From an uncultured Lachnospiraceae bacterium (GTDB taxonomy: Bacteria; Bacillota; Clostridia; Lachnospirales; Lachnospiraceae): a stretch of 64,000 bases of DNA. The stretch covers positions 1-64,000 of the forward strand of contig CAMOSN010000001.1 in the NCBI GenBank assembly GCA_946624935.1, given 5' to 3'. The first letter of the stretch is position 1. Each line of letters opens with the position of its first letter. A program made the translations under genes and the position numbers. Shown here in pieces: positions 1 to 64,000 of the stretch. Under the pieces are notes generated by a model. It was given only the letters and a program-made list of their open reading frames with translations. It ran no database searches and had not been told where the DNA came from.

Positions 1-17
1 TGTAAGGAGGTATAATT

Positions 18-1364
18 ATGGCATTAAAAGGTCTTGATATTTTTAAACTGTCCCCAAAGAAAAACTGTAAGGAATGCGGCTCCCCTACCTGTATGGCATT
101 CTCCATGAAGGTTGCCCAGGGTGCGGTGAGCATCGACAAGTGCCCGTATTTCTCTGAAGAAGCAAAGGCTGCCATGAGCGAAGCAACCGCTCCGCCTATG
201 AAGACGATCAAGGTCGGCACAGGCGAAAACGAATGTACGCTTGGCGGCGAGACCGTTCTGTTCCGTCATGAAAAGACCTTCGTCAACAAGACGAGGTACG
301 CTGTGAATCTTTGCTCCTGCATGGAAGATGCAGTGATCGAAGAAAAGCTGGCTATGATCCCGAAGGTTGACTACGAGCGTATCGGCGAGCGTATGTATGC
401 TGAGATGATTTATGTAAACTACGCTCCGAAGGCCGGCGCTGACAAGTATGTTGAGCTGGTGAAAAAGGCTGCAGGCCTGAACCGTGTCCTGATTCTGGGC
501 GTGGACGATCCGGAAGTTGCAAAGGCAGCCCTTGCCGTCTGCAAGGACAGCAAGCCGGTCCTCAACGGTGCAAATGCTTCTAACTATGAGGCGATGTGCG
601 CAGTTGCAACGGAAGCTGGCGTGGCACTGGGCGTTTCCGGGCAGGATGACAATGAGTTGTATGATACCATCGCAGCACTTGAAAAGCTCGGTAACAAGAA
701 TCTGCTGTTCAACGCAAACATCGCTTCCATCAAGGATGCCTACAGCACAGCTGTCCGCTTCCGTAAAGCTGCGATCAAGGACAACGACCGTACCTGCGGC
801 TATCCGTCCATCGTCAACCTTTCCAAGATTGCCAGCGGGGATCTTCATCTGCAGGCTGCCCTTGCAGCACTGTTTACCGTAAAGTACGGTTCCATCGTTG
901 TGATGGATCAGATGACCTACGCAGAGGCCAATCCGCTGTACGGACTTCGTCAGAATCTGTTTACCGATCCGCAGAAGCCCATGAAGGTACAGCCGGGTAT
1001 CTATCAGATCAACGGTGCGGATGAGAATTCCATCTGCCTGACCACAGTTGACTTTGCACTGACCTACTTTGTTGTATCCGGTGAGCTGGAGCGTTCCGGT
1101 GTTCCCTGCAACCTGATCATCAATGATGCAGGCGGACTTTCCGTTCTGACCTCCTGGGCAGCAGGCAAGTTCTCCTCCTCCTCCATCGCGAAGTATTTCC
1201 AGGAGGCAGATATCGAAGGCAAGATCAAGTGCCGCAAGCTGTGCATTCCGGGCAAGGTTGCCGTTCTGAAGGGTGAGCTTGAGGCGAAGCTTCCGGGATG
1301 GGAGATCATTGTTGCGCCGAGAGAGGCAGTTCAGCTGGTGAAGTTCCTGAAGGATATGCAGTAA
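18..1364 (+). CDS. acsC: Corrinoid iron-sulfur protein large (gamma) subunit, acetyl-CoA synthase pathway
   Basis: This protein carries the cobamide cofactor that moves the methyl group from methyl-tetrahydrofolate to acetyl-CoA synthase in the cytoplasm. The N-terminus shows the [4Fe-4S] cysteine set of the family (C17, C20, C25 and C42, in NCKECGSPTC and IDKCPY), followed by a long TIM-barrel region and a C-terminal cobamide-binding domain. At 448 aa it has the full family length. The ATG at 18 follows AAGGAGG with 7 nt spacing, so the start is firm. It is the first gene seen; acsE and the corrinoid activator gene lie downstream in the same direction. The small subunit acsD and the CODH/ACS catalytic genes must lie outside the window. 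Identification by motif is confident; expression in an operon is inferred. Confidence 0.95.
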   Translation: MALKGLDIFKLSPKKNCKECGSPTCMAFSMKVAQGAVSIDKCPYFSEEAKAAMSEATAPPMKTIKVGTGENECTLGGETVLFRHEKTFVNKTRYAVNLCSCMEDAVIEEKLAMIPKVDYERIGERMYAEMIYVNYAPKAGADKYVELVKKAAGLNRVLILGVDDPEVAKAALAVCKDSKPVLNGANASNYEAMCAVATEAGVALGVSGQDDNELYDTIAALEKLGNKNLLFNANIASIKDAYSTAVRFRKAAIKDNDRTCGYPSIVNLSKIASGDLHLQAALAALFTVKYGSIVVMDQMTYAEANPLYGLRQNLFTDPQKPMKVQPGIYQINGADENSICLTTVDFALTYFVVSGELERSGVPCNLIINDAGGLSVLTSWAAGKFSSSSIAKYFQEADIEGKIKCRKLCIPGKVAVLKGELEAKLPGWEIIVAPREAVQLVKFLKDMQ

Positions 1365-1605
1365 AACCCATTATGTTTCAAGTCCGGCGTATGCCGGACT
1401 TGCGCCGGGCTGCGCGCCAGCTATGCTGGCATTTTCCCCTGCGCAGTCCTGGCATCCGCCGGAGGCACTCAGAAGGGGATTGGACCCCTCCTGAGAAAGC
1501 TTCTGTTTCCCCCACCTATAGAGGAGGGGGCCATCACCTTCTGGGTATAATTCCTGCCCGGACCCGGGCAGGGGTTTTAAATGAGAAAGAAAAGGAGATT
1601 CAACC
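1365..1605. other. Intergenic stretch with several inverted repeats
   Basis: No gene is seen between acsC and acsE. The stretch holds a perfect 9-bp-arm palindrome (AAGTCCGGC-GTAT-GCCGGACTT, 1380-1401), a smaller GCCAG/CTGGC pair just after it, and an 8-bp-arm hairpin (CCTGCCCG/CGGGCAGG, 1553-1572) followed by GGTTTTAAAT. None has a long U-run, so these look more like mRNA-stability or partial-termination elements than a full terminator. The acsE ribosome site (AAAGGAGA) sits near 1590. Confidence 0.5.
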
Positions 1606-2391
1606 ATGGCTAAATTTATTACGATCGGAGAAAGACTTTCCACCACTGCTCCGGCAGTGAACAAAGCATTTACCGAAAGAGATCCGGAGCCGATCCTGGC
1701 GAGAGCAAAGCAGCAGCTGGATGCCGGTGCTTACTATCTGGATGTGAATATCGGACCGGCCGAGAGTGACGGCGTGGAACTGATGAAATGGTGTGTAGAG
1801 CTGCTGCAGAGCAACTTCGACAATGTTCCGCTCGCACTGGATACCGCCAATAAAGCGGCCATCGAAGCGGGTATCTCCGTTTACAACCGTGCAAAAGGAA
1901 AACCGATCGTGAACTCTGCGGATGCTGCAGGAAGAATCGAGTACATCGATCTGGCAGCAGCCAATGATGCTATCGTAATTGCTCTGTGCAACGGCGAAGG
2001 CATTGCAAAGGATAACGACGAGCGTATGGGTTATCTGATGACCATGCTGGAGAGAGGTATGGAGCATGGCATGGAGGGTGAAGACCTCTGGTTTGATCCG
2101 CTGTTCCTGGTTACCAAGGGTATGCAGGACAAGCAGATGGAGATTCTGGAATTCATCGGCCAGATCTCTGAGCAGGGTCTCAATTCCACCGGCGGTCTGT
2201 CCAACAACTCCAACGGTATGCCCAAGCACATCCGTCCGATCATGGATTCCGCAATGGTAGCCATGGCTATGATGCAGGGCCTTACCTCTGCAATCGTGAA
2301 CCCGAACGACCTGCGTCTGATGGAGACCATCAAGTCCTGTGACGTGATCAAGAATAATACGCTTTATGCAGATTCTTATCTTGAGATCTGA
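1606..2391 (+). CDS. acsE: Methyltetrahydrofolate:corrinoid iron-sulfur protein methyltransferase
   Basis: It transfers the N5-methyl group of methyl-tetrahydrofolate to the Co(I) cobamide of AcsCD, linking the folate methyl branch to acetyl-CoA synthesis. The 261-aa chain is the usual length for the family and reads as a single pterin-binding TIM barrel: ITIGERL at the N-terminus, YYLDVNIGP (about residues 45-53), PLALDTAN (about 73-80), KPIVNSA, and a C-terminal SNNSNGMP segment. The ATG follows AAAGGAGA. Position directly after acsC and before the corrinoid activator agrees with this assignment. MetH-type and other corrinoid methyltransferases share the fold, but the context makes AcsE by far the best reading. 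Confidence 0.93.
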   Translation: MAKFITIGERLSTTAPAVNKAFTERDPEPILARAKQQLDAGAYYLDVNIGPAESDGVELMKWCVELLQSNFDNVPLALDTANKAAIEAGISVYNRAKGKPIVNSADAAGRIEYIDLAAANDAIVIALCNGEGIAKDNDERMGYLMTMLERGMEHGMEGEDLWFDPLFLVTKGMQDKQMEILEFIGQISEQGLNSTGGLSNNSNGMPKHIRPIMDSAMVAMAMMQGLTSAIVNPNDLRLMETIKSCDVIKNNTLYADSYLEI

Positions 2392-2453
2392 TCCGGCTTT
2401 GGCAGGCCTTAGGACCTGACGTTTGCAACTGCAGCAAAATAAGATCCGAATGT

Positions 2454-2508
2454 GAAAAGCTGTCCTGCGAAGAAGTCCGTATGGTCAATCTTTGCAGGTC
2501 AGCTTTTC
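2454..2508 (+). other. Long intergenic hairpin between acsE and acsV
   Basis: A 19-nt arm beginning GAAAAGCTGTCCTGC pairs with CTTTGCAGGTCAGCTTTTC. The pairing is broken only by one U-U mismatch and one G-U pair, with a loop of about 17 nt. There is no clean U-run, so a role in transcript processing or stability is more likely than full termination. Confidence 0.55.
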
Positions 2509-2558
2509 CTTGTATTTCCGCAAAACAGATGATGGAAGTCATCTATGAAAGGGTATTT

Positions 2559-4487
2559 ATGTTTAAAGTAACGTTTCATTTTGACAGCAGCGAAGATGTC
2601 GTCTCCTTCGCACAGGAGGGCAGCAATCTTCTCGAGATCGCCAGAGAGGCAAATGTTGCGATCGATGCACCCTGTTCCGGAAATGCAGCTTGCGGGAAAT
2701 GCAAAGTACAGCTTATTAAGGGGATGTTGGATTCGCCGAAAACGATCCACATTACAGAAGATGAATATGCACAGGGCTGGAGGTTGTCCTGTGTGAGTAA
2801 GGTTGTCTCTGATGTTGAGGTGACAGTGCCAGATATCGCCTCGGCTTATAAGAGCAGAATGAAGGTGGCTGATCTGGATTCTCCGGAGGAGATCCGGATC
2901 TTTGAAGAGACCAGAGAGGATGTAAAAAAGGCAGGGATCCAGCTTTCCAATGATCTGGACATGATCCGGGTGAAGATGGATGTTCCTTCTCTGGAGGATA
3001 CCATGCCGGACAATGAACGCCTTATTCGTGCCGTGCAGAATGTGAAAGCCTGTGAGCGGCCCAAGATTCCGTTCCGGGTGCTCAAGCATCTGTCCGAGCT
3101 TCTGCGGTCATATGAATATGATGTGACCGTCGTTACCAGAAGCTATGACGATGTGGTCGAGGTCATGGGAATTTACGGGGCCGATGAACCGCTGGTAGTA
3201 CCCGGCGTGGCAATCGACATCGGTACGACCTCCGTGGCTGCGATCGAGGTGGACATGCTCACCGGAAAGATTCTCGCGAAGGCCTCCACCGGAAACGGGC
3301 AGATCCGTTATGGTGCGGACGTGATCAACCGGATCATCGAATCGGAAAAGCCGGGAGGTCGTCAGAAACTGCAGGATGCCATCATCAAGGAAACGTTAAA
3401 TCCGCTGATTCTGCAGATGAGTAAAGCCTGCGGCCTTTCCTCGCGCCGGATCATGCGTGTGTGCATTGCAGGCAATACAACGATGAACCATCTGCTCCTC
3501 GGGGTATATGCGGATCCGATCCGCATGGAGCCTTACATTCCGACTTTCTTCGGGGTCCGTGATGTTTATGCACGTGACCTGTCTCTTCCGGTATTTCCGA
3601 ATGCACTGGTGATCTTTGCTCCGAATATCGGAAGCTACGTAGGCGGGGATATCACAGCCGGTACCTTTGCCAGCGGCATCTGGCACCGGGAGGAGATGAG
3701 CCTGTTTATCGATCTGGGAACCAACGGAGAGCTTGTATTCGGCAACAGTGAATTCATGATGAGCTGTGCCTGCTCGGCCGGACCGGCCTTCGAGGGCGGT
3801 GACATCAGCTGCGGGATGCGTGCCACAGACGGCGCCATCGAAGCGATCGAGATCGACAAAGATACGATGCAGCCGCACTGGAAAGTGATCGGCGGCAGTG
3901 ATCAAAAGCCGGTGGGCGTGTGCGGTTCGGGAATCATTGATCTGATCAGTGAGCTGTTCCGCTGCGGGATCATCAATCCCAAGGGGAAATTTGTCCGGGA
4001 AGGAGAGCGGGTCCGCCACGATAAGTACGGTATGGGCAGCTATGTGATCGCATTCCGGGAGGAGGCTGCTTCCGTCAAGGATGTGGAAATCACGGAGGCG
4101 GATATCGACAATTTCGTGCGCGCAAAGGGCGCGATCTTCTCCGCGATCCGTACCATGCTCAGTTCGCTGGATTTTCCGGTGGATGTCATCGATGACGTAT
4201 ACGTGGCCGGCGGAATCGGAAGCGGGATCAATATGCGCAATGCCATTAACATCGGCATGTTCCCGGATATTCCGATCGAGAAATTCCATTATATCGGCAA
4301 TTCCTCCCTGTCCGGAGCTTATCTGATGATGATCTCCACACAGGCGGAGGAAAAGGTTTCGCAGATCGCACAGAATATGACTTATCTTGAACTGTCCAAT
4401 GAGCCGGGATATATGGATGAATTTGTTGCGAGCTGTTTCATTCCGCACACGGACGCAAGTCTGTTCCCGTCTCTTACGATGAAATAA
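2559..4487 (+). CDS. acsV: Corrinoid activator: 2Fe-2S ferredoxin domain plus ASKHA ATPase (RACo/AcsV-like)
   Basis: Proteins of this type reductively reactivate the corrinoid of AcsCD after accidental oxidation to Co(II), using ATP. The N-terminus is a plant-type [2Fe-2S] ferredoxin with cysteines at C39, C45, C48 and C78 (APCSGNAACGKC and LSCVS). A linker follows, and from about residue 210 there is an ASKHA ATPase core with phosphate-binding segments AIDIGTTSVAA and FIDLGTNGEL and adenosine-site glycines near VAGGIGSG. The ORF track begins at 2481, but the ATG at 2559 follows GAAAGGG and opens directly on the ferredoxin domain, giving 642 aa, the usual size. Position after acsE supports AcsV over activators of methanol or methylamine systems. 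Confidence 0.9.
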   Translation: MFKVTFHFDSSEDVVSFAQEGSNLLEIAREANVAIDAPCSGNAACGKCKVQLIKGMLDSPKTIHITEDEYAQGWRLSCVSKVVSDVEVTVPDIASAYKSRMKVADLDSPEEIRIFEETREDVKKAGIQLSNDLDMIRVKMDVPSLEDTMPDNERLIRAVQNVKACERPKIPFRVLKHLSELLRSYEYDVTVVTRSYDDVVEVMGIYGADEPLVVPGVAIDIGTTSVAAIEVDMLTGKILAKASTGNGQIRYGADVINRIIESEKPGGRQKLQDAIIKETLNPLILQMSKACGLSSRRIMRVCIAGNTTMNHLLLGVYADPIRMEPYIPTFFGVRDVYARDLSLPVFPNALVIFAPNIGSYVGGDITAGTFASGIWHREEMSLFIDLGTNGELVFGNSEFMMSCACSAGPAFEGGDISCGMRATDGAIEAIEIDKDTMQPHWKVIGGSDQKPVGVCGSGIIDLISELFRCGIINPKGKFVREGERVRHDKYGMGSYVIAFREEAASVKDVEITEADIDNFVRAKGAIFSAIRTMLSSLDFPVDVIDDVYVAGGIGSGINMRNAINIGMFPDIPIEKFHYIGNSSLSGAYLMMISTQAEEKVSQIAQNMTYLELSNEPGYMDEFVASCFIPHTDASLFPSLTMK

Positions 4488-4585
4488 AACAGCTCTGTGT
4501 CATCCGGTCTGGAGCCGGGTGCCATCCGGCTTCGTTCGTAAAGGCCGGAATGAAACGTGCTGTTTAAACCAAGGAGGATATAAGA
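4488..4585. other. Structured gap between acsV and DUF3786 gene
   Basis: The stretch is bracketed by AAACAGC and GCTGTTT, which can close an outer stem. Inside lie CCGG-rich inverted repeats (CCGGTCTGGAGCCGG, and CCGGCTTC...GGCCGG). No gene is seen. AAGGAGG for the next gene lies at 4571-4577. Confidence 0.4.
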
Positions 4586-5233
4586 TTGCCCGAAGCAGTA
4601 AACAATAAAGAGCTGATTCCGCTGGAGCATTATCTGGAGCTTTACAAAGCAGCCGATCCGGTCAGGATGAGCGAGCGAACGCTGGCCGCATACGATCCGG
4701 ATCAGAGGCTGTTCCGGGTCACCTTCCTGGAGCGCGAATATGCGGTCTCCTGGCCCGATTTCGAGATCCGTGTTCTGGATCATAAGGACACCTATTCTCC
4801 GCTGCTCGAGACCAACCAGGCGAAAATCCTGGTGATCCGTTTTCTCCTGGAGGGTAGTATGCTCGAGTCCACCGGAAAGGATCTGACCTATCGGGAGGTT
4901 CCCTGGGGGGAGGTCTATTACCGGCAGTTTTCCGGAAGATGCCTGACGCGGATGGCCTTTTCCTACGGGAAGCGCATTCCGGATTTTGCCGGAGGGATGG
5001 AGCTGCTCGGCGCCGAAAGGATCTCCGGGGCAGATGCGGCATATGCGGTCAGCGTATTTCCGGGTTATACGGTAAAATTTCTGCTCTGGGCAGGAGATGA
5101 GGATTTTCCGCCATCTGCGCAGATCCTCTTCAGCGACAATTTTGCGGCCGCATTTCATGCGGAGGATCTTGTCGTCGTCAGTGAAATTGTACTGAATGCA
5201 TTGAAGGTAATTTTACAAAGAAAGGATAAATGA
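4586..5233 (+). CDS. DUF3786 protein, copy 1 (function unknown, C1-operon associated)
   Basis: This 215-aa soluble protein resembles the DUF3786 family, which has no established activity. No membrane segment, signal peptide or cysteine cluster is visible. The conserved feel is in a middle YREVPWGEVYY stretch and a C-terminal FPGYTVKFLLWAGDEDFP segment; the corresponding FPFLPMRFQFWAADDEFP is found in the second copy at 6840. The start is TTG at 4586, chosen because AAGGAGG lies 8 nt upstream and no ATG fits. The stop overlaps the start of fchA (ATGA), so translation of the two is probably coupled. Placement among Wood-Ljungdahl genes suggests a helper role in C1 or corrinoid metabolism, which is inference only. 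Confidence 0.75.
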   Translation: MPEAVNNKELIPLEHYLELYKAADPVRMSERTLAAYDPDQRLFRVTFLEREYAVSWPDFEIRVLDHKDTYSPLLETNQAKILVIRFLLEGSMLESTGKDLTYREVPWGEVYYRQFSGRCLTRMAFSYGKRIPDFAGGMELLGAERISGADAAYAVSVFPGYTVKFLLWAGDEDFPPSAQILFSDNFAAAFHAEDLVVVSEIVLNALKVILQRKDK

Positions 5234-5868
5234 TTATGGGTTTTTCAACCGTTCCCTGCAATGAATTTGTGGAAGTACTCGGCTCAAAGGCTCCGGTTCC
5301 GGGCGGCGGTGGTGCCAGCGCACTGGTCGGCGCTGTCGGAACAGCGCTTGGCAACATGGTCGGAAGCCTGACCGTCGGTAAGAAAAAATACGCCGATGTG
5401 GAGGAAGAGATGTATCAGCTGAAGGCAAAATGCGATCAGCTTCAGAAGGATCTTCTTGCACTGGTGGAGAAGGATGCCGAAGTGTTTGAGCCGCTCGCAA
5501 AAGCCTATGGCCTGCCCAAGGAGACCGAAGAGGAAAAAGCGGAAAAGGCAAGAGTCATGGCGATCGTTCTGAAGGATGCATGCGCAGTTCCGATGGAGAT
5601 CATGGAAAAATGCTGTGAAGCACTGGAGCTGATCCGGGAATTTGCGGCCAAGGGTTCCGCACTTGCCATCAGTGATGCCGGTGTCGGTGCAGTATTCTGC
5701 AAGGCAGCTCTCCAGGGTGCCAGCTTGAACGTGTTCATCAACACAAAATCCATGGCTGACCGTGCTTACGCACAGGAGCTCAATGAAAAAGCACTGGCTA
5801 TGCTGGAAAAATATCCGCCGATGGCTGATGAGATCTTCCAGATGGTATATGACCGCCTGAAGAACTGA
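5230..5868 (+). CDS. fchA: Methenyltetrahydrofolate cyclohydrolase (cyclodeaminase family)
   Basis: This enzyme interconverts 10-formyl- and 5,10-methenyl-tetrahydrofolate in the methyl branch. The 212-aa protein is the all-helical formiminotransferase-cyclodeaminase C-terminal type, seen in the N-terminal KAPVPGGGGASALVGA signature (about residues 19-34) and the helical repeats after it. The ATG at 5230 overlaps the stop of the DUF3786 gene; a second in-frame ATG at 5236 is also possible. folD follows after 38 bp. Proteins of this family alone may act as cyclohydrolase or as formimino-THF cyclodeaminase; next to folD and the acs genes, cyclohydrolase is the natural reading. FolD usually also has cyclohydrolase activity, so there may be redundancy. 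Confidence 0.85.
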   Translation: MIMGFSTVPCNEFVEVLGSKAPVPGGGGASALVGAVGTALGNMVGSLTVGKKKYADVEEEMYQLKAKCDQLQKDLLALVEKDAEVFEPLAKAYGLPKETEEEKAEKARVMAIVLKDACAVPMEIMEKCCEALELIREFAAKGSALAISDAGVGAVFCKAALQGASLNVFINTKSMADRAYAQELNEKALAMLEKYPPMADEIFQMVYDRLKN

Positions 5869-5906
5869 AAATATACTGCACCCCAGAAAAGGAAAAAGGA
5901 GTAGAT

Positions 5907-6758
5907 ATGGCAAAACAGTTACTTGGTAAAGAAGTTACCGCCTCTTTGAATGAACGTATTAAAGCGCAGGTTGCTCTGCTGCAGGAAAAAGGAATCAACC
6001 CGACTCTGGGCATCATCCGTGTCGGCGAGAATCCCAGTGATCTTTCCTATGAGAGAGGCGCAACAAAGCGCTGCGAGACCCTTGGTGTTGCCTGTGAGAA
6101 GATCGTTCTTCCCGAGAATGTATCCCAGGAAGAGCTTCTGAAGGTGATCGATGAAGTCAATCACAATGACCGCATTCATGGCGTGCTGCTGTTCCGTCCG
6201 CTGCCCAGGCACCTCGATCAGTCGGTGATCGAAAATGCACTGGATCCGGCGAAGGATGTGGACTGCATGACCGATGGCTCCATGTCCGGTGTGTTTACCG
6301 GAAAGAAGATCGGCTTCCCGCCCTGCACACCGCAGGCCTGCATGGAAATTCTGGACCATTATGGCATCGACTGCACCGGTAAAAAGGCCGTTGTGATCGG
6401 ACGCTCCCTGGTGGTCGGAAAACCGGCTGCCATGATGCTGATCAAGAAAAACGCAACGGTAACTGTGTGCCACACCAGAACTGTGGACATGCCTTCCGTG
6501 ACCAGAGAGGCCGATATCATCATCGTTGCTGCCGGACGTGCCGGTGTTGTCGGCGCCGAATATGTCCGTCCGGGCCAGGTGGTCATCGATGTAGGAATCA
6601 ACATGAACGAGGAAGGCAAGCTGTGCGGTGATGTGGATTTCGCAGCAGTAGAGCCGATCGTAGATGCGATCACACCGGTTCCCGGCGGAGTGGGAAGTGT
6701 TACGACTTCCGTGCTTGTGGAACATGTCGTAGAGGCTGCCCAGCGCCAGGCACAGTAA
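5907..6758 (+). CDS. folD: Methylenetetrahydrofolate dehydrogenase / methenyl-THF cyclohydrolase
   Basis: FolD oxidises or reduces the methylene/methenyl-THF couple and commonly also hydrolyses methenyl-THF. The 283-aa chain has the family landmarks in order: the YERGATKRC helix with Tyr and Lys of the active site (about residues 49-57), DPAKDVDCMT, PPCTPQACM, the nucleotide-binding GRSLVVGKPAAMML, and the C-terminal TPVPGGVGSVT. The last normally reads PGGVGPMT, a small departure. The ATG follows AAAAGGAG. It sits 38 bp after fchA in the same operon, consistent with acetogenic C1 flow. Whether it uses NAD or NADP cannot be told by eye. Confidence 0.93.
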   Translation: MAKQLLGKEVTASLNERIKAQVALLQEKGINPTLGIIRVGENPSDLSYERGATKRCETLGVACEKIVLPENVSQEELLKVIDEVNHNDRIHGVLLFRPLPRHLDQSVIENALDPAKDVDCMTDGSMSGVFTGKKIGFPPCTPQACMEILDHYGIDCTGKKAVVIGRSLVVGKPAAMMLIKKNATVTVCHTRTVDMPSVTREADIIIVAAGRAGVVGAEYVRPGQVVIDVGINMNEEGKLCGDVDFAAVEPIVDAITPVPGGVGSVTTSVLVEHVVEAAQRQAQ

Positions 6759-6774
6759 AAACAGTTTTTAAACG

Positions 6775-6813
6775 TGGGGCAGTGCAGACATAACTCATTC
6801 TGCACAGGCCCCA
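6775..6813 (+). other. Hairpin between folD and second DUF3786 gene
   Basis: TGGGGC-AG-TGCAGA pairs with TCTGCA-CAG-GCCCCA around a 10-nt loop. It is followed by a few scattered Us but no run. It may stabilise or partly terminate the upstream transcript. Confidence 0.55.
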
Positions 6814-6839
6814 TTTCATATACCTTTATGAGGAGTTTT

Positions 6840-7454
6840 ATGCAATCCAATTATGCAGTCATGGAAGATCAGGCCAGAATGTTGTTTTGCAGGTATGATC
6901 TGTCTAAAATCGCAGCCAGATGGAACCTGGCAGGTGATGAAGAATATGTGTATATTCCTTATTTTGGAAAGCAATACCGCATACGACGTTCGGACGGGAA
7001 GGTGCTCTCGCCGGCAGATGCTCCTGTACCTCTGCGGGAAGGAACCTTCGGCGCGTCTTTGACGATTTATGATGTGCTGACTTACAGTAAAGAGAACCCG
7101 GGTCTCTCGGGCAGCTGGGAATCCTTAAGCACGCTGGGCGGAATCATCGGTGCGGGACACGAGTACAGCCTGACCGGAGATCCCATGCATCATAACCTGC
7201 GCACAGATCTGCAGTACATGAAAGGGGTACTCCTGGAAATGGGGAGCATACATATGGAACAGACCAGCGCTGATCTGGATTATGTTGTTCCCGTATTTCC
7301 GTTTCTTCCGATGCGCTTTCAATTTTGGGCAGCGGACGATGAATTTCCTGCCAGTGTCAAATATCTGTGGGACAGGAATACACTCCGTTTCATGCATTAT
7401 GAAACCTTATGGTATGCGATGGGAGATTTCGATCAATGGCTGAATATTAAATAA
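6840..7454 (+). CDS. DUF3786 protein, copy 2 (function unknown)
   Basis: This 204-aa protein is a distant paralogue of the one at 4586. The shared shape is clearest near the C-terminus (FPFLPMRFQFWAADDEFPASVKYLWD here; FPGYTVKFLLWAGDEDFPPSAQILFS there), followed by a helix with Leu/Phe-rich ends. No signal peptide or membrane segment is visible. The ORF track opens at 6774, but the ATG at 6840 has GAGGAG immediately upstream. It closes the C1 operon; gdhA after it has its own promoter. The family has no assigned activity and the link to acetogenesis is from context only. Confidence 0.7.
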   Translation: MQSNYAVMEDQARMLFCRYDLSKIAARWNLAGDEEYVYIPYFGKQYRIRRSDGKVLSPADAPVPLREGTFGASLTIYDVLTYSKENPGLSGSWESLSTLGGIIGAGHEYSLTGDPMHHNLRTDLQYMKGVLLEMGSIHMEQTSADLDYVVPVFPFLPMRFQFWAADDEFPASVKYLWDRNTLRFMHYETLWYAMGDFDQWLNIK

Positions 7455-7496
7455 ATATGCATTAATATTTATAAAAGAAAGAAATTTCCTTTTATG

Positions 7497-7525
7497 TTGC
7501 ATTTTTGACGCATGTTTATTATAAT
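7497..7525 (+). promoter_or_regulatory. Likely sigma-A promoter of gdhA
   Basis: A perfect TATAAT (7520-7525) is preceded 17 bp upstream by the weak hexamer TTGCAT (7497-7502). The start would fall about 35 bp before the gdhA ATG. Confidence 0.5.
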
Positions 7526-7555
7526 GAGAAAGATTTTTAGTCAATGCAGTATTAA

Positions 7556-8902
<1,347 letters not shown>

Positions 8903-8911
8903 TCGATTCTC

Positions 8912-8947
8912 AAAAAAGTCTGCGGAGTGATTCCGCAGGCTTTTTTT
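8912..8947 (+). terminator. Rho-independent terminator of gdhA
   Basis: GTCTGCGGA pairs with TCCGCAGGC around a short loop and is followed by eight T. A-rich sequence precedes the stem. Confidence 0.9.
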
Positions 8948-8988
8948 CAATACATGGCCGATTTTTTTTAACATTTTGAAATATTTAT

Positions 8989-9017
8989 ATTACATTTCTG
9001 TGAAACTGTGCTATAAT
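8989..9017 (+). promoter_or_regulatory. Likely promoter of the SH3-domain gene
   Basis: TATAAT (9012-9017) lies 17 bp after ATTACA (8989-8994), which matches TTGACA at four of six positions. It leaves a leader of about 110 nt before the ATG at 9137. Confidence 0.55.
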
Positions 9018-9039
9018 AAAACCACTGTATGAATGCTGG

Positions 9040-9101
9040 GGTAGGATTCTGTGCAATACTTCCTGCCTCCGGGAAAATCGGACAGCTGGGAAGCAGTCCG
9101 A
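9040..9101 (+). other. Structured 5' leader with two hairpins
   Basis: Hairpin 1 pairs GGTAGGA with TCCTGCC around a 14-nt loop (9040-9067). Hairpin 2 pairs TCGGAC with GTCCGA, with an inner GCT/AGC stem capped by a GGGA tetraloop of the GNRA class (9078-9101). The pair sits in the predicted leader of the SH3-domain gene. I could not match it to a riboswitch class I know. Confidence 0.45.
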
Positions 9102-9136
9102 ATAATATGCAGAAACAGAAAGGAGAATAGTACAGT

Positions 9137-10570
9137 ATGAGACGTCAGGCAGCACAAATCGGTGTGCTTTGCATGTGTACAATGCTGACAGTTTCGGGGG
9201 TGTGCACATCCGTTGCAGCCGAGGAAACTGAATTAGAGGATATTATTTCTTTTGAAGAGCTGGCTGCGGCTGCAGCGCAGGGATACGACGGGGAAGACCT
9301 GCAGAACGATATTTACAAAGAGCAGGATCCTTCCTTTGTCAAGGAAACGGTCATTACAGAGGGAACTGAGCAGGCCGAAGCGCAAACAGCTCCTTCCGCA
9401 GAGGAAACGGAAACAGCGAAGGCTAAGGAGGAGGCAGGCACCGAAGTACCGGCTGCGGAAGCTTCCACGGAGGTTACGGAAGAAGCCGCACAACCTGCTG
9501 CCGAAAGCGAAGACGAAACGTCAAAGAGTGAGGATCCTTCCTTTGATACCAGGGATATCTTTGAACGCAGCGAGCTGCAGGTCGGGTTTTCCAATACCGG
9601 TGTGGTCGAAGGAATCCACCTCGAACCCTACAAGGAGAGTGACCTTTCCGGAATCCTGAAGCCGTACGGCTGTGTGGAGATCTACAGCGAAACGGAGGAT
9701 GGCTGGTACGAGGTACAGTCCGGTGATATCTACGGATACATCAGCAAGTATGTCATCGCCACCGGTGATGAGGCAGTAGCCATCGCCGAGGATGTTGTGT
9801 ACATGAGTGCAACACCTACTGTGAAAAAAGTAAAGATCCGCCGTGGTCCCTCCAAGGAGGAGGAGGAAATCGGTGTTCTGAAAAAGGGAGAAGAGATCGA
9901 GGTTCTCGATCCGTACAGCGACTGGATCACTGTCATGACTGCGGACGGCGAGGTCGGTTATATGATGGCGGATAAGGTGGCCGTACGCAGGTTCTATCCC
10001 ATGGCCATGACATGGGCCGAGTATGATGCATGGGCTGCAGAACATCAGCCGGAAGAGGAAACAGAGGTGGAGCAGGAGGACGTAGAAGAAGAGGAAGCCT
10101 ACGAAGAAGCCCCCGCCCATCAGGAAACCTATTCCAATACGAACAATACGCAGCAGTATACCGGTAATACGGGCACGAACAATTATACGGCCCCGCAGCA
10201 GACGGAAGCGCAGCCTCAGACCAATGCACCGCAGCAGACCGAGGCTCAGCCCGCCACGGATGCCCCGCAGCAGACGGAAGCCCAGCCCGCCACGGATGCC
10301 CCGCAGCAGACCGAAGCCCAGCCCGCCACGGATGCCCCGCAGCAGACCGAGGCACAGCCCGCCATCGACCCGGCGCCCACCACGGATGTAGAGGTCTCTG
10401 AAAACACCGGTGTGGATAATTCCGGTTCCGAGACGGTTGTAGTGATCGAGGAGGATCCGAACGCAGGAGGAGAAGAAGAGGTATACAATGATATCGAGGC
10501 CGGTGGGGATGTTTACGAAGATGATGGCGAAGTCTACGAGGATGATGGCGATATCTACGTGGAAGAATAA
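9137..10570 (+). CDS. Secreted SH3-domain protein with acidic/proline-glutamine repeat tail
   Basis: The 477-aa protein opens with a signal peptide (basic MRRQ, hydrophobic core to about residue 30, then VAAEE). An Ala/Glu/Thr-rich low-complexity stretch follows, then two bacterial SH3-like modules (about residues 150-215, with EDGWYEVQSGDIYGYISKYV, and 220-285, with VKIRRGPSKEEEEIGVL and GEVGYMMADKV). The C-terminal third holds five 12-residue repeats of the PQQTEAQPATDA type and ends in an acidic tail. Such SH3 modules generally bind peptidoglycan, so a wall-associated role is likely; no catalytic domain is seen. The ATG follows AAAGGAGA. The next gene begins inside its 3' end, suggesting translational coupling. 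Confidence 0.75.
   Translation: MRRQAAQIGVLCMCTMLTVSGVCTSVAAEETELEDIISFEELAAAAAQGYDGEDLQNDIYKEQDPSFVKETVITEGTEQAEAQTAPSAEETETAKAKEEAGTEVPAAEASTEVTEEAAQPAAESEDETSKSEDPSFDTRDIFERSELQVGFSNTGVVEGIHLEPYKESDLSGILKPYGCVEIYSETEDGWYEVQSGDIYGYISKYVIATGDEAVAIAEDVVYMSATPTVKKVKIRRGPSKEEEEIGVLKKGEEIEVLDPYSDWITVMTADGEVGYMMADKVAVRRFYPMAMTWAEYDAWAAEHQPEEETEVEQEDVEEEEAYEEAPAHQETYSNTNNTQQYTGNTGTNNYTAPQQTEAQPQTNAPQQTEAQPATDAPQQTEAQPATDAPQQTEAQPATDAPQQTEAQPAIDPAPTTDVEVSENTGVDNSGSETVVVIEEDPNAGGEEEVYNDIEAGGDVYEDDGEVYEDDGDIYVEE
10193..10372 (+). repeat. Five 36-bp in-frame tandem repeats
   Basis: Five units starting CCGCAGCAGAC at 10193, 10229, 10265, 10301 and 10337 encode 12-aa repeats in the SH3 protein. The middle units are nearly identical and the outer ones diverge, as expected if copy number changes by slippage. 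Confidence 0.9.
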
Positions 10571-11615
10571 AATCAACAATCGAATAAACAGGATCGCATT
10601 GACTGTCTGTGCACTGCTTTTTCTGGCAGTGCCTGCAGTATGCGTTTCCGCATCGGAGAGAGGACTGACGGAAAGGTCCTCTCTTTCTGGTTTGTCGGAT
10701 CTGATTGAACTGCTCGGTGCACAGGGTGGATCGGCAGCCGGGTCCGGCAGTGGTTCGGATTCCTCCCAGGACGCCTCCGGGTCAGGATTGCTTCAGGAGG
10801 TTCTGGAACTTCTGGGAGCAGCTTCGGACATCCCGATTCGGGATGTTACTGTCAGTAAGATCGGCGAGAAGGAATATACCGGCAAGGAGATCCGGCCGCT
10901 TCCAAAGCTTACGTATAATGGAAAGACACTCAAACGGGGAACGGACTATTCCCTGTCCTATTCTGAAAACGTCAAAGTCGGAACGGCGAAGTGCAAAATC
11001 ACCGGCAAAGGCGCCTATAAGGGAACGCGGACGGTTTCCTTTAAAATTGTAAAAAAAGGAAGTAAGGGTTCGAGTGCTTCCTCTTCGACTGAAAAATCAA
11101 AATCATCCAAAAAATTTACGGTAAAGCTTTCCAAAACAAGCTATGAATACACAGGATCTGAAAAGAAGCCATCCGTAAAAGTGACTTCCTCAGGTAAAAG
11201 TGTTCCATCCTCCGCTTATACGGTTTCCTACAAAGCAAATAAAAATGTCGGAACAGCAACCGTCACGGTGAAGGGAAAAGGGGATTATAAGGGGTATCTT
11301 GGAACAGCGAGCTTTAAGATCACCCTGAAAAAGGTGACGCTGTCATCGGTAAAGAGCGATGAATCAGGCAGCATGACCGTGAACTGGAAGAGCGATTCAC
11401 AGGCAGATGGTTATCAGCTTGAATATGCTACGAACAAGTCCTTTACTTCGGCCGTCAAAAAGAAACAGATTGCGGACGGAAAGGAAACCACCTGCACCAT
11501 CGAAAAGCTGAACTCTGCAAAAATGTATTATGCACGTATTCGCAGTTATCATAAATCGGGCAGCAGAAACAGCTACGGCCCCTGGAGCACCGTAAAAAAT
11601 GTAAAAATAAAATGA
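10545..11615 (+). CDS. Secreted protein with Ig-like repeats and an FN3-like domain
   Basis: The predicted 356-aa product has a basic start (KNKINNRINR), a hydrophobic core ALTVCALLFLAVPAV and a cleavage site near VSASE, so it is exported. A Ser/Gly-rich spacer leads to two related beta-sandwich repeats (about residues 95-165 and 180-260), each with the pattern YTGKEIRPLPKLTYNGK, GTDYSLSY and NVKVGTAKCKITGKG. A C-terminal FN3-like domain carries TVNWKSDSQADGYQLEYAT and YYARIRSYH. The ORF track opens at 10488; I chose the ATG at 10545 (or 10542) because it gives a normal signal peptide. No independent ribosome site is good, and the start lies inside the upstream gene, so coupling is likely. 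The substrate is unknown; wall or polymer binding is a guess. Confidence 0.65.
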   Translation: MAISTWKNKINNRINRIALTVCALLFLAVPAVCVSASERGLTERSSLSGLSDLIELLGAQGGSAAGSGSGSDSSQDASGSGLLQEVLELLGAASDIPIRDVTVSKIGEKEYTGKEIRPLPKLTYNGKTLKRGTDYSLSYSENVKVGTAKCKITGKGAYKGTRTVSFKIVKKGSKGSSASSSTEKSKSSKKFTVKLSKTSYEYTGSEKKPSVKVTSSGKSVPSSAYTVSYKANKNVGTATVTVKGKGDYKGYLGTASFKITLKKVTLSSVKSDESGSMTVNWKSDSQADGYQLEYATNKSFTSAVKKKQIADGKETTCTIEKLNSAKMYYARIRSYHKSGSRNSYGPWSTVKNVKIK

Positions 11616-11652
11616 TATTCCTTCATTATGTGAAGTTCCAAGGAGGGTATTC

Positions 11653-12858
11653 ATGATCTATCGTAAGGACCGATACGGAAACGAGCTGTCTATTCTCGGG
11701 TTTGGCTGCATGCGTTTTACGCAGACAGCCGGAAGGATCGATCTGGCCAAGGCTGAAAAAGAGATCATGCTGGCATTTCGAAACGGTGTAAACTATTATG
11801 ATACGGCCTATGTCTATCCGGGAAGCGAGGCAGCGCTCGGTGAGATCCTTGAGAAAAACGGGATCCGCGATCAGGTGTATATTGCCACAAAGCTGCCTCA
11901 TTATCTGGTACGCAGCAAGGAGAGTCTGGAAAAATATTTCCAGGAGGAGTTAAAACGGCTTCGCACAGATCACATTGATTATTATCTGATGCACATGCTT
12001 ACGGATATCGAAGCATGGAAGCGGCTGCTGGAGTACGGCGTACTGGACTGGCTTGCCGAAAAAAAGGAAAACGGTCAAATCCGTCAGGTCGGTTTTTCCT
12101 ATCACGGCAATACGGACATGTTTTTGCAGGTCGTCGATGCATATGACTGGGATTTCTGCCAGATCCAGTATAATTACATGGATGAGCATTCGCAGGCAGG
12201 CAGAAGGGGACTGCAGTATGCACATTCCAAGGGGCTTCCGGTGGTGATCATGGAGCCGCTGCGCGGAGGAAAGCTGGTTAAAAATCTTCCGAAGGAGGCG
12301 ACTGAGCTCTTCCGCAGATATGCCGAAAAATATGGTGAGGAATCACCAGGTGCCTGTGCTTCCCCGGCTGCCTGGGCCTTCCGCTGGCTGTGGGATCAGC
12401 CGGAGGTGACCGTTGTGCTCTCCGGAATGAATTCCGAGGAGATGGTGCTAGAAAACACTGCGGAAGCTTCCAATGCAAAAAGCGGCATGCTCAGCAGCAG
12501 AGATCAGAAGCTGCTTCACAAAATCGCTGAGTATATCAATGCAAAAATGAAGGTTGGCTGTACGGGCTGCGCCTATTGCATGCCCTGCCCGCAGCATGTT
12601 GATATTCCCGGCACCTTTGCTGCCTATAACCGTTCTTATACCGAGGGATGGCTCAGCGGCTGGAAGGACTATTTTATGTGCACGGCTCTGCGCCAGAATG
12701 CAACCGGTGCATCGAACTGCATTGGCTGCGGCCGCTGTGAAAAGCACTGTCCGCAGCATATTGAAATTCGCAGGGAGCTGCAGAATGCGAAAAAGAGGCT
12801 TGAAGGACCAGCCTACAAGGTGGCCCGGAAAGCAGTTCGGACGTTCCGGAAATACTGA
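11653..12858 (+). CDS. Aldo/keto reductase with C-terminal ferredoxin-type Fe-S domain
   Basis: The first 300 residues form an aldo/keto reductase barrel: GFGCMRFTQ, catalytic Asp and Tyr in NYYDTAYVYPG (about residues 47-57), Lys in ATKLPHY and His in YYLMHML. The C-terminal part carries two cysteine groups, GCTGCAYCMPCPQ and NCIGCGRCEKHCPQ, typical of the AKR-ferredoxin architecture common in Clostridia. The 401-aa length fits that type. The ATG at 11653 follows AAGGAGGG. The true substrate and electron partner are unknown. The MBL-fold gene starts 31 bp downstream and probably shares the transcript. Confidence 0.85.
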   Translation: MIYRKDRYGNELSILGFGCMRFTQTAGRIDLAKAEKEIMLAFRNGVNYYDTAYVYPGSEAALGEILEKNGIRDQVYIATKLPHYLVRSKESLEKYFQEELKRLRTDHIDYYLMHMLTDIEAWKRLLEYGVLDWLAEKKENGQIRQVGFSYHGNTDMFLQVVDAYDWDFCQIQYNYMDEHSQAGRRGLQYAHSKGLPVVIMEPLRGGKLVKNLPKEATELFRRYAEKYGEESPGACASPAAWAFRWLWDQPEVTVVLSGMNSEEMVLENTAEASNAKSGMLSSRDQKLLHKIAEYINAKMKVGCTGCAYCMPCPQHVDIPGTFAAYNRSYTEGWLSGWKDYFMCTALRQNATGASNCIGCGRCEKHCPQHIEIRRELQNAKKRLEGPAYKVARKAVRTFRKY

Positions 12859-12889
12859 TATCGGGATCCACATTCCAGGGAGGGAGTAT

Positions 12890-13546
12890 ATGGATAAAAA
12901 TAGTACAGCGATCTGCTGGCTTGGACACAGCTGTTTTCTCATTGAAAAAGGCGGATATCGAATCGTAGTGGACCCTTATGCTGATTCTGCGGTCGGAGGA
13001 TACACCCCTTTGCGCGTAGAGGCGGATATGGTATTGTGCAGCCATGAGCATGACGATCATAATGCAAGAGGAAATGTGACACTTCGCGCCGGAAAAAGCG
13101 CTTCCGATAACCCCTTCACGATCAACCGGATCGAATCCTGGCACGATGAAGCGCAGGGGAAAAAAAGAGGGCCTAATACCATCCACATCCTTGAGGATGG
13201 TGCGTACCGCATCGCCCATATGGGGGATCTTGGCTGCATGCCGACGGATCAGCAGAAAGAGCAGCTGAAGGGCCTGGATGTGTGCCTGGTTCCTGTCGGA
13301 GGCTTCTTCACCATGAAGCCGGAGTTTGTCCATAAGCTTATGGAGGAGATCTCTCCGACGATTGTTGTACCGATGCATTATCGTTTTCGCCAGAATGGAA
13401 CGACCTATGGAATGCGTATCATCGCTACGGTGGATCACTATCTGAGAAAATGCACGGATGTCACCATGTACAATCGTAATTATCTCACGCTGCCCGAGGA
13501 TCTTCACAGACAGACGGCAGTCCTTCGACTCGGAAGTACCGGCTGA
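12890..13546 (+). CDS. Metallo-beta-lactamase-fold hydrolase (UlaG/UPF0173-like)
   Basis: The 218-aa protein has the metal-binding signature CSHEHDDHN (about residues 48-56), an N-terminal WLGHSCFLIE strand, a second-shell DLG (HMGDLG) and a late VVPMHYRF histidine, the pattern of UlaG-like and UPF0173 metal-dependent hydrolases. No signal peptide is visible, so it is cytoplasmic. The ORF track begins at 12554, inside the upstream gene; ATG 12890 with GGGAGG just before it is the better start. It follows the aldo/keto reductase closely. The substrate cannot be deduced. Confidence 0.8.
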   Translation: MDKNSTAICWLGHSCFLIEKGGYRIVVDPYADSAVGGYTPLRVEADMVLCSHEHDDHNARGNVTLRAGKSASDNPFTINRIESWHDEAQGKKRGPNTIHILEDGAYRIAHMGDLGCMPTDQQKEQLKGLDVCLVPVGGFFTMKPEFVHKLMEEISPTIVVPMHYRFRQNGTTYGMRIIATVDHYLRKCTDVTMYNRNYLTLPEDLHRQTAVLRLGSTG

Positions 13547-13565
13547 TGACCTGTAACAAAAGGCC

Positions 13566-13615
13566 TTGAAATTCGCTGCGTAGTGTGATACACTACATGT
13601 AGTTTTAAAAACTAC
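13566..13615 (+). promoter_or_regulatory. Promoter overlapped by two tandem perfect palindromes
   Basis: TTGAAA (13566-13571) and TACACT (13589-13594) are 17 bp apart. Two perfect 17-bp palindromes of the form GTAGT-N7-ACTAC lie at 13580-13596 and 13599-13615, with centres 19 bp apart. The first covers the -10 box and the second the expected start. Alternating half-sites also form ACTACATGTAGT across the junction. This is a strong repressor-site layout ahead of the 84-aa gene. Confidence 0.7.
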
Positions 13616-13644
13616 GTTATCGGGTTTTGGGGAGGCGATTCGTC

Positions 13645-13899
13645 ATGACAGGAAAAGAGTTAAAGGCATTTTTCGAGGAGCATCTGGTTCCTTCCAGGCT
13701 GTATAAGATCGGCGGCAAGCATAATCACAGAATCTGCATGGAGTCGACAAAGGATGGATGGGATGTTTTTTTCAGCGAACGCAGCGAAAAGGTCGGTGTC
13801 ATGCATTTTCATGATGAAGCAAGCGCATGTGCTGCACTGAAAAATGAGATCCGCAAGGCCATGGAGGTTATGTACGGACTTACCTGGGCAGGTGCATGA
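13645..13899 (+). CDS. Small hypothetical protein (84 aa)
   Basis: I do not recognise this protein. It is soluble and of mixed charge, with His/Arg-rich YKIGGKHNHRICME, then DGWDVFFSERSEKVG and a helical end (SACAALKNEIRKAMEVMYG). It resembles an alpha/beta domain of about 80 residues. The ORF track start at 13627 falls in the ribosome site (GGGGAGG), so ATG 13645 is used. It is monocistronic, with tandem-palindrome promoter upstream and a terminator 50 bp downstream. The tight promoter architecture says its level is controlled, but the signal is unknown. Confidence 0.65.
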   Translation: MTGKELKAFFEEHLVPSRLYKIGGKHNHRICMESTKDGWDVFFSERSEKVGVMHFHDEASACAALKNEIRKAMEVMYGLTWAGA

Positions 13900-13952
13900 T
13901 CACCTGATACAGATGGATAAATCGTTTCAGGCAATTAACCCTGATTTTATAG

Positions 13953-14010
13953 AAGCCATGCATTTTCTGCGCGCATCTGCGGTGCGGAAGGCTGCATGGC
14001 TTTTCCTATT
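13953..14010 (+). terminator. Terminator after the 84-aa gene
   Basis: A perfect 10-bp pair AAGCCATGCA/TGCATGGCTT encloses an inner GC-rich hairpin and runs into TTTTCCTATTTT. Confidence 0.75.
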
Positions 14011-14056
14011 TTAAGACATGTGGTGGAAAGAACTGTGAAAATGGTAAACGATAAAA

Positions 14057-14108
14057 GATTATATGGACAAATGACTATATGGATAATGGAGACTATATGG
14101 ATAATGGA
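14057..14108 (+). repeat. 18-bp tandem repeat, two perfect copies plus a partial one
   Basis: GACTATATGGATAATGGA occurs at 14073-14090 and again at 14091-14108, preceded by a degenerate copy (GATTATATGGACAAAT). Each unit contains TATATGGATAAT. Confidence 0.85.
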
Positions 14109-14256
14109 GAAAATACTGATACATATTAACGGATAAATATTACACTGTTAAACAAGGGAAAAGAATGTTATAGTATTCTAAGCAAAATAAACCAGGTGCG
14201 CTGCACAGCTGCATTGTTTCAGACAGTAATAATAAGCAGAAAGGAACCAGTGAAAA

Positions 14257-15093
14257 GTGATTGGAGTAATTGACGTCGGGGGAGGAATGCGCGGAATCTA
14301 CGGAGCGGGCGTTTTTGACTATTGCATGGATCAGGGTATTTCCTTTGATGCCTGTTTTGGTGTATCTGCCGGGGCGGCAAATATCAGTTCCTATGTCGCA
14401 CATCAGCGGGGCCGGAACTATCGATATTACAGTGAATATGCGTTTCGCAAGGAGTATATGGGCTGGGAAAACTTTGTCCGGACCCGTTCTTATATCAACC
14501 TGAATTATATCTACGGAACCCTTTCTAATTCGGACGGGGAATATCCGCTGGATTATCCAAACATGCTTTCTTCGGGCAAGCAGATGCAGATCGTCACAAC
14601 GGATGCCCGAACGGGAAGGCCGTATTATTTCAGCCTGGAGGATATGCAGCAGGATAAGTATGATCCGATCAAAGCCTCCTCCTGTGTTCCGGTGGTGAAC
14701 CGGCCTTATACCATCAATGGCATTCCTTATTATGACGGCGGAATCAGTGATCCCATTCCCGTTAACCGGGCATTTCGGAAGGGCTGTGACAAGGTGGTTC
14801 TGATCCTGACCAGGCCGCGGGATGATTATCGCGATTCCAACAGTGACCGGCGTCTGGCAAAGCTCATTGCAAAGCGCTATCCCAAAGCCGCTTATAAGCT
14901 GGCCCACCGGGCACAGATCTACAACCGACAGCTGGATCTTGCCAAGAGCTACGAAAAACGTGGAAAGGTACTCATTATTGCGCCGAAGGACATCAGCGGA
15001 ATGAAGACGCTGACAAAGGATCTTGACGCAATGCGTTTCATGTATCAGGAAGGATATGAGGATGCTGAAAAGATTCCTGCATTCATCGGATGA
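14257..15093 (+). CDS. Patatin-like phospholipase
   Basis: The protein is a serine lipid hydrolase of the patatin family. The Ser-Asp dyad motifs are present: glycine-rich oxyanion loop DVGGGMRG (residues 6-13), nucleophile GVSAG (S37) and DGG (D160). The C-terminal 90 residues form a charged helical region of the type found in bacterial YjjU-like members. At 278 aa it is complete, with no signal peptide or membrane span, so it is cytoplasmic or peripherally bound. The start is GTG at 14257 with AAAGGA upstream. The next gene begins inside its last 32 nt and the third overlaps the second, so the three are co-translated. In other systems patatins serve as membrane-damaging effectors; here that is only a possibility. 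Confidence 0.85.
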   Translation: MIGVIDVGGGMRGIYGAGVFDYCMDQGISFDACFGVSAGAANISSYVAHQRGRNYRYYSEYAFRKEYMGWENFVRTRSYINLNYIYGTLSNSDGEYPLDYPNMLSSGKQMQIVTTDARTGRPYYFSLEDMQQDKYDPIKASSCVPVVNRPYTINGIPYYDGGISDPIPVNRAFRKGCDKVVLILTRPRDDYRDSNSDRRLAKLIAKRYPKAAYKLAHRAQIYNRQLDLAKSYEKRGKVLIIAPKDISGMKTLTKDLDAMRFMYQEGYEDAEKIPAFIG

Positions 15094-15952
15094 GGCTGCC
15101 TGTGCGGGAGCATTCCCTCTGAAAGAGGAGGATTATCTGGAAAAGGACTGCCTTCTGTGCATGGAGGATCCAGCCATGGAGCGCAAAATCCGGTCGATTC
15201 CGCAGAAACGGATTCTCGACAAGATGGACGAATACATGGCCAGAAGGGACTATAAGGGGGCGGAGCGTCATCTGCTCTACTGGCTGGAGGAAGCAAAGGC
15301 CGGTGCTGATACGCGGGGGGAGCTTCTGGTCTGCAACGAGCTGATCGGTCATTATCGCAAGATGGGAGAGAAGGATCAGGCTCTGCACTATGCCGGCCGT
15401 GCCCTGGAGCTTCTGAAGGTTCTTGACTTTGACCGGACGGTCAGTGCCGGAACCACCTATGTCAATGCCGCCACCGCAGCGCACGCCTTTGGCGAGTATG
15501 AACGCGCCGGTGAACTGTTTGAGCGGGCGCGGGAGATTTACGAAGCCAGAGAGGATACTGCCCGTCATCTGCTTGGCGGCCTCTACAATAATATGGCGCT
15601 GAATCTTGCCGCGCAGGAGCAGTATGCGCAGGCTTTTTCTTATTTTCAAAAAGCGATGGAACAAATGCAGAAGGTTCCGGGCGGGAAGCTTGAACAGGCG
15701 ATCACCTGTCTGAACATGGCGGATGTGCTTGACGCCGAATACGGCATGGAGGAGAAGGAAGGCGAGATCTTTGCGCTCGTGGATCAGGCGGAGGAGCTGC
15801 TTCGTGAGCCGGAAGCTCCGCGTGACGGGTATTATGCCTTTGTGTGTGAAAAATGTGCGCCAGCTTTCTCTTATTACGGATATTTCCAGACAGCACAGGA
15901 GCTCACGGACCTTGCGGAAGAAATCTACAGAAAGGAAGAAACGCAGGAATGA
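15062..15952 (+). CDS. Tetratricopeptide-repeat protein
   Basis: The 296-aa protein is almost wholly helical, with at least four TPR-like helix pairs, e.g. GEKDQALHYAGRALELLK, GEYERAGELFERAREIYEA and EQYAQAFSYFQKAMEQM. Such arrays bind peptides or other proteins. The N-terminal 60 residues are different and contain a Cys pair (CLLC). ATG 15062 is preferred over 15056 and over the track start at 15023 because AGGAAGGA lies 7 nt before it. It overlaps the patatin gene by 32 nt, and its own stop overlaps the start of the DUF4037 gene (ATGA). The order suggests a physical bridge between the two enzymes, which is inference. Confidence 0.75.
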   Translation: MLKRFLHSSDEAACAGAFPLKEEDYLEKDCLLCMEDPAMERKIRSIPQKRILDKMDEYMARRDYKGAERHLLYWLEEAKAGADTRGELLVCNELIGHYRKMGEKDQALHYAGRALELLKVLDFDRTVSAGTTYVNAATAAHAFGEYERAGELFERAREIYEAREDTARHLLGGLYNNMALNLAAQEQYAQAFSYFQKAMEQMQKVPGGKLEQAITCLNMADVLDAEYGMEEKEGEIFALVDQAEELLREPEAPRDGYYAFVCEKCAPAFSYYGYFQTAQELTDLAEEIYRKEETQE

Positions 15953-16890
15953 AGGGACTCGAGCTTTCCAGAGCATATTATCAGGAATACGGCGCGCCGA
16001 TGCTGAAGGAACGCTTTCCCGCCCTGATCGACTTCCTGGCAGTCGGGCTGGTGGGAGAGGGATCCGAATGTATGGGCTTCGATGATGAAGTCTCACAGGA
16101 TCACGATTTTGAGCCGGGCTTTGTCGTGTTCCTCCCGGGCGAGGAGATCATCGACCGGCGCACTGCCTTTGCACTGGAGCGCGCCTATGCGGCTCTGCCC
16201 GGAGAGTATGAGGGGATACGGCGCTGCAGCATTTCCCCGGTCGGCGGCACACGGCACGGTGTATTGCGCACCGATGCGTTCTTTCGGGATAAATGCGGTG
16301 CGCCGGACGGCTGTCTGTCCCTGCAGCAATGGCTTCAGGTACCGGAGCAGTCCCTTGCGGAAGCGACCGGCGGCGAGGTCTTCTGCGATCCTTACGGGGA
16401 GGTCACAAAAATCCGGGAAAGATTGGCTTATTTTCCGGAGGATATCCGCCGGAAAAAGCTTGCAGGCGCCCTGCTGATCATGGCGCAGTCAGGGCAGTAT
16501 AATTACACACGCTGTTTACAGCACGGTGAAACGGCCGCAGCACAGCTGGCCGTGATCGAATTTGTAAAAAGCACCATGACCGCTGTTTTCTTATTAAACG
16601 AGGTCTATCAGCCCTATTACAAATGGGCGTTCCGCAAAATGCGCATCCTGCCGCGGCTGTCTCTGCTGGCGGAGCTGCTTGAATATCTGATCACCTCGGA
16701 TAATGACGGCGAAAACGCCCGTGAAAAGCAGAACGTGATCGAGGGGATCGCAGCGGATGTGATCGACGAGCTGATGGATCAGGAGCTGACCAGGGCTGTG
16801 TGCCAGGATCTCGAGAAACATGCCTATAGTGTGAACGATGGGGTGCGGGACAGCACGGTGCGCAATATGCATATACTCGCGGGAATCTGA
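15949..16890 (+). CDS. DUF4037 protein with nucleotidyltransferase-like N-terminus
   Basis: The 313-aa protein matches the DUF4037 pattern. Near the N-terminus, GLVGEGSECMGFDDEVSQDHD (G38-S39, D51, D53) has the spacing of the nucleotidyltransferase signature, GS followed by a D-x-D metal pair, so the fold is probably that of a minimal NTase and could be active. The remainder is helical, with a Gln/Tyr/Lys-rich middle and no membrane span. The ORF track opens at 15853; the ATG at 15949 overlaps the upstream stop by ATGA and is the natural start. It ends 48 bp before nrdG. Substrates of DUF4037 proteins are not established. Together with patatin and TPR it resembles a signal-plus-effector module, which is speculation. 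Confidence 0.72.
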   Translation: MKGLELSRAYYQEYGAPMLKERFPALIDFLAVGLVGEGSECMGFDDEVSQDHDFEPGFVVFLPGEEIIDRRTAFALERAYAALPGEYEGIRRCSISPVGGTRHGVLRTDAFFRDKCGAPDGCLSLQQWLQVPEQSLAEATGGEVFCDPYGEVTKIRERLAYFPEDIRRKKLAGALLIMAQSGQYNYTRCLQHGETAAAQLAVIEFVKSTMTAVFLLNEVYQPYYKWAFRKMRILPRLSLLAELLEYLITSDNDGENAREKQNVIEGIAADVIDELMDQELTRAVCQDLEKHAYSVNDGVRDSTVRNMHILAGI

Positions 16891-16938
16891 AGGAACATAC
16901 CATACATTTGGAACAGAAAGAATAGGAGAATCGAAGTC

Positions 16939-17640
16939 ATGAGAATCTGCGGCCTGCAAAAAATGACCCTTCTGGATTTTCCCGGCCATGTCGCCTGCAC
17001 GGTTTTTCTCGGAGGATGTGATCTTCGTTGCCCGTTCTGCCACAATTATGAGCTGGCTTGTGGGAGCGTTCCTGAAACGATGACGCAGGAAGCGCTTCTT
17101 CGCTTTCTCGGTAAGCGCAAAGGACTGCTGGACGGGGTTGCGATCACCGGTGGAGAGCCCTGCCTGAATCAGGATCTCCCGGAGTTTCTGAAACAGGTCC
17201 GCGCCCTGGGCTTTCTGACAAAGCTGGATACGAACGGATTTCATCCGGCCATGCTGCAGCAGATTTTACAGGAGCGTCTGGTGGATTATGTGGCGATGGA
17301 TGTTAAAAACTGTCCTGAAAAATACGCTTTGACCTGCGGGCTCCCTGAGGACCGGCTGGATCTTGGATGTGTGCGGGAAAGCATTGCGCTCCTTCGGGAT
17401 GGGGCGGTGGATTATGAGTTCCGCACAACTGTGGTCAGAGAGTTTCACAAGCCGGAGGATTTCTATGGGATCGGAGAGCTGATCAGCGGGGCAAAACAGG
17501 CTTTTCTGCAGCAGTTTACCGATCGCGAGGAGGTTCCCTTTGCGGGGCTGCATGCACTGGAAAAAGAGGAGATGCTGCGCTGTGCGGCTGTCCTCAAGCC
17601 TTTTGCCGGGAAGGTCGAAATCCGCGGAATCGATGTGTAA
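16939..17640 (+). CDS. nrdG: Anaerobic ribonucleotide reductase activating protein (radical SAM)
   Basis: It installs the glycyl radical on NrdD using S-adenosylmethionine. The radical-SAM CxxxCxxC is seen as CDLRCPFC (C27, C31, C34), followed by the SAM-contact GGEP (AITGGEPCL). At 233 aa it is somewhat longer than the E. coli type and matches the form common in Clostridia, which carries the opening GLQKMTLLDFPG. The ATG follows AATAGGAG. It sits upstream of nrdD, separated by about 240 bp that contains nrdD control signals, so the two may be transcribed separately. A role with another glycyl radical enzyme is less likely given the neighbour. Confidence 0.9.
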   Translation: MRICGLQKMTLLDFPGHVACTVFLGGCDLRCPFCHNYELACGSVPETMTQEALLRFLGKRKGLLDGVAITGGEPCLNQDLPEFLKQVRALGFLTKLDTNGFHPAMLQQILQERLVDYVAMDVKNCPEKYALTCGLPEDRLDLGCVRESIALLRDGAVDYEFRTTVVREFHKPEDFYGIGELISGAKQAFLQQFTDREEVPFAGLHALEKEEMLRCAAVLKPFAGKVEIRGIDV

Positions 17641-17717
17641 GAACCGGCAGGGAAGTGTGCTTTCGTCAGACGATTCTGTCGATTACAGTGCTGTAAAAGA
17701 ACTTTAACAGGTTATTA

Positions 17718-17799
17718 ACACAAGATATAGATTATTCAATTCTTTCTCCCTACCATATATTGACACAGACTCCTTTCAGTGGTACATTGTGTATTGTGC
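17718..17799 (+). promoter_or_regulatory. nrdD promoter with possible NrdR boxes
   Basis: TTGACA (17760-17765) and TACATT (17783-17788) are 17 bp apart. Three NrdR-box-like 16-mers overlap or flank it: 17718-17733 (ACACAAGATATAGATT), 17750-17765, and 17784-17799 (ACATTGTGTATTGTGC, 12 of 16 by my count). The first two are 32 bp apart, the usual phase for paired NrdR boxes, though each matches the consensus at only about 10 of 16. Confidence 0.45.
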
Positions 17800-17883
17800 G
17801 GATTTGGTCTGTACCTCGGGCAAAACAGAGTACAGGCTGCGACTCCGATATTATACAATGGTTCCAATGGAGGGAGTTCTATT

Positions 17884-20427
17884 ATGTACCAGGTAGTAAA
17901 ACGGGACGGCAAGGTTGCCGATTTCAATATCAGTAAAATCAGTGTTGCGATCACCAAGGCTTTTCAGGCTTTGAACAAGCAGTATCACCCGAGTGTGATC
18001 GAGCTGATCGCTCTTCACATCACTTCGGATTTTGAACCGAAGATCAGGGACGGAAAGATCTCCGTTGAGGAGATCCAGGACAGTGCCGAGAAGGTGCTTT
18101 CCGAGGCCGGATATGCGGATGTGGCGAAGGCCTATATTCTGTACCGCCGTCAGCGTGAAAAGGTGAGGAACATCAACGCCGCGCTTCTGAACTACAAGGA
18201 TCTGGTCAACAATTATCTGAAGATCAATGACTGGCGTGTGAAGGAAAACTCCACAGTCACCTATTCCGTCGGTGGTCTGATCCTGTCCAACTCCGGTGCG
18301 ATCACAGCAAATTACTGGCTCAGTGAGGTATATGATGATGAGATCGCGCAGGCGCACCGCAGCGCAGCGATTCATCTTCATGACCTTTCCATGCTCACCG
18401 GGTACTGTGCGGGCTGGAGCCTGAAGCAGCTGATTCAGGAGGGTCTGGGCGGTGTTCCCGGAAAGATCACCTCCTCCCCGGCCAATCATCTGTCCACGCT
18501 GTGCAACCAGATGGTCAACTTCCTGGGCATTATGCAGAATGAGTGGGCCGGCGCCCAGGCATTTTCATCCTTCGACACTTATTTGGCTCCCTTCGTCAAG
18601 ATCGACAATCTCAGCCAGAAGGAGGTCAAGCAGTGTGTTCAGTCCTTCATCTACGGCGTCAACACGCCGAGCCGCTGGGGGACCCAGGCACCCTTTACCA
18701 ACATCACCCTCGACTGGGTCGTGCCGAATGATCTGAAGAATCTTCCGGCGATCGTGGGCGGCAAGGAGCTGGATTTCACCTACGGTGACTGCCAGAAGGA
18801 AATGGATATGGTCAACAAGGCCTTCATCGAGATCATGATCGAAGGAGATGCCAATGGCCGCGGCTTCCAGTATCCGATTCCCACCTATTCGATCACGAAG
18901 GATTTCAACTGGGACGAGACGGAGAACAATAAGCTTCTGTTTGAAATGACCGCAAAATACGGTACGCCGTATTTTTCCAATTATATCAATTCCGATATGG
19001 AACCCAGCGATGTGCGCTCCATGTGCTGCCGTCTGCGCCTGGATCTGCGTGAGCTGCGCAAAAAATCGGGCGGCTTCTTCGGCTCCGGCGAGTCCACCGG
19101 TTCCATCGGTGTTGTGACGATCAATATGCCCAGAATTGCATATCTGGCCAAGGATGAGCAGGATTTCTATGCAAGACTGGACCGCCTGATGGATATCTCC
19201 GCGCGCAGCCTCAAGACCAAGCGTACGGTCATCACAAAGCTGCTCGATCAGGGACTGTATCCTTACACCAAGCGTTATCTGGGCACCTTCAACAACCATT
19301 TTTCAACCATCGGGCTGATCGGTATGAACGAAGCGGGGCTCAATGCCCGCTGGCTCAGGGCGGATCTGACGGATGAGAGAGTGCAGCAGTTCACGATCGA
19401 TGTGCTCAACCACATGCGGGAACGGCTCTCGGATTATCAGGAGCAGTACGGCGATCTCTATAATCTGGAGGCAACCCCGGCAGAGTCAACAACCTATCGT
19501 TTCGCCAAGCATGATAAGGAGCTGTATCCGGATATCATCACGGCCAACATGAATGGAACGCCGTATTATACGAATTCCTCGCATCTGCCGGTCGGCTTTA
19601 CCGAGGATGTATTCTCCGCACTGGATATTCAGGATGAGCTGCAGACGCTTTATACCTCCGGAACGGTGTTCCATGCCTTCCTGGGTGAGAAGCTTCCCGA
19701 CTGGAAAGCGGCGGCCACACTGGTGCGCAAGATCGCTGAAAACTATAAGCTTCCGTACTACACCATGTCCCCGACGTATTCCGTATGTCGCGACCATGGC
19801 TATCTTTCCGGAGAGCAGTATACCTGCCCGATCTGCGGACAGAAGACCGAGGTGTACAGCCGTATCACCGGCTACTATCGCCCGGTACAGAACTGGAATG
19901 ACGGAAAGGCTCAGGAGTTCAAGGACCGTAAGGTGTATGATATCAGCCGTTCCCATCTGCGCAGGACCGAGCGGCATGCACTGCCCGGGACCGGTACAGC
20001 TCAGGCCGTTTCAGGCGCAGCATCTGCCACAGCTTCTTCAGGTGCAGCGTCGTCAGCCTCAGGTTCTTTGGAGAGCACGGCGTCTGTGCAGCAGGCACCG
20101 GCATCAGCACCCATGCAGCAGGCCGCAGCATCTGTGGCACAGGAAGCATCCGCTTCCAAAGCAGCTGCAGCGACAGCAGTCGTCCCGGAAGGAAATACGA
20201 TCCTCCTGTTCAAAACGCCCACCTGTCCGAACTGTAAGGCTGCAGGAGCGCTGCTTGACCGTGCAGGCATTTCCTACACGGCATTCAATGCAAATGAAAA
20301 TAAAGAACTGGTCGCTCAGTACGGCGTAAAGCAGGCACCGACACTGGTCCTGGTACACGGCGACACCTTCGAAAAATATCGCGGCGTTTCCGACATCAAG
20401 GGATGGCTGATGCATAACAAAGGATGA
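17884..20427 (+). CDS. nrdD: Class III anaerobic ribonucleoside-triphosphate reductase fused to a C-terminal redoxin domain
   Basis: It makes deoxynucleotides without oxygen through a glycyl radical. Domains in order: ATP cone (residues 1-100), ten-stranded barrel with C176 (GYCAGW) and a C381-C382 pair (MCCRL), zinc site (CRDH at 635-638, CPIC at 648-651), and radical Gly663 in RITGYY. Unusually, after an Ala/Ser/Gln-rich linker (about 700-765) comes a glutaredoxin/thioredoxin-like domain of about 80 residues with CPNC (C781, C784) and a cis-Pro segment KQAPTLVLV. The ATG 17884 follows GGAGGGAG; the track start at 17779 lies in the promoter region. A thioredoxin reductase gene follows after 7 bp. 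The fusion suggests this NrdD takes electrons from the redoxin rather than from formate. Confidence 0.92.
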   Translation: MYQVVKRDGKVADFNISKISVAITKAFQALNKQYHPSVIELIALHITSDFEPKIRDGKISVEEIQDSAEKVLSEAGYADVAKAYILYRRQREKVRNINAALLNYKDLVNNYLKINDWRVKENSTVTYSVGGLILSNSGAITANYWLSEVYDDEIAQAHRSAAIHLHDLSMLTGYCAGWSLKQLIQEGLGGVPGKITSSPANHLSTLCNQMVNFLGIMQNEWAGAQAFSSFDTYLAPFVKIDNLSQKEVKQCVQSFIYGVNTPSRWGTQAPFTNITLDWVVPNDLKNLPAIVGGKELDFTYGDCQKEMDMVNKAFIEIMIEGDANGRGFQYPIPTYSITKDFNWDETENNKLLFEMTAKYGTPYFSNYINSDMEPSDVRSMCCRLRLDLRELRKKSGGFFGSGESTGSIGVVTINMPRIAYLAKDEQDFYARLDRLMDISARSLKTKRTVITKLLDQGLYPYTKRYLGTFNNHFSTIGLIGMNEAGLNARWLRADLTDERVQQFTIDVLNHMRERLSDYQEQYGDLYNLEATPAESTTYRFAKHDKELYPDIITANMNGTPYYTNSSHLPVGFTEDVFSALDIQDELQTLYTSGTVFHAFLGEKLPDWKAAATLVRKIAENYKLPYYTMSPTYSVCRDHGYLSGEQYTCPICGQKTEVYSRITGYYRPVQNWNDGKAQEFKDRKVYDISRSHLRRTERHALPGTGTAQAVSGAASATASSGAASSASGSLESTASVQQAPASAPMQQAAASVAQEASASKAAAATAVVPEGNTILLFKTPTCPNCKAAGALLDRAGISYTAFNANENKELVAQYGVKQAPTLVLVHGDTFEKYRGVSDIKGWLMHNKG

Positions 20428-20434
20428 AACGAAT

Positions 20435-21412
20435 ATGTATGATATCATTGTAGTAGGCGGAGGACCCGCCGGTATGACCGCAGCACTCTATGCCGCACGC
20501 AACGGAAAGAGTGCACTGGTCATCGAAAAAAACGGCTTCGGCGGTCAGATCACGCATTCGCCGCGGGTGGAAAACTATCCTGGCACGCTTAGTATGAGCG
20601 GCAATGAATTTGCCGACAGAATGCTCGATCAGATCCTGGCCCAGGGGGCCCAGATCGAATTCGAGACCGTCACATCCGTAGAATCGCTGGAGGACAGGAA
20701 GGTTGTCCGGACAGAAGAGGGAAGCAGCTTTGAAGGAAGGACCGTGATCCTGGCCACCGGAGTGCGGCATCGCCTGCTCGGACTTGAGGGGGAGGAAGCG
20801 CTGATCGGCGAGGGAATCTCCTTCTGTGCAGTGTGTGACGGTGATTTCTATGCGGGCAAAACCGTCTGTGTTGCAGGCGGTGGTAATTCGGCTCTGCAGG
20901 AAGCCATCCTGCTTGCCGAGAAATGCAAAGAGGTGATTCTTCTGCAGGATCTGCCGTTCTTTACCGGGGAGAGTACCCTGCAGGAGGTATTATTTGCAAA
21001 GCCGAATGTCCGGAAATATACCAATGTAAAGATCGATCATCTTCTCATTGAAAACGATGAGCTTCGCGGTGTGGCTGTCCATATCGGCGAGGATCAGGAA
21101 ACCTCCGAAAACAACGACCTGTTGGAGATGCATACCTTCGGACAGGAAGCGGATCCCTCCCTGCATGAGATTTTCTGCGACGGTCTGTTCGTGGCCATTG
21201 GTCTCATCCCGGAGAATAAGCCGTTCACCAACCTTGCATCTCTCAATGAATACGGGTATTTCGATTCGGATGAAAACTGCATGACCAGAACGCCGGGCAT
21301 TTTCGTGGCCGGGGACTGCAGGAGCAAGCACATTCGCCAGTTGACGACTGCCGTAGCAGACGGAGCATGTGCAGCACTTGCCGCCTGCCGTTTTATCAAT
21401 AATCAGCATTGA
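20435..21412 (+). CDS. trxB: Thioredoxin reductase-like flavoprotein
   Basis: It is a low-molecular-weight FAD enzyme with FAD-binding GGGPAGMTAALYAA (residues 9-22), redox-active CAVC (C131, C134), nucleotide-binding GGGNSALQEA, and the C-terminal VAGDCRSKHIRQLTTA. The nucleotide-binding stretch does not show a textbook NADPH motif, so the electron donor could be NADPH or a ferredoxin/NADH variant. At 325 aa it is full length. It starts 7 bp after nrdD, so the two are almost certainly co-transcribed. The likely partner is the redoxin domain fused to NrdD, since no free thioredoxin gene is present here. Confidence 0.88.
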   Translation: MYDIIVVGGGPAGMTAALYAARNGKSALVIEKNGFGGQITHSPRVENYPGTLSMSGNEFADRMLDQILAQGAQIEFETVTSVESLEDRKVVRTEEGSSFEGRTVILATGVRHRLLGLEGEEALIGEGISFCAVCDGDFYAGKTVCVAGGGNSALQEAILLAEKCKEVILLQDLPFFTGESTLQEVLFAKPNVRKYTNVKIDHLLIENDELRGVAVHIGEDQETSENNDLLEMHTFGQEADPSLHEIFCDGLFVAIGLIPENKPFTNLASLNEYGYFDSDENCMTRTPGIFVAGDCRSKHIRQLTTAVADGACAALAACRFINNQH

Positions 21413-21438
21413 CAATTTTGGTAAAATAGTATATTTTA
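21409..21438 (+). promoter_or_regulatory. Promoter with palindrome over the -10 box
   Basis: TTGACA (21409-21414, overlapping the trxB stop) and TATTTT (21432-21437) are 17 bp apart. The perfect palindrome TAAAATA-GTA-TATTTTA (21422-21438) covers the spacer and -10, as a repressor operator would. Confidence 0.5.
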
Positions 21439-21536
21439 CTTAATAGAAGCGATGCTCTATTAGATAATTTTACTCATTTGATCGAAGGACTGTGGTTTTT
21501 CAGTCACGTGCGAATGATCTTACAGGAGAACGTGTT

Positions 21537-21872
21537 ATGGCAGGATTATATGAAACACTGGAATTCATCCTTGAGCACATTGCAGAATTTGCAATTCTGA
21601 TGTTTGAATACATCGGTGTCGGTGTCATTGCTATTTCCGGCGTGCGGGGCCTGATCAATTATATTCGCAAGCGTCCCGATACGAGGCTTATTCTGGCACA
21701 GGGCCTTGCAATGGGCCTGGAATTCAAGCTCGGCAGCGAGATCCTTCGTACGGTAATCGTGCGCAGCATGCAGGAGATCCTCATCGTTGGCGGAATCATT
21801 GTTCTTCGTGCCACGCTGACGATCCTGCTTCACTGGGAAATTAAGAACGAGAAAACCGAGCACGGAGAATAA
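21537..21872 (+). CDS. DUF1622 family small membrane protein
   Basis: The 111-aa product has two or three membrane segments (about residues 17-36 with EYIGVGVIAISG, and 75-95 with EILIVGGIIVLRATLTILLHW), with a polar loop containing LAQGLAMGLEFKLGSEILRT that is typical of DUF1622. The ATG at 21537 follows ACAGGAGAA; the track start at 21492 is in the leader. It has its own promoter and a clear terminator. No activity is established for the family. Confidence 0.8.
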   Translation: MAGLYETLEFILEHIAEFAILMFEYIGVGVIAISGVRGLINYIRKRPDTRLILAQGLAMGLEFKLGSEILRTVIVRSMQEILIVGGIIVLRATLTILLHWEIKNEKTEHGE

Positions 21873-21900
21873 ACACCGGGCAGCCCGGATCATAGATCAA

Positions 21901-21945
21901 AAAGAAAAGAAGTCCGCTTTTGACAGCGGATTTCTTTTTGTTTGA
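21901..21945 (+). terminator. Terminator after the DUF1622 gene
   Basis: AAAGAAGTCCGCT pairs with AGCGGATTTCTTT around TTTGAC and continues into TTTTTGTTTG. The A-rich 5' arm means it could also act on the other strand. Confidence 0.85.
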
Positions 21946-22045
21946 CCATCCCTGTGTTTTGAGTTTTCAGGATTGCCGTTTTGTTCGGTTCATTAGATAG
22001 CAGTATATAGATCTATACGTGAAACACATGTTTATCAAATAGATG

Positions 22046-22075
22046 TTGCGTTTTTCCGGTGCATGGTGCTATAAT
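22046..22075 (+). promoter_or_regulatory. Likely promoter of the tyrosine recombinase gene
   Basis: TTGCGT (22046-22051) is 18 bp from TATAAT (22070-22075). The ATG follows 45 bp later. Confidence 0.5.
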
Positions 22076-22119
22076 ATCATGGAAAAAAACGATCATTATT
22101 TCGATAAGGAATCTTTATT

Positions 22120-23316
22120 ATGACAGATACTACAGCTGATACAGAACGTTTTTCCGGACATCCCGATCCTTCCGGGTCTTCACAGGCTGCCGTGGCTTCC
22201 CGCAGCGTTGAACAGACGATCCACGATATGTCTGCCCGTGCACAGACTTATCATGACCAGAAGGACATTCAGAATATCCTGCAGCTTCGGGAGGTTCTGA
22301 AAACCATGCCGAGGTTTGCCAAATCCTATTTCCGGGCCATTGAGCCAACCACATCGACCAGGACCCGTCTGGCCTATGCCTACGATGTGCGGACTTTTTT
22401 CCGTTTTCTGCAGGAGGAAAACCCGGTGTTTGCCAAAACCGATGTGACGGAATGGCCTGTGGAGGTTCTTGATCAGCTGCAGGCGACAGACATCGAGGAA
22501 TACCAGGAGTTTTTGAAGGTTTATGACATTGACAAAAAAATGACAGGCGTAACAAAGGAAATGGGTCAGGTCACCAACGGGGAAAAGGGACTGAAGCGAA
22601 AAATGTCGGCGCTGCGCAGTTTTTATGCCTATTATTATAAGCGTCAGATGATCAAAACGAACCCCTCGGTGCTTGTGGACATGCCGAAGCTTCATGAAAA
22701 AGCCATTGTACGGCTTGATGAGGGGGAAACGGCTGCGCTGCTCGATTACATCGAACATGGCGGCGATGATTTAAGCGGACAAAAGAAACGATATTATGAA
22801 AAAACACGCATTCGGGATCTGGCGATCGTCACGCTGCTTCTGGGCACGGGAATCCGCGTGTCGGAATGTGTCGGACTGGATGTGCAGGATGTGGATTTCC
22901 GCAACGGTGGAATCAAGGTGACACGCAAGGGCGGATCCGAAATGATCGTATATTTCGGGCAGGAGGTGGAAAAAGCTCTGCTGGATTATCTGGATATCCG
23001 GGATGGAATCACGCCGGTTGCAGGGCATGAAAATGCACTCTTCTTTTCCACCCAGCGCAAACGGATGGGCGTTCAGGCTGTGGAAAACATGGTCCGCAAG
23101 TATGCCCGGGAGGTCACCACGACCAAGAAGATCACGCCGCACAAGCTGCGCAGTACCTACGGTACTGCGCTGTACCGCGAGACCGGTGATATCTACCTGG
23201 TGGCAGATGTACTGGGTCATAAAGATGTCAACACGACCAAAAAGCACTACGCAGCGATGGATGACGAACGAAGAAGACGTGCTGCAACCGCTGTGCAGCT
23301 GCGTGAAGAACAATAA
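22120..23316 (+). CDS. Tyrosine recombinase (XerC/D-like integrase family)
   Basis: The 398-aa protein has an N-terminal extension of about 60 residues, a SAM-like core-binding domain (about 65-195) and a catalytic domain with the family residues: Arg in GTGIRVSECVGLDVQDVD, HKLRST (His and Arg), LGHKDVNTT (His) and the Tyr nucleophile in KKHYAAM. The ATG at 22120 follows AAGGA. There are no phage genes, excisionase or attachment sites next to it, so it looks like a resident Xer-type recombinase rather than the integrase of an island, although it is longer than E. coli XerC or XerD. Its 3' end lies 3 bp from that of the convergent kinase gene. Confidence 0.85.
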   Translation: MTDTTADTERFSGHPDPSGSSQAAVASRSVEQTIHDMSARAQTYHDQKDIQNILQLREVLKTMPRFAKSYFRAIEPTTSTRTRLAYAYDVRTFFRFLQEENPVFAKTDVTEWPVEVLDQLQATDIEEYQEFLKVYDIDKKMTGVTKEMGQVTNGEKGLKRKMSALRSFYAYYYKRQMIKTNPSVLVDMPKLHEKAIVRLDEGETAALLDYIEHGGDDLSGQKKRYYEKTRIRDLAIVTLLLGTGIRVSECVGLDVQDVDFRNGGIKVTRKGGSEMIVYFGQEVEKALLDYLDIRDGITPVAGHENALFFSTQRKRMGVQAVENMVRKYAREVTTTKKITPHKLRSTYGTALYRETGDIYLVADVLGHKDVNTTKKHYAAMDDERRRRAATAVQLREEQ

Positions 23317-23319
23317 GGA

Positions 23320-26244
23320 TCAGCGGATCAGGCTTTCCAACGTATCGAACAGTGCGTCCGGTTCCACCGGCTTGGAAAGATGCGCATTGAGCCCGGCCTG
23401 CATGCTTCGCTGCACATCCTCATCGAACGCGTTGGCAGTAAGAGCGATGATTGGAATATTCTTAGCATCTGGACGGTCCATACTGCGAATGATCCTGGTC
23501 GCTTCAAGACCGTCCATCTCCGGCATGCGCATGTCCATCAGGATCGCATCGTAGGATCCGCTCTGTGAGGCGGAAAACATCTCAACGGCCTCTTTTCCGT
23601 TCTGTGCCAGATCCACATCCATTTCCCGCATGCTCAGGAGCATCATCATGATCTCGGCATTGACGGGCATATCCTCTGCCAGAAGGATATGGCAGCCCTT
23701 CAGATCGACCTTACTGGACATGAGAAGTTCATTCTTCCGGCGAAAGGCCTCCCGGAATTCATCCATCACGGAGCCGGCGAAGAGCGGCTTTGGTACAAAG
23801 GTATCGACCCCTGCTCTCTTCGCCTCGTCGGCAATATCCTCCCAGTTGTAGGAGGTGAGGATGATGATGGCGGATTCGTGGCCGATCACGGATCGGATCC
23901 TTCTTGTGGTCTCGAGCCCGTCCATTTCCGGCATTTTCCAGTCGATCAGAATCAAATTGTAGGGATCGCGTCTGGCATGACGCATCTTCACCATTTCCAC
24001 TCCCTGTTTTCCGGATTCGGTGAGATCACAGCGGATTCCGACCTGGCCAAGGACGATCCGGGCATGCTCACAGGCAACCGGATCATCATCGATCACCAGG
24101 ACACTTAAATTGTGGGGATGCAGATCCAGTTCATGATCCTGCCCTCTGAGCATATCACGGTCAGCCTCCGAGAGTGTGATGGTGACGGTAAAGGTCGATC
24201 CCTTTCCTTTTTCGCTTTCGACCTCGATATGCCCGTTCATCAGCTCCACGATGCTCTTTGTAATGGGCATTCCCAGACCGGTGCTCCCATAGTGGTTTGT
24301 AATGGAGCTGTTTTCCTGACTGAAGGCATCAAAGAGATGCGGAAGATAGCTTTTGCTCATCCCGACACCGGTATCGGTAATCACAAAGCGCAGCGTGGCC
24401 TTATTGTCAAAGCGGGCGGTTTCCTCAATGACAAAGGTTATACTTCCGCCTTCCGGTGTAAATTTGACAGCATTGCCAAGGATGTTGATCATCACCTGAC
24501 GCAGCTTCATGTCATCACCGATGTAATAGTCATCGATCTTACCGCGCAGCCGGCACTCGTAATGAAGCCCCTTATCACGGCATTGCCCGCTGATGATGGT
24601 ATTTACCTGCTCCAGGACCTTGGAAAAGGAGAATTCTTCATTTTTGATGACCATTCGCCCGGATTCGATCCGGGACATATCCAGAATATCGTTGATGATG
24701 CTGAGCAGATGATGCGCCGAGGTGTCGATCTTCTCCAGATATTCCTTCGTCTTCGGAGCGGTTTCCGGATCGGCCATTGCAATATTATTCAGACCGATGA
24801 TCGCATTCATCGGCGTGCGGATTTCATGGCTCATATTGGAGAGGAAAATCGTTTTTGCAGAATTTGCCTGCTTTGCACTCTCCAGAGCATCCTTCAGAGC
24901 CTGCTCCTGGACAAGATTTCTTCTGGTCAGAACATCAACATCGGTAAAGCATGCACCAACGTTATGGACGACATCGTCGCTGCTTTCTCCCGGAAGACGG
25001 ACTCCCGCAAAACGCACCATTTCATAGGAATCTTTTCCATTGCGGTGCACCATGTAGCGGAACGAGATCACGCGCTCCTTTTTCAGCCCTTCCCGAATCT
25101 GATCAGGCTGGATAAACTCCAGAAACTCTTTTCGGTATTCCTCGGTCACATTCGCATTTGCATAGGCTGTCACAGCCTCAAGGTACGAAAACTCTTCCCC
25201 GACTTTAAAGCCATTTGCCACATCGGAATGGGACTGATAGCAGATCCCGTAATTCCGGTCGAGCTCCAGATAATAAACACTCCAGTAATCTGCTGCCAGG
25301 GCAGAGATCATCTTTTCCTGCCGCTTTCGATGATGTTCCTGCGCAAGCAGCTTTTCCTGCAGCGCCACCTGCTCCTCGAGGGCCTTCTGAACCGCCATTT
25401 CCGAGCGGACTTCGTCATCGACATCCTTAAATCCGCATACGACTCCGAATTTCCCGCCCGGCATGTCCACCTTTGCAAATTCGATCCGGAAATATCGCTG
25501 CGTCCCGTTATCCATCATACGAAGATAGGTCACGACAAACTGGGATCGCTCGCGCAGATGGGCGACGATGCTCTCCATCGTGAGATCCTTTTGAAGCCGC
25601 TCCTGATCAACCGGTGCAACCGTCGTGCGGATGTAATAATCCTTGGCCTGGGAATATCTCATCCGCTGCAGAGCATCACGGATGGGAACACCATGAATCG
25701 TCTTTCCCTGCGTATCTCCACGGTACAAAGAAAAGCTCTCTGTCTCTACATCATTGATCAGCCAGACGGTGTGATAGGACTCGATCAGAGCCTCAATCAC
25801 TGCCTGCCTTACAGCAAGATCCGTCTCCCGCTGTTCCCGTTTCTGCGTAATATCCGAAAGGAACACATAATAGATCCCGCCGTAGGCTTCGGTTTCCGTA
25901 TAATGGCCAAAGTCTTCGACCCAGCGCACCGCACCGTCCCTGCGGATGATCCGGTATTCCATATAATCCAACTGATCATCGTTGGATCGAATCTGCTGTG
26001 CGATTGATTCAGAAACAGCAGAATAATCCTCCGGATGCACCATTCCACGGAAGGTATATCCCGTCAGCGACCGGAACTGGTCAAGATCATGGCACCCATA
26101 AATTTCCAGAACAGCTTTGTTGGCATACAGGAGCTTCTCTCCTTCTCCGGACTGATAGATGAAAAAACCGCCCGGCATATGCCTGCCGATTTCTTCAATG
26201 ATTGAAAGGGTCTGCTCATTGAGCTGAAACTTCTTTCCAAACAT
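23320..26244 (-). CDS. Soluble hybrid histidine kinase with PAS domains and two receiver domains
   Basis: The 974-aa protein has no membrane span. In order there is a PAS domain (about residues 12-135, ending FLSDITQKREQ), two more degenerate PAS-like regions (about 145-290 and 310-440), a coiled linker, HisKA with SHEIRTPMN (phosphorylated His near 473), HATPase with N box INILGNAVKF, G1 box DTGVGMS and G2 box STGLGMPI, then REC1 (VLVIDDDP; acceptor Asp in LILIDWKMPEMDG, near 767) and REC2 (ILLAEDM; Asp in AILMDMRMPEMDG, near 900). The ATG at 26244 follows AAGGAGG; the track start at 26319 overlaps the upstream gene. No HPt protein or DNA-binding response regulator is adjacent, so the output is unknown. 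It is downstream of the YgjP-like gene. Confidence 0.9.
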   Translation of the reverse strand: MFGKKFQLNEQTLSIIEEIGRHMPGGFFIYQSGEGEKLLYANKAVLEIYGCHDLDQFRSLTGYTFRGMVHPEDYSAVSESIAQQIRSNDDQLDYMEYRIIRRDGAVRWVEDFGHYTETEAYGGIYYVFLSDITQKREQRETDLAVRQAVIEALIESYHTVWLINDVETESFSLYRGDTQGKTIHGVPIRDALQRMRYSQAKDYYIRTTVAPVDQERLQKDLTMESIVAHLRERSQFVVTYLRMMDNGTQRYFRIEFAKVDMPGGKFGVVCGFKDVDDEVRSEMAVQKALEEQVALQEKLLAQEHHRKRQEKMISALAADYWSVYYLELDRNYGICYQSHSDVANGFKVGEEFSYLEAVTAYANANVTEEYRKEFLEFIQPDQIREGLKKERVISFRYMVHRNGKDSYEMVRFAGVRLPGESSDDVVHNVGACFTDVDVLTRRNLVQEQALKDALESAKQANSAKTIFLSNMSHEIRTPMNAIIGLNNIAMADPETAPKTKEYLEKIDTSAHHLLSIINDILDMSRIESGRMVIKNEEFSFSKVLEQVNTIISGQCRDKGLHYECRLRGKIDDYYIGDDMKLRQVMINILGNAVKFTPEGGSITFVIEETARFDNKATLRFVITDTGVGMSKSYLPHLFDAFSQENSSITNHYGSTGLGMPITKSIVELMNGHIEVESEKGKGSTFTVTITLSEADRDMLRGQDHELDLHPHNLSVLVIDDDPVACEHARIVLGQVGIRCDLTESGKQGVEMVKMRHARRDPYNLILIDWKMPEMDGLETTRRIRSVIGHESAIIILTSYNWEDIADEAKRAGVDTFVPKPLFAGSVMDEFREAFRRKNELLMSSKVDLKGCHILLAEDMPVNAEIMMMLLSMREMDVDLAQNGKEAVEMFSASQSGSYDAILMDMRMPEMDGLEATRIIRSMDRPDAKNIPIIALTANAFDEDVQRSMQAGLNAHLSKPVEPDALFDTLESLIR

Positions 26245-26287
26245 CTGGGCCTCCTTCCGGTCCCGATACACGGCTCTTATTCCATAA

Positions 26288-26857
26288 TCACATACCGCGC
26301 ATCCTCCCAAGCAGAACACTTCCGTTCTCCTTCAGCCATCGGTTCCATTTCGGATAATCCGGATACACCTCCCGGATCACGGCATAAAAACGATCCGAAT
26401 GGTTCATCTCTTTCCGGTGTGCAAGCTCATGAACAACAACTGCATCGAGCACCTGAGGCGGTGCAAGCATCAACAGACAGTTGAAATTCAGGTTTCCTTT
26501 TGCCGAACAGCTTCCCCAGCGCGTACGCTGATTACGGATCGTGATTCTTCCATAGGTCACACCCATTCGATCGGCGTAATAAGCCACCCTTTGCGGGATC
26601 ACCTGCAATGCTTCCTCCGCCAGCCTCTTCATATCCCCTTCACTAAGAAGACCTTCCTGCACGGCATTACGCTGCGCCGCTCTGGCCTTTTCCAGATGCC
26701 GGTCGATCCAGGAACGGTTCTTTTCCAGAAACTGCTGAATTTGAATGGTACCGGTTCGCAGAGGCGCTCTCACAATCAAAGCCCCGTCACGGATCTGAAT
26801 AGCCATCGTCTTCCGCTTGCTGCGTATGATCTGAATATGCTCTGCATCTGCATCCAT
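26288..26857 (-). CDS. YgjP-like zinc metallopeptidase (DUF45)
   Basis: The 189-aa protein shows the DUF45/YgjP pattern: RTRWGSCSAKGNLNFN, then VVHELAHRKEMNHSDRFY with the HExxH-type zinc motif (HELAH) and a downstream His, and a C-terminal WNRWLKENG. It is cytoplasmic. The start at 26857 has AAGGAGAGGG before it. The kinase gene starts 43 bp downstream, so they form an operon. Substrates of this family are not established. Confidence 0.85.
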   Translation of the reverse strand: MDADAEHIQIIRSKRKTMAIQIRDGALIVRAPLRTGTIQIQQFLEKNRSWIDRHLEKARAAQRNAVQEGLLSEGDMKRLAEEALQVIPQRVAYYADRMGVTYGRITIRNQRTRWGSCSAKGNLNFNCLLMLAPPQVLDAVVVHELAHRKEMNHSDRFYAVIREVYPDYPKWNRWLKENGSVLLGRMRGM

Positions 26858-26887
26858 GTGTGATCCCTCTCCTTCCGATTCTTTTTT

Positions 26888-26916
26888 ATTTTATCTCAGA
26901 ACCGGTTTGTCGGCAA
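26888..26916 (-). promoter_or_regulatory. Likely promoter of the YgjP-like/kinase operon
   Basis: Read on the minus strand, TTGCCG (26911-26916) and TAAAAT (26888-26893) are 17 bp apart, about 30 bp before the start codon. Confidence 0.5.
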
Positions 26917-26954
26917 TAGTATTCAATTGAAGAATAGCGAACGGAAAACAAATG

Positions 26955-26978
26955 AAAAAGGCCCCGAACCCGGGGCCT
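26955..26978 (-). terminator. Terminator downstream of the flavodoxin gene
   Basis: The perfect 8-bp stem AGGCCCCG/CGGGGCCT with a 4-nt loop (26959-26978) is followed on the minus strand by TTTTTCATTT. It lies 137 bp beyond the flavodoxin stop. Confidence 0.8.
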
Positions 26979-27042
26979 GTGCTGTGCATTTCATGAAACA
27001 GGATAAAATGCATCTTTTTTCGTTAAAAGCATCATATTTCAG

Positions 27043-27120
27043 CTTTAAGTTCCAACTTTAAATTCCAGTTTCAAGCTTCGATTTCGAATTACAGTTTTAA
27101 AATTCAACTTCGAATTACAG
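27043..27120. repeat. Degenerate 13-bp tandem repeat, six units
   Basis: Six consecutive 13-mers (CTTTAAGTTCCAA, CTTTAAATTCCAG, TTTCAAGCTTCGA, TTTCGAATTACAG, TTTTAAAATTCAA, CTTCGAATTACAG) run without gaps from 27043 to 27120. The last unit enters the final codons of the flavodoxin gene, and the next sequence (CTTCAGATC) looks like the start of a seventh. Fourth and sixth units share TTCGAATTACAG. Confidence 0.75.
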
Positions 27121-27597
27121 CTTCAGATCGTCCATCCAGATCTTGAGATCCTCCATGGAAACCGTGCCGCCATAGCGTTTTCCTTCCAGAACCTTTGCCT
27201 CACGCCCGGTCAGGTTGTTGATGCGGGAAGTGATGTTCCCCATCCCGCTGCCACCGGAGGTGCAGAACGGAATAATCGTCTTTCCCTTCAGGTCATGCTC
27301 CGCAAGGAACGTGTCGACAATACTCGGCTCGCGTCCCCACCAGATCGGGAAGCCGAGAAAAATCGTGTCATAAGATGCCATCTCGTCAACCCTGCCCACC
27401 ATTTCCGGACGGCAGTTCGGATCATTCATCTCGATCGTGCTGCGGGACTTTTCATTTCTCCAGTCAAGATCTTCAGCCGTATACACCTGCGCCGGGGTGA
27501 TTTCAAACAGGTCGGCGCCTTCAATCGAAGCCAGCTCCTCCGCAACCTTTTTGGTAGTGCTGGTCGGCGAAAAATATGCAACAAGAATTTTGCTCAT
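27115..27597 (-). CDS. Flavodoxin family protein
   Basis: The 160-aa protein begins with the FMN phosphate loop AYFSPTSTTKKVAEE (residues 7-21, with S/T-rich PTSTT) and continues with the flavin-ring loop FLGFPIWWGREP and TSGGSGMGN near the C-terminus, the usual pattern for flavodoxin-like FMN electron carriers or small quinone-reductase-like proteins. The ATG 27597 has GGAGGG upstream; the track start at 27630 is in the leader. It appears monocistronic. The last coding bases are part of a 13-bp tandem repeat, so the C-terminus may vary between strains. Partner enzymes are unknown. Confidence 0.85.
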   Translation of the reverse strand: MSKILVAYFSPTSTTKKVAEELASIEGADLFEITPAQVYTAEDLDWRNEKSRSTIEMNDPNCRPEMVGRVDEMASYDTIFLGFPIWWGREPSIVDTFLAEHDLKGKTIIPFCTSGGSGMGNITSRINNLTGREAKVLEGKRYGGTVSMEDLKIWMDDLKL

Positions 27598-27686
27598 GAT
27601 GAAAACCCTCCATAAATTGTGCTCAGTCAATTCACACCTTTTTCATTTTATCATATTTCGCGACGGAATTGTATATGTTTTCCTCG

Positions 27687-27708
27687 CCGTTCTATCACCG
27701 TTCTATCA
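27687..27708. repeat. 11-bp direct tandem repeat
   Basis: CCGTTCTATCA is repeated exactly twice in the gap between flavodoxin and rluD. Confidence 0.8.
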
Positions 27709-27786
27709 CTAAAAGGGACGGCATGCAGGCTGGCGTCAAAGCACAAGCGAATAATTTCGTCCGCTTAAGAGAAAAAGAAACTCCAA

Positions 27787-27813
27787 ACAGAGAACCGTCC
27801 CCTGTCCCATTTT
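27787..27813. repeat. REP-like sequence, copy 1 (half-palindrome)
   Basis: ACAGAGAACCGTCCCCTGTC and its continuation match the element at 51883 for 27 nt without mismatch. The left arm is decayed here (CCAAACAG instead of TGGGACAG), so only half of the palindrome survives. It reaches the rluD stop codon. Confidence 0.7.
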
Positions 27814-28805
27814 TATTGTTCTCCGAGCCGTTCCAGCAGTGTTTTGAAGTATTCCGGCAGTGGTGCCTCGAATTCTACGTACTGCCCGGTGCGGGGATGG
27901 ATGAAGCCGATGGTGCGGGCATGAAGTACCTGTCCCTGCAGTGATGTCCCCAGCAGGCTTTTTGTGCCGCTTCCGTAGACGTTATCTCCGAGCAGTGGAT
28001 GTCCTGTGCTGGACATGTGGACACGGATCTGGTGGGTGCGGCCGGTCTCCAGGCGGCATTCGATGTGGGTGTATACTCCTGCGCGGCCCTGATAGCGATG
28101 CAGTACCCGGTAATGGGTCACAGCGCGTTTGCCGTGTGCCTGATCGATCGCCATTTTTTTTCTGTCGGTGCTGTGGCGTCCGATCGGAGCATCGATGGTG
28201 CCAGTATCCTCTTTCAGATTTCCGACGACGATCGCTTCATATACCCGGTTGATGGAATGCTCTGCGAGCTGCTTTGCGATTGCATGATGGGCAAGATCCG
28301 TTTTGCATACAATTAATGACCCGGTCGTGTCCTGATCGATACGATGGACAATTCCAGGGCGCAGGACTCCGTTGATTCCGGATAGGTTGTCCCGGCAGTG
28401 CCACAAGAGTGCATTTACCAGAGTGCCATCTTCGTGACCGTGCGCCGGGTGGACCACCATGCCCTTGGGCTTGTTGACGATGAGGAGATCATCATCCTCA
28501 TATAAAATGTCCAGTGGAATGTCCTGCGGTTTTGCCTCCATTGGCCGGGGCTCGGCGATAGAGACGGTCACGACATCCTTTTCCCGCAGGGAATACCCTG
28601 CCTTGAGACCGGATGTCTTCCCTGCAACCTGGATCTTTCCTTCCTTGATCTGTCTGCTCAAAAAGGACCTGGTAAAATGAGGAAACTGCTGTGCAAGAAA
28701 TACATCCAGGCGCATGCCGCTTTGCGCTTCGCCGATCTCAAAAACCTGTGCGCCATCGAATAACGCATCATTTTCATCATACATTTCCATTTCAGGCATG
28801 TTCAA
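27813..28805 (-). CDS. rluD: Ribosomal large-subunit pseudouridine synthase, RluD family
   Basis: It isomerises uridines in 23S rRNA. An S4 RNA-binding domain (about residues 28-88, GMRLDVFLAQQFPHFTRSFL) precedes the catalytic domain with HRIDQDTTG (catalytic Asp) and the usual RTHQIRVHMSSTGHPLLGD. At 330 aa it is full length. The start could be TTG at 28805, 10 nt from GGAGG, or ATG at 28799, which is 16 nt away; spacing favours TTG. It is the last gene of the division cluster after lspA. Its stop overlaps a REP-like repeat, so the repeat may also act in 3' end formation. Confidence 0.92.
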   Translation of the reverse strand: MNMPEMEMYDENDALFDGAQVFEIGEAQSGMRLDVFLAQQFPHFTRSFLSRQIKEGKIQVAGKTSGLKAGYSLREKDVVTVSIAEPRPMEAKPQDIPLDILYEDDDLLIVNKPKGMVVHPAHGHEDGTLVNALLWHCRDNLSGINGVLRPGIVHRIDQDTTGSLIVCKTDLAHHAIAKQLAEHSINRVYEAIVVGNLKEDTGTIDAPIGRHSTDRKKMAIDQAHGKRAVTHYRVLHRYQGRAGVYTHIECRLETGRTHQIRVHMSSTGHPLLGDNVYGSGTKSLLGTSLQGQVLHARTIGFIHPRTGQYVEFEAPLPEYFKTLLERLGEQ

Positions 28806-28859
28806 GCTACTTTTTCCTCCCGGGTTTGTCCGGCTGTTATGGAGAAATCTGCATACGGG

Positions 28860-29363
28860 TCAGCGAAGGCGCTGCAGATCCTCTTCCCGATAGCGAAACA
28901 GGATGAGAAAAATCAAAGCGGCACAGCTTACGCATACATACACATCGGCAATATTGAATACCGGAAAATTGATCAGTGAAAAGTACAGAAAATCGATCAC
29001 ATAATGATGCCACAGGCGATCGATCATGTTGCCGAGCGCTCCGGCGCTGAGCATGATACACACCACCTGCAGCGGGCGGTATTGTCTCGTGGACGGGAGT
29101 ACCCGGATACAGATCCAGGCGGCGAAGCCGGTGATCGCCAGTGCCAGGACGGCCAGCAGAAGCTGACGGCCTTTGAACATACCGAAGGCGGCTCCCCGGT
29201 TTTCCAGATAAAACAACTCGAACACGCCCGGAATCAGCCCAAGGGAGGGTTGTCCCTTCAGGAAATGTGCTGCGAGCAGCTTTGACACCTGATCGATCAG
29301 GATCAGTACGCATACGGGCAGAAAGAAAACCATCCACCCGTTCTTTTGATGAGATTTGTTCAT
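28860..29363 (-). CDS. lspA: Lipoprotein signal peptidase
   Basis: This inner-membrane aspartyl peptidase (signal peptidase II) cleaves prolipoprotein signal peptides. Four hydrophobic segments are seen, together with the conserved ENRGAAFGMF, the first catalytic Asp in GNMIDRL and the second in FNIADVYV. ATG 29363 gives 167 aa, the normal length; the track start (GTG 29420) overlaps the aroB stop and is an alternative. Neither has a strong ribosome site, so coupling with aroB is plausible. rluD follows, the usual pairing. Confidence 0.93.
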   Translation of the reverse strand: MNKSHQKNGWMVFFLPVCVLILIDQVSKLLAAHFLKGQPSLGLIPGVFELFYLENRGAAFGMFKGRQLLLAVLALAITGFAAWICIRVLPSTRQYRPLQVVCIMLSAGALGNMIDRLWHHYVIDFLYFSLINFPVFNIADVYVCVSCAALIFLILFRYREEDLQRLR

Positions 29364-29413
29364 GATGATAGCTACTGTTCTGCCCGGATCGGCTGGAACG
29401 CCAGGCGCATGGA

Positions 29414-30520
29414 TCACCACAGATCAGCGTTCATTGAATCCAGTGCAGCGGTCATTTCCTCCTTTGTAACGTTCTGATCGATAAATGCACTGCCGATTTT
29501 TTTCAGCAGGATGAAGCGTATCCTGCCGGCAGCGGCTTTTTTATCGTGCTGTGCAATGCGCAGAATCTCTTCTGAGGTCAGGGCATCAAAGCTGATGGGA
29601 AGTCCGAAAGCCACCATCATGTCCCGTATCTCATAAAATTCATTTTCATCGAGATATCCGCGTTTCCAGGAGATATGAGCCGCAGCGATACAGCCGAGTG
29701 CCACGCAGTGACCGTGCGGCAATGCGTAATGCTTCGCTGTTTCGATGGCATGTCCGAGGGTATGTCCGAAATTGAGGAGCGCCCGCTCGCCCTGCTCCTT
29801 CGGATCCTTCTCAACGACAGCGCGCTTGATGCGGCAGCTTCCTTTGATCATAGGGATCAGACAGGTATTGTCGAGCTCCTGAATCTCCATCATATGCTCC
29901 AGGACCCATTCGTAATATCCTGCGTCCCGGATCAGGCCGTGCTTGAGCACCTCGCCCATTCCGCTCTCAAACTGCAGCTGCGGAAGCGTTTTGAGGGTGG
30001 ACACTGCAATATACACGAGTGCAGGCATATGAAAGGCACCGACCATGTTTTTGTAGGAATCAAAATCCACGCCGGTCTTCCCGCCGATGCTGCTGTCCAC
30101 CTGGGAAAGAAGGGTCGTGGGAATCTGGATAAAACGAATTCCGCGCAGATAAGTTGCCGCGGCGAACCCGGTCATATCCCCCACAACGCCGCCGCCGAGT
30201 GCCGCAAGGACATCGTGCCGGTCGAAGGAATGTACAGTCAGAAATGAGTAGAGAGCACGAATCTCATCCAGAGTTTTGTGCTCTTCGCCGGCGGGCAGGG
30301 TGTAGATATAGACTTCCCGGCACACCGGAGCAAGAAACGCTGACACCTGATCGGCATACAGAGGTCCGACATTGCTGTCGGTGACAATGCAAAGCCTGCG
30401 GTTTGACAGCTCGAGTGTACGGACACATTCCGTCAGGCCGGTAAGATCTTCCCGGATGTGAATGTCATAGGCTTTTGCGCCTTCATAAGTGACGGACAGG
30501 ATCTCTTCATTTACTGCCAT
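29414..30520 (-). CDS. aroB: 3-dehydroquinate synthase
   Basis: It catalyses the second step of the shikimate pathway, DAHP to 3-dehydroquinate, with NAD and a divalent metal. The 368-aa chain carries PAGEEHKTLDEI, ALGGGVVGDMTGFAAATYLRGI (residues about 107-128), PTTLLSQVDSSIGGKTGVD and the metal-site histidines in LNFGHTLGHAIE and HGHCVALG. It sits between ylmH and lspA in the division cluster, an unusual neighbour for a shikimate gene. It ends a few bases before the alternative lspA start. Confidence 0.95.
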   Translation of the reverse strand: MAVNEEILSVTYEGAKAYDIHIREDLTGLTECVRTLELSNRRLCIVTDSNVGPLYADQVSAFLAPVCREVYIYTLPAGEEHKTLDEIRALYSFLTVHSFDRHDVLAALGGGVVGDMTGFAAATYLRGIRFIQIPTTLLSQVDSSIGGKTGVDFDSYKNMVGAFHMPALVYIAVSTLKTLPQLQFESGMGEVLKHGLIRDAGYYEWVLEHMMEIQELDNTCLIPMIKGSCRIKRAVVEKDPKEQGERALLNFGHTLGHAIETAKHYALPHGHCVALGCIAAAHISWKRGYLDENEFYEIRDMMVAFGLPISFDALTSEEILRIAQHDKKAAAGRIRFILLKKIGSAFIDQNVTKEEMTAALDSMNADLW

Positions 30521-30550
30521 TGTGGTCCTTTCCGGATCGCATTCAAACGA

Positions 30551-31318
30551 TCACACAAACTTCTCCAATACAACAAAAATACGTCCCTTTTTGGAGGTTC
30601 CTCCCTCTTCAAGGAACAAAAACCTTCCTTCCCCCCGGACGGAAATGATATCCCCCGGGACAGCGCGTGTGCTGCCGTCGATGATCAGACGACCATTGCG
30701 AAACACCTTCCCGCCAGCGCACAGTTCCTTCATGCTGCTGCGGGATGCGTGGAAGGCCATCGGAATCAGCGCATCGATCCGGGGGGAAGGCACACTGCCC
30801 TCGATCCGCACCGTCCGCACGGCAGGGAGCTGCTCGGATGAGAGCGATATCACGCTGGCTGTCACGGGGGTATGGCGCACACGGATCAGATTTTCTGCGA
30901 TAAATGGCGCCATCTTTTCATGCGCAAACAGATAGGCACAATGCTCTCCGATCCGGATATCGCCGGTTTTACAGCGGTCGATCCCCAGATGCAGAACAGC
31001 TCCGAGAATATCCCGGTGGCCCAGCTCCTGTGCATAGCGGTTATCGGAAGGTACGATCCGGATACAATGGATCGGAAACAGCTCCTGCGCGGGCATAAAG
31101 GAAAGAGCATCAGGAAGGAAACCCAGCATCTGACGCTCCGAATGAGGTAATCCGCCGAAGAGCACCGGGTGCGCAAAAGCAAGGTCTCTTTCCAGCGAAT
31201 GAAAGATATTCTGTTCATTTAGTCCGAGAAAGTCGGAGAACATCGGACACTGCTTCCGCTCGGAGGCTGCCGCGAGATCCTTCAGACGATTTCGGAATAA
31301 TTCTTCTTCTCTGTTCAT
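30551..31318 (-). CDS. ylmH: YlmH-type RNA-binding S4 protein
   Basis: The 255-aa protein has the YlmH layout: an N-terminal alpha/beta domain (LGLNEQNIFHSL, RQMLGFLPD, GHRDILGAVLHLGIDR) and a C-terminal S4 domain (about residues 180-245, RIDALIPMAFHASRSSMKEL, GKVFRNGRLI). YlmH binds ribosomal complexes or peptidyl-tRNA in the family members studied. The ATG directly abuts the sepF stop (TAA-ATG), so translation is coupled. Neighbours sepF and yggS are the classic partners. Confidence 0.9.
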   Translation of the reverse strand: MNREEELFRNRLKDLAAASERKQCPMFSDFLGLNEQNIFHSLERDLAFAHPVLFGGLPHSERQMLGFLPDALSFMPAQELFPIHCIRIVPSDNRYAQELGHRDILGAVLHLGIDRCKTGDIRIGEHCAYLFAHEKMAPFIAENLIRVRHTPVTASVISLSSEQLPAVRTVRIEGSVPSPRIDALIPMAFHASRSSMKELCAGGKVFRNGRLIIDGSTRAVPGDIISVRGEGRFLFLEEGGTSKKGRIFVVLEKFV

Positions 31319-31906
31319 TTATCTGCGTTCAAAGGGCACATCAAAGGCATCGCTGATGATTTCCTGAAAATCACCGGTGAGATCCACGGAAGCAGGTGTG
31401 ATCACAAAAATGTAGGTGCTGACCTTCTGGAGATTTCCATCCATGGCATAGCAGGATCCCGCCGTAAAATCAATGATCCTCTGTGCGATCTCAAGTTCAA
31501 GGCCTTCCACATTTAACACGACCGTACAGTCGGAAAGCAGAGAATCCGTGATTTCACGGGCATCCTCCATAGTATGGGGACGAATCACACATACCTTCAT
31601 GCCTGCCGGCTCGGACCTTCTCCTGCTGCGGATGGACGAAACCTTGGAGCTTTCCTGAGATCTTCTGGAAACGGAAAACGGACGGGGCTTTACCGGCGGC
31701 TCCTCATCTTCCGGATCATCCTCAGAATCGGTGTCGGTGATTTCATAGGACGGAAGTGCAGCAGGCTGATCCTCATCACGCTTTTTGATCACACGGCTGC
31801 GCGGTGCGGTTTCCTCCTCCTCGACTTCGTCGTCAAGGTATTCTTCCTCGTCATATTCATCATCATTCAGCTTGATCACATTTAAAAACTTATCAAGAAC
31901 GCTCAT
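31319..31906 (-). CDS. sepF: Cell division protein SepF
   Basis: SepF links the FtsZ ring to the membrane. The N-terminus (MSVLDKFLNVIKL) is the amphipathic membrane-targeting helix, a long acidic disordered linker (residues 16-100) follows, and the C-terminal 90 residues form the SepF dimerisation and FtsZ-binding domain (KVCVIRPHTMEDAREITDSLL, VVLNVEGLE, RIIDFTAGSCYAMDG). At 195 aa it is a little longer than usual owing to the linker. The ATG overlaps the yggS stop as ATGA. Confidence 0.93.
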   Translation of the reverse strand: MSVLDKFLNVIKLNDDEYDEEEYLDDEVEEEETAPRSRVIKKRDEDQPAALPSYEITDTDSEDDPEDEEPPVKPRPFSVSRRSQESSKVSSIRSRRRSEPAGMKVCVIRPHTMEDAREITDSLLSDCTVVLNVEGLELEIAQRIIDFTAGSCYAMDGNLQKVSTYIFVITPASVDLTGDFQEIISDAFDVPFERR

Positions 31907-32601
31907 AAGATACCTGTTCTCCTGTCACCAAATATTCCTGTTCCGACTCTGACAAAGGTTGCTCCTTCTTCGACAGCCACCTCATAATCGCCGGTCATGC
32001 CCATACTGAGCTCAATCATACTGACATTATCAATGTTTTTTCCTGCGATGTCAATACATAATTGCTTTAATAGGCGAAAGTACTGCCGGTTCTGTTCAGG
32101 GTCTTCCACATTCGGTGCAATGGTCATCAGACCGTTTACATGAATATGCGGAAGAGGCGCAATTTGTCGGATCAGTTCTTCCGTTTCCCCGGGACTTACA
32201 CCGAATTTGCTCTCCTCCCCGGCTGCATTTACCTCCACCAGCACGGGCATGATCACATCGCATTTGGCTGCCTGTTCATTGACAGCCTGCGCCAGCTCCA
32301 CCGAATCGATGGAATGAATCAGGCAGGCCCGGCCTACCACATATTTGATTTTGTTTTTCTGAAGATGACCGATCATATGCCACTTCAGCCCGGCAGGAAG
32401 ACAGCCGAATTTGTCACGCAGCTCCTGGGGCCTGTTCTCTCCGAATACCTGCTGCCCGGCAGCGATCGCTTCTTCGATCATGGAAACAGGCTTGGTTTTT
32501 GATACGGCGATCAAAGTCACTTCCTTCGGATCTCTGCCGCTTCTTTCACAGGCTTTTTCGATCCTGCGTCTCACCTCATACAGGTTTTCCTGAACACTCA
32601 T
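31903..32601 (-). CDS. yggS: PLP homeostasis protein (YggS/YlmE family)
   Basis: The 232-aa protein is the small fold-III PLP-binding protein that buffers pyridoxal phosphate. Seen are the PLP-Lys segment LIAVSKTKP (Lys about residue 36), FGENRPQEL, WHMIGHLQKNK, LVEVNAAGEESKFGV and the C-terminal phosphate loop ELSMGMTGDYEVAVEEGATFVRVGTGIFG. No catalysis is known for the family. It overlaps sepF by 4 nt. Confidence 0.93.
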   Translation of the reverse strand: MSVQENLYEVRRRIEKACERSGRDPKEVTLIAVSKTKPVSMIEEAIAAGQQVFGENRPQELRDKFGCLPAGLKWHMIGHLQKNKIKYVVGRACLIHSIDSVELAQAVNEQAAKCDVIMPVLVEVNAAGEESKFGVSPGETEELIRQIAPLPHIHVNGLMTIAPNVEDPEQNRQYFRLLKQLCIDIAGKNIDNVSMIELSMGMTGDYEVAVEEGATFVRVGTGIFGDRRTGIL

Positions 32602-32641
32602 TTATGTCACCTCAAAACAGTTTTTCACAATCATGATCTCA

Positions 32642-34021
32642 TCAGATGATTTCATCCGCTACGACCTCGGAAGCGTTCAGTGCGATGAAATCATGTGCGG
32701 CCAGACCATAGCTGCTGTACGGTTCGACAACACAGAATTCCTCGTTGGAATCGATGACCGTGACCTGACGGAACTGCGCATAGCCCTGATTGATATTATA
32801 AACGCCCTGGATCGTAACCAGATTTCCCTGTGTCACCTTGTGCCGTTTGCTGGTGCCGGGCATCTGAATGTAATCCCCTTCCTTCAGCAGAGCCGTATCC
32901 ACCAGATATCCACCGTCCTGTTTTGCGTAAACAGACGCTGTAACATAGTTTACGACTGCCTCTCCGTTGGAACGATAAGTCTCCCGCAGAAAGGTGATCT
33001 CACCGGAATGATCCGGATTGGTGATCACATATTCCTCCGGAATACGGTAGAACACCCGCTCCGTGATGGCTGAGGAAGGAATTTTCAATCCCTTTTTGCT
33101 GTCCATCAGCAATTCGATCTCCAGATAGCGATCATCGGCATATCGTACCAGTGAATTCTTCAGCGTTATGCGCCCGTAGCTGCCGCCATCATTTTCAACT
33201 ACTGCAAAGGAAGCAGAAAAGGTTGTATCATCCTTGAGAAAACGGAACCGTACAGTCGAGCGGTCCTGCAGACGAAGCTTCAGATCCGAAGAAAGCGGAA
33301 AATACAAATACCAGGTCTCCCCGGTGATCAGCTTGAACAGCTGATCGCCGCTGCGTACATAGTCGCTGGTCAGGCGGACGTTCACCGGACGGTACTGATT
33401 TTTGCTGAAGGAATCTGCCGTGATGTTCTCTTCCGTAAGGGACTCCATTCCGTCGATACTGTAGACGACAAACCCGGATACAGGCGCATTGACCAGATTC
33501 ACCAGTCCTCCGGCTGTCGATGCACGCACTGACCGACTGTTGAGAAGGATGCTCTGCAGATTTGCCTTGAGATTATAGACCTCTCCGAAGGTACTCCCCG
33601 AATAATTCTGGGAATAGGCAAACAGTTCCTCACGCAGCTCGTTTCGGTCCGATGCAGAAAGCGCATCTGTTGAATCGGAAGAGGGTTCCGTTACGAGGGC
33701 TGAGGTAGAAAGCTGCTCGTCAATGGCACACACGGTAGCGTCCGCACTGATTCGCGCACCGTCCCGCGCATAATACGTCACGTAGCCGGAGTATGTGGCC
33801 GGGATCACGGTTTCGTTTTTCAGTGCCAGCGCCGTATAACGATAATTGCCGGAAATGGTTCCGGTGGTCACCTCGTAGGAAGCGGTGTGCTTTGCAGTCA
33901 GGTAGGAAAACAGCGTGATCACCATATAAATAAAAATCGCACCAAAAAGAATCGTGCCAATATTGAGCCACGCAAAACGATGATATGTTCTGATGGAGGT
34001 CACTTTTTTTCGTTCCGCCAA
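32642..34021 (-). CDS. HlyD-like membrane-anchored protein in the division cluster
   Basis: A single transmembrane segment near the N-terminus (about residues 17-40, LNIGTILFGAIFIYMVITLFSYL) is followed by an external region with a barrel-sandwich-like start (GYVTYYARDGARISADATVCAID) and later beta-rich hairpins, resembling HlyD-family periplasmic adaptors. I chose TTG 34021 because GAGGAG lies 8 nt upstream, giving 459 aa; the track start at 34066 has no ribosome site. No ABC or RND partner is nearby. It precedes yggS by 40 bp, which suggests a wall or division role rather than classical efflux. Confidence 0.7.
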   Translation of the reverse strand: MAERKKVTSIRTYHRFAWLNIGTILFGAIFIYMVITLFSYLTAKHTASYEVTTGTISGNYRYTALALKNETVIPATYSGYVTYYARDGARISADATVCAIDEQLSTSALVTEPSSDSTDALSASDRNELREELFAYSQNYSGSTFGEVYNLKANLQSILLNSRSVRASTAGGLVNLVNAPVSGFVVYSIDGMESLTEENITADSFSKNQYRPVNVRLTSDYVRSGDQLFKLITGETWYLYFPLSSDLKLRLQDRSTVRFRFLKDDTTFSASFAVVENDGGSYGRITLKNSLVRYADDRYLEIELLMDSKKGLKIPSSAITERVFYRIPEEYVITNPDHSGEITFLRETYRSNGEAVVNYVTASVYAKQDGGYLVDTALLKEGDYIQMPGTSKRHKVTQGNLVTIQGVYNINQGYAQFRQVTVIDSNEEFCVVEPYSSYGLAAHDFIALNASEVVADEII

Positions 34022-34056
34022 AACCGGTACTCCTCTGACAACCCACTTCCCAGGAG

Positions 34057-34139
34057 GAAGAAACAATTTAAACAGTCAAGAAACAATTCAATCCGTCATT
34101 AAACATTCAATCATTCAATCGGTCAGGAAACGATTCAAT
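34057..34139. repeat. Degenerate 20-bp repeats built on GAAACAATTCAATC
   Basis: Units reading GGAAGAAACAATTTAAACA, GTCAAGAAACAATTCAATCC, GTCATTAAACATTCAATC (with an extra ATTCAATC) and GTCAGGAAACGATTCAATCG follow one another just upstream of the HlyD-like gene. They are not perfect but share phase and wording. Confidence 0.65.
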
Positions 34140-34140
34140 C

Positions 34141-34177
34141 GAAAAGAGAAAAGCCCGGATGGAGCTTTTCTCTTCGT
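34141..34177 (-). terminator. Terminator of the small P-loop gene
   Basis: The 10-bp stem AGAGAAAAGC/GCTTTTCTCT (34145-34154 with 34164-34173) is followed on the minus strand by TTTTC. Confidence 0.75.
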
Positions 34178-34201
34178 CCAATCGTAGATCAGGTTTGATG
34201 A

Positions 34202-34618
34202 TTATTCATTAATGATCATTGCGTGCATGGACTCGGGAAGCTGATCCTTCGTAACCGATACGCTGATCACAAAGTTCACATTGAACGAACGGCTGATCTC
34301 GTCAAGTGCAAGGATCGCATCCGGAACCTGCTCGGGAGTGATTTTCATGATCTTCAGGAAGCTGTCCAGATAAATCTGCTCCAGATCATTATCCTGTGAA
34401 AGAAGTCCGCAAAGGAAACCTTCGAAAGCATCGGGATTTTTGACCGGATAATCCGTAATGTCGATCAGGCGGACCCTTCGGTTCAGTTCGTACATATGCT
34501 GTTTGCATTTATCTACATAAACGATATTTCCATGCGCTGTCTGGATCTCGTTGTTTGCTTTTTCCAAAAGGATCTTGGTCTTCCCTTTGCCTTTTTCACC
34601 GATAATCAACTGAATCAT
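34202..34618 (-). CDS. Small P-loop ATPase-like protein
   Basis: The 138-aa protein starts with a strand and Walker A loop, IIGEKGKGKT (residues 5-14), and carries a Walker B-like DAILALDEI. It lacks other domains and is too short for a full RecA or AAA core. The ATG at 34618 has GGAGG upstream; the track start at 34633 is the TTG ahead of that site. It has its own promoter and terminator between the two morphogenesis clusters. I do not recognise a specific family. Confidence 0.65.
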   Translation of the reverse strand: MIQLIIGEKGKGKTKILLEKANNEIQTAHGNIVYVDKCKQHMYELNRRVRLIDITDYPVKNPDAFEGFLCGLLSQDNDLEQIYLDSFLKIMKITPEQVPDAILALDEISRSFNVNFVISVSVTKDQLPESMHAMIINE

Positions 34619-34689
34619 TCTTTTTTCCTCCAAGAAAATATTGTCAGAGAAGCAGCCCGGAATACAAAACCACTGCTTCCGATAAGGTC

Positions 34690-34718
34690 ATTATAATTCA
34701 TTCAAGCATAAAAGACAA
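34690..34718 (-). promoter_or_regulatory. Likely promoter of the small P-loop gene
   Basis: On the minus strand, TTGTCT (34713-34718) and TATAAT (34690-34695) are 17 bp apart. The -35 lies within the 3' end of the carboxypeptidase gene. Confidence 0.6.
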
Positions 34719-35844
34719 GCGACAACATGCCGTTCATCTCAGAGTACAGTACGTCCTTGTCGGCGCTGTGCATCAGGCCGGCAATAAATGGGTTGCCATA
34801 CAGATCCTTTACGAGAAGGAACAGACATGCACCGGCATCCTCGGTCGTCCCGGTTTTACCGCCATAGATGATCACATTATCGGGAAGAGACGCCTCCCCG
34901 GTAAAATAGTGATTGGTCGATTCCCAGGTCACCGCTACACCGCTTCCGTCCTCCCTGGTGTATTCAGCATAGTAGTTTTTCCTGCTGATCATATCCATGA
35001 ACAGATCATATTTCATTGCTTCCCGGAACATCAGATAAAGATCATATACACAGGTATAGTGCTCCGGATCGGTCAGACCGTGCGGATTGGAAAAATGGGT
35101 CCTGGTAGCACCGAGAGAACGGGCCTCCGTGTTCATCAGCTCCACAAAGCCTGCCACACTCCCGCCCACATGTTCGGCAATGGTCATGGCTGCATCGTTG
35201 CCGGAGGCGATGATCAGGCCGTAAAGCAGCTGCTTGAGGGAAATACGGTCTCCGGGCTTGATATCACAGACAGAGGAACCGTATTCAATATCCAGAGCGG
35301 TATCCGTGACGGTGACGATATCATCCGGATTGCCGTATTTCAGCGCAACCAGACAGGTCATGATCTTTGTCAGACTTGCCGGAGAACGGGTCGTGAACAC
35401 ATCTTTCGCATAGATGACTTCTTCGTCCGTCAGATCAAAAAGACCCGCGCTCAGCGCACCGATATTCAGCATATCCAGATTCTGATCCGAATCCGTGACA
35501 CACAGCTCCTGTGCAAAGCTTTCGGCCAGACCGGAACGGGAATCGGCGCCTCCCAGTCCGTAAACCGTATGATGACTGTCATACTGCATCGACAGATGAT
35601 AGTCATGGGAGCGAATCACATAGAACCATACCAGATACCCGAGTACGACAACAAGGGCGAGAAGCGCGATCAGCACTCCTGCCAGACGTCGTTCCATCCT
35701 GCGCTCCCGCTCATCCCGCGCGTTGATGCGGTTCCATTCCCGCTCGGTATAACCCAGAGATCTGGGATCGACTGTATTATTTCCGCGCCTGCGTCTTTTG
35801 GCGGAAGCAGAGGCGGATTGCTTTACTTGTACATTTCTCGCCAC
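34702..35844 (-). CDS. dacF: D-alanyl-D-alanine carboxypeptidase (DacF/PBP5-like)
   Basis: It trims the terminal D-Ala of peptidoglycan stem peptides. A basic cytoplasmic tail of about 50 residues leads to one transmembrane anchor (VLIALLALVVVLGYLVWFYVI), then the penicillin-binding fold with SxxK (SLTK in SPASLTKIMT), SxN (SGN in IIASGNDAAM) and KTG (GGKTGTTEDAG). The 380-aa form, with an N-terminal anchor and no long C-terminal domain, is reversed from the classic secreted PBP5. The start is GTG 35844, with GAGGAG upstream, and it overlaps mgsA by 22 nt. Confidence 0.88.
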   Translation of the reverse strand: MARNVQVKQSASASAKRRRRGNNTVDPRSLGYTEREWNRINARDERERRMERRLAGVLIALLALVVVLGYLVWFYVIRSHDYHLSMQYDSHHTVYGLGGADSRSGLAESFAQELCVTDSDQNLDMLNIGALSAGLFDLTDEEVIYAKDVFTTRSPASLTKIMTCLVALKYGNPDDIVTVTDTALDIEYGSSVCDIKPGDRISLKQLLYGLIIASGNDAAMTIAEHVGGSVAGFVELMNTEARSLGATRTHFSNPHGLTDPEHYTCVYDLYLMFREAMKYDLFMDMISRKNYYAEYTREDGSGVAVTWESTNHYFTGEASLPDNVIIYGGKTGTTEDAGACLFLLVKDLYGNPFIAGLMHSADKDVLYSEMNGMLSLVFYA

Positions 35845-36218
35845 TCAAGGTCTCCTCTCTCCAGCGATTTCAGAAGGACCTCTGCAGTTGCAATATTGGT
35901 TGCAAGAGGTACATTGTGAATGTCACAAAGGCGGATCACCTTCGTGATATCCGGTCCGGAGGTCTTGGGATTCTCCGGGTCACGGAAAAACAGGACAAGA
36001 TCCATCTGATTCTGCTCGATCATCGCACCGAGCTGCTGTTCTCCTCCGACATGGCCGGACAGAAGCTTGTGAACCATCAGTCCGGTGGCTTCTTCGATCA
36101 GCCTGCCGGTGGTTCCCGTAGCATACAGATCATGTCTGGCAAGGATCCCCCGGTATGCAGTACAGCAGTTCTGCATGAGTTTTTTCTTTCCGTCGTGGGC
36201 GATCAGGCCGATATTCAT
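35823..36218 (-). CDS. mgsA: Methylglyoxal synthase
   Basis: It converts dihydroxyacetone phosphate to methylglyoxal and phosphate, a bypass of lower glycolysis. The 131-aa chain shows LIAHDGKKKLM (residues 5-15), the phosphate-site ATGTTG, the SGHVGGEQQLG loop and the catalytic Asp region FFRDPENPK. ATG 36218 follows AGGAGG; the track start at 36245 is upstream of it. Location behind rodA is a familiar arrangement in Clostridia. Confidence 0.93.
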   Translation of the reverse strand: MNIGLIAHDGKKKLMQNCCTAYRGILARHDLYATGTTGRLIEEATGLMVHKLLSGHVGGEQQLGAMIEQNQMDLVLFFRDPENPKTSGPDITKVIRLCDIHNVPLATNIATAEVLLKSLERGDLEWREMYK

Positions 36219-36284
36219 TGTCGTCCTCCTTTCATAGGCACACATTTTCCGGTCTCATAAAGATATCTGCAAAAATGGGAATTG

Positions 36285-37385
36285 TCAATATCTGCGGGAC
36301 TGCAGTCCCACATTCAGGACGATTCCCATCCCGAAGCAAAAGGTCAGAAGCGACGTTACACCATAACTGACAAAAGGCAGTGTAATGCCGGTGTTCGGCA
36401 TCAGGTTTGTCGCAACGGCAATATTGATAAAGCTCTGGAAAATGACCAGAGACGCCATCCCGCAGCAGATCAGCTTTCCGGCAGTGTCCTTTGCGGTATA
36501 GGCGATCCGCAGACAGCCGACTGCGATCAGAAGCTCCAGCAGGATGATCAGACAGCATCCGAGAAAGCCGAGCTCCTCTCCTGCCACGGCAAAGATGAAA
36601 TCCGTCTGCGGTTCGGCAATGAAATTGCCTCCCTTGACCGAGGAGACCACGTTATTGTTCAGTCCCTTCCCGTACAACTGTCCCGATCCGATCGCTATTA
36701 CGGAATTCGTCTGCTGATAAGCCTCGTTTGCATAATCCGCGGGCCGCAGCCAGGCCATGATTCGGTTGAGCTGATATTCCTCCAGCAGTGTCTGACCCGG
36801 ACGCAGGATAATACTGAAAAACACAACGATCAGCGGTACCGTTACCAGAAGGATCCCGCCGATGATCCGAAAGCTTAAGCCGGCTGCAAATATGATCGCA
36901 CAGAATGTCAGCGCCGTGGCGATGGTCGTAGAAAGATCCGGCTCCTTGTAAATCAGAAACAGCGGAATGCCAAGAAGGATGACGGAACCGGCGATCACCC
37001 TGAAGGTATTCAGCCGGTCCTCATGCCGGGCAAAATAGTCTGCGAAAAACAGGATCAGCACGATCTTCATCAAATCGGAGGGCTGAAACTGAATGCCGAT
37101 TCGAATCCAGCGGGTTGCACCGTTTACATTTTCTCCGATGACCAGAACCGCTGCCAGAAGCAGGGCCCCTGCGGTATACCACACCCATGAAAAGCCGATA
37201 AGCCAGGTATAATCCACCAGGGAAAAAATGAACATTATGGTCAGGCCGAGCATCAGCCCGACGATCTGCCGGCTCTGGGAGGAACGCTGTGCACTGCCGA
37301 TGATCATGATCCCGAGGACCGACAGAATGACGACCCAGAGCACCAGACTGATTTTATAATCTCTGAAATGATATTGCCGAAACAT
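36285..37385 (-). CDS. rodA: Rod-shape SEDS glycosyltransferase RodA
   Basis: RodA polymerises lipid II for elongation with PBP2. About ten hydrophobic segments are seen, with SEDS landmarks GATRWIRIGIQFQPSDLMKI (residues about 89-108), KEPDLSTT, an extracellular QQTNSVIAIGSGQLYGKG and a C-terminal NTGITLPFVSYGVTS. The 366-aa length fits RodA rather than FtsW, as does position next to minC and mrdA. The ATG at 37385 is 18 nt from the nearest AAGGAGG; a CTG 9 bp upstream would be better spaced, so the exact start is uncertain. Confidence 0.92.
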   Translation of the reverse strand: MFRQYHFRDYKISLVLWVVILSVLGIMIIGSAQRSSQSRQIVGLMLGLTIMFIFSLVDYTWLIGFSWVWYTAGALLLAAVLVIGENVNGATRWIRIGIQFQPSDLMKIVLILFFADYFARHEDRLNTFRVIAGSVILLGIPLFLIYKEPDLSTTIATALTFCAIIFAAGLSFRIIGGILLVTVPLIVVFFSIILRPGQTLLEEYQLNRIMAWLRPADYANEAYQQTNSVIAIGSGQLYGKGLNNNVVSSVKGGNFIAEPQTDFIFAVAGEELGFLGCCLIILLELLIAVGCLRIAYTAKDTAGKLICCGMASLVIFQSFINIAVATNLMPNTGITLPFVSYGVTSLLTFCFGMGIVLNVGLQSRRY

Positions 37386-37413
37386 AATTGCCAGGAATGG
37401 CAGCCTCCTTTCT

Positions 37414-38124
37414 TCAGGATCGGATCACCCGTTCCTTCAGATGTTCAAATACACTCCCGCTGCCTGCAGCTTCTCCCTCCAGCGGTTCCATTACAAAATG
37501 ATCGTCCTTCAGATAAGCGATCGCGGGAAGATTTGGGATTTCTCCGTCATCCTCTTTTTTGGTGATCGCCGACCGGCAGGCCGATGAAGCGATCCGCAGA
37601 TACGATGGCTTCAGCAGAAGGGCAGCCACGAAGGCTTCATCATACCCTGAATAACCGGCGGTAACCTGTCCCATACACCGGCCCAGGATGATCACGCTTC
37701 CATCCGCCCTGACACAGGCACCCGGCGGAACATCCCCGAGGATCACCAGAGAATTTTCACTTTCCAGTGTCTGACCCGGGCTGATGCTGCCATAATATAC
37801 TGCAGCATGCTCTGATACGGTCGACTCCAGCGCCCGGACGACTGCCTCCTTGTAGTACTCCGACGCCTCGGCGCTGTCATCCACGAGACACACGATCTGA
37901 ATGTGGGAATTCTCTGAAATGACACCGACCAGCGTCCGTTCCTGCTCTTCGGTCAAATCTCTTCCTTTAAAAGAAACTGCCATCTGCGCATTGCGGAAAA
38001 ACCTGGCTGCTTCCCGGAATTTCTCCCCGACATCCTTACAGAGCAGGTCGAAGGGAAGATCGTGATCAAGCAGAATGATCAGTCCGTAAGCACAGCTTTT
38101 GATGATCACGGAACTAGGCCGCAT
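37414..38124 (-). CDS. minC: Septum-site inhibitor MinC
   Basis: MinC blocks FtsZ assembly away from midcell. The N-terminal domain (residues 1-100) is of the FtsZ-inhibiting type and the C-terminal half is the right-handed beta-helix that binds MinD, seen in NSLVILGDVPPGACVRADGSVIILGRCMGQVTAGY. At 236 aa it is complete; the ATG follows GGAGG. In related Clostridia minD and minE normally follow directly; here rodA starts 28 bp after the minC stop and neither is present in the window. Confidence 0.9.
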   Translation of the reverse strand: MRPSSVIIKSCAYGLIILLDHDLPFDLLCKDVGEKFREAARFFRNAQMAVSFKGRDLTEEQERTLVGVISENSHIQIVCLVDDSAEASEYYKEAVVRALESTVSEHAAVYYGSISPGQTLESENSLVILGDVPPGACVRADGSVIILGRCMGQVTAGYSGYDEAFVAALLLKPSYLRIASSACRSAITKKEDDGEIPNLPAIAYLKDDHFVMEPLEGEAAGSGSVFEHLKERVIRS

Positions 38125-38260
38125 GTTGGTTTCCTCCTTCCAGGTCGCTTATCCCGGTCCCAATTCCCGGGCCTGATCCCGCCTGGTATTTTCGTAAACA
38201 AAGGAACAGGCAGGATCCGAAGGAACGCTGCAGTACAGCAGTACATTTGAAAACGATGGA

Positions 38261-41161
38261 TCAGTCCTGAATCGCATCGTTTACCGTAACCGCTTCCACC
38301 GCATGTCCTGTGAGCAGCTCTGCTTCCGGCCTGGATCCGAAATAATAAGAAACGGTATCCATCGCCAGTGCAGCGGCGTTCGCGCTGCTGTACCCGTTTG
38401 CAATTCTCGCAGCAATGGCCATGGTCGGCGCTTCCTCCGTGGAATACGGAGCAAATCCGATAAATTCCGAATGGGTCGGTTTGGTGACGACCTCCTGCGC
38501 GGTTCCCGTTTTTCCGGCAATCGCGACATCATTAAAGGCCTTCAGAACCGAGTGATTGCGCACCATATCGCGCATGCCGCCGTGGATCGTGCTCCATAAA
38601 TAGTCCGGCAGTTCTACGAGCGAGTGAATCGTTGGATCATTTTCATCGATGGTATTTCCATTGGTGTCCGTCACCTTGTCGATCAGTGTGAGGTCATAAC
38701 AGGTACCCTTGTTCGCGATGGTGGCAACATACCGGGCAAGCTGTGATACGGTAAATGCATTGTTACTCTGTCCCATTGCCATCGGTACAGCACCGTAGGT
38801 AGCCATATGCGGAGCGCTCTCAGGCACCTCCACGCCGGACTTTGCATCAAAGCCGTACATGGATGCATATTTCTGCAGGGTCGCCACACCGGTGTCATCC
38901 TGATAGGTACCGCTCACCATACTCAGACGATATCCGATCGTGTTGAAATAATAATTACAGGAATCACGGATGGCACCCTGCAGCGTCTCGGCGCCGTGTG
39001 CACCGGGATATACCCAGCACTTGATCTCCGGATCCACCTCTGTAAATTTACCGGTACATACGATCCCCTCATCCACAGAAACCTGGTTTTCCATGATCCC
39101 CGCAGTTGCGGTGACGATTTTGAAGGTGGATCCCGGTGCCAGTACCTCCTGGGTCGCCCGTGAGTAGAATGGCGAAGAGAGATCGGTTACGAGCTTTGTA
39201 TAGTAGGCGGAATCCATCTCGTTGACCAGACGGTTATTGTCATAGCCAGGATAACTCACACAGCATTTCACATCACCGCTCCCAGGATCCACGATAACGA
39301 TCGATCCGGAACAGGGCATCAGCGCAAGCTGTGCAGGCGTAAGCTCCAGATTATAGATTTTATCCCGGATAAAATCATAGGCGCTCATTTCACCCGAAGA
39401 GAGTGCATCATAATCGGCATCGTTGCGTTCGAGAATATTCTGATCATACAGGAGCAGACATACCTCGCTTCCGCTTAAGGAGCCCTCCTTGAGCATGTAG
39501 CGGAATACACGCTTGCAGAAATCCGTGTCTGCGATCAGATTCTTCGAGATAAATTCGGAAAGCGCAGTGTAGATCTCATAGGAATCCATGTAGGAGGATT
39601 CCTCGATCACACCGTTCATGTCGATCCAGTTTTTGGAGATCGCATAGGTCAGAAATTCCTGAAGACTGATGGTTTCATCCTGATTCCAGGCGATCCATGT
39701 CAGATCACTTTCATCAATGGCGTCACGGTTGAGGATCCCCTGTGCCGGAAGCATAGTATTGACAATGTAGGACTGATATACCTGCATCTCCTCGGTAAGA
39801 TCCTTGTATGCAGTCGGCTGGGCAGTGGTAAGCTGTTCATGGATCTCCCGGAAGATCTCATCCGATTTTTTCAGGAACAGTTCATACACATGCTTTTCAT
39901 TGACGGATGCATCGGCGTCGGAAAGCTGTGCCACATCCAGCACATTATTCTCAAACAGAGAAAAATACACGTCATACACCGGAACGACAACATCATCCGA
40001 TGAGGTGTACCATTCTTCGTTGATTTCATCGGTATCCACAATGTGGCTCCACAGAATCCCGGCGATGTACTGTTCAAGGATCTTGTAGGCCGCCTTCTGC
40101 AGGTCACTCGAGATCGTCAGATACAGGTTGTTGCCGGCCTGCGGATCATCCCGGGATTCCACGCTCAGTTCCCGGCCGAGATTGTCTACATAAAGGGTCT
40201 CCAGTCCCTTGTCCCCGTGCAGCTGGGCTTCCATTACCTGCTCCAGCCCGACTTTTCCTACGATGTCCGAGCTGTCATATCGCTTATCCGGATTGGCTTC
40301 CTGAAGGGAAGCGAGCTCTTCGGAGGAAACCTTACCGGTATATCCGATAATCTGCGCAAAATATTCCGCGTCATTGTAAACGCGCTGATAATCCTCCGAA
40401 ACATCGATCCCGGCCAGCACATCACTGTTTTCAAGAAGCTGGGCCACGGTTTCCTCACATACATCCTTTGCGATGGTGATGGAATTATAGCGCTGATAGC
40501 TGTTCTGTGCCAGCAGATTGCGCATCGCACACAGCTGCAGGATCTCTTCTTTTGTGAAGCTGTCCGGCAGTTCGTAGTCAGCCCGCTCCCGGACGGTGAT
40601 TCGTTCATCCAGGATGCCGTAGTATTTTGTGGAACACAGAAGCTCGATCAGATCGGCGGCACTGATATTTCGCTGCTCCTCGGTCAGGTCGTCGATATAG
40701 ATCTGCCCGAAGACATCGGCTTTGAAACGGCTCAGCGTGAAGCCGGTCGCGTCATATGCGTACTGACCGTCTTCATCGAGGAACACATGAAAATCCGTAT
40801 ATACGTTATCGCCATGCCCTTCAATGATCTGAATCGAACGGTAGAGCGTACTGTTCAGTGTGAGGTTGCGGATGTGTGTAGAGGGATAATATCCGCTGTC
40901 TTCAAAGGTTACAACATAGGAAAGCTTATTATATGCCAGCAGATTTCCGTCACAGTCGTAAATTTCTCCGCGCGTACTGGAAAGCTTTCGTTCCTTTTTG
41001 ATCCGCATGGTAAAATCGGATTTATAGCTCTCCCCATTGACGATCTGCAGGTCAAACAGACGGTTGACCAGCACACCGCACAGCACGGAGAAAAGAGCAC
41101 CCAGTATAATGAGCCGCAGGAAGGTACCCTGTAAGAAACGGCCTTTTCTTTTTCTATGCAA
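38261..41161 (-). CDS. mrdA: Penicillin-binding protein 2, elongation transpeptidase
   Basis: This class B PBP cross-links peptidoglycan in the elongasome. One N-terminal membrane anchor (about residues 13-34), a pedestal region with SSTRGEIYDCDGNLLAYN and DIVGKVGLEQ, then the transpeptidase with SxxK (STFK, near residue 677), SxN (DSCN) and KTG (IAGKTGTAQE). At 966 aa it is far longer than the roughly 630 aa of E. coli PBP2; the extra material is an acidic, helical insertion of about 250 residues between the pedestal and the catalytic Ser. Such long forms occur in Lachnospiraceae. TTG 41161 is the start, overlapping mreD by 8 nt. Confidence 0.92.
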   Translation of the reverse strand: MHRKRKGRFLQGTFLRLIILGALFSVLCGVLVNRLFDLQIVNGESYKSDFTMRIKKERKLSSTRGEIYDCDGNLLAYNKLSYVVTFEDSGYYPSTHIRNLTLNSTLYRSIQIIEGHGDNVYTDFHVFLDEDGQYAYDATGFTLSRFKADVFGQIYIDDLTEEQRNISAADLIELLCSTKYYGILDERITVRERADYELPDSFTKEEILQLCAMRNLLAQNSYQRYNSITIAKDVCEETVAQLLENSDVLAGIDVSEDYQRVYNDAEYFAQIIGYTGKVSSEELASLQEANPDKRYDSSDIVGKVGLEQVMEAQLHGDKGLETLYVDNLGRELSVESRDDPQAGNNLYLTISSDLQKAAYKILEQYIAGILWSHIVDTDEINEEWYTSSDDVVVPVYDVYFSLFENNVLDVAQLSDADASVNEKHVYELFLKKSDEIFREIHEQLTTAQPTAYKDLTEEMQVYQSYIVNTMLPAQGILNRDAIDESDLTWIAWNQDETISLQEFLTYAISKNWIDMNGVIEESSYMDSYEIYTALSEFISKNLIADTDFCKRVFRYMLKEGSLSGSEVCLLLYDQNILERNDADYDALSSGEMSAYDFIRDKIYNLELTPAQLALMPCSGSIVIVDPGSGDVKCCVSYPGYDNNRLVNEMDSAYYTKLVTDLSSPFYSRATQEVLAPGSTFKIVTATAGIMENQVSVDEGIVCTGKFTEVDPEIKCWVYPGAHGAETLQGAIRDSCNYYFNTIGYRLSMVSGTYQDDTGVATLQKYASMYGFDAKSGVEVPESAPHMATYGAVPMAMGQSNNAFTVSQLARYVATIANKGTCYDLTLIDKVTDTNGNTIDENDPTIHSLVELPDYLWSTIHGGMRDMVRNHSVLKAFNDVAIAGKTGTAQEVVTKPTHSEFIGFAPYSTEEAPTMAIAARIANGYSSANAAALAMDTVSYYFGSRPEAELLTGHAVEAVTVNDAIQD

Positions 41162-41672
41162 AACGATCCATACTCCTTTTGTCGGATTTGCTCAGCCACT
41201 GGTTGATCCGGTAGATCAGCCGATAAACGACCAGCGTGATGAGCAGAGTGTAGACTACCTCGGGGATGATGATCCTGTGCAGATAAAACAGCAGGTGGAT
41301 CCTCCCCCGCATAAGGAAGGTAAAGGCATAGCAGTATAAGCCGTATGCCAGATTGCTGATGCTGCAAAGAAGCAGCGGAGTTTTTATGTCGTCGTCATAA
41401 AAAATACGATAAAAATAACCACACAGATATCCGATCCACATATAGATCAGTGCATTGAATCCGATGGTTCCCGGGTACAGCAGATCCATCAGAAGACCAC
41501 CGAAAAACCCGGTGTACATACCGGTCTTCCGCCCGCACATCAGAGCAAAGGAAGCGGTCAGGATCACCAGCAGATTCGGCTTGATGGATGCAATCGCGAA
41601 CACCTGAAACAGACTGCACTGTGCGATTACGGTAACGATGAGCAGAATGCCCATCACAATTCTACGCTTCAT
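41154..41672 (-). CDS. mreD: Rod-shape protein MreD
   Basis: The 172-aa protein has five or six hydrophobic segments (MGILLIVTVIAQCSLF, PNLLVILTASFALMCG, TGFFGGLLMDLLYPG) and the MreD-typical G-x-x-x-G-F-F-G-G-L-L-x-D turn. It is an integral membrane component of the elongasome. The gene lies between mreC and mrdA, overlapping the latter, the standard order. Confidence 0.88.
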   Translation of the reverse strand: MKRRIVMGILLIVTVIAQCSLFQVFAIASIKPNLLVILTASFALMCGRKTGMYTGFFGGLLMDLLYPGTIGFNALIYMWIGYLCGYFYRIFYDDDIKTPLLLCSISNLAYGLYCYAFTFLMRGRIHLLFYLHRIIIPEVVYTLLITLVVYRLIYRINQWLSKSDKRSMDRFA

Positions 41673-41730
41673 TCCCTATCCTCTCCTCTTTTATGACCCT
41701 CCCATGGCTGTCAGGTCATAAGGGGATGGT

Positions 41731-42711
41731 TCAATCGCCCTGTCCTTCCCCGTCTTCTGCGCCGGCAGCCTCCTCCTGTGGGGCATCATCTCCAGCTGCT
41801 AAAAGGGCACTTTCAGGACGGTCCACATCATTGATCACGCTCGTTTTTGCGTTTTCAGGACTGGCAACATACTGCTTCAGATCCTTGATCACCAGCACCT
41901 CCTGAAGATGGAGGAAATCAGCTACAGGTGTGATCTGGCCGGATTTCGTCAGATTGTTCGCATCGTTCCCGAGCTCACTGATATATCCGATCAGAATGCC
42001 CGGCAGATATTTTTCACTGATGTTGGAGGTCACTACTTTATCCCCGACATGGACCTTGTTATCGCGGTCAGTCAGCTTGACCAGGCTTAATGATCCCGAA
42101 TCGATCAGCTGCAGATTGCCGGCAATAATACACGTATCAGAGGTTTCGGACACCATGGCGCTGACGTTGCTGTTATCGTCGATGATCGAGCGGACCACTG
42201 CCCAGTTGGGACCGGCCTCCGTCACGATCCCCACCAGTCCGGCACCGCCCAGCACATTACAGTTGACCCGTACGCCGTCCTGCGTGCCTCGGTCAATGGT
42301 AAAGTTCGAGAACCAGTTTCCGCTGTCCTTTGAGATAACATGGGCACCGATCGTTTCATAATCTGCATAGGTATCCGAGAGCTGCACCAGCTCCCGAAGC
42401 CTTGAAAGCTCCTCCTTATCCAGCACCAGCTGGGAATTCTCTGAAGTCAGGGTATCCACACGCGCCTTCAGTTCTTCATTTTCCACCCGCAGCGCAGCCG
42501 AATCGCGAAAGTTTTCCGTGATGGATCCAAGCCACGACCCGAAGGTATTGATTCCCTTCTGGATCGGCGTAACGATCACACCGGCAGCCTGATGGACGAC
42601 TCCGGTTGTTTCCTGCCCTGTCAGTGACACAATGATCAGAAGAGCGCATAGAATGGAAAGCAGTATGATCACCCTGCTTCCCGCCTGCCCTGTATTTCGT
42701 TTTTCTCTCAT
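41731..42711 (-). CDS. mreC: Rod-shape protein MreC
   Basis: The 326-aa protein has an N-terminal membrane segment (VIILLSILCALLIIVSL), a coiled-coil (about residues 70-105, VENEELKARVDTLTSENSQL) and the two beta-barrel domains of MreC (GAHVISKDSGNWFSNFTIDRGTQDGV, GLVGIVTEAGPNWAVVRSIID). The final 40 residues are acidic and Ala/Glu-rich. It links MreB to PBP2. The order mreB-mreC-mreD supports it fully. Confidence 0.93.
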   Translation of the reverse strand: MREKRNTGQAGSRVIILLSILCALLIIVSLTGQETTGVVHQAAGVIVTPIQKGINTFGSWLGSITENFRDSAALRVENEELKARVDTLTSENSQLVLDKEELSRLRELVQLSDTYADYETIGAHVISKDSGNWFSNFTIDRGTQDGVRVNCNVLGGAGLVGIVTEAGPNWAVVRSIIDDNSNVSAMVSETSDTCIIAGNLQLIDSGSLSLVKLTDRDNKVHVGDKVVTSNISEKYLPGILIGYISELGNDANNLTKSGQITPVADFLHLQEVLVIKDLKQYVASPENAKTSVINDVDRPESALLAAGDDAPQEEAAGAEDGEGQGD

Positions 42712-42769
42712 AAGCGTCTGTTCCTTCTGTAATTCCCTCAGTACTTATTCCCCTCAGTATGGATCAGCT

Positions 42770-43780
42770 TCAATATTCATTAATGGAAGGGGCTCGGGTA
42801 AGACTTTTGAGTTCTTTGTTGTTTATGATCTGCAGGATGCCGCGAATCGTACTGTTGCGTGGATCCTGCAGATGGTAGATCGGAAGGCCGATCTCCTTCT
42901 GCATGTAGATCGGAAGATTGAGAATCATGGACACCCCGCCGGTGAGGAAGATTCCCTCCCGTGCGATGTCCCTGGCCAGCTGCGGCGGTATCCTTCCGTA
43001 AATGCCGCGGATCTCGGTGATGATCCGGTCGATGGTTTCGAGAATCGCAACACTCACTGCAAGGGAAGGAATCATATCGGACTTGGGAAGGCCCGAAAGC
43101 GTATGGATTCCGAACACCTTCTGCTCCAGACGGGGCCCGTTGATCATGAAGGCAAGATTGTTTTTCAACCGCTCTGCGGTTTTCATTCCGACATGCAGAT
43201 TGAATTTCCTGCGGATCATGGTGACGATGTCTCCATCCAGTGTTTTTCCGCCAAGCTTCAGGGTCTGCCCGAGGATCACTCTTCCACCGGTGATCACGGA
43301 TATTTCCGTGGTATCAGCACCGATGTTCACAAGCATGTGACCGCTGCTCTCCAGCACCGGAAGACCGATACTGACCGCATCGGCGATGCCTTTATCAACA
43401 AGGCGCACACGGCTGGTCTGCCGGCTGTCCATCAGAACATTGAAAAAAGCCCTCTGTTCTACCGGGGTCACATTGGAAGGCACAGCAAGACACAGTCCGG
43501 AGCTTTTCCGGGCAAAGGATGTAAACTTTTTCAGGGTATAGGAAAGCACCAGTTCCATGTTTGTGGCACTGGCAATGACACCTCCGGACATGGGACATGA
43601 CACTTCAACATCCGCAGGATTTTTTTCATACATTTCCCATGCTTCGTTGCCGATGGCAAGCACCTTGCCGCGGCGCAGTGCGATCATGTTCCTGCTGTCC
43701 AGAAACTTCTCACCGCTGCGGTCACGAAGCTTTATGGTATCGGTCCCCAGATCGACACCGTGCAATGACGAAAACAGCAT
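42770..43780 (-). CDS. mreB: Rod-shape actin homologue MreB
   Basis: The 336-aa protein has the actin-fold phosphate loops GVDLGTDTIKLRD (residues 8-20) and VNIGADTTEISVITGG, and the adenosine motif FLTGGVSMI. The first phosphate loop departs from the common DLGTANTL, and several helices are shorter than in B. subtilis MreB, so this is a divergent member. Position ahead of mreC makes the role clear. Confidence 0.9.
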   Translation of the reverse strand: MLFSSLHGVDLGTDTIKLRDRSGEKFLDSRNMIALRRGKVLAIGNEAWEMYEKNPADVEVSCPMSGGVIASATNMELVLSYTLKKFTSFARKSSGLCLAVPSNVTPVEQRAFFNVLMDSRQTSRVRLVDKGIADAVSIGLPVLESSGHMLVNIGADTTEISVITGGRVILGQTLKLGGKTLDGDIVTMIRRKFNLHVGMKTAERLKNNLAFMINGPRLEQKVFGIHTLSGLPKSDMIPSLAVSVAILETIDRIITEIRGIYGRIPPQLARDIAREGIFLTGGVSMILNLPIYMQKEIGLPIYHLQDPRNSTIRGILQIINNKELKSLTRAPSINEY

Positions 43781-43808
43781 ATCGTCTTATCCTTTTCCAA
43801 TTGATGCA

Positions 43809-44513
43809 TCAGAGCAGATTTTCTCTGCGCATGCTGATATAGCTGCGATCACCGATAATAATATGGTCGAGCAGCTCAATGCCCAGCAGCTCTCCCCCGG
43901 CCCGGACCCTCTCCGTGATCAGAATATCCTCCGCACTGGGGGTGGGATCACCACTGGGATGATTGTGCAACAGTATAATATGTACACAGCGGCTTCGCAG
44001 TGCACACATAAAAATCTCACGCGGAGAGATCAGCGAAGCATTGACCGTACCGCTGGAGATCACTTTTTCACCCAGCAGATGACCTTTTGTGTCGAGCATG
44101 AGCAGAAGCACCTTCTCGCACTCGGCGTGACGATATTCTTCCATATAATAATCTGTGATCACGTCCGGATCCTGGAAGCAGGTCGTGCTCGGATTGAGTG
44201 CTTTTCTTGCGATCCGGACAGAAAGCTCGGCAATACATTTCAACTGCATGGCCTTCACTTTCCCGACCCCGCGAATCTGCAGAAGCTGGGATGCACTGTG
44301 ATGATAAAGACCGGAAAGTCCTTCCCGGCCCAGTTCATTTACGATCCTCCTGCTCAGATCCAGCACGCTCTCACCGGCAACGCCTGTGCGCAGGATCACA
44401 CTCAGAAGCTCCGCCTCCGACAGAGACCGTTCCCCTTCCTTCCAGCACTTTTCATAGGGACGTTCGCATTCAGGGAGCTTCACGATTTGAGATTTTTTTT
44501 CTTTCCGCGGCAT
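43809..44513 (-). CDS. radC: RadC family JAB/MPN metalloprotein
   Basis: The 234-aa protein has an N-terminal helix-hairpin-helix part (LLQIRGVGKVKAMQLKCI) and a C-terminal JAMM zinc motif HNHPSGDPTPSAED, preceded by a Glu in LGEKVISSG. RadC was named for DNA repair, but that role is not firmly established. It opens the morphogenesis cluster; mreB follows after 28 bp, and radC next to mreB is common in bacteria. Confidence 0.92.
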   Translation of the reverse strand: MPRKEKKSQIVKLPECERPYEKCWKEGERSLSEAELLSVILRTGVAGESVLDLSRRIVNELGREGLSGLYHHSASQLLQIRGVGKVKAMQLKCIAELSVRIARKALNPSTTCFQDPDVITDYYMEEYRHAECEKVLLLMLDTKGHLLGEKVISSGTVNASLISPREIFMCALRSRCVHIILLHNHPSGDPTPSAEDILITERVRAGGELLGIELLDHIIIGDRSYISMRRENLL

Positions 44514-44570
44514 AAGTTTTACCGCTCTCTCCGATGTATTTTCCTCTCTCCCTGAGGAAAATGCAATTTT

Positions 44571-44599
44571 ATTATTTCATTTTTTGACCATAAAGTCAA
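44571..44599 (-). promoter_or_regulatory. Likely promoter of the radC-mre operon
   Basis: On the minus strand, TTGACT (44594-44599) and AATAAT (44571-44576) are 17 bp apart, each one mismatch from consensus. Confidence 0.55.
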
Positions 44600-44656
44600 C
44601 TGCAGACGGCGCATTCCCCTGCAATCTTTGCACCGGGAGATGCGCCGCCTGTTCAG

Positions 44657-46291
44657 TCAGCTGTTATTCTGTTTTTCTACCAGTCGTTCTCCGCAGTAGA
44701 TCTCACGAAGCTTCGGCTTGTCGATCTTGCCGGTCGCATTGCGGATCACCGGGGCGAAAATAAACTTTCTGGGACGCTTGTAACGGGGAAGGTCGACACA
44801 GAATGCACGCAGCTCATCCTCCGAAAGCTCCATTCCTTCTTTTACCTGCACAATGGCTGCGGCGATCTCGCCCAGTCTCTGATCCGGCAGACCGATCACG
44901 GCCGCATCATGGATCTTATTATTGGTCATCAGGAAGTTTTCGATCTGCACCGGATAAAGGTTCTCGCCTCCGGAGATGATCACATCCTTCTTGCGGTCAA
45001 CCAGGAAAATAAATCCATCCTCATCCATCCGGGCCATATCGCCCGTGTGCAGCCATCCCTCCTTCAGCACCTCAGCGGTGGCCTCCGGATTCTTGTAGTA
45101 TTCGACCATGACGCCGGGTCCTTTTACGCACAGCTCGCCGACTTCGCCGCGCTCCACCGGGACATTGTTTTCATCAACGATCTTGGTTTTCCATCCATGG
45201 CCAGGTACGCCGATGGCGCCGACCTTGTGAATGTTGTCCATGCCAAGGTGAACACAGCCCGGACCGGTGGATTCGGACAGACCATAGTTCGTGTCGTATT
45301 TATGATGTGGGAAGTATTCCATCCAGCGGCGGATCAGACTGGGCGGAACCGGCTGCGCACCGATGTGCATGAGCCTCCACTGGCTGAGATGATAATCCTC
45401 GAGCCGGATCTTTCCGGAATCCAGTGCTGCAAGAATATCCTGTGCCCACGGCACCAGCAGCCACACGATCGTACACTGCTCATTGGACACCGCGGAGAAA
45501 ATGGCCTCCGGCGAATTGCCCTTCAGGATCACAGCCCTGCTGCCGGTATACAGTGAACCGAACCAGTGCATTTTTGCACCGGTGTGGTACAGGGGCGGAA
45601 TACACAGGAAATTGTCCTTCTTTGTCGTTTCATGATGGATAGCCTCCATCTGGGCAGACTGCATCAGAGCAGTATGTTTATGCAGAATTGCCTTCGGGAA
45701 ACCGGTCGTACCCGAGGAAAAATAAATAGCGGCATCATCGATATCCTCGATCAGAATCCTGGGTGCGGTCGAGGAGCTGTTGGAGGACTGCCGGAAATAA
45801 TCCTCCGCATAGGACGGACACTGATCCCCGACGAAATACAGCAGCGTATTCTTCTTGATATGGCCGGCGATATCCTCAATTCTTCCGATAAATTCCGGAC
45901 CATAGAACAGCACGTCGGAATCGGACGCCTCCAGGCAGTAACGGATCTCTTCAGCGGTAAAACGGAAATTCAGAGGAACCGCCAGGCACCCTGCCTTCAG
46001 AATCCCGAAATAGATCGGCAGCCATTCCAGGCAGTTCATCAGCAGAATCGAGCACTTCTGTCCCTTGCGGATGCCTCTGGACATAAGCATGTTGGCCACA
46101 CGGTTGGCCTTCTCGTCAAACACGGACCAGGTGATTTCTCTGCGGTAGTAGGAACTGGAGGTCGGCTGGATGAGCTCGTACTCTTTCCATGTCACACGCT
46201 GTTCCTCCCGTATCTCGGGATTGATCTCCACCAGTGCCACTTCTTCTCCGTACAATTTGCTGTTTCGTTCCAGCAGGTCAGTAATCGGCAT
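44657..46291 (-). CDS. AMP-dependent acyl-CoA synthetase/ligase
   Basis: The 544-aa protein activates a carboxylic acid as acyl-AMP and then acyl-CoA. ANL-superfamily motifs are clear: A3 YFSSGTTGFPKAI (about residues 210-222), A5 YGLSESTGPG, A7 TGDMARMDEDG, A8 DRKKDVIISGGENLYP and A10 ATGKIDK. The closest groups are fatty- or medium-chain acyl-CoA synthetases; the substrate could also be an aryl acid given the divergent ior-paaK operon. The ATG follows GAGAGGA. A palindrome at its promoter suggests specific repression. Confidence 0.85.
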   Translation of the reverse strand: MPITDLLERNSKLYGEEVALVEINPEIREEQRVTWKEYELIQPTSSSYYRREITWSVFDEKANRVANMLMSRGIRKGQKCSILLMNCLEWLPIYFGILKAGCLAVPLNFRFTAEEIRYCLEASDSDVLFYGPEFIGRIEDIAGHIKKNTLLYFVGDQCPSYAEDYFRQSSNSSSTAPRILIEDIDDAAIYFSSGTTGFPKAILHKHTALMQSAQMEAIHHETTKKDNFLCIPPLYHTGAKMHWFGSLYTGSRAVILKGNSPEAIFSAVSNEQCTIVWLLVPWAQDILAALDSGKIRLEDYHLSQWRLMHIGAQPVPPSLIRRWMEYFPHHKYDTNYGLSESTGPGCVHLGMDNIHKVGAIGVPGHGWKTKIVDENNVPVERGEVGELCVKGPGVMVEYYKNPEATAEVLKEGWLHTGDMARMDEDGFIFLVDRKKDVIISGGENLYPVQIENFLMTNNKIHDAAVIGLPDQRLGEIAAAIVQVKEGMELSEDELRAFCVDLPRYKRPRKFIFAPVIRNATGKIDKPKLREIYCGERLVEKQNNS

Positions 46292-46325
46292 TTTATGTGT
46301 CCTCTCTGTTTCTAGATTGTATTGG

Positions 46326-46370
46326 TTTAACCCGTTAAAGCATATTAGCGTTTTTTAAAGAAAATGTCAA
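46326..46370 (-). promoter_or_regulatory. Promoter and palindromic operator of the acyl-CoA synthetase gene
   Basis: On the minus strand, TTGACA (46365-46370) is 17 bp from TAATAT (46342-46347). The perfect palindrome TTTAAC-CC-GTTAAA (46326-46339, plus-strand reading) lies immediately downstream, over the expected start. Confidence 0.55.
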
Positions 46371-46475
46371 GCCATTCCGGATAGATTCCAGGGAGATACT
46401 GCTTGCTTTTCGCCAGGTTTCAGGCTACTATAGAGACTGATGCAGTTTATGGAATGACAGACAGCTGCAAATAGA

Positions 46476-46505
46476 TTGCATATTGCGATCATTAATACGT
46501 ATAAT
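46476..46505 (+). promoter_or_regulatory. Likely promoter of the ior operon
   Basis: TTGCAT (46476-46481) and TATAAT (46500-46505) are 18 bp apart, leaving a leader of about 70 nt before iorA. Confidence 0.5.
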
Positions 46506-46583
46506 TATAGAGTGTTAATGAATTCGTACCGTGGATCATGATCACGGATCATCAGTATGCATAGATGGACAAGGAGGTTAAGA

Positions 46584-48347
46584 ATGAGCAAGGAACAGAC
46601 GAATGTCTGTACCCGGGAGCTGATGCTTGGCAACAAGGCTGTTGCAAGGGGCTTATATGAAGCAGGTGTCTGCTTTATATCCAGCTATCCCGGTACACCC
46701 AGTACGGAAATCACAGAGGAAGCCGCAAAATACGACGAAATCTACTGTGAATGGGCACCCAACGAGAAGGTAGCCATGGAATCCGCTTTCGGCGCATGTC
46801 TTGCCGGTAAGCGTGCATTCTGTGCTCAGAAGCATGTCGGACTGAATGTTGCGGCGGATCCGCTTTATACAATGTCCTACACCGGTGTGAATGCCGGCTT
46901 TGTCATTGGTGTGGCGGATGATGCGGGAATGCACTCTTCCCAGAATGAACAGGACAGCCGGCACCATGCGATCGCAGCGAAGGTTCCGATGCTTGAGCCC
47001 TCCGATGCGGCGGAAGCCCTTTCTTTTACGAAGCTGGCCTACGAGATCTCCGAAAAATTCGATACACCGGTCCTGATCAAAATGTGTACCCGTGTTGCAC
47101 ATTCTCAGTCGGTCATCACACGCGGCGAACGTACGGTTCCGACCCGCTCATATGAAAAAAATATTGCGAAATACGTGATGATGCCGGGGAATGCGAAGCG
47201 CCGTCATCCGGTTGTCGAGCAGCGTACACTGGATCTGATCGCATATGCGGAGGATTGTCCGCTCAACCGTGTGGAAATGGGCGGCACACAGCTCGGAATC
47301 ATCACTGCTTCCACCTCCTATCAGTATGTGAAGGAGGTATTCGGCGACAGTGTCAGCGTTTTGAAGCTTGGCATGACCAATCCGCTTCCCGAGAAGCTGA
47401 TCCGTGATTTTGCGGCAAAGGTGGACCGCCTGGTTGTCGTTGAGGAACTGGATCCTATTATTGAGAATCATGTGAAGGCACTGGGCATTCCGGTGTCCGG
47501 GAAGGATCTGCTTCCCATGATCGATGAGTTTTCCCAGAGCCTGATCGCGAAGGCTCTCGGAAAAGAGGTTCCGGAGGGCCGGTCGCTGGATGTCAACATT
47601 CCGCCCCGTCCGCCCGCAATGTGCTCCGGATGTCCGCACAGAGGCATGTTCTACACACTCAAAAAGAACAAATGTACCGTACTCGGCGACATCGGCTGCT
47701 ACACGCTCGGCGCAGTGGCTCCCCTCGGCGCCATTGAGATGACGCTCTGCATGGGTGCCTCCATCGGTGCCGTTCATGGTTTCAACAAGATTCTCGGTAA
47801 GGAAAGCGAAGGCCGCACCGTTGCCGTGATCGGTGATTCCACTTTCATGCATTCCGGAATGACCGGTCTTGCAAATGTTGCCTACAACCAGTCCAACTCC
47901 ACGATCATTATCCTGGATAACTCGATCACCGGCATGACCGGCCATCAGCAGAATCCGACCACCGGATACAACATCAAAGGCGATCCGGCCGGTAAGATCG
48001 ATCTGGAGGCGCTGTGCCGCGCCATGGGCTTTGATCATGTACGCGTGGTGGATCCTTATGATCTTGCGCAGTGCGACCAGGTGCTGAAGGAAGAGCTGGC
48101 CTATGAAGGCCCCTCCGTGATCATCTCCAGAAGGCCCTGTGTCCTTCTCAAATATGTGAAGCACAATCCACCCCTGTCGGTGGATCCGGACAAGTGTGTG
48201 GGCTGCAAATCCTGCATGCGTATCGGCTGCCCGTCCATCTCCATCAAAGAAGGCAAGGCATGCATTGACCAGACGCTGTGCGTAGGCTGCGAGGTGTGCA
48301 GCCAGCTGTGCAAATTCGGCGCTCTGCAGGCGAAAAAGGAGGGCTGA
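46584..48347 (+). CDS. iorA: Indolepyruvate:ferredoxin oxidoreductase, alpha subunit
   Basis: The enzyme oxidatively decarboxylates arylpyruvates from aromatic amino acids to aryl-acetyl-CoA with reduction of ferredoxin. Seen in order are the N-terminal pyrimidine-binding domain (FISSYPGTPSTEITEEAAKY), MCSGCPHRGMFY with cluster-ligating Cys, the TPP-binding GDIGCYTLGA and VIGDSTFMHSGMTG, and two C-terminal [4Fe-4S] motifs (CVGCKSCMRIGC and CVGCEVCSQLC). ATG 46584 follows AAGGAGG, giving 587 aa; the track start at 46557 is in the leader. iorB starts 2 bp after its stop. Confidence 0.95.
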   Translation: MSKEQTNVCTRELMLGNKAVARGLYEAGVCFISSYPGTPSTEITEEAAKYDEIYCEWAPNEKVAMESAFGACLAGKRAFCAQKHVGLNVAADPLYTMSYTGVNAGFVIGVADDAGMHSSQNEQDSRHHAIAAKVPMLEPSDAAEALSFTKLAYEISEKFDTPVLIKMCTRVAHSQSVITRGERTVPTRSYEKNIAKYVMMPGNAKRRHPVVEQRTLDLIAYAEDCPLNRVEMGGTQLGIITASTSYQYVKEVFGDSVSVLKLGMTNPLPEKLIRDFAAKVDRLVVVEELDPIIENHVKALGIPVSGKDLLPMIDEFSQSLIAKALGKEVPEGRSLDVNIPPRPPAMCSGCPHRGMFYTLKKNKCTVLGDIGCYTLGAVAPLGAIEMTLCMGASIGAVHGFNKILGKESEGRTVAVIGDSTFMHSGMTGLANVAYNQSNSTIIILDNSITGMTGHQQNPTTGYNIKGDPAGKIDLEALCRAMGFDHVRVVDPYDLAQCDQVLKEELAYEGPSVIISRRPCVLLKYVKHNPPLSVDPDKCVGCKSCMRIGCPSISIKEGKACIDQTLCVGCEVCSQLCKFGALQAKKEG

Positions 48348-48349
48348 GG

Positions 48350-48922
48350 ATGGAAACAAAGAATATTATGATCGTCGGTGTCGGCGGCCAGGGCTCTCTT
48401 CTGGCCAGTAAGCTTCTGGGACATCTGCTCCTGACCCGGGGTTACGATGTAAAAGTCTCTGAAGTTCACGGCATGTCTCAGAGAGGCGGCAGTGTCGTCA
48501 CCTATGTCCGTTACGGCGATAAAGTGTACTCTCCCGTCATCGACCGGGGCGAGGCGGACTATATCGTGTCCTTCGAGGCGCTGGAGGCCGCAAGATGGCT
48601 TCCGTACCTGAAGCAGGACGGCGTGATCGTGACCAATACCCAGCAGATCGATCCCATGCCGGTGATCACCGGTGCCGCCGAGTATCCCGAGGATATCATC
48701 GGGAAGCTGAAGGCATCCGGCGCGAAGGTGGATGCCCTCGACTGTCTGAAGATCGCCAATGAGGCCGGTTCTTCCAAAGCCGTGAACATTGTTCTGCTCG
48801 GAAGACTTTCCCATTATTTTGACCTGCCCGAGGAAGCGTGGCTCGAAGCGATGGAAGCGATCGTTCCCGCCAAATTCCTTGAAATGAATAAAAAGGCCTT
48901 CCGTATGGGCAAGGAGGCATAG
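48350..48922 (+). CDS. iorB: Indolepyruvate:ferredoxin oxidoreductase, beta subunit
   Basis: This is the 190-aa gamma-type subunit that completes IorAB. It opens with IMIVGVGGQGSLLASKLLG and carries the EVHGMSQRGGSVVTYVRYG signature. The ATG at 48350 follows AAAGGAGG; the track start at 48278 is inside iorA. It forms a tight operon with iorA and probably paaK. Confidence 0.93.
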   Translation: METKNIMIVGVGGQGSLLASKLLGHLLLTRGYDVKVSEVHGMSQRGGSVVTYVRYGDKVYSPVIDRGEADYIVSFEALEAARWLPYLKQDGVIVTNTQQIDPMPVITGAAEYPEDIIGKLKASGAKVDALDCLKIANEAGSSKAVNIVLLGRLSHYFDLPEEAWLEAMEAIVPAKFLEMNKKAFRMGKEA

Positions 48923-48972
48923 TTACCCGTTGTTTCTCTCTCGAGTGGTTTTTTAGAAGAGGTGAAAATTTT

Positions 48973-50274
48973 ATGGAGAGGTACTATCAGGAAGAGATCG
49001 AATGCGCATCGCGCGAGACGATCAAAGCGATTCAGGACGAAAAGCTCGTAAAGCAGGTCAGACATGTGTGGGAGAATGTTCCCTACTACCGCAAAAAAAT
49101 GGAAGAAAAGGGCGTCACTCCCGATGACATCCATTCCTCCGATGATCTTTATAAACTGCCGTTTCTTTCCAAGGCGGATCTGCGCGAAGCATATCCCTAC
49201 GGTCTGGTCGGCGTACCCCTGAAGGACTGTGTACGTATTCAGTCCACATCCGGAACGACCGGAAAACGCGTCGTCGCGTTCTACACTCAGCACGACATCG
49301 ATCTGTGGGAAGATTGCTGCGCAAGAGCCATCACGGCTGCGGGCGGCACCAATGAAGATGTATGCCAGGTTTCCTACGGCTACGGTCTGTTCACCGGAGG
49401 TCCGGGTCTGAACGGCGGCTCCCACAAGGTCGGCTGCCTGACCATCCCCACCAGTTCGGGCAACACAGACCGTCAGATTATGTTCATCCGTGACCTGAAT
49501 GCGACCATTCTGTGCTGCACGCCCAGCTATGCGGCTTACCTCGGCGAGCGTATGAAGGAGATGGGCTTAGGGCCGGATGATATTCCCCTCAAGGCCGGCA
49601 TCTTCGGCGCAGAGGCCTGGAGCGAGGAAATGCGCCAGGATATCCAGAAGACCCTGGGCATCAAGGCATATGACATTTACGGTCTGACCGAACTGTCCGG
49701 CCCCGGCGTCTCCTTTGAGTGCTCCGCGCAGTCCGGAATGCACATCAATGAGGATCACTTTATCGCTGAGATCATTGATCCCGACACTGGCGAAGTCCTT
49801 CCGGAGGGAAGCGAAGGCGAGCTCGTGTTCACTTCGGTCGATAAAGAAGCCTTCCCGCTTCTGCGCTACCGCACCCGTGATATCTGCTCCCTCACAAGAG
49901 AAAAATGTTCTTGCGGACGTACCCACGTGCGTATGATGAAGCCGAAAGGACGTACCGATGACATGCTGATCATCCGCGGCGTGAACGTATTCCCGAGCCA
50001 GATCGAGACCGTTCTCATCAACCACGGATATGCTGCGAACTACCAGATCATCGTCGGACGTGTCAACAATACCGATACGCTGGATGTCCAGGTCGAGATG
50101 ACGCCCGAAATGTTCACCGACAACATGGGTGAGATCGCCGAGCGCCAGAAGCAGCTCGTGGATGGCCTCAAGTCCATGCTGGGCATCAAGGCGAAGGTAT
50201 CCCTTGTTGCACCCAAGACCATCGCCCGCAGCGAAGGCAAGGCGGTTCGAGTCATTGACAACCGGAAAATCTGA
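48973..50274 (+). CDS. paaK: Phenylacetate-CoA ligase
   Basis: It activates phenylacetate or related aryl-acetates with ATP and CoA; run in reverse with IorAB it could conserve energy as ATP from aryl-acetyl-CoA. The 433-aa length and motifs fit: the P-loop STSGTTGKRVV (about residues 92-102), GAEAWSEEMR, DIYGLTELSGPGV and RTDDMLIIRGVNVFPSQIE. The ATG has AGAGGTG upstream. Neighbours iorAB and an ACT-domain gene are the usual set in anaerobes. The precise aryl acid is unknown. Confidence 0.92.
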   Translation: MERYYQEEIECASRETIKAIQDEKLVKQVRHVWENVPYYRKKMEEKGVTPDDIHSSDDLYKLPFLSKADLREAYPYGLVGVPLKDCVRIQSTSGTTGKRVVAFYTQHDIDLWEDCCARAITAAGGTNEDVCQVSYGYGLFTGGPGLNGGSHKVGCLTIPTSSGNTDRQIMFIRDLNATILCCTPSYAAYLGERMKEMGLGPDDIPLKAGIFGAEAWSEEMRQDIQKTLGIKAYDIYGLTELSGPGVSFECSAQSGMHINEDHFIAEIIDPDTGEVLPEGSEGELVFTSVDKEAFPLLRYRTRDICSLTREKCSCGRTHVRMMKPKGRTDDMLIIRGVNVFPSQIETVLINHGYAANYQIIVGRVNNTDTLDVQVEMTPEMFTDNMGEIAERQKQLVDGLKSMLGIKAKVSLVAPKTIARSEGKAVRVIDNRKI

Positions 50275-50296
50275 AATATTTGAAGGAGGGTTCGAA

Positions 50297-50731
50297 ATGA
50301 GTATTAAACAGATCTCCGTATTTCTGGAAAACAGACCGGGAAAACTGAAAAATATGACCGGCGTGCTCGCTCAGGCAGGGATCGACATGCGTGCGCTTTC
50401 CCTGGCGGAAACCAAGGATTTCGGCATTGCCCGGATCATCGTCGATGATGTATTCGAGGCAGTGAATGTTCTGAAGGAGGCTGATTTCGTGGCAAGCCTC
50501 ACATCCGTCCTGGCGGTGGCAGTTCCTGATGAACCGGGCGGACTGGACAAGCTGCTCGCTTACTTCAACGAGGCAGAGGTCAACATCGAATATATGTACG
50601 CATTCCTTGGCGGGAATGATGCAAAGCACGCCTACATGATCTTCCGTGTGGCCGACACCAAGGCGGCGGAAGCCAAGCTGTCCGGAAAGGGTCTGCGCAT
50701 CCTTACGCAGGAGGATATCGCACAGATCTGA
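50297..50731 (+). CDS. Tandem ACT-domain protein
   Basis: The 144-aa protein is made of two ACT domains (residues about 3-68, beginning ISVFLENRPGKLKNMTGVL, and 72-140, with VPDEPGGLDKLLAYFNEAEVNIEY), which bind amino acids as regulatory ligands. No enzyme domain is attached. ATG 50297 follows GAAGGAGGG; the track start at 50129 lies inside paaK. Its constant place after paaK suggests sensing of aromatic amino acids for this pathway, which is inference. A strong terminator ends the operon. Confidence 0.88.
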   Translation: MSIKQISVFLENRPGKLKNMTGVLAQAGIDMRALSLAETKDFGIARIIVDDVFEAVNVLKEADFVASLTSVLAVAVPDEPGGLDKLLAYFNEAEVNIEYMYAFLGGNDAKHAYMIFRVADTKAAEAKLSGKGLRILTQEDIAQI

Positions 50732-50770
50732 ATATCAGCACAGTTTTGAACATTTTTACTTATCTGAACA

Positions 50771-51652
50771 TCAAGCCGAAAAAGCCATCCGATTTCCTCG
50801 GATGGTTTTTTTCGTGCATTCTTTTAAAGCGTCTACCAGGGCGTCAACGATCTCCTGCGGAGTGTCACGCGGGATCATGATCGGCCAGGTCTCGTTCAGG
50901 TTCGGGATATTCTCGGTGCCTTCCACTTCCGTTGTAACAGAGGGAGTGGTCACGCCCGTTCCGGTGAACTCAAACGGATCCGCGCAGGTCACAAAGATCG
51001 GGGTAAGCATATCGCCGTTCAGGTAATCGATAACGGAGGACAGAGATCCTGCACCCACCATTACAACATCACCTGCGATGCAGCCTACCGCCGCATCCGC
51101 ACAGGAACCGAACACGCTGTAGGAGGGAGCCGCTGCGCCCTTGGCAGCGCAGATCGCTTCAAACTGGGTGTGCGGGCCATTGCCGTAAGCACCGATACCA
51201 AAGCTGTTGCCCTCTGCAAGATAATTGAACAGCTCCTCCATGGTCATCACGCCCGAATCCTTGTTGGCGAATACGACTGCGGGGCCGGAATAGGGATGGA
51301 AGGAGATCCAGTCCTGCCAGCTCGACTCAGAGTAGTTGTAGATCGGGAAGGAAGAAAATCCACCGGTACCGGTCGCGAACATGCTGTACCCGTCATGAGC
51401 CTGCTCCAGCACATAATCGCACGCCACTGCAGAGTTGGCGCCTTCCATGTTCACGCAGTTAATACTCTCTCCCAGATAATTAGCCATCTCCGCAACGACC
51501 GGACGAACCGCCGTGTCCGTTCCGCCGCCTGCGCCATAACCGATGTAAACGGTAGGCGTTCCGTTTTCAAAGATCGCAGCCATCGATGCGGTGCTGCCGG
51601 CAACTGCCAGTGCCAGGCCCATTGTAAGTGCTGTAAGTCGTTTTCCCTTCAT
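50771..51652 (-). pseudogene. Truncated tctC paralogue (solute-binding protein, 3' end lost)
   Basis: The first 275 residues are nearly identical in protein and close in DNA to the intact TctC-like protein at 62039: signal peptide MKGKRLTALTMGLALAVAGS, GYGAGGGTDTAVRPVVAEMANYLGE and IPRDTPQEIVDALV. Homology then stops near 50829, and the frame runs into unrelated sequence (KECTKKTIRGN) that reads backwards through the terminator of the ior operon. About 75 C-terminal residues, which close the second lobe, are missing, so binding is probably lost. The ATG and AAGGAGG are intact and a promoter is possible upstream. No tctA or tctB lies next to it. Confidence 0.8.
50779..50812 (+). terminator. 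Terminator of the ior-paaK operon
   Basis: GCCATCCGA pairs with TCGGATGGT around 5 nt and runs into seven T. The truncated tctC paralogue on the other strand reads through it. Confidence 0.9.
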
Positions 51653-51876
51653 TTTACCCTCCTTGGTGTTGTGCCTGCTCGTCTTTCAGACGGCTTGCTG
51701 CATGAGAATCAAGAGAATCTTCATGCAAAACATTGTGAAAAATAATAGTAAAGCCAATTTATTATAGCCTTTTTGCACAATTACAGTCAGCATTATGAGG
51801 GTTTGCTTTGTGTAAAAATACTGTTAAATCCATGTAAAGAAACAAGGGACAGAACATGATTTGGCAAAAGAAACAG

Positions 51877-51907
51877 AATGGGACAGAGAACCGTCCCCTG
51901 TCCCATT
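51877..51907. repeat. REP-like palindrome, copy 2
   Basis: AATGGGACAG and CTGTCCCATT are perfect 10-bp arms around an 11-nt loop (AGAACCGTCCC). It sits 13 bp beyond the pyk stop and may also work as its transcription end. The right half and loop match the copy at 27787. Confidence 0.85.
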
Positions 51908-51919
51908 TTATGATATGCT

Positions 51920-53335
51920 TCAGATTTCTTCGATTTTGATGAGATTTGTGTTTCCGCTTCTTCCGTTGGTCACACCGCCGGTAATGACGAGCTTATCGCC
52001 TTTTTTCAGGTCGAAGGTTTCCTGCGCGATCTTACGGGCTCCGTAAAACAGGACCTCCGTGGACGGATACATTTCGCACATTTTCGGCGTTACCGCCCAG
52101 GAGAGCGACAGGGTCCGCCATGTCTTCTCGTTCGTTGTCAGACCGATGATGTCGACCGGGCAGCGGAATCTGGAGACCATGCGGGCCATCCCGCCGGAAA
52201 GGGTGCAGGCGACGATCGCGCTCGCATCGATATCAATGGCCATCTGGCAGGTGGAATGGGAGATCGCGTCCATATTGCTGCGGATCACAAAGGCATTGTC
52301 ATGAAAACGTGCTTTGTAGTCAATGCTGTTTTCGGAAGCCTCCGCGATCTTGGCCATTGCCTGTACCGCCTGCTCCGGAAAACTTCCGGCAGCAGTCTCA
52401 CCGGAAAGCATTACAGCGCTTGTCCCGTCGTAAACCGCATTTGCCACGTCGGAAGCCTCCGCACGGGTCGGTCTCGGATTGTGGATCATGGATTCGAGCA
52501 TTTCGGTAGCTGTGATCACGCGTTTCCCGAGAAGGCGGCACTTTGTGATCAGAGATTTCTGTATCGAAGGCAGAAGCTCGTAGGGAACTTCCACGCCCAT
52601 GTCTCCTCTGGCTACCATGATCCCGTCGCACTCTGCGCAGATCTCTTCGATATTTTCATATCCGGACCAGTTTTCGATTTTTGCGATCAGTTCCACCGAG
52701 TCGTCCTTACCGACCGACCGCAGCAGCTCATGCACATCGATCAGATCCTGTGCGACCGACACAAAGGAGCAGGCAATAAAATCCACATCATTTTCCACGC
52801 CGAACAGGATATCTGCCTTGTCCTGCTCGGAAAGATATGTCTGTTTGATGTGCTTGCCCGGGAAGCTCATGCTCTTGCGGTTGGAAATCACGCCGCCGGC
52901 GACTACCTCTGTCTCGATCTCCGTATCAGTGGTGGAAAGAACTTTGAAATTCAGGAGCGCATTGTTTACCAGAATCGTATCGCCAGCGTTCAGCTCTTTT
53001 GCCAGGTTGGCGTAGCTGACGGATACCATATGCTCATTCCCGACCACCGACCTCGTGGTAAAGGTAAACTTCTGCCCTTCTTCTACCGTCACGGAACCAT
53101 TTGCAAAGGTACCGATCCGGTACTCCGGCCCCTTCGTATCCAGCATGATCGCAATCGGAAGATCCAGTTCTTCCCGGACCTTCCGGATCCGCTCGATCCG
53201 GACCAGATGCTCTTCATGCGTCCCGTGTGAAAAATTCAATCTGGCCACATTCATCCCCGCCAGGCACAATTTCCGGAGCATTTCCTCCGATTCACTGGCA
53301 GGCCCTATGGTACATACGATTTTTGTTTTTCTCAT
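51920..53335 (-). CDS. pyk: Pyruvate kinase (divergent)
   Basis: It transfers phosphate from phosphoenolpyruvate to ADP, the last step of glycolysis. Barrel landmarks are KIVCTIGPAS, NFSHGTHEEH, the catalytic Lys and metal sites in IAKIENWSG and MVARGDMGVEVP, and AVMLSGETAAGSFP. Some signatures differ from the common form: LDTKGPEYRIG for GPEIR, VNNALL for VDDGLI in the B domain, and ITATEMLESM for ITATQML. At 471 aa it lacks the extra C-terminal PEP-utiliser domain found in some Bacilli. ATG 53335 follows AGGAG. A 45-aa membrane protein gene lies just upstream. Confidence 0.9.
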   Translation of the reverse strand: MRKTKIVCTIGPASESEEMLRKLCLAGMNVARLNFSHGTHEEHLVRIERIRKVREELDLPIAIMLDTKGPEYRIGTFANGSVTVEEGQKFTFTTRSVVGNEHMVSVSYANLAKELNAGDTILVNNALLNFKVLSTTDTEIETEVVAGGVISNRKSMSFPGKHIKQTYLSEQDKADILFGVENDVDFIACSFVSVAQDLIDVHELLRSVGKDDSVELIAKIENWSGYENIEEICAECDGIMVARGDMGVEVPYELLPSIQKSLITKCRLLGKRVITATEMLESMIHNPRPTRAEASDVANAVYDGTSAVMLSGETAAGSFPEQAVQAMAKIAEASENSIDYKARFHDNAFVIRSNMDAISHSTCQMAIDIDASAIVACTLSGGMARMVSRFRCPVDIIGLTTNEKTWRTLSLSWAVTPKMCEMYPSTEVLFYGARKIAQETFDLKKGDKLVITGGVTNGRSGNTNLIKIEEI

Positions 53336-53369
53336 ATGCGCTGTTCTCCTAAATGCACACAAATCTTGA

Positions 53370-53507
53370 TTACCTGTTCTTCTTTGCAGCCTCGTTTTTT
53401 TCTCCGTCTTTCCGATCTTCCGGGGAAGAATTCATCAACTTACCAACTACAATCATAACAACGACTACGACTCCAATCAGAACAATACCTGCTGCTGTCA
53501 TCATCAT
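53370..53507 (-). CDS. 45-aa single-span membrane protein upstream of pyk (not in ORF track)
   Basis: Reading the minus strand from three consecutive ATG codons gives a 45-residue protein with one hydrophobic stretch (AGIVLIGVVVVVMIVVG), then a short polar tail rich in Lys, Glu and Asn. AAAAGG lies about 6 nt upstream of the first ATG. The stop is 34 bp before the pyk start, so the two probably share a transcript. The composition (valine-rich span, charged tail) is that of a real small membrane protein rather than a chance frame, but no family is recognised. Confidence 0.6.
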   Translation of the reverse strand: MMMTAAGIVLIGVVVVVMIVVGKLMNSSPEDRKDGEKNEAAKKNR

Positions 53508-53591
53508 ATTCACCTTTTCTTTCTATTTTACGGCTGTCGGATTCCTGTCATAAGGGGCAGGACCCGCCCCGGCAGCAATTTATAAACAACT

Positions 53592-54080
53592 TCATTGAGA
53601 AAGAAAAGGGATCGGTTTACATCCGTCCTTCAAATGCAGGAACCGTAGAATCTTCCTGTTGGAACTGCAAAAATGCTCTGCGCGGATGATCCGCTGTGGA
53701 AGCGAAAAGGCCGCAGCGCGGATCATATGAAGCAGTTTTTCGCTGCACAGCTGCTGATTTACGGACTGTCTTTGGCCCGGTTCTTTCCGGATATGGTTTA
53801 CCGGAACAGTTTCGTTATGAGACGTTGACCGAAATAAAGGCAGTGCCTGCCAGGAGGTGGAAGAACGGATCTGACCCGCTGATATGGGAGCAGTGTGCAG
53901 ATTTTCAGTGAAAAACGTATTCTCTTTTACCGTAAGAAGATGTGCTCTTTCCTGCTGTGATGCCTGATATGCAGTATAAAAAAGGGAGTAGAATAACAGA
54001 CAGGCCAGAAACAGCGAAAATACCCGGTCGGAGCTGCGACCATTTCTGTACAGATAACGTCTGAAGGGTTTATCGTTCAA
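53592..54080 (-). CDS. Hypothetical membrane protein
   Basis: I do not recognise this protein. TTG 54080 has GGAGG 8 nt upstream; the track start is ATG 54104. The product would be about 162 aa: a basic N-terminus (FRRYLYRNGR), one hydrophobic segment (VFSLFLACLLFYSLFYTAY) and a polar external part without clear motifs. Codon use is less regular than in its neighbours and it sits between repeat-bearing gaps, so it may be a decayed or spurious gene. Confidence 0.35.
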   Translation of the reverse strand: MNDKPFRRYLYRNGRSSDRVFSLFLACLLFYSLFYTAYQASQQERAHLLTVKENTFFTENLHTAPISAGQIRSSTSWQALPLFRSTSHNETVPVNHIRKEPGQRQSVNQQLCSEKLLHMIRAAAFSLPQRIIRAEHFCSSNRKILRFLHLKDGCKPIPFLSQ

Positions 54081-54146
54081 AAGATCCGCCTCCGCTTCCA
54101 ACATTGTTTCATATTTATTGTACCATGCCGGATATCTTTATGCAAT

Positions 54147-54324
54147 GGGACAGAGGGACGTTCCTTTCGGCCCTGGATGGAACAAAGGATCCTTCTTTCT
54201 GCCCCTGAACTGCCCCTTGTTCTGTTTTTCCACCGTTCAGCGTTTGGGAAGGTTACCATTGGAAATCTGTAAGAATTTTCCCCGTAAAACAAAAAACGGG
54301 ACAGAAGGAACGTCCCTCTGTCCC
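54147..54324. mobile_element. 178-bp stretch bounded by 20-bp perfect inverted repeats (MITE/REP-pair-like)
   Basis: GGGACAGAGGGACGTTCCTT at 54147-54166 is repeated in inverted orientation at 54305-54324. The inside has no coding potential that I trust. The ends share GGGACAG with the REP-like palindromes at 27787 and 51877. The arrangement fits two REP units facing each other or a small non-autonomous element; no transposase is present. Confidence 0.55.
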
Positions 54325-54340
54325 GCTGTCCCAGTGTCGA

Positions 54341-55240
54341 TTATTTGTCGAGCTTTCTCATCTCAACGCCGGTGATCTTCTCATAGTATTTCAGGATCGC
54401 GCTATGGTCATCGCTGCCGCAGCCGTTGTTGTGCAGCCACTGAAGCATTTCCTGTACAGCGCTGGTCAGGATCATCGGAGTGCCTACGCCGTGACCGGTA
54501 TCCAGAGCGTTGTTCAGATCCTTGATGTGCAGATCGATACGGAAGCCGGGTTTGAAGTTGCCGTCCAGCATCATCGGAACCTTCGCATCCATAACGGTGG
54601 ATCCTGCAAGGCCGCCGCGGATCGCTGCGAATACCTTCTCGGGATCAACGCCTGCCATGATCGCCAGCTCATAAGCCTCTGCGCAAGCTGCGATGTTCAC
54701 AGCAACGATTACCTGGTTGGCCAGCTTTGTGGTGTTGCCTGCGCCGTTTACATCACCGCAGTGTACCACGGAAGCGCCCATCACATTCAGAAGTTCGCAA
54801 TATTTGTCGAACATGGCCTTCGGGCCGCCGCACATAATGGAAAGGGTTCCGTCGATAGCCTTGGGCTCTCCACCGGATACCGGAGCATCCATCATGTTGA
54901 TGCCTTTTTCTGCGCACTTTTCAGCGATGTCCTTGGACTGCAGCGGAGCGATGGAGCTCATGTCGATGATATCCAGACCCGGCTTTGCACCTTCTGCAAC
55001 ACCGTTTGCACCGAAGATCGCTTCTCTTACATGCGGAGAATTGGGAACCATGGTGATGACAACATCGCTCTTGGAAGCAACGTCAGCATTGCTCTCGCCG
55101 CGAACTGCGCCGCAGGATACAACGTCATCCAGAGCAGCCTTTGCGAAGGGATCAAAAGCAGTAACTTCATAGCCGGCCTTCAGCAGGTTCTTGCACATCG
55201 GGCGTCCCATAATTCCAAGTCCAATAAATCCAACTTTCAT
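54341..55240 (-). CDS. NAD(P)-dependent beta-hydroxyacid dehydrogenase (tartronate semialdehyde reductase-like)
   Basis: The 299-aa protein belongs to the family of GarR, 3-hydroxyisobutyrate dehydrogenase and sulfolactaldehyde reductase. It shows the Rossmann GFIGLGIMGRPM (residues 4-15), substrate loop DAPVSGGEPKAIDGTL, and catalytic Lys in GAGNTTKLANQ. ATG 55240 begins MKVGFIG; the track start at 55306 is upstream of AAAGGTG. It follows the split transketolase genes, separated by a hairpin. Likely substrates are three-carbon semialdehydes; the exact one cannot be read. Confidence 0.85.
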   Translation of the reverse strand: MKVGFIGLGIMGRPMCKNLLKAGYEVTAFDPFAKAALDDVVSCGAVRGESNADVASKSDVVITMVPNSPHVREAIFGANGVAEGAKPGLDIIDMSSIAPLQSKDIAEKCAEKGINMMDAPVSGGEPKAIDGTLSIMCGGPKAMFDKYCELLNVMGASVVHCGDVNGAGNTTKLANQVIVAVNIAACAEAYELAIMAGVDPEKVFAAIRGGLAGSTVMDAKVPMMLDGNFKPGFRIDLHIKDLNNALDTGHGVGTPMILTSAVQEMLQWLHNNGCGSDDHSAILKYYEKITGVEMRKLDK

Positions 55241-55297
55241 GATAATCACACCTTTCCGGTACTGTGTACCAATGTATCCGATATTTCCAGCGAAACA

Positions 55298-55318
55298 GCC
55301 AGGCACCCCGAAGGTGCC
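55298..55318 (-). other. Hairpin between transketolase and dehydrogenase genes
   Basis: CAGGCACC/GGTGCCTG with a 5-nt loop. No U-run follows on the minus strand, so partial termination or processing is more likely than a full stop. Confidence 0.5.
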
Positions 55319-55339
55319 TGACCATATTTTTATTTCGAA

Positions 55340-56275
55340 TTACAGATTGTAGATCTTCTCTACTGCTTCCTGAATGTGAGCAGCGGTCAGACCAAGGTAA
55401 TTCAGAATGTCATCATAGTTATGAGCAGACTCACCGAAGCGGTCTTCCACACCTACGAACTCGATCGGGGTACGCTCCAGGCGAAGTGCTTCTGCGATAG
55501 CGCCACCAAGGCCGCCGATCACACTGTGCTCTTCTGCCGTTACAACGCCCTTCACGTCTCTTGCCAGAGCTGCGATCGCTTCGCAGTTCATCGGCTTGAT
55601 GGACGGAACGTTGACAACGCGAACGGAGATCTTGCCTTCCAGAGCCTTTGCAGCCTCCAGAGCCTTCGGAACCATAACGCCGCAGGCGAATACGGTCACA
55701 TCCGTACCTTCCTTCAGAACGACCGGCTCACCGGGCTTGAACTCAGCGCCTTCCGGTGTAACATTGTCATAAGGATTGCGGTTTACACGGATGTACATCG
55801 GGCCTTCGTGGGAAGCCATATACTTTGTGATCGCAACAGTCTCGTTGGCATCCGCCGGAACGAATACGGACATGTTCGGAATCACGCGCATGTAAGCGAT
55901 GTCATCGATGGACTGATGGGTCGCGCCATCACCGAAATCGGAGCAGCCTGCGGAGGAACCGCAGATCTTCACGTTCAGCTTGCCGATGGCGATCGACTGA
56001 CGGATCTGGTCATAAGCACGGCCTGCAGCAAATACTGCAAAGGAGGCTGCGAACGGGATCTTGCCGACTCTGGAAAGTCCGCCGGCGGTGGAAAGCATGT
56101 TTGCTTCCGCAATACCCATCTCAATGTGACGATCTTCCAGACCGGGCTCTACTTCGACCATCTTGCCCATGGTGGAACCGCCAAGGTCAGCATCCAGTAC
56201 TACGATATCTTTATTCTCGCGGCAGAGCTCGAGAAGAGTCTGTCCATATGCTGTTCTCTGATTTTTTTCAGCCAT
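55340..56275 (-). CDS. Transketolase, C-terminal subunit (split enzyme)
   Basis: The 311-aa protein supplies the pyrimidine-binding and C-terminal domains of a transketolase. It includes DADLGGST, HIEMGIAEANMLSTAGGLS (with the TPP-activating Glu), SIDDIAYMRVIPNM and a C-terminal GLGGAIAEAL. The N-terminal partner is encoded 24 bp upstream. Split transketolases in catabolic clusters often act on specialised ketose substrates rather than in the general pentose phosphate pathway. Confidence 0.9.
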   Translation of the reverse strand: MAEKNQRTAYGQTLLELCRENKDIVVLDADLGGSTMGKMVEVEPGLEDRHIEMGIAEANMLSTAGGLSRVGKIPFAASFAVFAAGRAYDQIRQSIAIGKLNVKICGSSAGCSDFGDGATHQSIDDIAYMRVIPNMSVFVPADANETVAITKYMASHEGPMYIRVNRNPYDNVTPEGAEFKPGEPVVLKEGTDVTVFACGVMVPKALEAAKALEGKISVRVVNVPSIKPMNCEAIAALARDVKGVVTAEEHSVIGGLGGAIAEALRLERTPIEFVGVEDRFGESAHNYDDILNYLGLTAAHIQEAVEKIYNL

Positions 56276-56299
56276 TTTGATTTCCTCCTCCGTACTTCC

Positions 56300-57121
56300 T
56301 TATGAAAGCTCCGCAAGTGCCTGGTCATACTCTTCCTGGGTAAGCGCCTTGTTGTGATAACCGGCCTTGTTCTCAGCAAAGCTTACGCCCTTGCCTTTTA
56401 CGGTGTGTGCTACGATTGCGGTCGGCTTGTCGGTGCATTTCTCAGCATCGTCAAGAGCGGTCAGGATCTGCTCCATGTTGTGGCCGTCGATCTCGATCAC
56501 GTTCCAGCCGAAGGCTCTCCACTTGTCAGCTATCGGCTCGGAATTCAGTCTGTCTTTGATGAAGCCCTGTGCCTGCAGGCCGTTGTTGTCGATGATCGCG
56601 CAAAGATTGTTCATCTTCTTCGCGCCGGCTGCCATAGCAGCTTCCCAGATCTGTCCTTCGTCCATCTCGCCGTCGCCTACCAGTACATATACACGGTTGG
56701 GCTTCTCGTCGAGCTTCAGGCCGATCGCCATGCCAAGTCCAAGGGAAAGTCCCTGTCCCAGAGAACCGGTACCTGCTTCGATACCCGGAGTTCCAAGATG
56801 CGGATGGCCCTGCAGATAGAAACCGATATCCTTGCAGTGCGGAAGATCGTCTACCGGGAAGAAACCTCTCTCAGCAAGTGCAGAATACTGCAGGATTGCT
56901 ACATGTCCCTTGGAAAGCAGGAAATAATCTCTTCCTTCCCATTCCGGATTCTTCGGATCCAGTTTCAGCTTGTGGAAATACAGTGCCGCTACCAGGTCAG
57001 CGCTGGAGCAGCTTCCGCCTACATGTCCGGCCACGCCGACACCGATGCACTTGATGCAGTCACGTCTGAGCAGCTGGCCCTTTTCCTCGAGTGATTTGAT
57101 CAGCTCTTTACTGTATGCCAT
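56300..57121 (-). CDS. Transketolase, N-terminal subunit (split enzyme)
   Basis: The 273-aa protein carries the TPP diphosphate-binding half: GHVGGSCSSADLVAALYF, LSKGHVAILQYSALAERG, GTGSLGQGLSLGLGMA and the metal-binding VGDGEMDEGQIWEAAMAA (GDG...N-type motif ending NNLCAIIDNNG). ATG 57121 follows AGGAGGG; the track start at 57145 lies before it. It is the first gene of the operon and is divergent from gntR. Confidence 0.92.
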   Translation of the reverse strand: MAYSKELIKSLEEKGQLLRRDCIKCIGVGVAGHVGGSCSSADLVAALYFHKLKLDPKNPEWEGRDYFLLSKGHVAILQYSALAERGFFPVDDLPHCKDIGFYLQGHPHLGTPGIEAGTGSLGQGLSLGLGMAIGLKLDEKPNRVYVLVGDGEMDEGQIWEAAMAAGAKKMNNLCAIIDNNGLQAQGFIKDRLNSEPIADKWRAFGWNVIEIDGHNMEQILTALDDAEKCTDKPTAIVAHTVKGKGVSFAENKAGYHNKALTQEEYDQALAELS

Positions 57122-57424
57122 GATATTGTCCCTCCTGTGGTTCATAGCAATCCATTTGGTTCTTCCTGTATCTGCGGCTACAGAATTGATCTGTAAGCTG
57201 TAAGCTGTATAACAGGTTGGTTACAGTATAGTATAGTTCCATATTCTTGTCAATTGTGCAATCTCCATAATAGTTTGTCTTCCATTTATACACTTTCAAC
57301 AAAGCATTTCCATTGACATTCCAGGTTCCTCAAAGTAAAATCATGGGAAGATGATTCACTCTCATACTTTAAGAAAATGATCCATGTCAAACAGGATTAC
57401 GGAAAGCAGAGGCACAGGCCGATT
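57122..57424. promoter_or_regulatory. Divergent control region between transketolase and gntR genes
   Basis: On the minus strand TTGACA (57248-57253) and TATACT (57225-57230) are 17 bp apart. Just downstream is CTGT-ATA-ACAG (57205-57215), next to three direct CTGTA repeats (57191-57209). The gntR promoter is not obvious; nothing else was recognised. Confidence 0.55.
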
Positions 57425-58111
57425 ATGCAGATCACACCTATTCAAAAAGTCAATGTCGTTGAAGAAATCTTTGAGCAGCTGGAATCCATGCTGATCGAAG
57501 GCACCTGGAAACCCGGGGATAAAATACCGTCCGAAAACGAGCTTTCCGAGACCTTCGGAGTCAGTAGGATGACTGTCCGGCAGGCTCTTCAGAAAATGAA
57601 GGCACTTGGCCTGATCGAGACCCGTTCCGGCTCCGGCTCCTATGTCCGGCAGGTAAACCCCGACGACAGCCTTCAGGACCTGGTTCCTCTGATGGTTCTG
57701 GGAGATACCTCCCAGCAGCAGGTATTCCAGTTCCGCGAGATCATTGATGCGGAAAGCATCCGGATCGCGACGCCCATCGCTACGACGGAGGATCTCTCCC
57801 GTCTGGAGGAACTCCTTGGAAAGATGAAGCAGTCCGCCGACAATGGTGACGGAGAAAAATTCTCGGAATACGATCTGAAATTCCACATGGGAATTGTCGA
57901 GATCACCGGCAATCCGCTGATCATCCGGACCAATCAGATCCTTCAGGCAGTTCTTGCCGAATCCATGAACTCCGTGATCGAAAAAATGCGCTTTGCTCCC
58001 GGACTGGACTATCACGAAAAAATCCTGAACGCCATGAAGGACAAAGACGCGCATCTTGCGGAGAAGCTCATGCGGGAACACATCCGTCAGAATTATCATT
58101 ACTTCGAATAA
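57425..58111 (+). CDS. GntR-family transcriptional regulator (FadR/FCD type)
   Basis: The 228-aa protein has an N-terminal winged helix-turn-helix (residues about 5-70, KIPSENELSETFGVSRMTVRQALQKMKALGLIETRSGSGSYV in part) and a helical ligand domain of the FCD type, with EIIDAESIRIA and metal-site His residues in FHMGIVE and LMREHIRQNY. The track start at 57377 is possible, but ATG 57425 gives the usual size. Its site between the transketolase and SDR/Tct operons makes it the likely regulator of both, responding to a pathway acid. Confidence 0.85.
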   Translation: MQITPIQKVNVVEEIFEQLESMLIEGTWKPGDKIPSENELSETFGVSRMTVRQALQKMKALGLIETRSGSGSYVRQVNPDDSLQDLVPLMVLGDTSQQQVFQFREIIDAESIRIATPIATTEDLSRLEELLGKMKQSADNGDGEKFSEYDLKFHMGIVEITGNPLIIRTNQILQAVLAESMNSVIEKMRFAPGLDYHEKILNAMKDKDAHLAEKLMREHIRQNYHYFE

Positions 58112-58166
58112 TGCGAATATTGCGAAACATTCGAATCATATGAATAATGCCAATCCCGCGATCCTG

Positions 58167-58205
58167 CAGGGACTGCCCTCTTTACGGAGGCCAGTCCCTG
58201 TTTTT
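58167..58205 (+). terminator. Terminator of gntR
   Basis: CAGGGACTG and CAGTCCCTG pair (58167-58175 with 58192-58200), with an inner CCTC/GAGG stem, followed by TTTTT. Confidence 0.85.
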
Positions 58206-58217
58206 ATGACAGCATCA

Positions 58218-58988
58218 TTACAGGCAGGCGTCCCAGCCGCCGTCCACATAGATCGTCTGGCCGCTGATGTAATCGGCTGCATTGGAAGCAAGCATTACTG
58301 CAACACCGGCAAGGTCCTTTGTCGGATCTCCCCATCTGCGCAGCGGCACCTCGCTCTTGACCCATGCATCAAATTCCGGATCCTCCGAGAGTGGCTTTGT
58401 CAGATCCGTAAGGAAATAGCCGGGTCCGATTGCATTGACATTGATGTTGTACTGACCCCATTCCGTAGCCATGGACTTGGTCAGCGTTACGATTCCACCC
58501 TTGGCGGCGCAGTAATTACCGATATTCGGACGGACCATCATTGCATTGATCGAAGAAATATTGACGATCTTTCCGTAGTTTCTCTTGATCATGCCTCTTG
58601 CAACCGCTCTGCCGGTGATAAATGCACCGGTAAGGTTGACATCGATGACCTTCCGCCAGTTCTCCACCGGCATATCGATCAGCAGATCCCGTTTATGGAT
58701 TCCCGCATTGTTGACCAGAATATCGATCGGTCCGACCTCGTTCTCGATCCGGCTGACCGCCGCTTCTACCTGCTCTTCGTTCGAAATATCGAAGGCATAG
58801 CCGGGAACTTCATGCCCTTCCTCCTTCAGCGCAGCGGTGGCTTTATCCAGCGCGGCCTGGCTGATATCGCTCAGCACAACCTTTGCACCAGCCTGCAGCA
58901 TACCTCTTGCGATCTGGTTGCCCAGTCCCTGCGCACTTCCGGTGACAAGTGCAATATGCCCCTCAAGTGAAAACATGTTTGTTGTCAT
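58218..58988 (-). CDS. Short-chain dehydrogenase/reductase (gluconate 5-dehydrogenase-like)
   Basis: The 256-aa classical SDR has TGSAQGLGNQIA (residues about 16-27), NNAGI, the catalytic Ser in ISSINAM and YxxxK in NYCAAKGG. The order and wording are close to the IdnO/KduD group that oxidises sugar acids. The ATG follows AGGAGCG. It is the last gene of the tct-SDR operon. The substrate is inferred only from context. Confidence 0.85.
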   Translation of the reverse strand: MTTNMFSLEGHIALVTGSAQGLGNQIARGMLQAGAKVVLSDISQAALDKATAALKEEGHEVPGYAFDISNEEQVEAAVSRIENEVGPIDILVNNAGIHKRDLLIDMPVENWRKVIDVNLTGAFITGRAVARGMIKRNYGKIVNISSINAMMVRPNIGNYCAAKGGIVTLTKSMATEWGQYNINVNAIGPGYFLTDLTKPLSEDPEFDAWVKSEVPLRRWGDPTKDLAGVAVMLASNAADYISGQTIYVDGGWDACL

Positions 58989-59018
58989 TTCTTCATCGCT
59001 CCTGGAAACATTTTTTGA

Positions 59019-59771
59019 TTAATAGCAGGTTACACCGCCGTCAACAGGCAGAGATACACCATTGATAAAGCTTGCTTCTTCGCTGGCCAGATACAGCACT
59101 GCATTTGCCACATCCGCTGCGGATGCAAGTCTTCCCAGCGGTACCTCGCCAAGGCGTTCCGCTTTGCGCTCCGGATCCTTGAACAGCACTTCCACAAGCG
59201 GAGTGTGCACGGTGCTGGGATGGATGGAATTGCAGCGGATATTGTCTTTTCCGTAACGGGATGCGATCGCTTTTGTAAGCATGGTCACAGCACCCTTGGA
59301 AGCGGTATATGCTTCCGGTGTATATTTATGACCGATCAGACCGCATACGGAGGAAGTGTTGATGATGCTGCCGCCGCCCTGCTTACGCATAACTGGGATC
59401 GCATACTTTGTGCCAAGGAACACAGATCCGGTGTTGACCTTCATCATCGTGCACCACTCTTCGATCGTCATTTCTTCCACAGGTTTACGGATGTTGATGC
59501 CTGCATTGTTGACCACCACATCGAGCTTTCCTGTCTTTTCCACGGCAAAGTCAACAGCAGCCTTCCAGTCCGCTTCACTGGTCACATCGGCTTTGATGAA
59601 CCATGCTTTTCCGCCATCCGCGTTGATGGATGCAGCAGTCGCCTCTCCCTTTTCCGCATCCAGATCCACGATAATGATCTGTGCGCCGTTGTCTGCAAGA
59701 AGACGCGCCATCTCGCTTCCAAGTCCGCCGCCTGCTCCAGTAATCAGAATGGTTTTATCTTTTACCGTCAT
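59019..59771 (-). CDS. Short-chain dehydrogenase/reductase
   Basis: The 250-aa classical SDR has the cofactor loop TGAGGGLGSEMA (residues 11-22), NNAGIN, catalytic Ser in NTSSVCG and the YxxxK in AYTASKGA. An Asp at the end of beta-2 (IIVDLDAEKG) suggests NAD rather than NADP preference. It precedes a second SDR by 30 bp; the pair may catalyse consecutive or stereo-specific oxidations of the imported substrate. Confidence 0.85.
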   Translation of the reverse strand: MTVKDKTILITGAGGGLGSEMARLLADNGAQIIIVDLDAEKGEATAASINADGGKAWFIKADVTSEADWKAAVDFAVEKTGKLDVVVNNAGINIRKPVEEMTIEEWCTMMKVNTGSVFLGTKYAIPVMRKQGGGSIINTSSVCGLIGHKYTPEAYTASKGAVTMLTKAIASRYGKDNIRCNSIHPSTVHTPLVEVLFKDPERKAERLGEVPLGRLASAADVANAVLYLASEEASFINGVSLPVDGGVTCY

Positions 59772-59817
59772 TGTACCTCTTCCTTTCTTAAATTCATGTT
59801 AAATTTGCTGCTACTTA

Positions 59818-59848
59818 TACAAAGCCCGCTGTTGCAGCGGGCTTTTGT
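59818..59848 (-). terminator. Hairpin between tctA and the SDR genes
   Basis: A perfect 11-bp stem AAAGCCCGCTG/CAGCGGGCTTT with a 3-nt loop. Only three U follow on the minus strand, so it may reduce rather than stop expression of the SDR genes; it is also plausible on the plus strand. Confidence 0.65.
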
Positions 59849-59889
59849 AACGATTTGGGATGCTTTGTCAAAAGCAGTACGACATCCTG

Positions 59890-61392
59890 TTATTTTTTCG
59901 CGCTGGCCAGCTCTTCTTTCGTACTCTTCACGGTCTTGATGGTACCGGAGATCAGGGAGTAAAGCACTACCACGATCAGGATATCACCAACCACACGGGT
60001 AAGGACCGAACCGCTCATGGTCAGCGACTGACGGAAGTTGATATCGGCCGTTCCACCCAGGATCAGGCCCAGGGTCAGCGGCGCCAGCGGGAAATTGAGC
60101 TTTCGCAGGATGAAGCCGATCACACCGAACACCAGCATCAGCTTTACATCGAACAGATTGGTACGGGAAGCGTATGCACCCACGACCGTAAGGGTCACGA
60201 TGATGGGCATGAGCAGTTTACGGTTGATCTGCAGGATCTTAACCATCGGCTTGGTGAGCACAAGGGCAAGGCCAAGCATAACAATGGCTGCAACCATCAG
60301 CGTAAGACCGACGGTGTACATGAAGCTCGGGCTCTTTACGGTAAGCATGGGTCCGGGCTGAATACCGTGCAGGTTCAGGGCTGCCAGGAACATAGCCGCC
60401 TGGGTACTGCCGGGAATTGCCAGGGTCAGCATGGGGATCATGGCACCGGGGATACACGCATTGTTCGCTGTCTCGGAGCAGGCAAGTCCTTCAAAGGAGC
60501 CTTTGCCGAATTCTTCCTTGTTTTTGCTGCTGGACTTACCGGTCGAATAGGAAAGCCATGCCGCAATATCTTCGCCGGCACCGGGGATCGCTCCGATGCC
60601 GCAGCCGATCAGCGTGGAACGAAGCAGCGGCTTCATCAGCGCCCGGAATTCCTCCTTATTGGGAAGGATCGTGCCCATATCCGAGTTTACCTCAAACGGC
60701 GTTCGATCCTGCAGAACCGTCAGCACCTCAGCGATGCCGAACAGACCGATCAGCGCGGGGATCAGCTCGACGCCGCTGCGCAGCTGGGAAATGAATACGA
60801 AACGTCCGCTGTTGTACATCGATTCCACACCGATCAGAGCAACGAAGAAGCCCATAAAACCGGCCAGCCAGCCCTTCAGTGGCGAGCAGTCCACGGAAAG
60901 GTTGCCGCAGATGGTGATGCCGAAGATCGCCAGAAGGAACATTTCCCATTTACCGAACTTCAGCGCGATGCTGGAAAGGAACGGCGTTGCGATCATCATG
61001 ATCACGCAGGAAAGAATCGTGCCCAGGCAGCTGGCCAGAACACCACCGAACAGTGCTTTGCCGCCTTTTCCCTTTTTAGCCAGCGGGTACCCGTCCAGAG
61101 CCGTCGCTGCAGCATTCGGAGTACCGGGAATGTTCAGCATGATCGCGGAGAACAGTCCGCCGGAAACAGCGCCTACATACACGCCGAGCATAAATGCCAC
61201 GGCCTGATCCGAAGGCAGTGTGTAGGTCAGGTTGATCAGAAGCGCCAGTGCCATGGTGCCGGTCAGACCGGGGATGGCACCCACCACCAGGCCGAGAAGT
61301 ACAGCACCGGCAACGATCAGAAGGTTCCATCCTTCAAACACTCCGCCGGCTGCCACTGCCAGGAGGCTGAATTGTTTTAAGATTCCACCCAT
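59890..61392 (-). CDS. tctA: Tripartite tricarboxylate transporter, large membrane subunit
   Basis: TctA is the main membrane channel of TTT systems. The 500-aa protein has about twelve hydrophobic segments and the two repeated family signatures GLVVGAIPGLTGTMALALLINLTY (near residue 35) and GAIPGAGEDIAAWLSYSTGKSS (near 255). The gene lies after tctB in the order tctC-tctB-tctA. Transport is driven by ion gradients in the family. Confidence 0.95.
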   Translation of the reverse strand: MGGILKQFSLLAVAAGGVFEGWNLLIVAGAVLLGLVVGAIPGLTGTMALALLINLTYTLPSDQAVAFMLGVYVGAVSGGLFSAIMLNIPGTPNAAATALDGYPLAKKGKGGKALFGGVLASCLGTILSCVIMMIATPFLSSIALKFGKWEMFLLAIFGITICGNLSVDCSPLKGWLAGFMGFFVALIGVESMYNSGRFVFISQLRSGVELIPALIGLFGIAEVLTVLQDRTPFEVNSDMGTILPNKEEFRALMKPLLRSTLIGCGIGAIPGAGEDIAAWLSYSTGKSSSKNKEEFGKGSFEGLACSETANNACIPGAMIPMLTLAIPGSTQAAMFLAALNLHGIQPGPMLTVKSPSFMYTVGLTLMVAAIVMLGLALVLTKPMVKILQINRKLLMPIIVTLTVVGAYASRTNLFDVKLMLVFGVIGFILRKLNFPLAPLTLGLILGGTADINFRQSLTMSGSVLTRVVGDILIVVVLYSLISGTIKTVKSTKEELASAKK

Positions 61393-61410
61393 AGATATTT
61401 CCTCCCCTTT

Positions 61411-61902
61411 TTATGGCATGGTGATATTGAATCCGAGCTTAAATGCATAGTAAACAATGGCAGACATTGCAATCGCGATAATGATCGAGATCCACCACTG
61501 CTTCATCGCCTTCAGATAAAGGAAATTGGCAATGAGATAAATGGACGTAGCAATAATAAAATGCATACGGCCCAGAAGCCCCCAGATGTAAACGACCATC
61601 ATCAGAATCAGAATCAGAACACGTACTGTTCCGTCACTGGTGACAAACTCCTTCAGGAAAGCTCCGTTCATCACTTCCTTGAACTCCGTAAGCCCGCCCA
61701 GCTTGAATCCGATAAATGCAAGCACTGCGCCGAGCAGAATGATCACTCCGCCGACAATTGCCGGGAAGAAACCGGGAGCATCCAGGAAGGTGTTATAGAT
61801 TTTCATATTCAGCGCGTCGACAACGATAAAAATGCCGAACAGCACAAGCAGAATACCGCTGACAAAATCCTTTGCCGCGCTTCTCTCTTTCTTTTCCTGC
61901 AT
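61411..61902 (-). CDS. tctB: Tripartite tricarboxylate transporter, small membrane subunit
   Basis: The 163-aa protein has four hydrophobic segments (FVSGILLVLFGIFIVVDAL, FFPAIVGGVIILLGAVLAFIGF, VLILILMMVVYIWGLL and WWISIIIAIAMSAIVYYAF), as expected of TctB. It is 18 bp upstream of tctA. Confidence 0.9.
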   Translation of the reverse strand: MQEKKERSAAKDFVSGILLVLFGIFIVVDALNMKIYNTFLDAPGFFPAIVGGVIILLGAVLAFIGFKLGGLTEFKEVMNGAFLKEFVTSDGTVRVLILILMMVVYIWGLLGRMHFIIATSIYLIANFLYLKAMKQWWISIIIAIAMSAIVYYAFKLGFNITMP

Positions 61903-61933
61903 GTTTATTTTTCCTCATTAAAAGCAGAACCAG

Positions 61934-62005
61934 GGGGATACAGCAGATGATATATCCCCGACACTCGTAAAAGGAGCGCCGCGGCGCAGCGCCTGCAACG
62001 CTCCT
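61934..62005 (-). other. Two hairpins between tctC and tctB
   Basis: GGGGATA/TATCCCC (61934-61959) and AGGAGCG/CGCTCCT enclosing a GC-rich inner stem (61972-62005), the latter followed on the minus strand by TTTTAC. This layout usually lets the binding protein be made in excess over the membrane subunits. Confidence 0.6.
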
Positions 62006-62038
62006 CTATGATCCTATGTCGGTAAAACCGCTTGCAGC

Positions 62039-63091
62039 TTATTGATAAGCTTCGCAGGTAGTCTTAACGGTTTCCCAATCGTACTCTTCCAGAGTCGGGA
62101 TGCCATAGTCGGCAGGATTGCCTTCGCCAAGTCCTGCATTGAACAGCGTCCAGGAATAACCGGAGATGGAGTAGGACATGAACTTGTCAGCTTCTTCGCC
62201 GGTCAGGCCAATGATGTTGAAGCCTTTTTCTGCAGCGAAATCCTTCACAGCGTCGGTTTCGATTGCAGCATTGAAAGCTTCCACGAGTGCGTCCACGATT
62301 TCCTGCGGGGTGTCACGCGGGATCATGATCGGCCAGGTCTCGTTCAGGTTCGGGATATTCTCGGTGCCTTCCACCTCTGTAGTAACAGAAGGAGTTGTCA
62401 CACCGATGCCGGTGAACTCAAACGGATCAGCACAGGTAACAAAGATCGGAACCAGCATATCGCCGTTCAGATAATCGATAACGGAAGACAGTGAGCCGGC
62501 ACCAACCATAACATCGCCTGCGATGCAGCCTACTGCTGCGTCCGCGCAGGAACCGAACACGCTGTAAGCCGGAGCTGCAACGCCCTTGGCAGCGCAGATC
62601 GCTTCAAACTGGGTGTGCGGACCATTACCGTAAGCACCGATACCGAAGCTGTTGCCCTCAGCAAGATAGTTGAACAGATCTTCTGTCGTAGCTACGCCTG
62701 AATCCTTATTGGCGAATACGACTGCCGGGCCGGAATAGGGATGGAAGGAGATCCAGTCCTGCCAGCTGGACTCGGAGTAATTGTAGATCGGATAGGAAGA
62801 AAATCCGCCGGTACCGGTCGCGAACATGCTGTAGCCGTCATGCGGCTGTTCCAGAACATAGTCGCAGGCCACTGCAGAATTGGCACCTTCCATGTTGACA
62901 CAGTTGATGTTTTCGCCAAGATAATTAGCCATCTCAGCCACTACAGGACGAACAGCCGTATCGGTTCCGCCGCCGGCACCGTAACCGATATAAACGGTCG
63001 GTGTGCCGTTTCCGAAAACAGCCGCCATTGCAGCCGTGCTGCCGGTGAATACCAGCGCAAGACCCATAGCCATTGCAACAAGTTTTTTCAT
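62039..63091 (-). CDS. tctC: Tripartite tricarboxylate transporter substrate-binding protein
   Basis: The 350-aa exported binding protein has a signal peptide (MKKLVAMAMGLALVFTGSTAAMAA) and a Bug-type fold with GYGAGGGTDTAVRPVVAEMANYLGE near the N-terminus, AYGNGPHTQFEA, the GDVMVGAGSLSSVIDYL region and a full C-terminal lobe. ATG 63091 follows GGAGGA; the track start at 63205 is far upstream. A truncated paralogue lies at 50771. The ligand is probably a carboxylate. Confidence 0.9.
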   Translation of the reverse strand: MKKLVAMAMGLALVFTGSTAAMAAVFGNGTPTVYIGYGAGGGTDTAVRPVVAEMANYLGENINCVNMEGANSAVACDYVLEQPHDGYSMFATGTGGFSSYPIYNYSESSWQDWISFHPYSGPAVVFANKDSGVATTEDLFNYLAEGNSFGIGAYGNGPHTQFEAICAAKGVAAPAYSVFGSCADAAVGCIAGDVMVGAGSLSSVIDYLNGDMLVPIFVTCADPFEFTGIGVTTPSVTTEVEGTENIPNLNETWPIMIPRDTPQEIVDALVEAFNAAIETDAVKDFAAEKGFNIIGLTGEEADKFMSYSISGYSWTLFNAGLGEGNPADYGIPTLEEYDWETVKTTCEAYQ

Positions 63092-63193
63092 TAGAGATGT
63101 CCTCCTTTTACAAGATTTTGTCCGACCAGCGGACGATTGATCCAGAAGATGGCTTTTTAAACCGATCTGCCGGACCCCTACCCTATGATACCG

Positions 63194-63249
63194 AACTGTA
63201 CTCAACAGTTGATAGTTAAAGTATATAATAATATCCGAAGGATTGTCAA
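63194..63249 (-). promoter_or_regulatory. Promoter and inverted repeat of the tct operon
   Basis: On the minus strand TTGACA (63244-63249) and TATACT (63220-63225) are 18 bp apart. The perfect inverted repeat AACTGT-ACTCA-ACAGTT (63194-63210) lies about 10 bp downstream of the -10, a possible GntR operator. Confidence 0.6.
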
Positions 63250-63491
63250 TTCTTTTTCATTTCCGATGGCATATTTAACAAATCCCTTTACAGGAACCGG
63301 TGGTGTTCTTGTTGAAATGACTTATTCTGAAACAATTATCACATTGTTATCTGTCATAATATTAAAATATAATACGTACAATATTCTGACATCGAAGGCG
63401 GGCCCTTCCAAGACGTGAAAAATCGATCCCGTACGAAGGAAGGACCGGTGGAATATATCATTTGTCGGAGCGTTCCCGGGACCGCAGACTA

Positions 63492-63526
63492 TAAAAGCGC
63501 CTCCAGGGAATATACCTGGAAGCGCT
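63492..63526 (-). terminator. Terminator of hpf
   Basis: AGCGCCTCCAGG and CCTGGAAGCGCT pair with one mismatch around a 7-nt loop; TTTTATAG follows on the minus strand. Confidence 0.8.
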
Positions 63527-63575
63527 GCAGTTCAAACAGTCAGTGGTTCACTCCGTAATATATGCGAAAGGTCTG

Positions 63576-64000
63576 TCAGAATTCCGGCTCGATCAGTCCG
63601 TAAGTATTGCCCTTTCTTTTATAGACCACATTGATTTCATCGGTCTCGGCATTACAGAATACAAAGAAGCTGTGTCCGAGAAGCTCCATCTGTACACAGG
63701 CATCCTCGGGATACATGGGCTTGATATCGAACTTTTTGGTGCGGACGATTTTCACTTCTTCCATCGGCTCGCTTTCATTTTCCATGAATTCCTTGCGGAA
63801 ACTGCCGCCGCCGTGATGACGTTCAATGATTTTTTCCCTGTACTTGCGCAGCTGGCGTTCGATCACTTCCTCCACCAGATCGATGGAAACATACATATCA
63901 TTGCTTACCTGTTCCGAGCGGATGATATTGCCCTTAACAGGGATTGTAACCTCAATTTTCTGGCGGCCGCCTTTCTCCACACTCATTGCCACCGAAACTT
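63576..64000 (-). CDS. hpf: Ribosome hibernation promoting factor, long form (5' end beyond window)
   Basis: The reading frame is open through the window edge, so the N-terminus is missing. What remains is the end of the ribosome-binding domain (EVTIPVKGNIIRSEQVSNDMYVSIDLVEEVIERQLRKYREKI), a charged linker, and the C-terminal dimerisation domain (VRTKKFDIKPMYPEDACVQMELLGHSFFVFCNAETDEINVVYKRKGNTYGLIEPE) that defines long HPF, which makes 100S ribosomes. The terminator follows 50 bp after the stop. Confidence 0.93.
   Translation of the reverse strand, partial: VSVAMSVEKGGRQKIEVTIPVKGNIIRSEQVSNDMYVSIDLVEEVIERQLRKYREKIIERHHGGGSFRKEFMENESEPMEEVKIVRTKKFDIKPMYPEDACVQMELLGHSFFVFCNAETDEINVVYKRKGNTYGLIEPEF

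What the first reader, a model, noticed from the sequence alone, without database searches (positions are those of the whole stretch)
13566..13615. Tandem perfect operators GTAGT-N7-ACTAC over a promoter for an 84-aa gene
Seen: two 17-bp perfect palindromes with identical half-sites, centres 19 bp apart, cover the -10 and start of a TTGAAA-17-TACACT promoter. Half-sites alternate so that dimers could bind in two registers (ACTACATGTAGT between them). Such geometry favours cooperative repressor binding. The half-site wording recalls BlaI/CopY-type operators, but spacing differs. No repressor gene is adjacent.
Basis: partly seen in the sequence, partly recalled or inferred. Interest (0 to 1): 0.62.

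Follow-up and report, generated by a model that had tools for sequence, protein, structure and literature searches.

The report
DUF1836-repressor operator at a small gene
One of the two reported DNA palindromes is a switch site conserved across Lachnospiraceae and probably bound by a little-studied repressor (DUF1836) that also controls fatty-acid and membrane genes, which places an uncharacterised 84-residue protein in that set; the other palindrome is not conserved.

Summary
The sequence is as described: GTAGT-N7-ACTAC occurs twice, at 13580-13596 and 13599-13615, over a TTGAAA-17-TACACT promoter, and nowhere else in the draft genome. The tandem reading is only half right. All 13 orthologous genes compared carry the downstream palindrome (TGTAGTTTTNAAAACTACA) three bases after an extended -10, although their gene neighbourhoods mostly differ. 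The upstream palindrome is absent even from the 89%-identical orthologue. Across 195 related genomes, 60 of 84 near-matches to the downstream site (20 of 21 at 0-1 mismatch) lie just upstream of hemolysin III/TrhA, DegV, DUF1836 or this gene. DUF1836 is an HTH-clan protein, and in 21 of 30 genera its own promoter carries a match, usually filling the spacer between -35 and -10. Best explanation: a DUF1836 (YkrK-like) autorepressor of a membrane/fatty-acid regulon that includes the 84-aa gene. Binding is inferred, not shown. The window's own draft (86% complete) lacks DUF1836, and it also lacks pcrA, its frequent neighbour, so the locus may simply be unassembled. No repressor is adjacent because in this genus it sits elsewhere, beside pcrA.

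The parts
13598..13616 (.). Conserved operator TGTAGTTTTAAAAACTACG (perfect 17-bp core 13599-13615), overlapping the predicted transcription start
   Evidence: 13/13 orthologous promoters score 21-34 bits; 0 of 2600 shuffles reach 20. Same motif at DUF1836, HlyIII and DegV promoters family-wide.
13580..13596 (.). Upstream palindrome GTAGTGTGATACACTAC over the spacer and -10; not conserved, probably incidental or a lineage-specific weak auxiliary site
   Evidence: Matrix score 5.0 vs 30.7; absent from all 12 other orthologues. As RNA, a 7-bp hairpin of -7.7 kcal/mol, z -1.7.
13566..13571 (+). -35 hexamer TTGAAA
   Evidence: TTG-type -35 visible at this distance in most orthologues.
13586..13594 (+). 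Extended -10 TG-A-TACACT
   Evidence: -10 followed by three bases and then the operator in all orthologues, most with the extended TG.
13600..13602 (+). Predicted transcription start, inside the left half-site (inferred from the -10, not mapped)
   Evidence: Inference from the -10 position.
13645..13899 (+). 84-aa protein gene; helix, four-strand sheet, helix; orphan relative of small immunity-like proteins
   Evidence: Orthologues 56-89% identical; AlphaFold2 mean pLDDT 91.8; distant relatives next to polymorphic-toxin ends, one a TNT domain.
13986..14005 (+). Terminator-like stem-loop after the 84-aa gene
   Evidence: Consensus scan.

Best explanation
The palindrome at 13598-13616 is the operator of a DUF1836-family HTH repressor (the family that contains B. 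subtilis YkrK). A dimer bound there would cover the transcription start and block RNA polymerase on the extended -10 promoter of the 84-aa gene. In related genomes the same repressor binds TATAGTTTTNAAAACTATA in its own promoter, usually filling the 17-bp spacer between -35 and -10 (autorepression), and TGTAGTTTTNAAAACTACA at hemolysin III/TrhA and DegV genes, so the 84-aa protein belongs to a membrane/fatty-acid regulon. The inducing signal is presumably a fatty-acid or membrane state. Shown by sequence: conservation, position, association with these genes. Inferred: that DUF1836 is the binder, the sign (repression), the signal, and that this species has the repressor. The upstream palindrome is not part of the conserved mechanism.
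For: Operator in 13/13 orthologous promoters at a fixed 3 nt after the -10, with gene neighbourhoods shared only with the closest relative. 60 of 84 fetched near-matches in 195 genomes lie upstream of HlyIII (35), DegV (21), DUF1836 (6) or this gene, and 20 of 21 at 0-1 mismatch; further targets are an acyl-CoA-synthetase-like gene twice, once with an acyl-carrier-protein-like gene on the other side. DUF1836's own promoter holds the motif in 21 of 30 genera, mostly in the spacer, against 0.3-0.7% of shuffles. Divergent DUF1836-HlyIII or DUF1836-DegV pairs with similar palindromes occur in other Bacillota. Genomes with target-linked operators have DUF1836 in 51/57 cases against 92/138 others, Fisher p 6e-4. 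YkrK is described as repressor of htpX (PMC11790237), and a DUF1836 gene next to rsgI and htpX was seen in L215.
Against: No binding data. Own draft has no DUF1836, nor HlyIII. Five other genomes with target operators (G010, G012, G031, G038, G113; 93-97% complete) also lack it, although all six also lack a close PcrA homologue, the frequent neighbour of DUF1836. DUF1836 genes of G002, G003, G005 and G011, which carry the 84-aa gene, lack a good autoregulatory site. DegV in the own genome has at best a weak site (8.3 bits).
Confidence: 0.8

Rival explanations
1. The operator is real, but another unidentified transcription factor binds it, and DUF1836 is merely one of its targets.
For: Six genomes with target-linked operators have no detectable DUF1836; some DUF1836 promoters in this genus lack the site.
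Against: DUF1836 is itself in the HTH clan (PMC3146951), often divergent from HlyIII or DegV with the site between them, and is the gene whose own promoter most regularly carries the site in its spacer. All six genomes also lack close PcrA, consistent with a missing or lost locus rather than selective loss of the regulator.
Confidence: 0.13
2. Tandem operators: both palindromes are bound, cooperatively or in alternative registers; the upstream one is a recent addition in this species.
For: Local chance of the upstream palindrome about 1e-4 with the -10 fixed; centres 19 bp apart, roughly two helical turns.
Against: Upstream site lacks the inner TTTT/AAAA that is nearly invariant in the motif, scores 5.0 vs 30.7 bits, is absent in all other orthologues; every related promoter has a single site.
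Confidence: 0.1
3. The palindromes act as RNA: a weak terminator of the upstream gene (13580-13596) and/or a 5' hairpin (13599-13615).
For: The scan lists 13580-13596 as terminator-like; the downstream palindrome can fold as RNA, -5.2 kcal/mol, z -4.3.
Against: At DUF1836 promoters the same palindrome lies between -35 and -10 and is not transcribed from that promoter. Predicted transcripts here start inside the left arm; the 5' leader from 13601 is no more folded than shuffles (z +0.3).
Confidence: 0.04
4. BlaI/CopY-type operator (reading ACTACATGTAGT as the site).
Against: ACTACATGTAGT does not occur at the other orthologues; the conserved motif is centred elsewhere and tracks DUF1836, HlyIII and DegV genes.
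Confidence: 0.02

Closest known systems
YkrK of Bacillus subtilis (repressor of htpX; Marciniak 2012, Lin 2012, known here from citations and summaries only)
   Same: DUF1836 (PF08876) appears to be its family: a PF08876-positive gene sits next to rsgI and htpX in L215, as ykrK does in B. subtilis. Small HTH regulator next to a membrane-stress gene.
   Different: Target here is not htpX. Palindromes seen near the YkrK-like genes L215 and L216 are AGTTC-N4-GAACT-like rather than TAGTTTTNAAAACTA. The YkrK operator papers could not be read.
DUF1836-hemolysin III-DegV gene neighbourhood (Pei et al. 2011, PMC3146951)
   Same: That paper reported STRING neighbourhood of HlyIII with DUF1836 and with DegV, and suggested DUF1836 regulates hemolysin III.
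   Different: The passages read give no operator, no autoregulation and no link to an 84-aa protein; here targets are mostly unlinked and tied together by the shared operator.
FabR regulation of E. coli trhA (yqfA) (PMC9017321)
   Same: Also places a hemolysin III/TrhA gene under a fatty-acid-responsive repressor.
   Different: Different regulator, operator and phylum.
Immunity proteins of TNT-type polymorphic toxins
   Same: Distant relatives of the 84-aa protein follow toxin C-termini, one a Pfam TNT domain (E 3e-19).
   Different: No toxin was seen next to the window gene in the part read; the window protein itself has no Pfam match above cut-off.

Membership tests
DUF1836-type operator (defined here) | Matches TNTAGTNTTNAANACTANA palindrome | tested here: met
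   30.7 bits, one mismatch to TGTAGTTTTAAAAACTACA.
DUF1836-type operator (defined here) | Conserved at orthologous promoters at fixed position | tested here: met
   13/13, three bases after the -10.
DUF1836-type operator (defined here) | A DUF1836 regulator in the same genome | tested here: inconclusive
   Not in the 86%-complete draft; pcrA, the frequent neighbour, also missing; 9 of 12 other genomes of the genus have DUF1836.
DUF1836-type operator (defined here) | Protein binds the site | not testable with these tools
   Needs EMSA or footprint.
BlaI/CopY operator | Conserved TACA/TGTA dyad centred on ACTACATGTAGT | tested here: not met
   That dyad is not found at other orthologues.
Tandem cooperative operators | Both sites conserved | tested here: not met
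   Only the downstream site is.
YkrK family (PF08876) | Regulator of this motif belongs to PF08876 | tested here: met
   L067 protein matches DUF1836 with E 6e-37; that it is the binder is inferred.
TNT immunity protein | Adjacent cognate toxin | tested here: inconclusive
   Flanking genes examined (MBL hydrolase upstream, patatin downstream) are not toxins; the rest of the genome was not searched.

The most novel reading that the evidence does not exclude
DUF1836 proteins are family-wide autorepressors of a membrane/fatty-acid regulon in Bacillota, read by one defined palindrome, and an orphan immunity-like 84-aa protein has been recruited to that regulon, in some species in place of hemolysin III (within the genus 4 of 7 genomes with the small gene lack HlyIII, while all 6 without it have HlyIII; p about 0.05, drafts incomplete).
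Probability: 0.3. Interest if true: 0.65.

Novelty: new variant of a known kind. Interest (0 to 1): 0.5.

Why it matters
It offers a concrete operator, an autoregulatory promoter design and a target list for a widespread regulator family that is still called a domain of unknown function, and ties hemolysin III/TrhA, DegV and an uncharacterised 84-aa protein into one testable regulon. The prediction can be checked with one purified protein and a few short DNAs. It also shows that a striking tandem geometry seen by eye was half incidental.

Tried and rejected
Genome search with GTAGT-N7-ACTAC: only these two sites. Relaxed own-genome search with 3 mismatches: 160 forward hits, fewer than the reversed control (438), so uninformative. 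Foldseek of the 84-aa model against PDB: no match at E <= 0.001. Profile of the 84-aa orthologues against PDB: none. DUF1836 profile against PDB: nothing significant. PADLOC, PHROGs and NCBIfam for the 84-aa protein: nothing significant. Own genome with DNA around G011 DUF1836: no match. YkrK operator papers not held. RNA-hairpin, terminator and BlaI/CopY readings considered and set aside.

Full report
Observation. The two palindromes, their coordinates and the promoter are as described. The exact pattern GTAGT-N7-ACTAC is found only here in the draft genome (2.72 Mb, 217 contigs, 86% complete). The window comes from a Lachnospiraceae genome: the nearest orthologues of the 84-aa gene are in rumen and gut Lachnospiraceae MAGs.

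Conservation test. Orthologues of the 84-aa protein (56-89% identical) were collected and their upstream 260 bp read. All 13 distinct loci, window included, carry the downstream palindrome, scoring 21-34 bits on a matrix built from sites in other genomes, while none of 2600 shuffled upstream regions reaches 20 bits. The operator starts three bases after the -10 (TATANT-type, usually an extended TGN-10). Of the window genes used as queries only the closest relative (L016/L004) shares the flanking genes in order, so the operator goes with the gene, not with the neighbourhood. The upstream palindrome 13580-13596 is absent in all the others and scores 5.0 bits against 30.7. Its local chance is about 1e-4, so a lineage-specific weak site is not excluded, but nothing supports it.

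Family-wide distribution. TGTAGTTTTAAAAACTACA with up to 2 mismatches occurs in 80 of 195 genomes of the genus, family and order, usually once or twice. I fetched 84 sites. 60 lie immediately upstream of a hemolysin III gene (35), a DegV gene (21), a DUF1836 gene (6, three shared with a divergent hemolysin III) or the 84-aa gene; at 0-1 mismatch 20 of 21 do. Reading the rest by eye adds one hemolysin III (L048), one 84-aa gene (L107) and two acyl-CoA-synthetase-like genes (L134, L138), one of them opposite an acyl-carrier-protein-like gene. The gene names rest on phmmer with representatives that match HlyIII, DegV and DUF1836 in Pfam; those rest on reading the sequence. Sites that were not fetched are mostly imperfect palindromes, so these fractions apply to the fetched set. 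The matrix was built from sites found with that consensus near these genes, so matrix scores at those same sites are not independent evidence; the scores at DUF1836 promoters and at most orthologue promoters come largely from loci not used to build it.

Autoregulation. Among 30 DUF1836 loci, one per genus, 21 have a match of at least 12 bits in the promoter region against 0.3% of shuffles (0.7% at 10 bits) and 1 of 30 coding controls; in most the palindrome fills the spacer, for example TTGTCA-TATAGTTTTAAAAACTA-TATAAT. In a sample of 200 genomes across the phylum, DUF1836 genes often stand divergent from or beside hemolysin III or DegV with a similar palindrome between them.

Who binds. DUF1836 is placed in the HTH clan by Pfam and was suggested as a regulator of hemolysin III from gene neighbourhood in 2011 (PMC3146951). 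B. subtilis YkrK is described as repressor of htpX (PMC11790237; Lin 2012 and Marciniak 2012 are cited there and in PMC11841835 but are not held). L215 has a DUF1836 gene beside an RsgI-like gene and an HtpX-like gene, matching the ykrK locus order, which makes YkrK a likely PF08876 member. I infer that DUF1836 proteins bind the motif; nothing here measures binding.

The missing regulator. The own draft has no DUF1836 and five other genomes with target-linked operators (93-97% complete) lack it too. DUF1836 is next to pcrA in 16 of 30 family loci and in G006, G009 and G011 of this genus, and all six genomes lack a close PcrA homologue as well, showing only a 33-40% identical paralogue. Summing incompleteness over the 57 genomes with target-linked operators (table, my arithmetic) gives about 2.8 expected absences against 6 seen. 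A missing contig or a loss of the whole locus are both possible. Association of operator and DUF1836 over 195 genomes: 51/57 against 92/138, p 6e-4; within the family 43/49 against 50/71, p 0.02. Genomes are related, so these p values are optimistic.

The 84-aa protein. AlphaFold2 gives a confident alpha-beta-alpha model (pLDDT 91.8) with no PDB match. Distant relatives (E 1e-4 to 1e-8) lie next to polymorphic-toxin C-termini, one a TNT domain (E 3e-19), and one relative has a sub-threshold hit to Imm59 (E 0.0065). The window copy has no toxin beside it. Its function is unknown; by co-regulation I expect a membrane or fatty-acid-related role, with low confidence.

Mechanism. Most likely a DUF1836 dimer sits on 13598-13616, over the start site, and is released by a membrane or fatty-acid signal. 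TrhA-type proteins affect membrane energetics and E. coli trhA is under FabR (PMC9017321); DegV proteins bind fatty acids (PMC3146951). The sign and the signal are inference. Within the genus, genomes with the 84-aa gene lack hemolysin III in 4 of 7 cases and genomes without it never do (6 of 6 have it), p about 0.05 by my own Fisher calculation, on incomplete drafts.

Noticed in passing
L011:919-1812, L012, L013, L014, L015: Distant relatives of the 84-aa protein follow polymorphic-toxin C-termini in some loci (TNT domain in L011), suggesting an immunity-protein origin.
   Followed up: partly
L134 (G118) and L138 (G052): The operator also precedes an acyl-CoA-synthetase-like gene, opposite an acyl-carrier-protein-like gene in L134.
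   Followed up: partly
L047 (G073): A one-mismatch operator precedes a 275-aa protein that is not one of the known targets (possibly a glycosyltransferase-like protein).
   Followed up: no
G000 and G010, G012, G031, G038, G113: All lack both DUF1836 and a close PcrA homologue while keeping target-linked operators.
   Followed up: partly
L215, L216: YkrK-like DUF1836 genes have nearby AGTTC-N4-GAACT-like palindromes, a possible different operator of that subfamily.
   Followed up: no
L147 (G001): The DUF1836 promoter of G001 carries CATGGTTTTGAAAACCATA, a symmetric change of the half-site, while its 84-aa gene keeps the standard operator.
   Followed up: no
window 14257-15093: Patatin-like phospholipase with DUF6363 follows the 84-aa gene; 1.3 kb apart in L016, so not a fixed unit.
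   Followed up: partly
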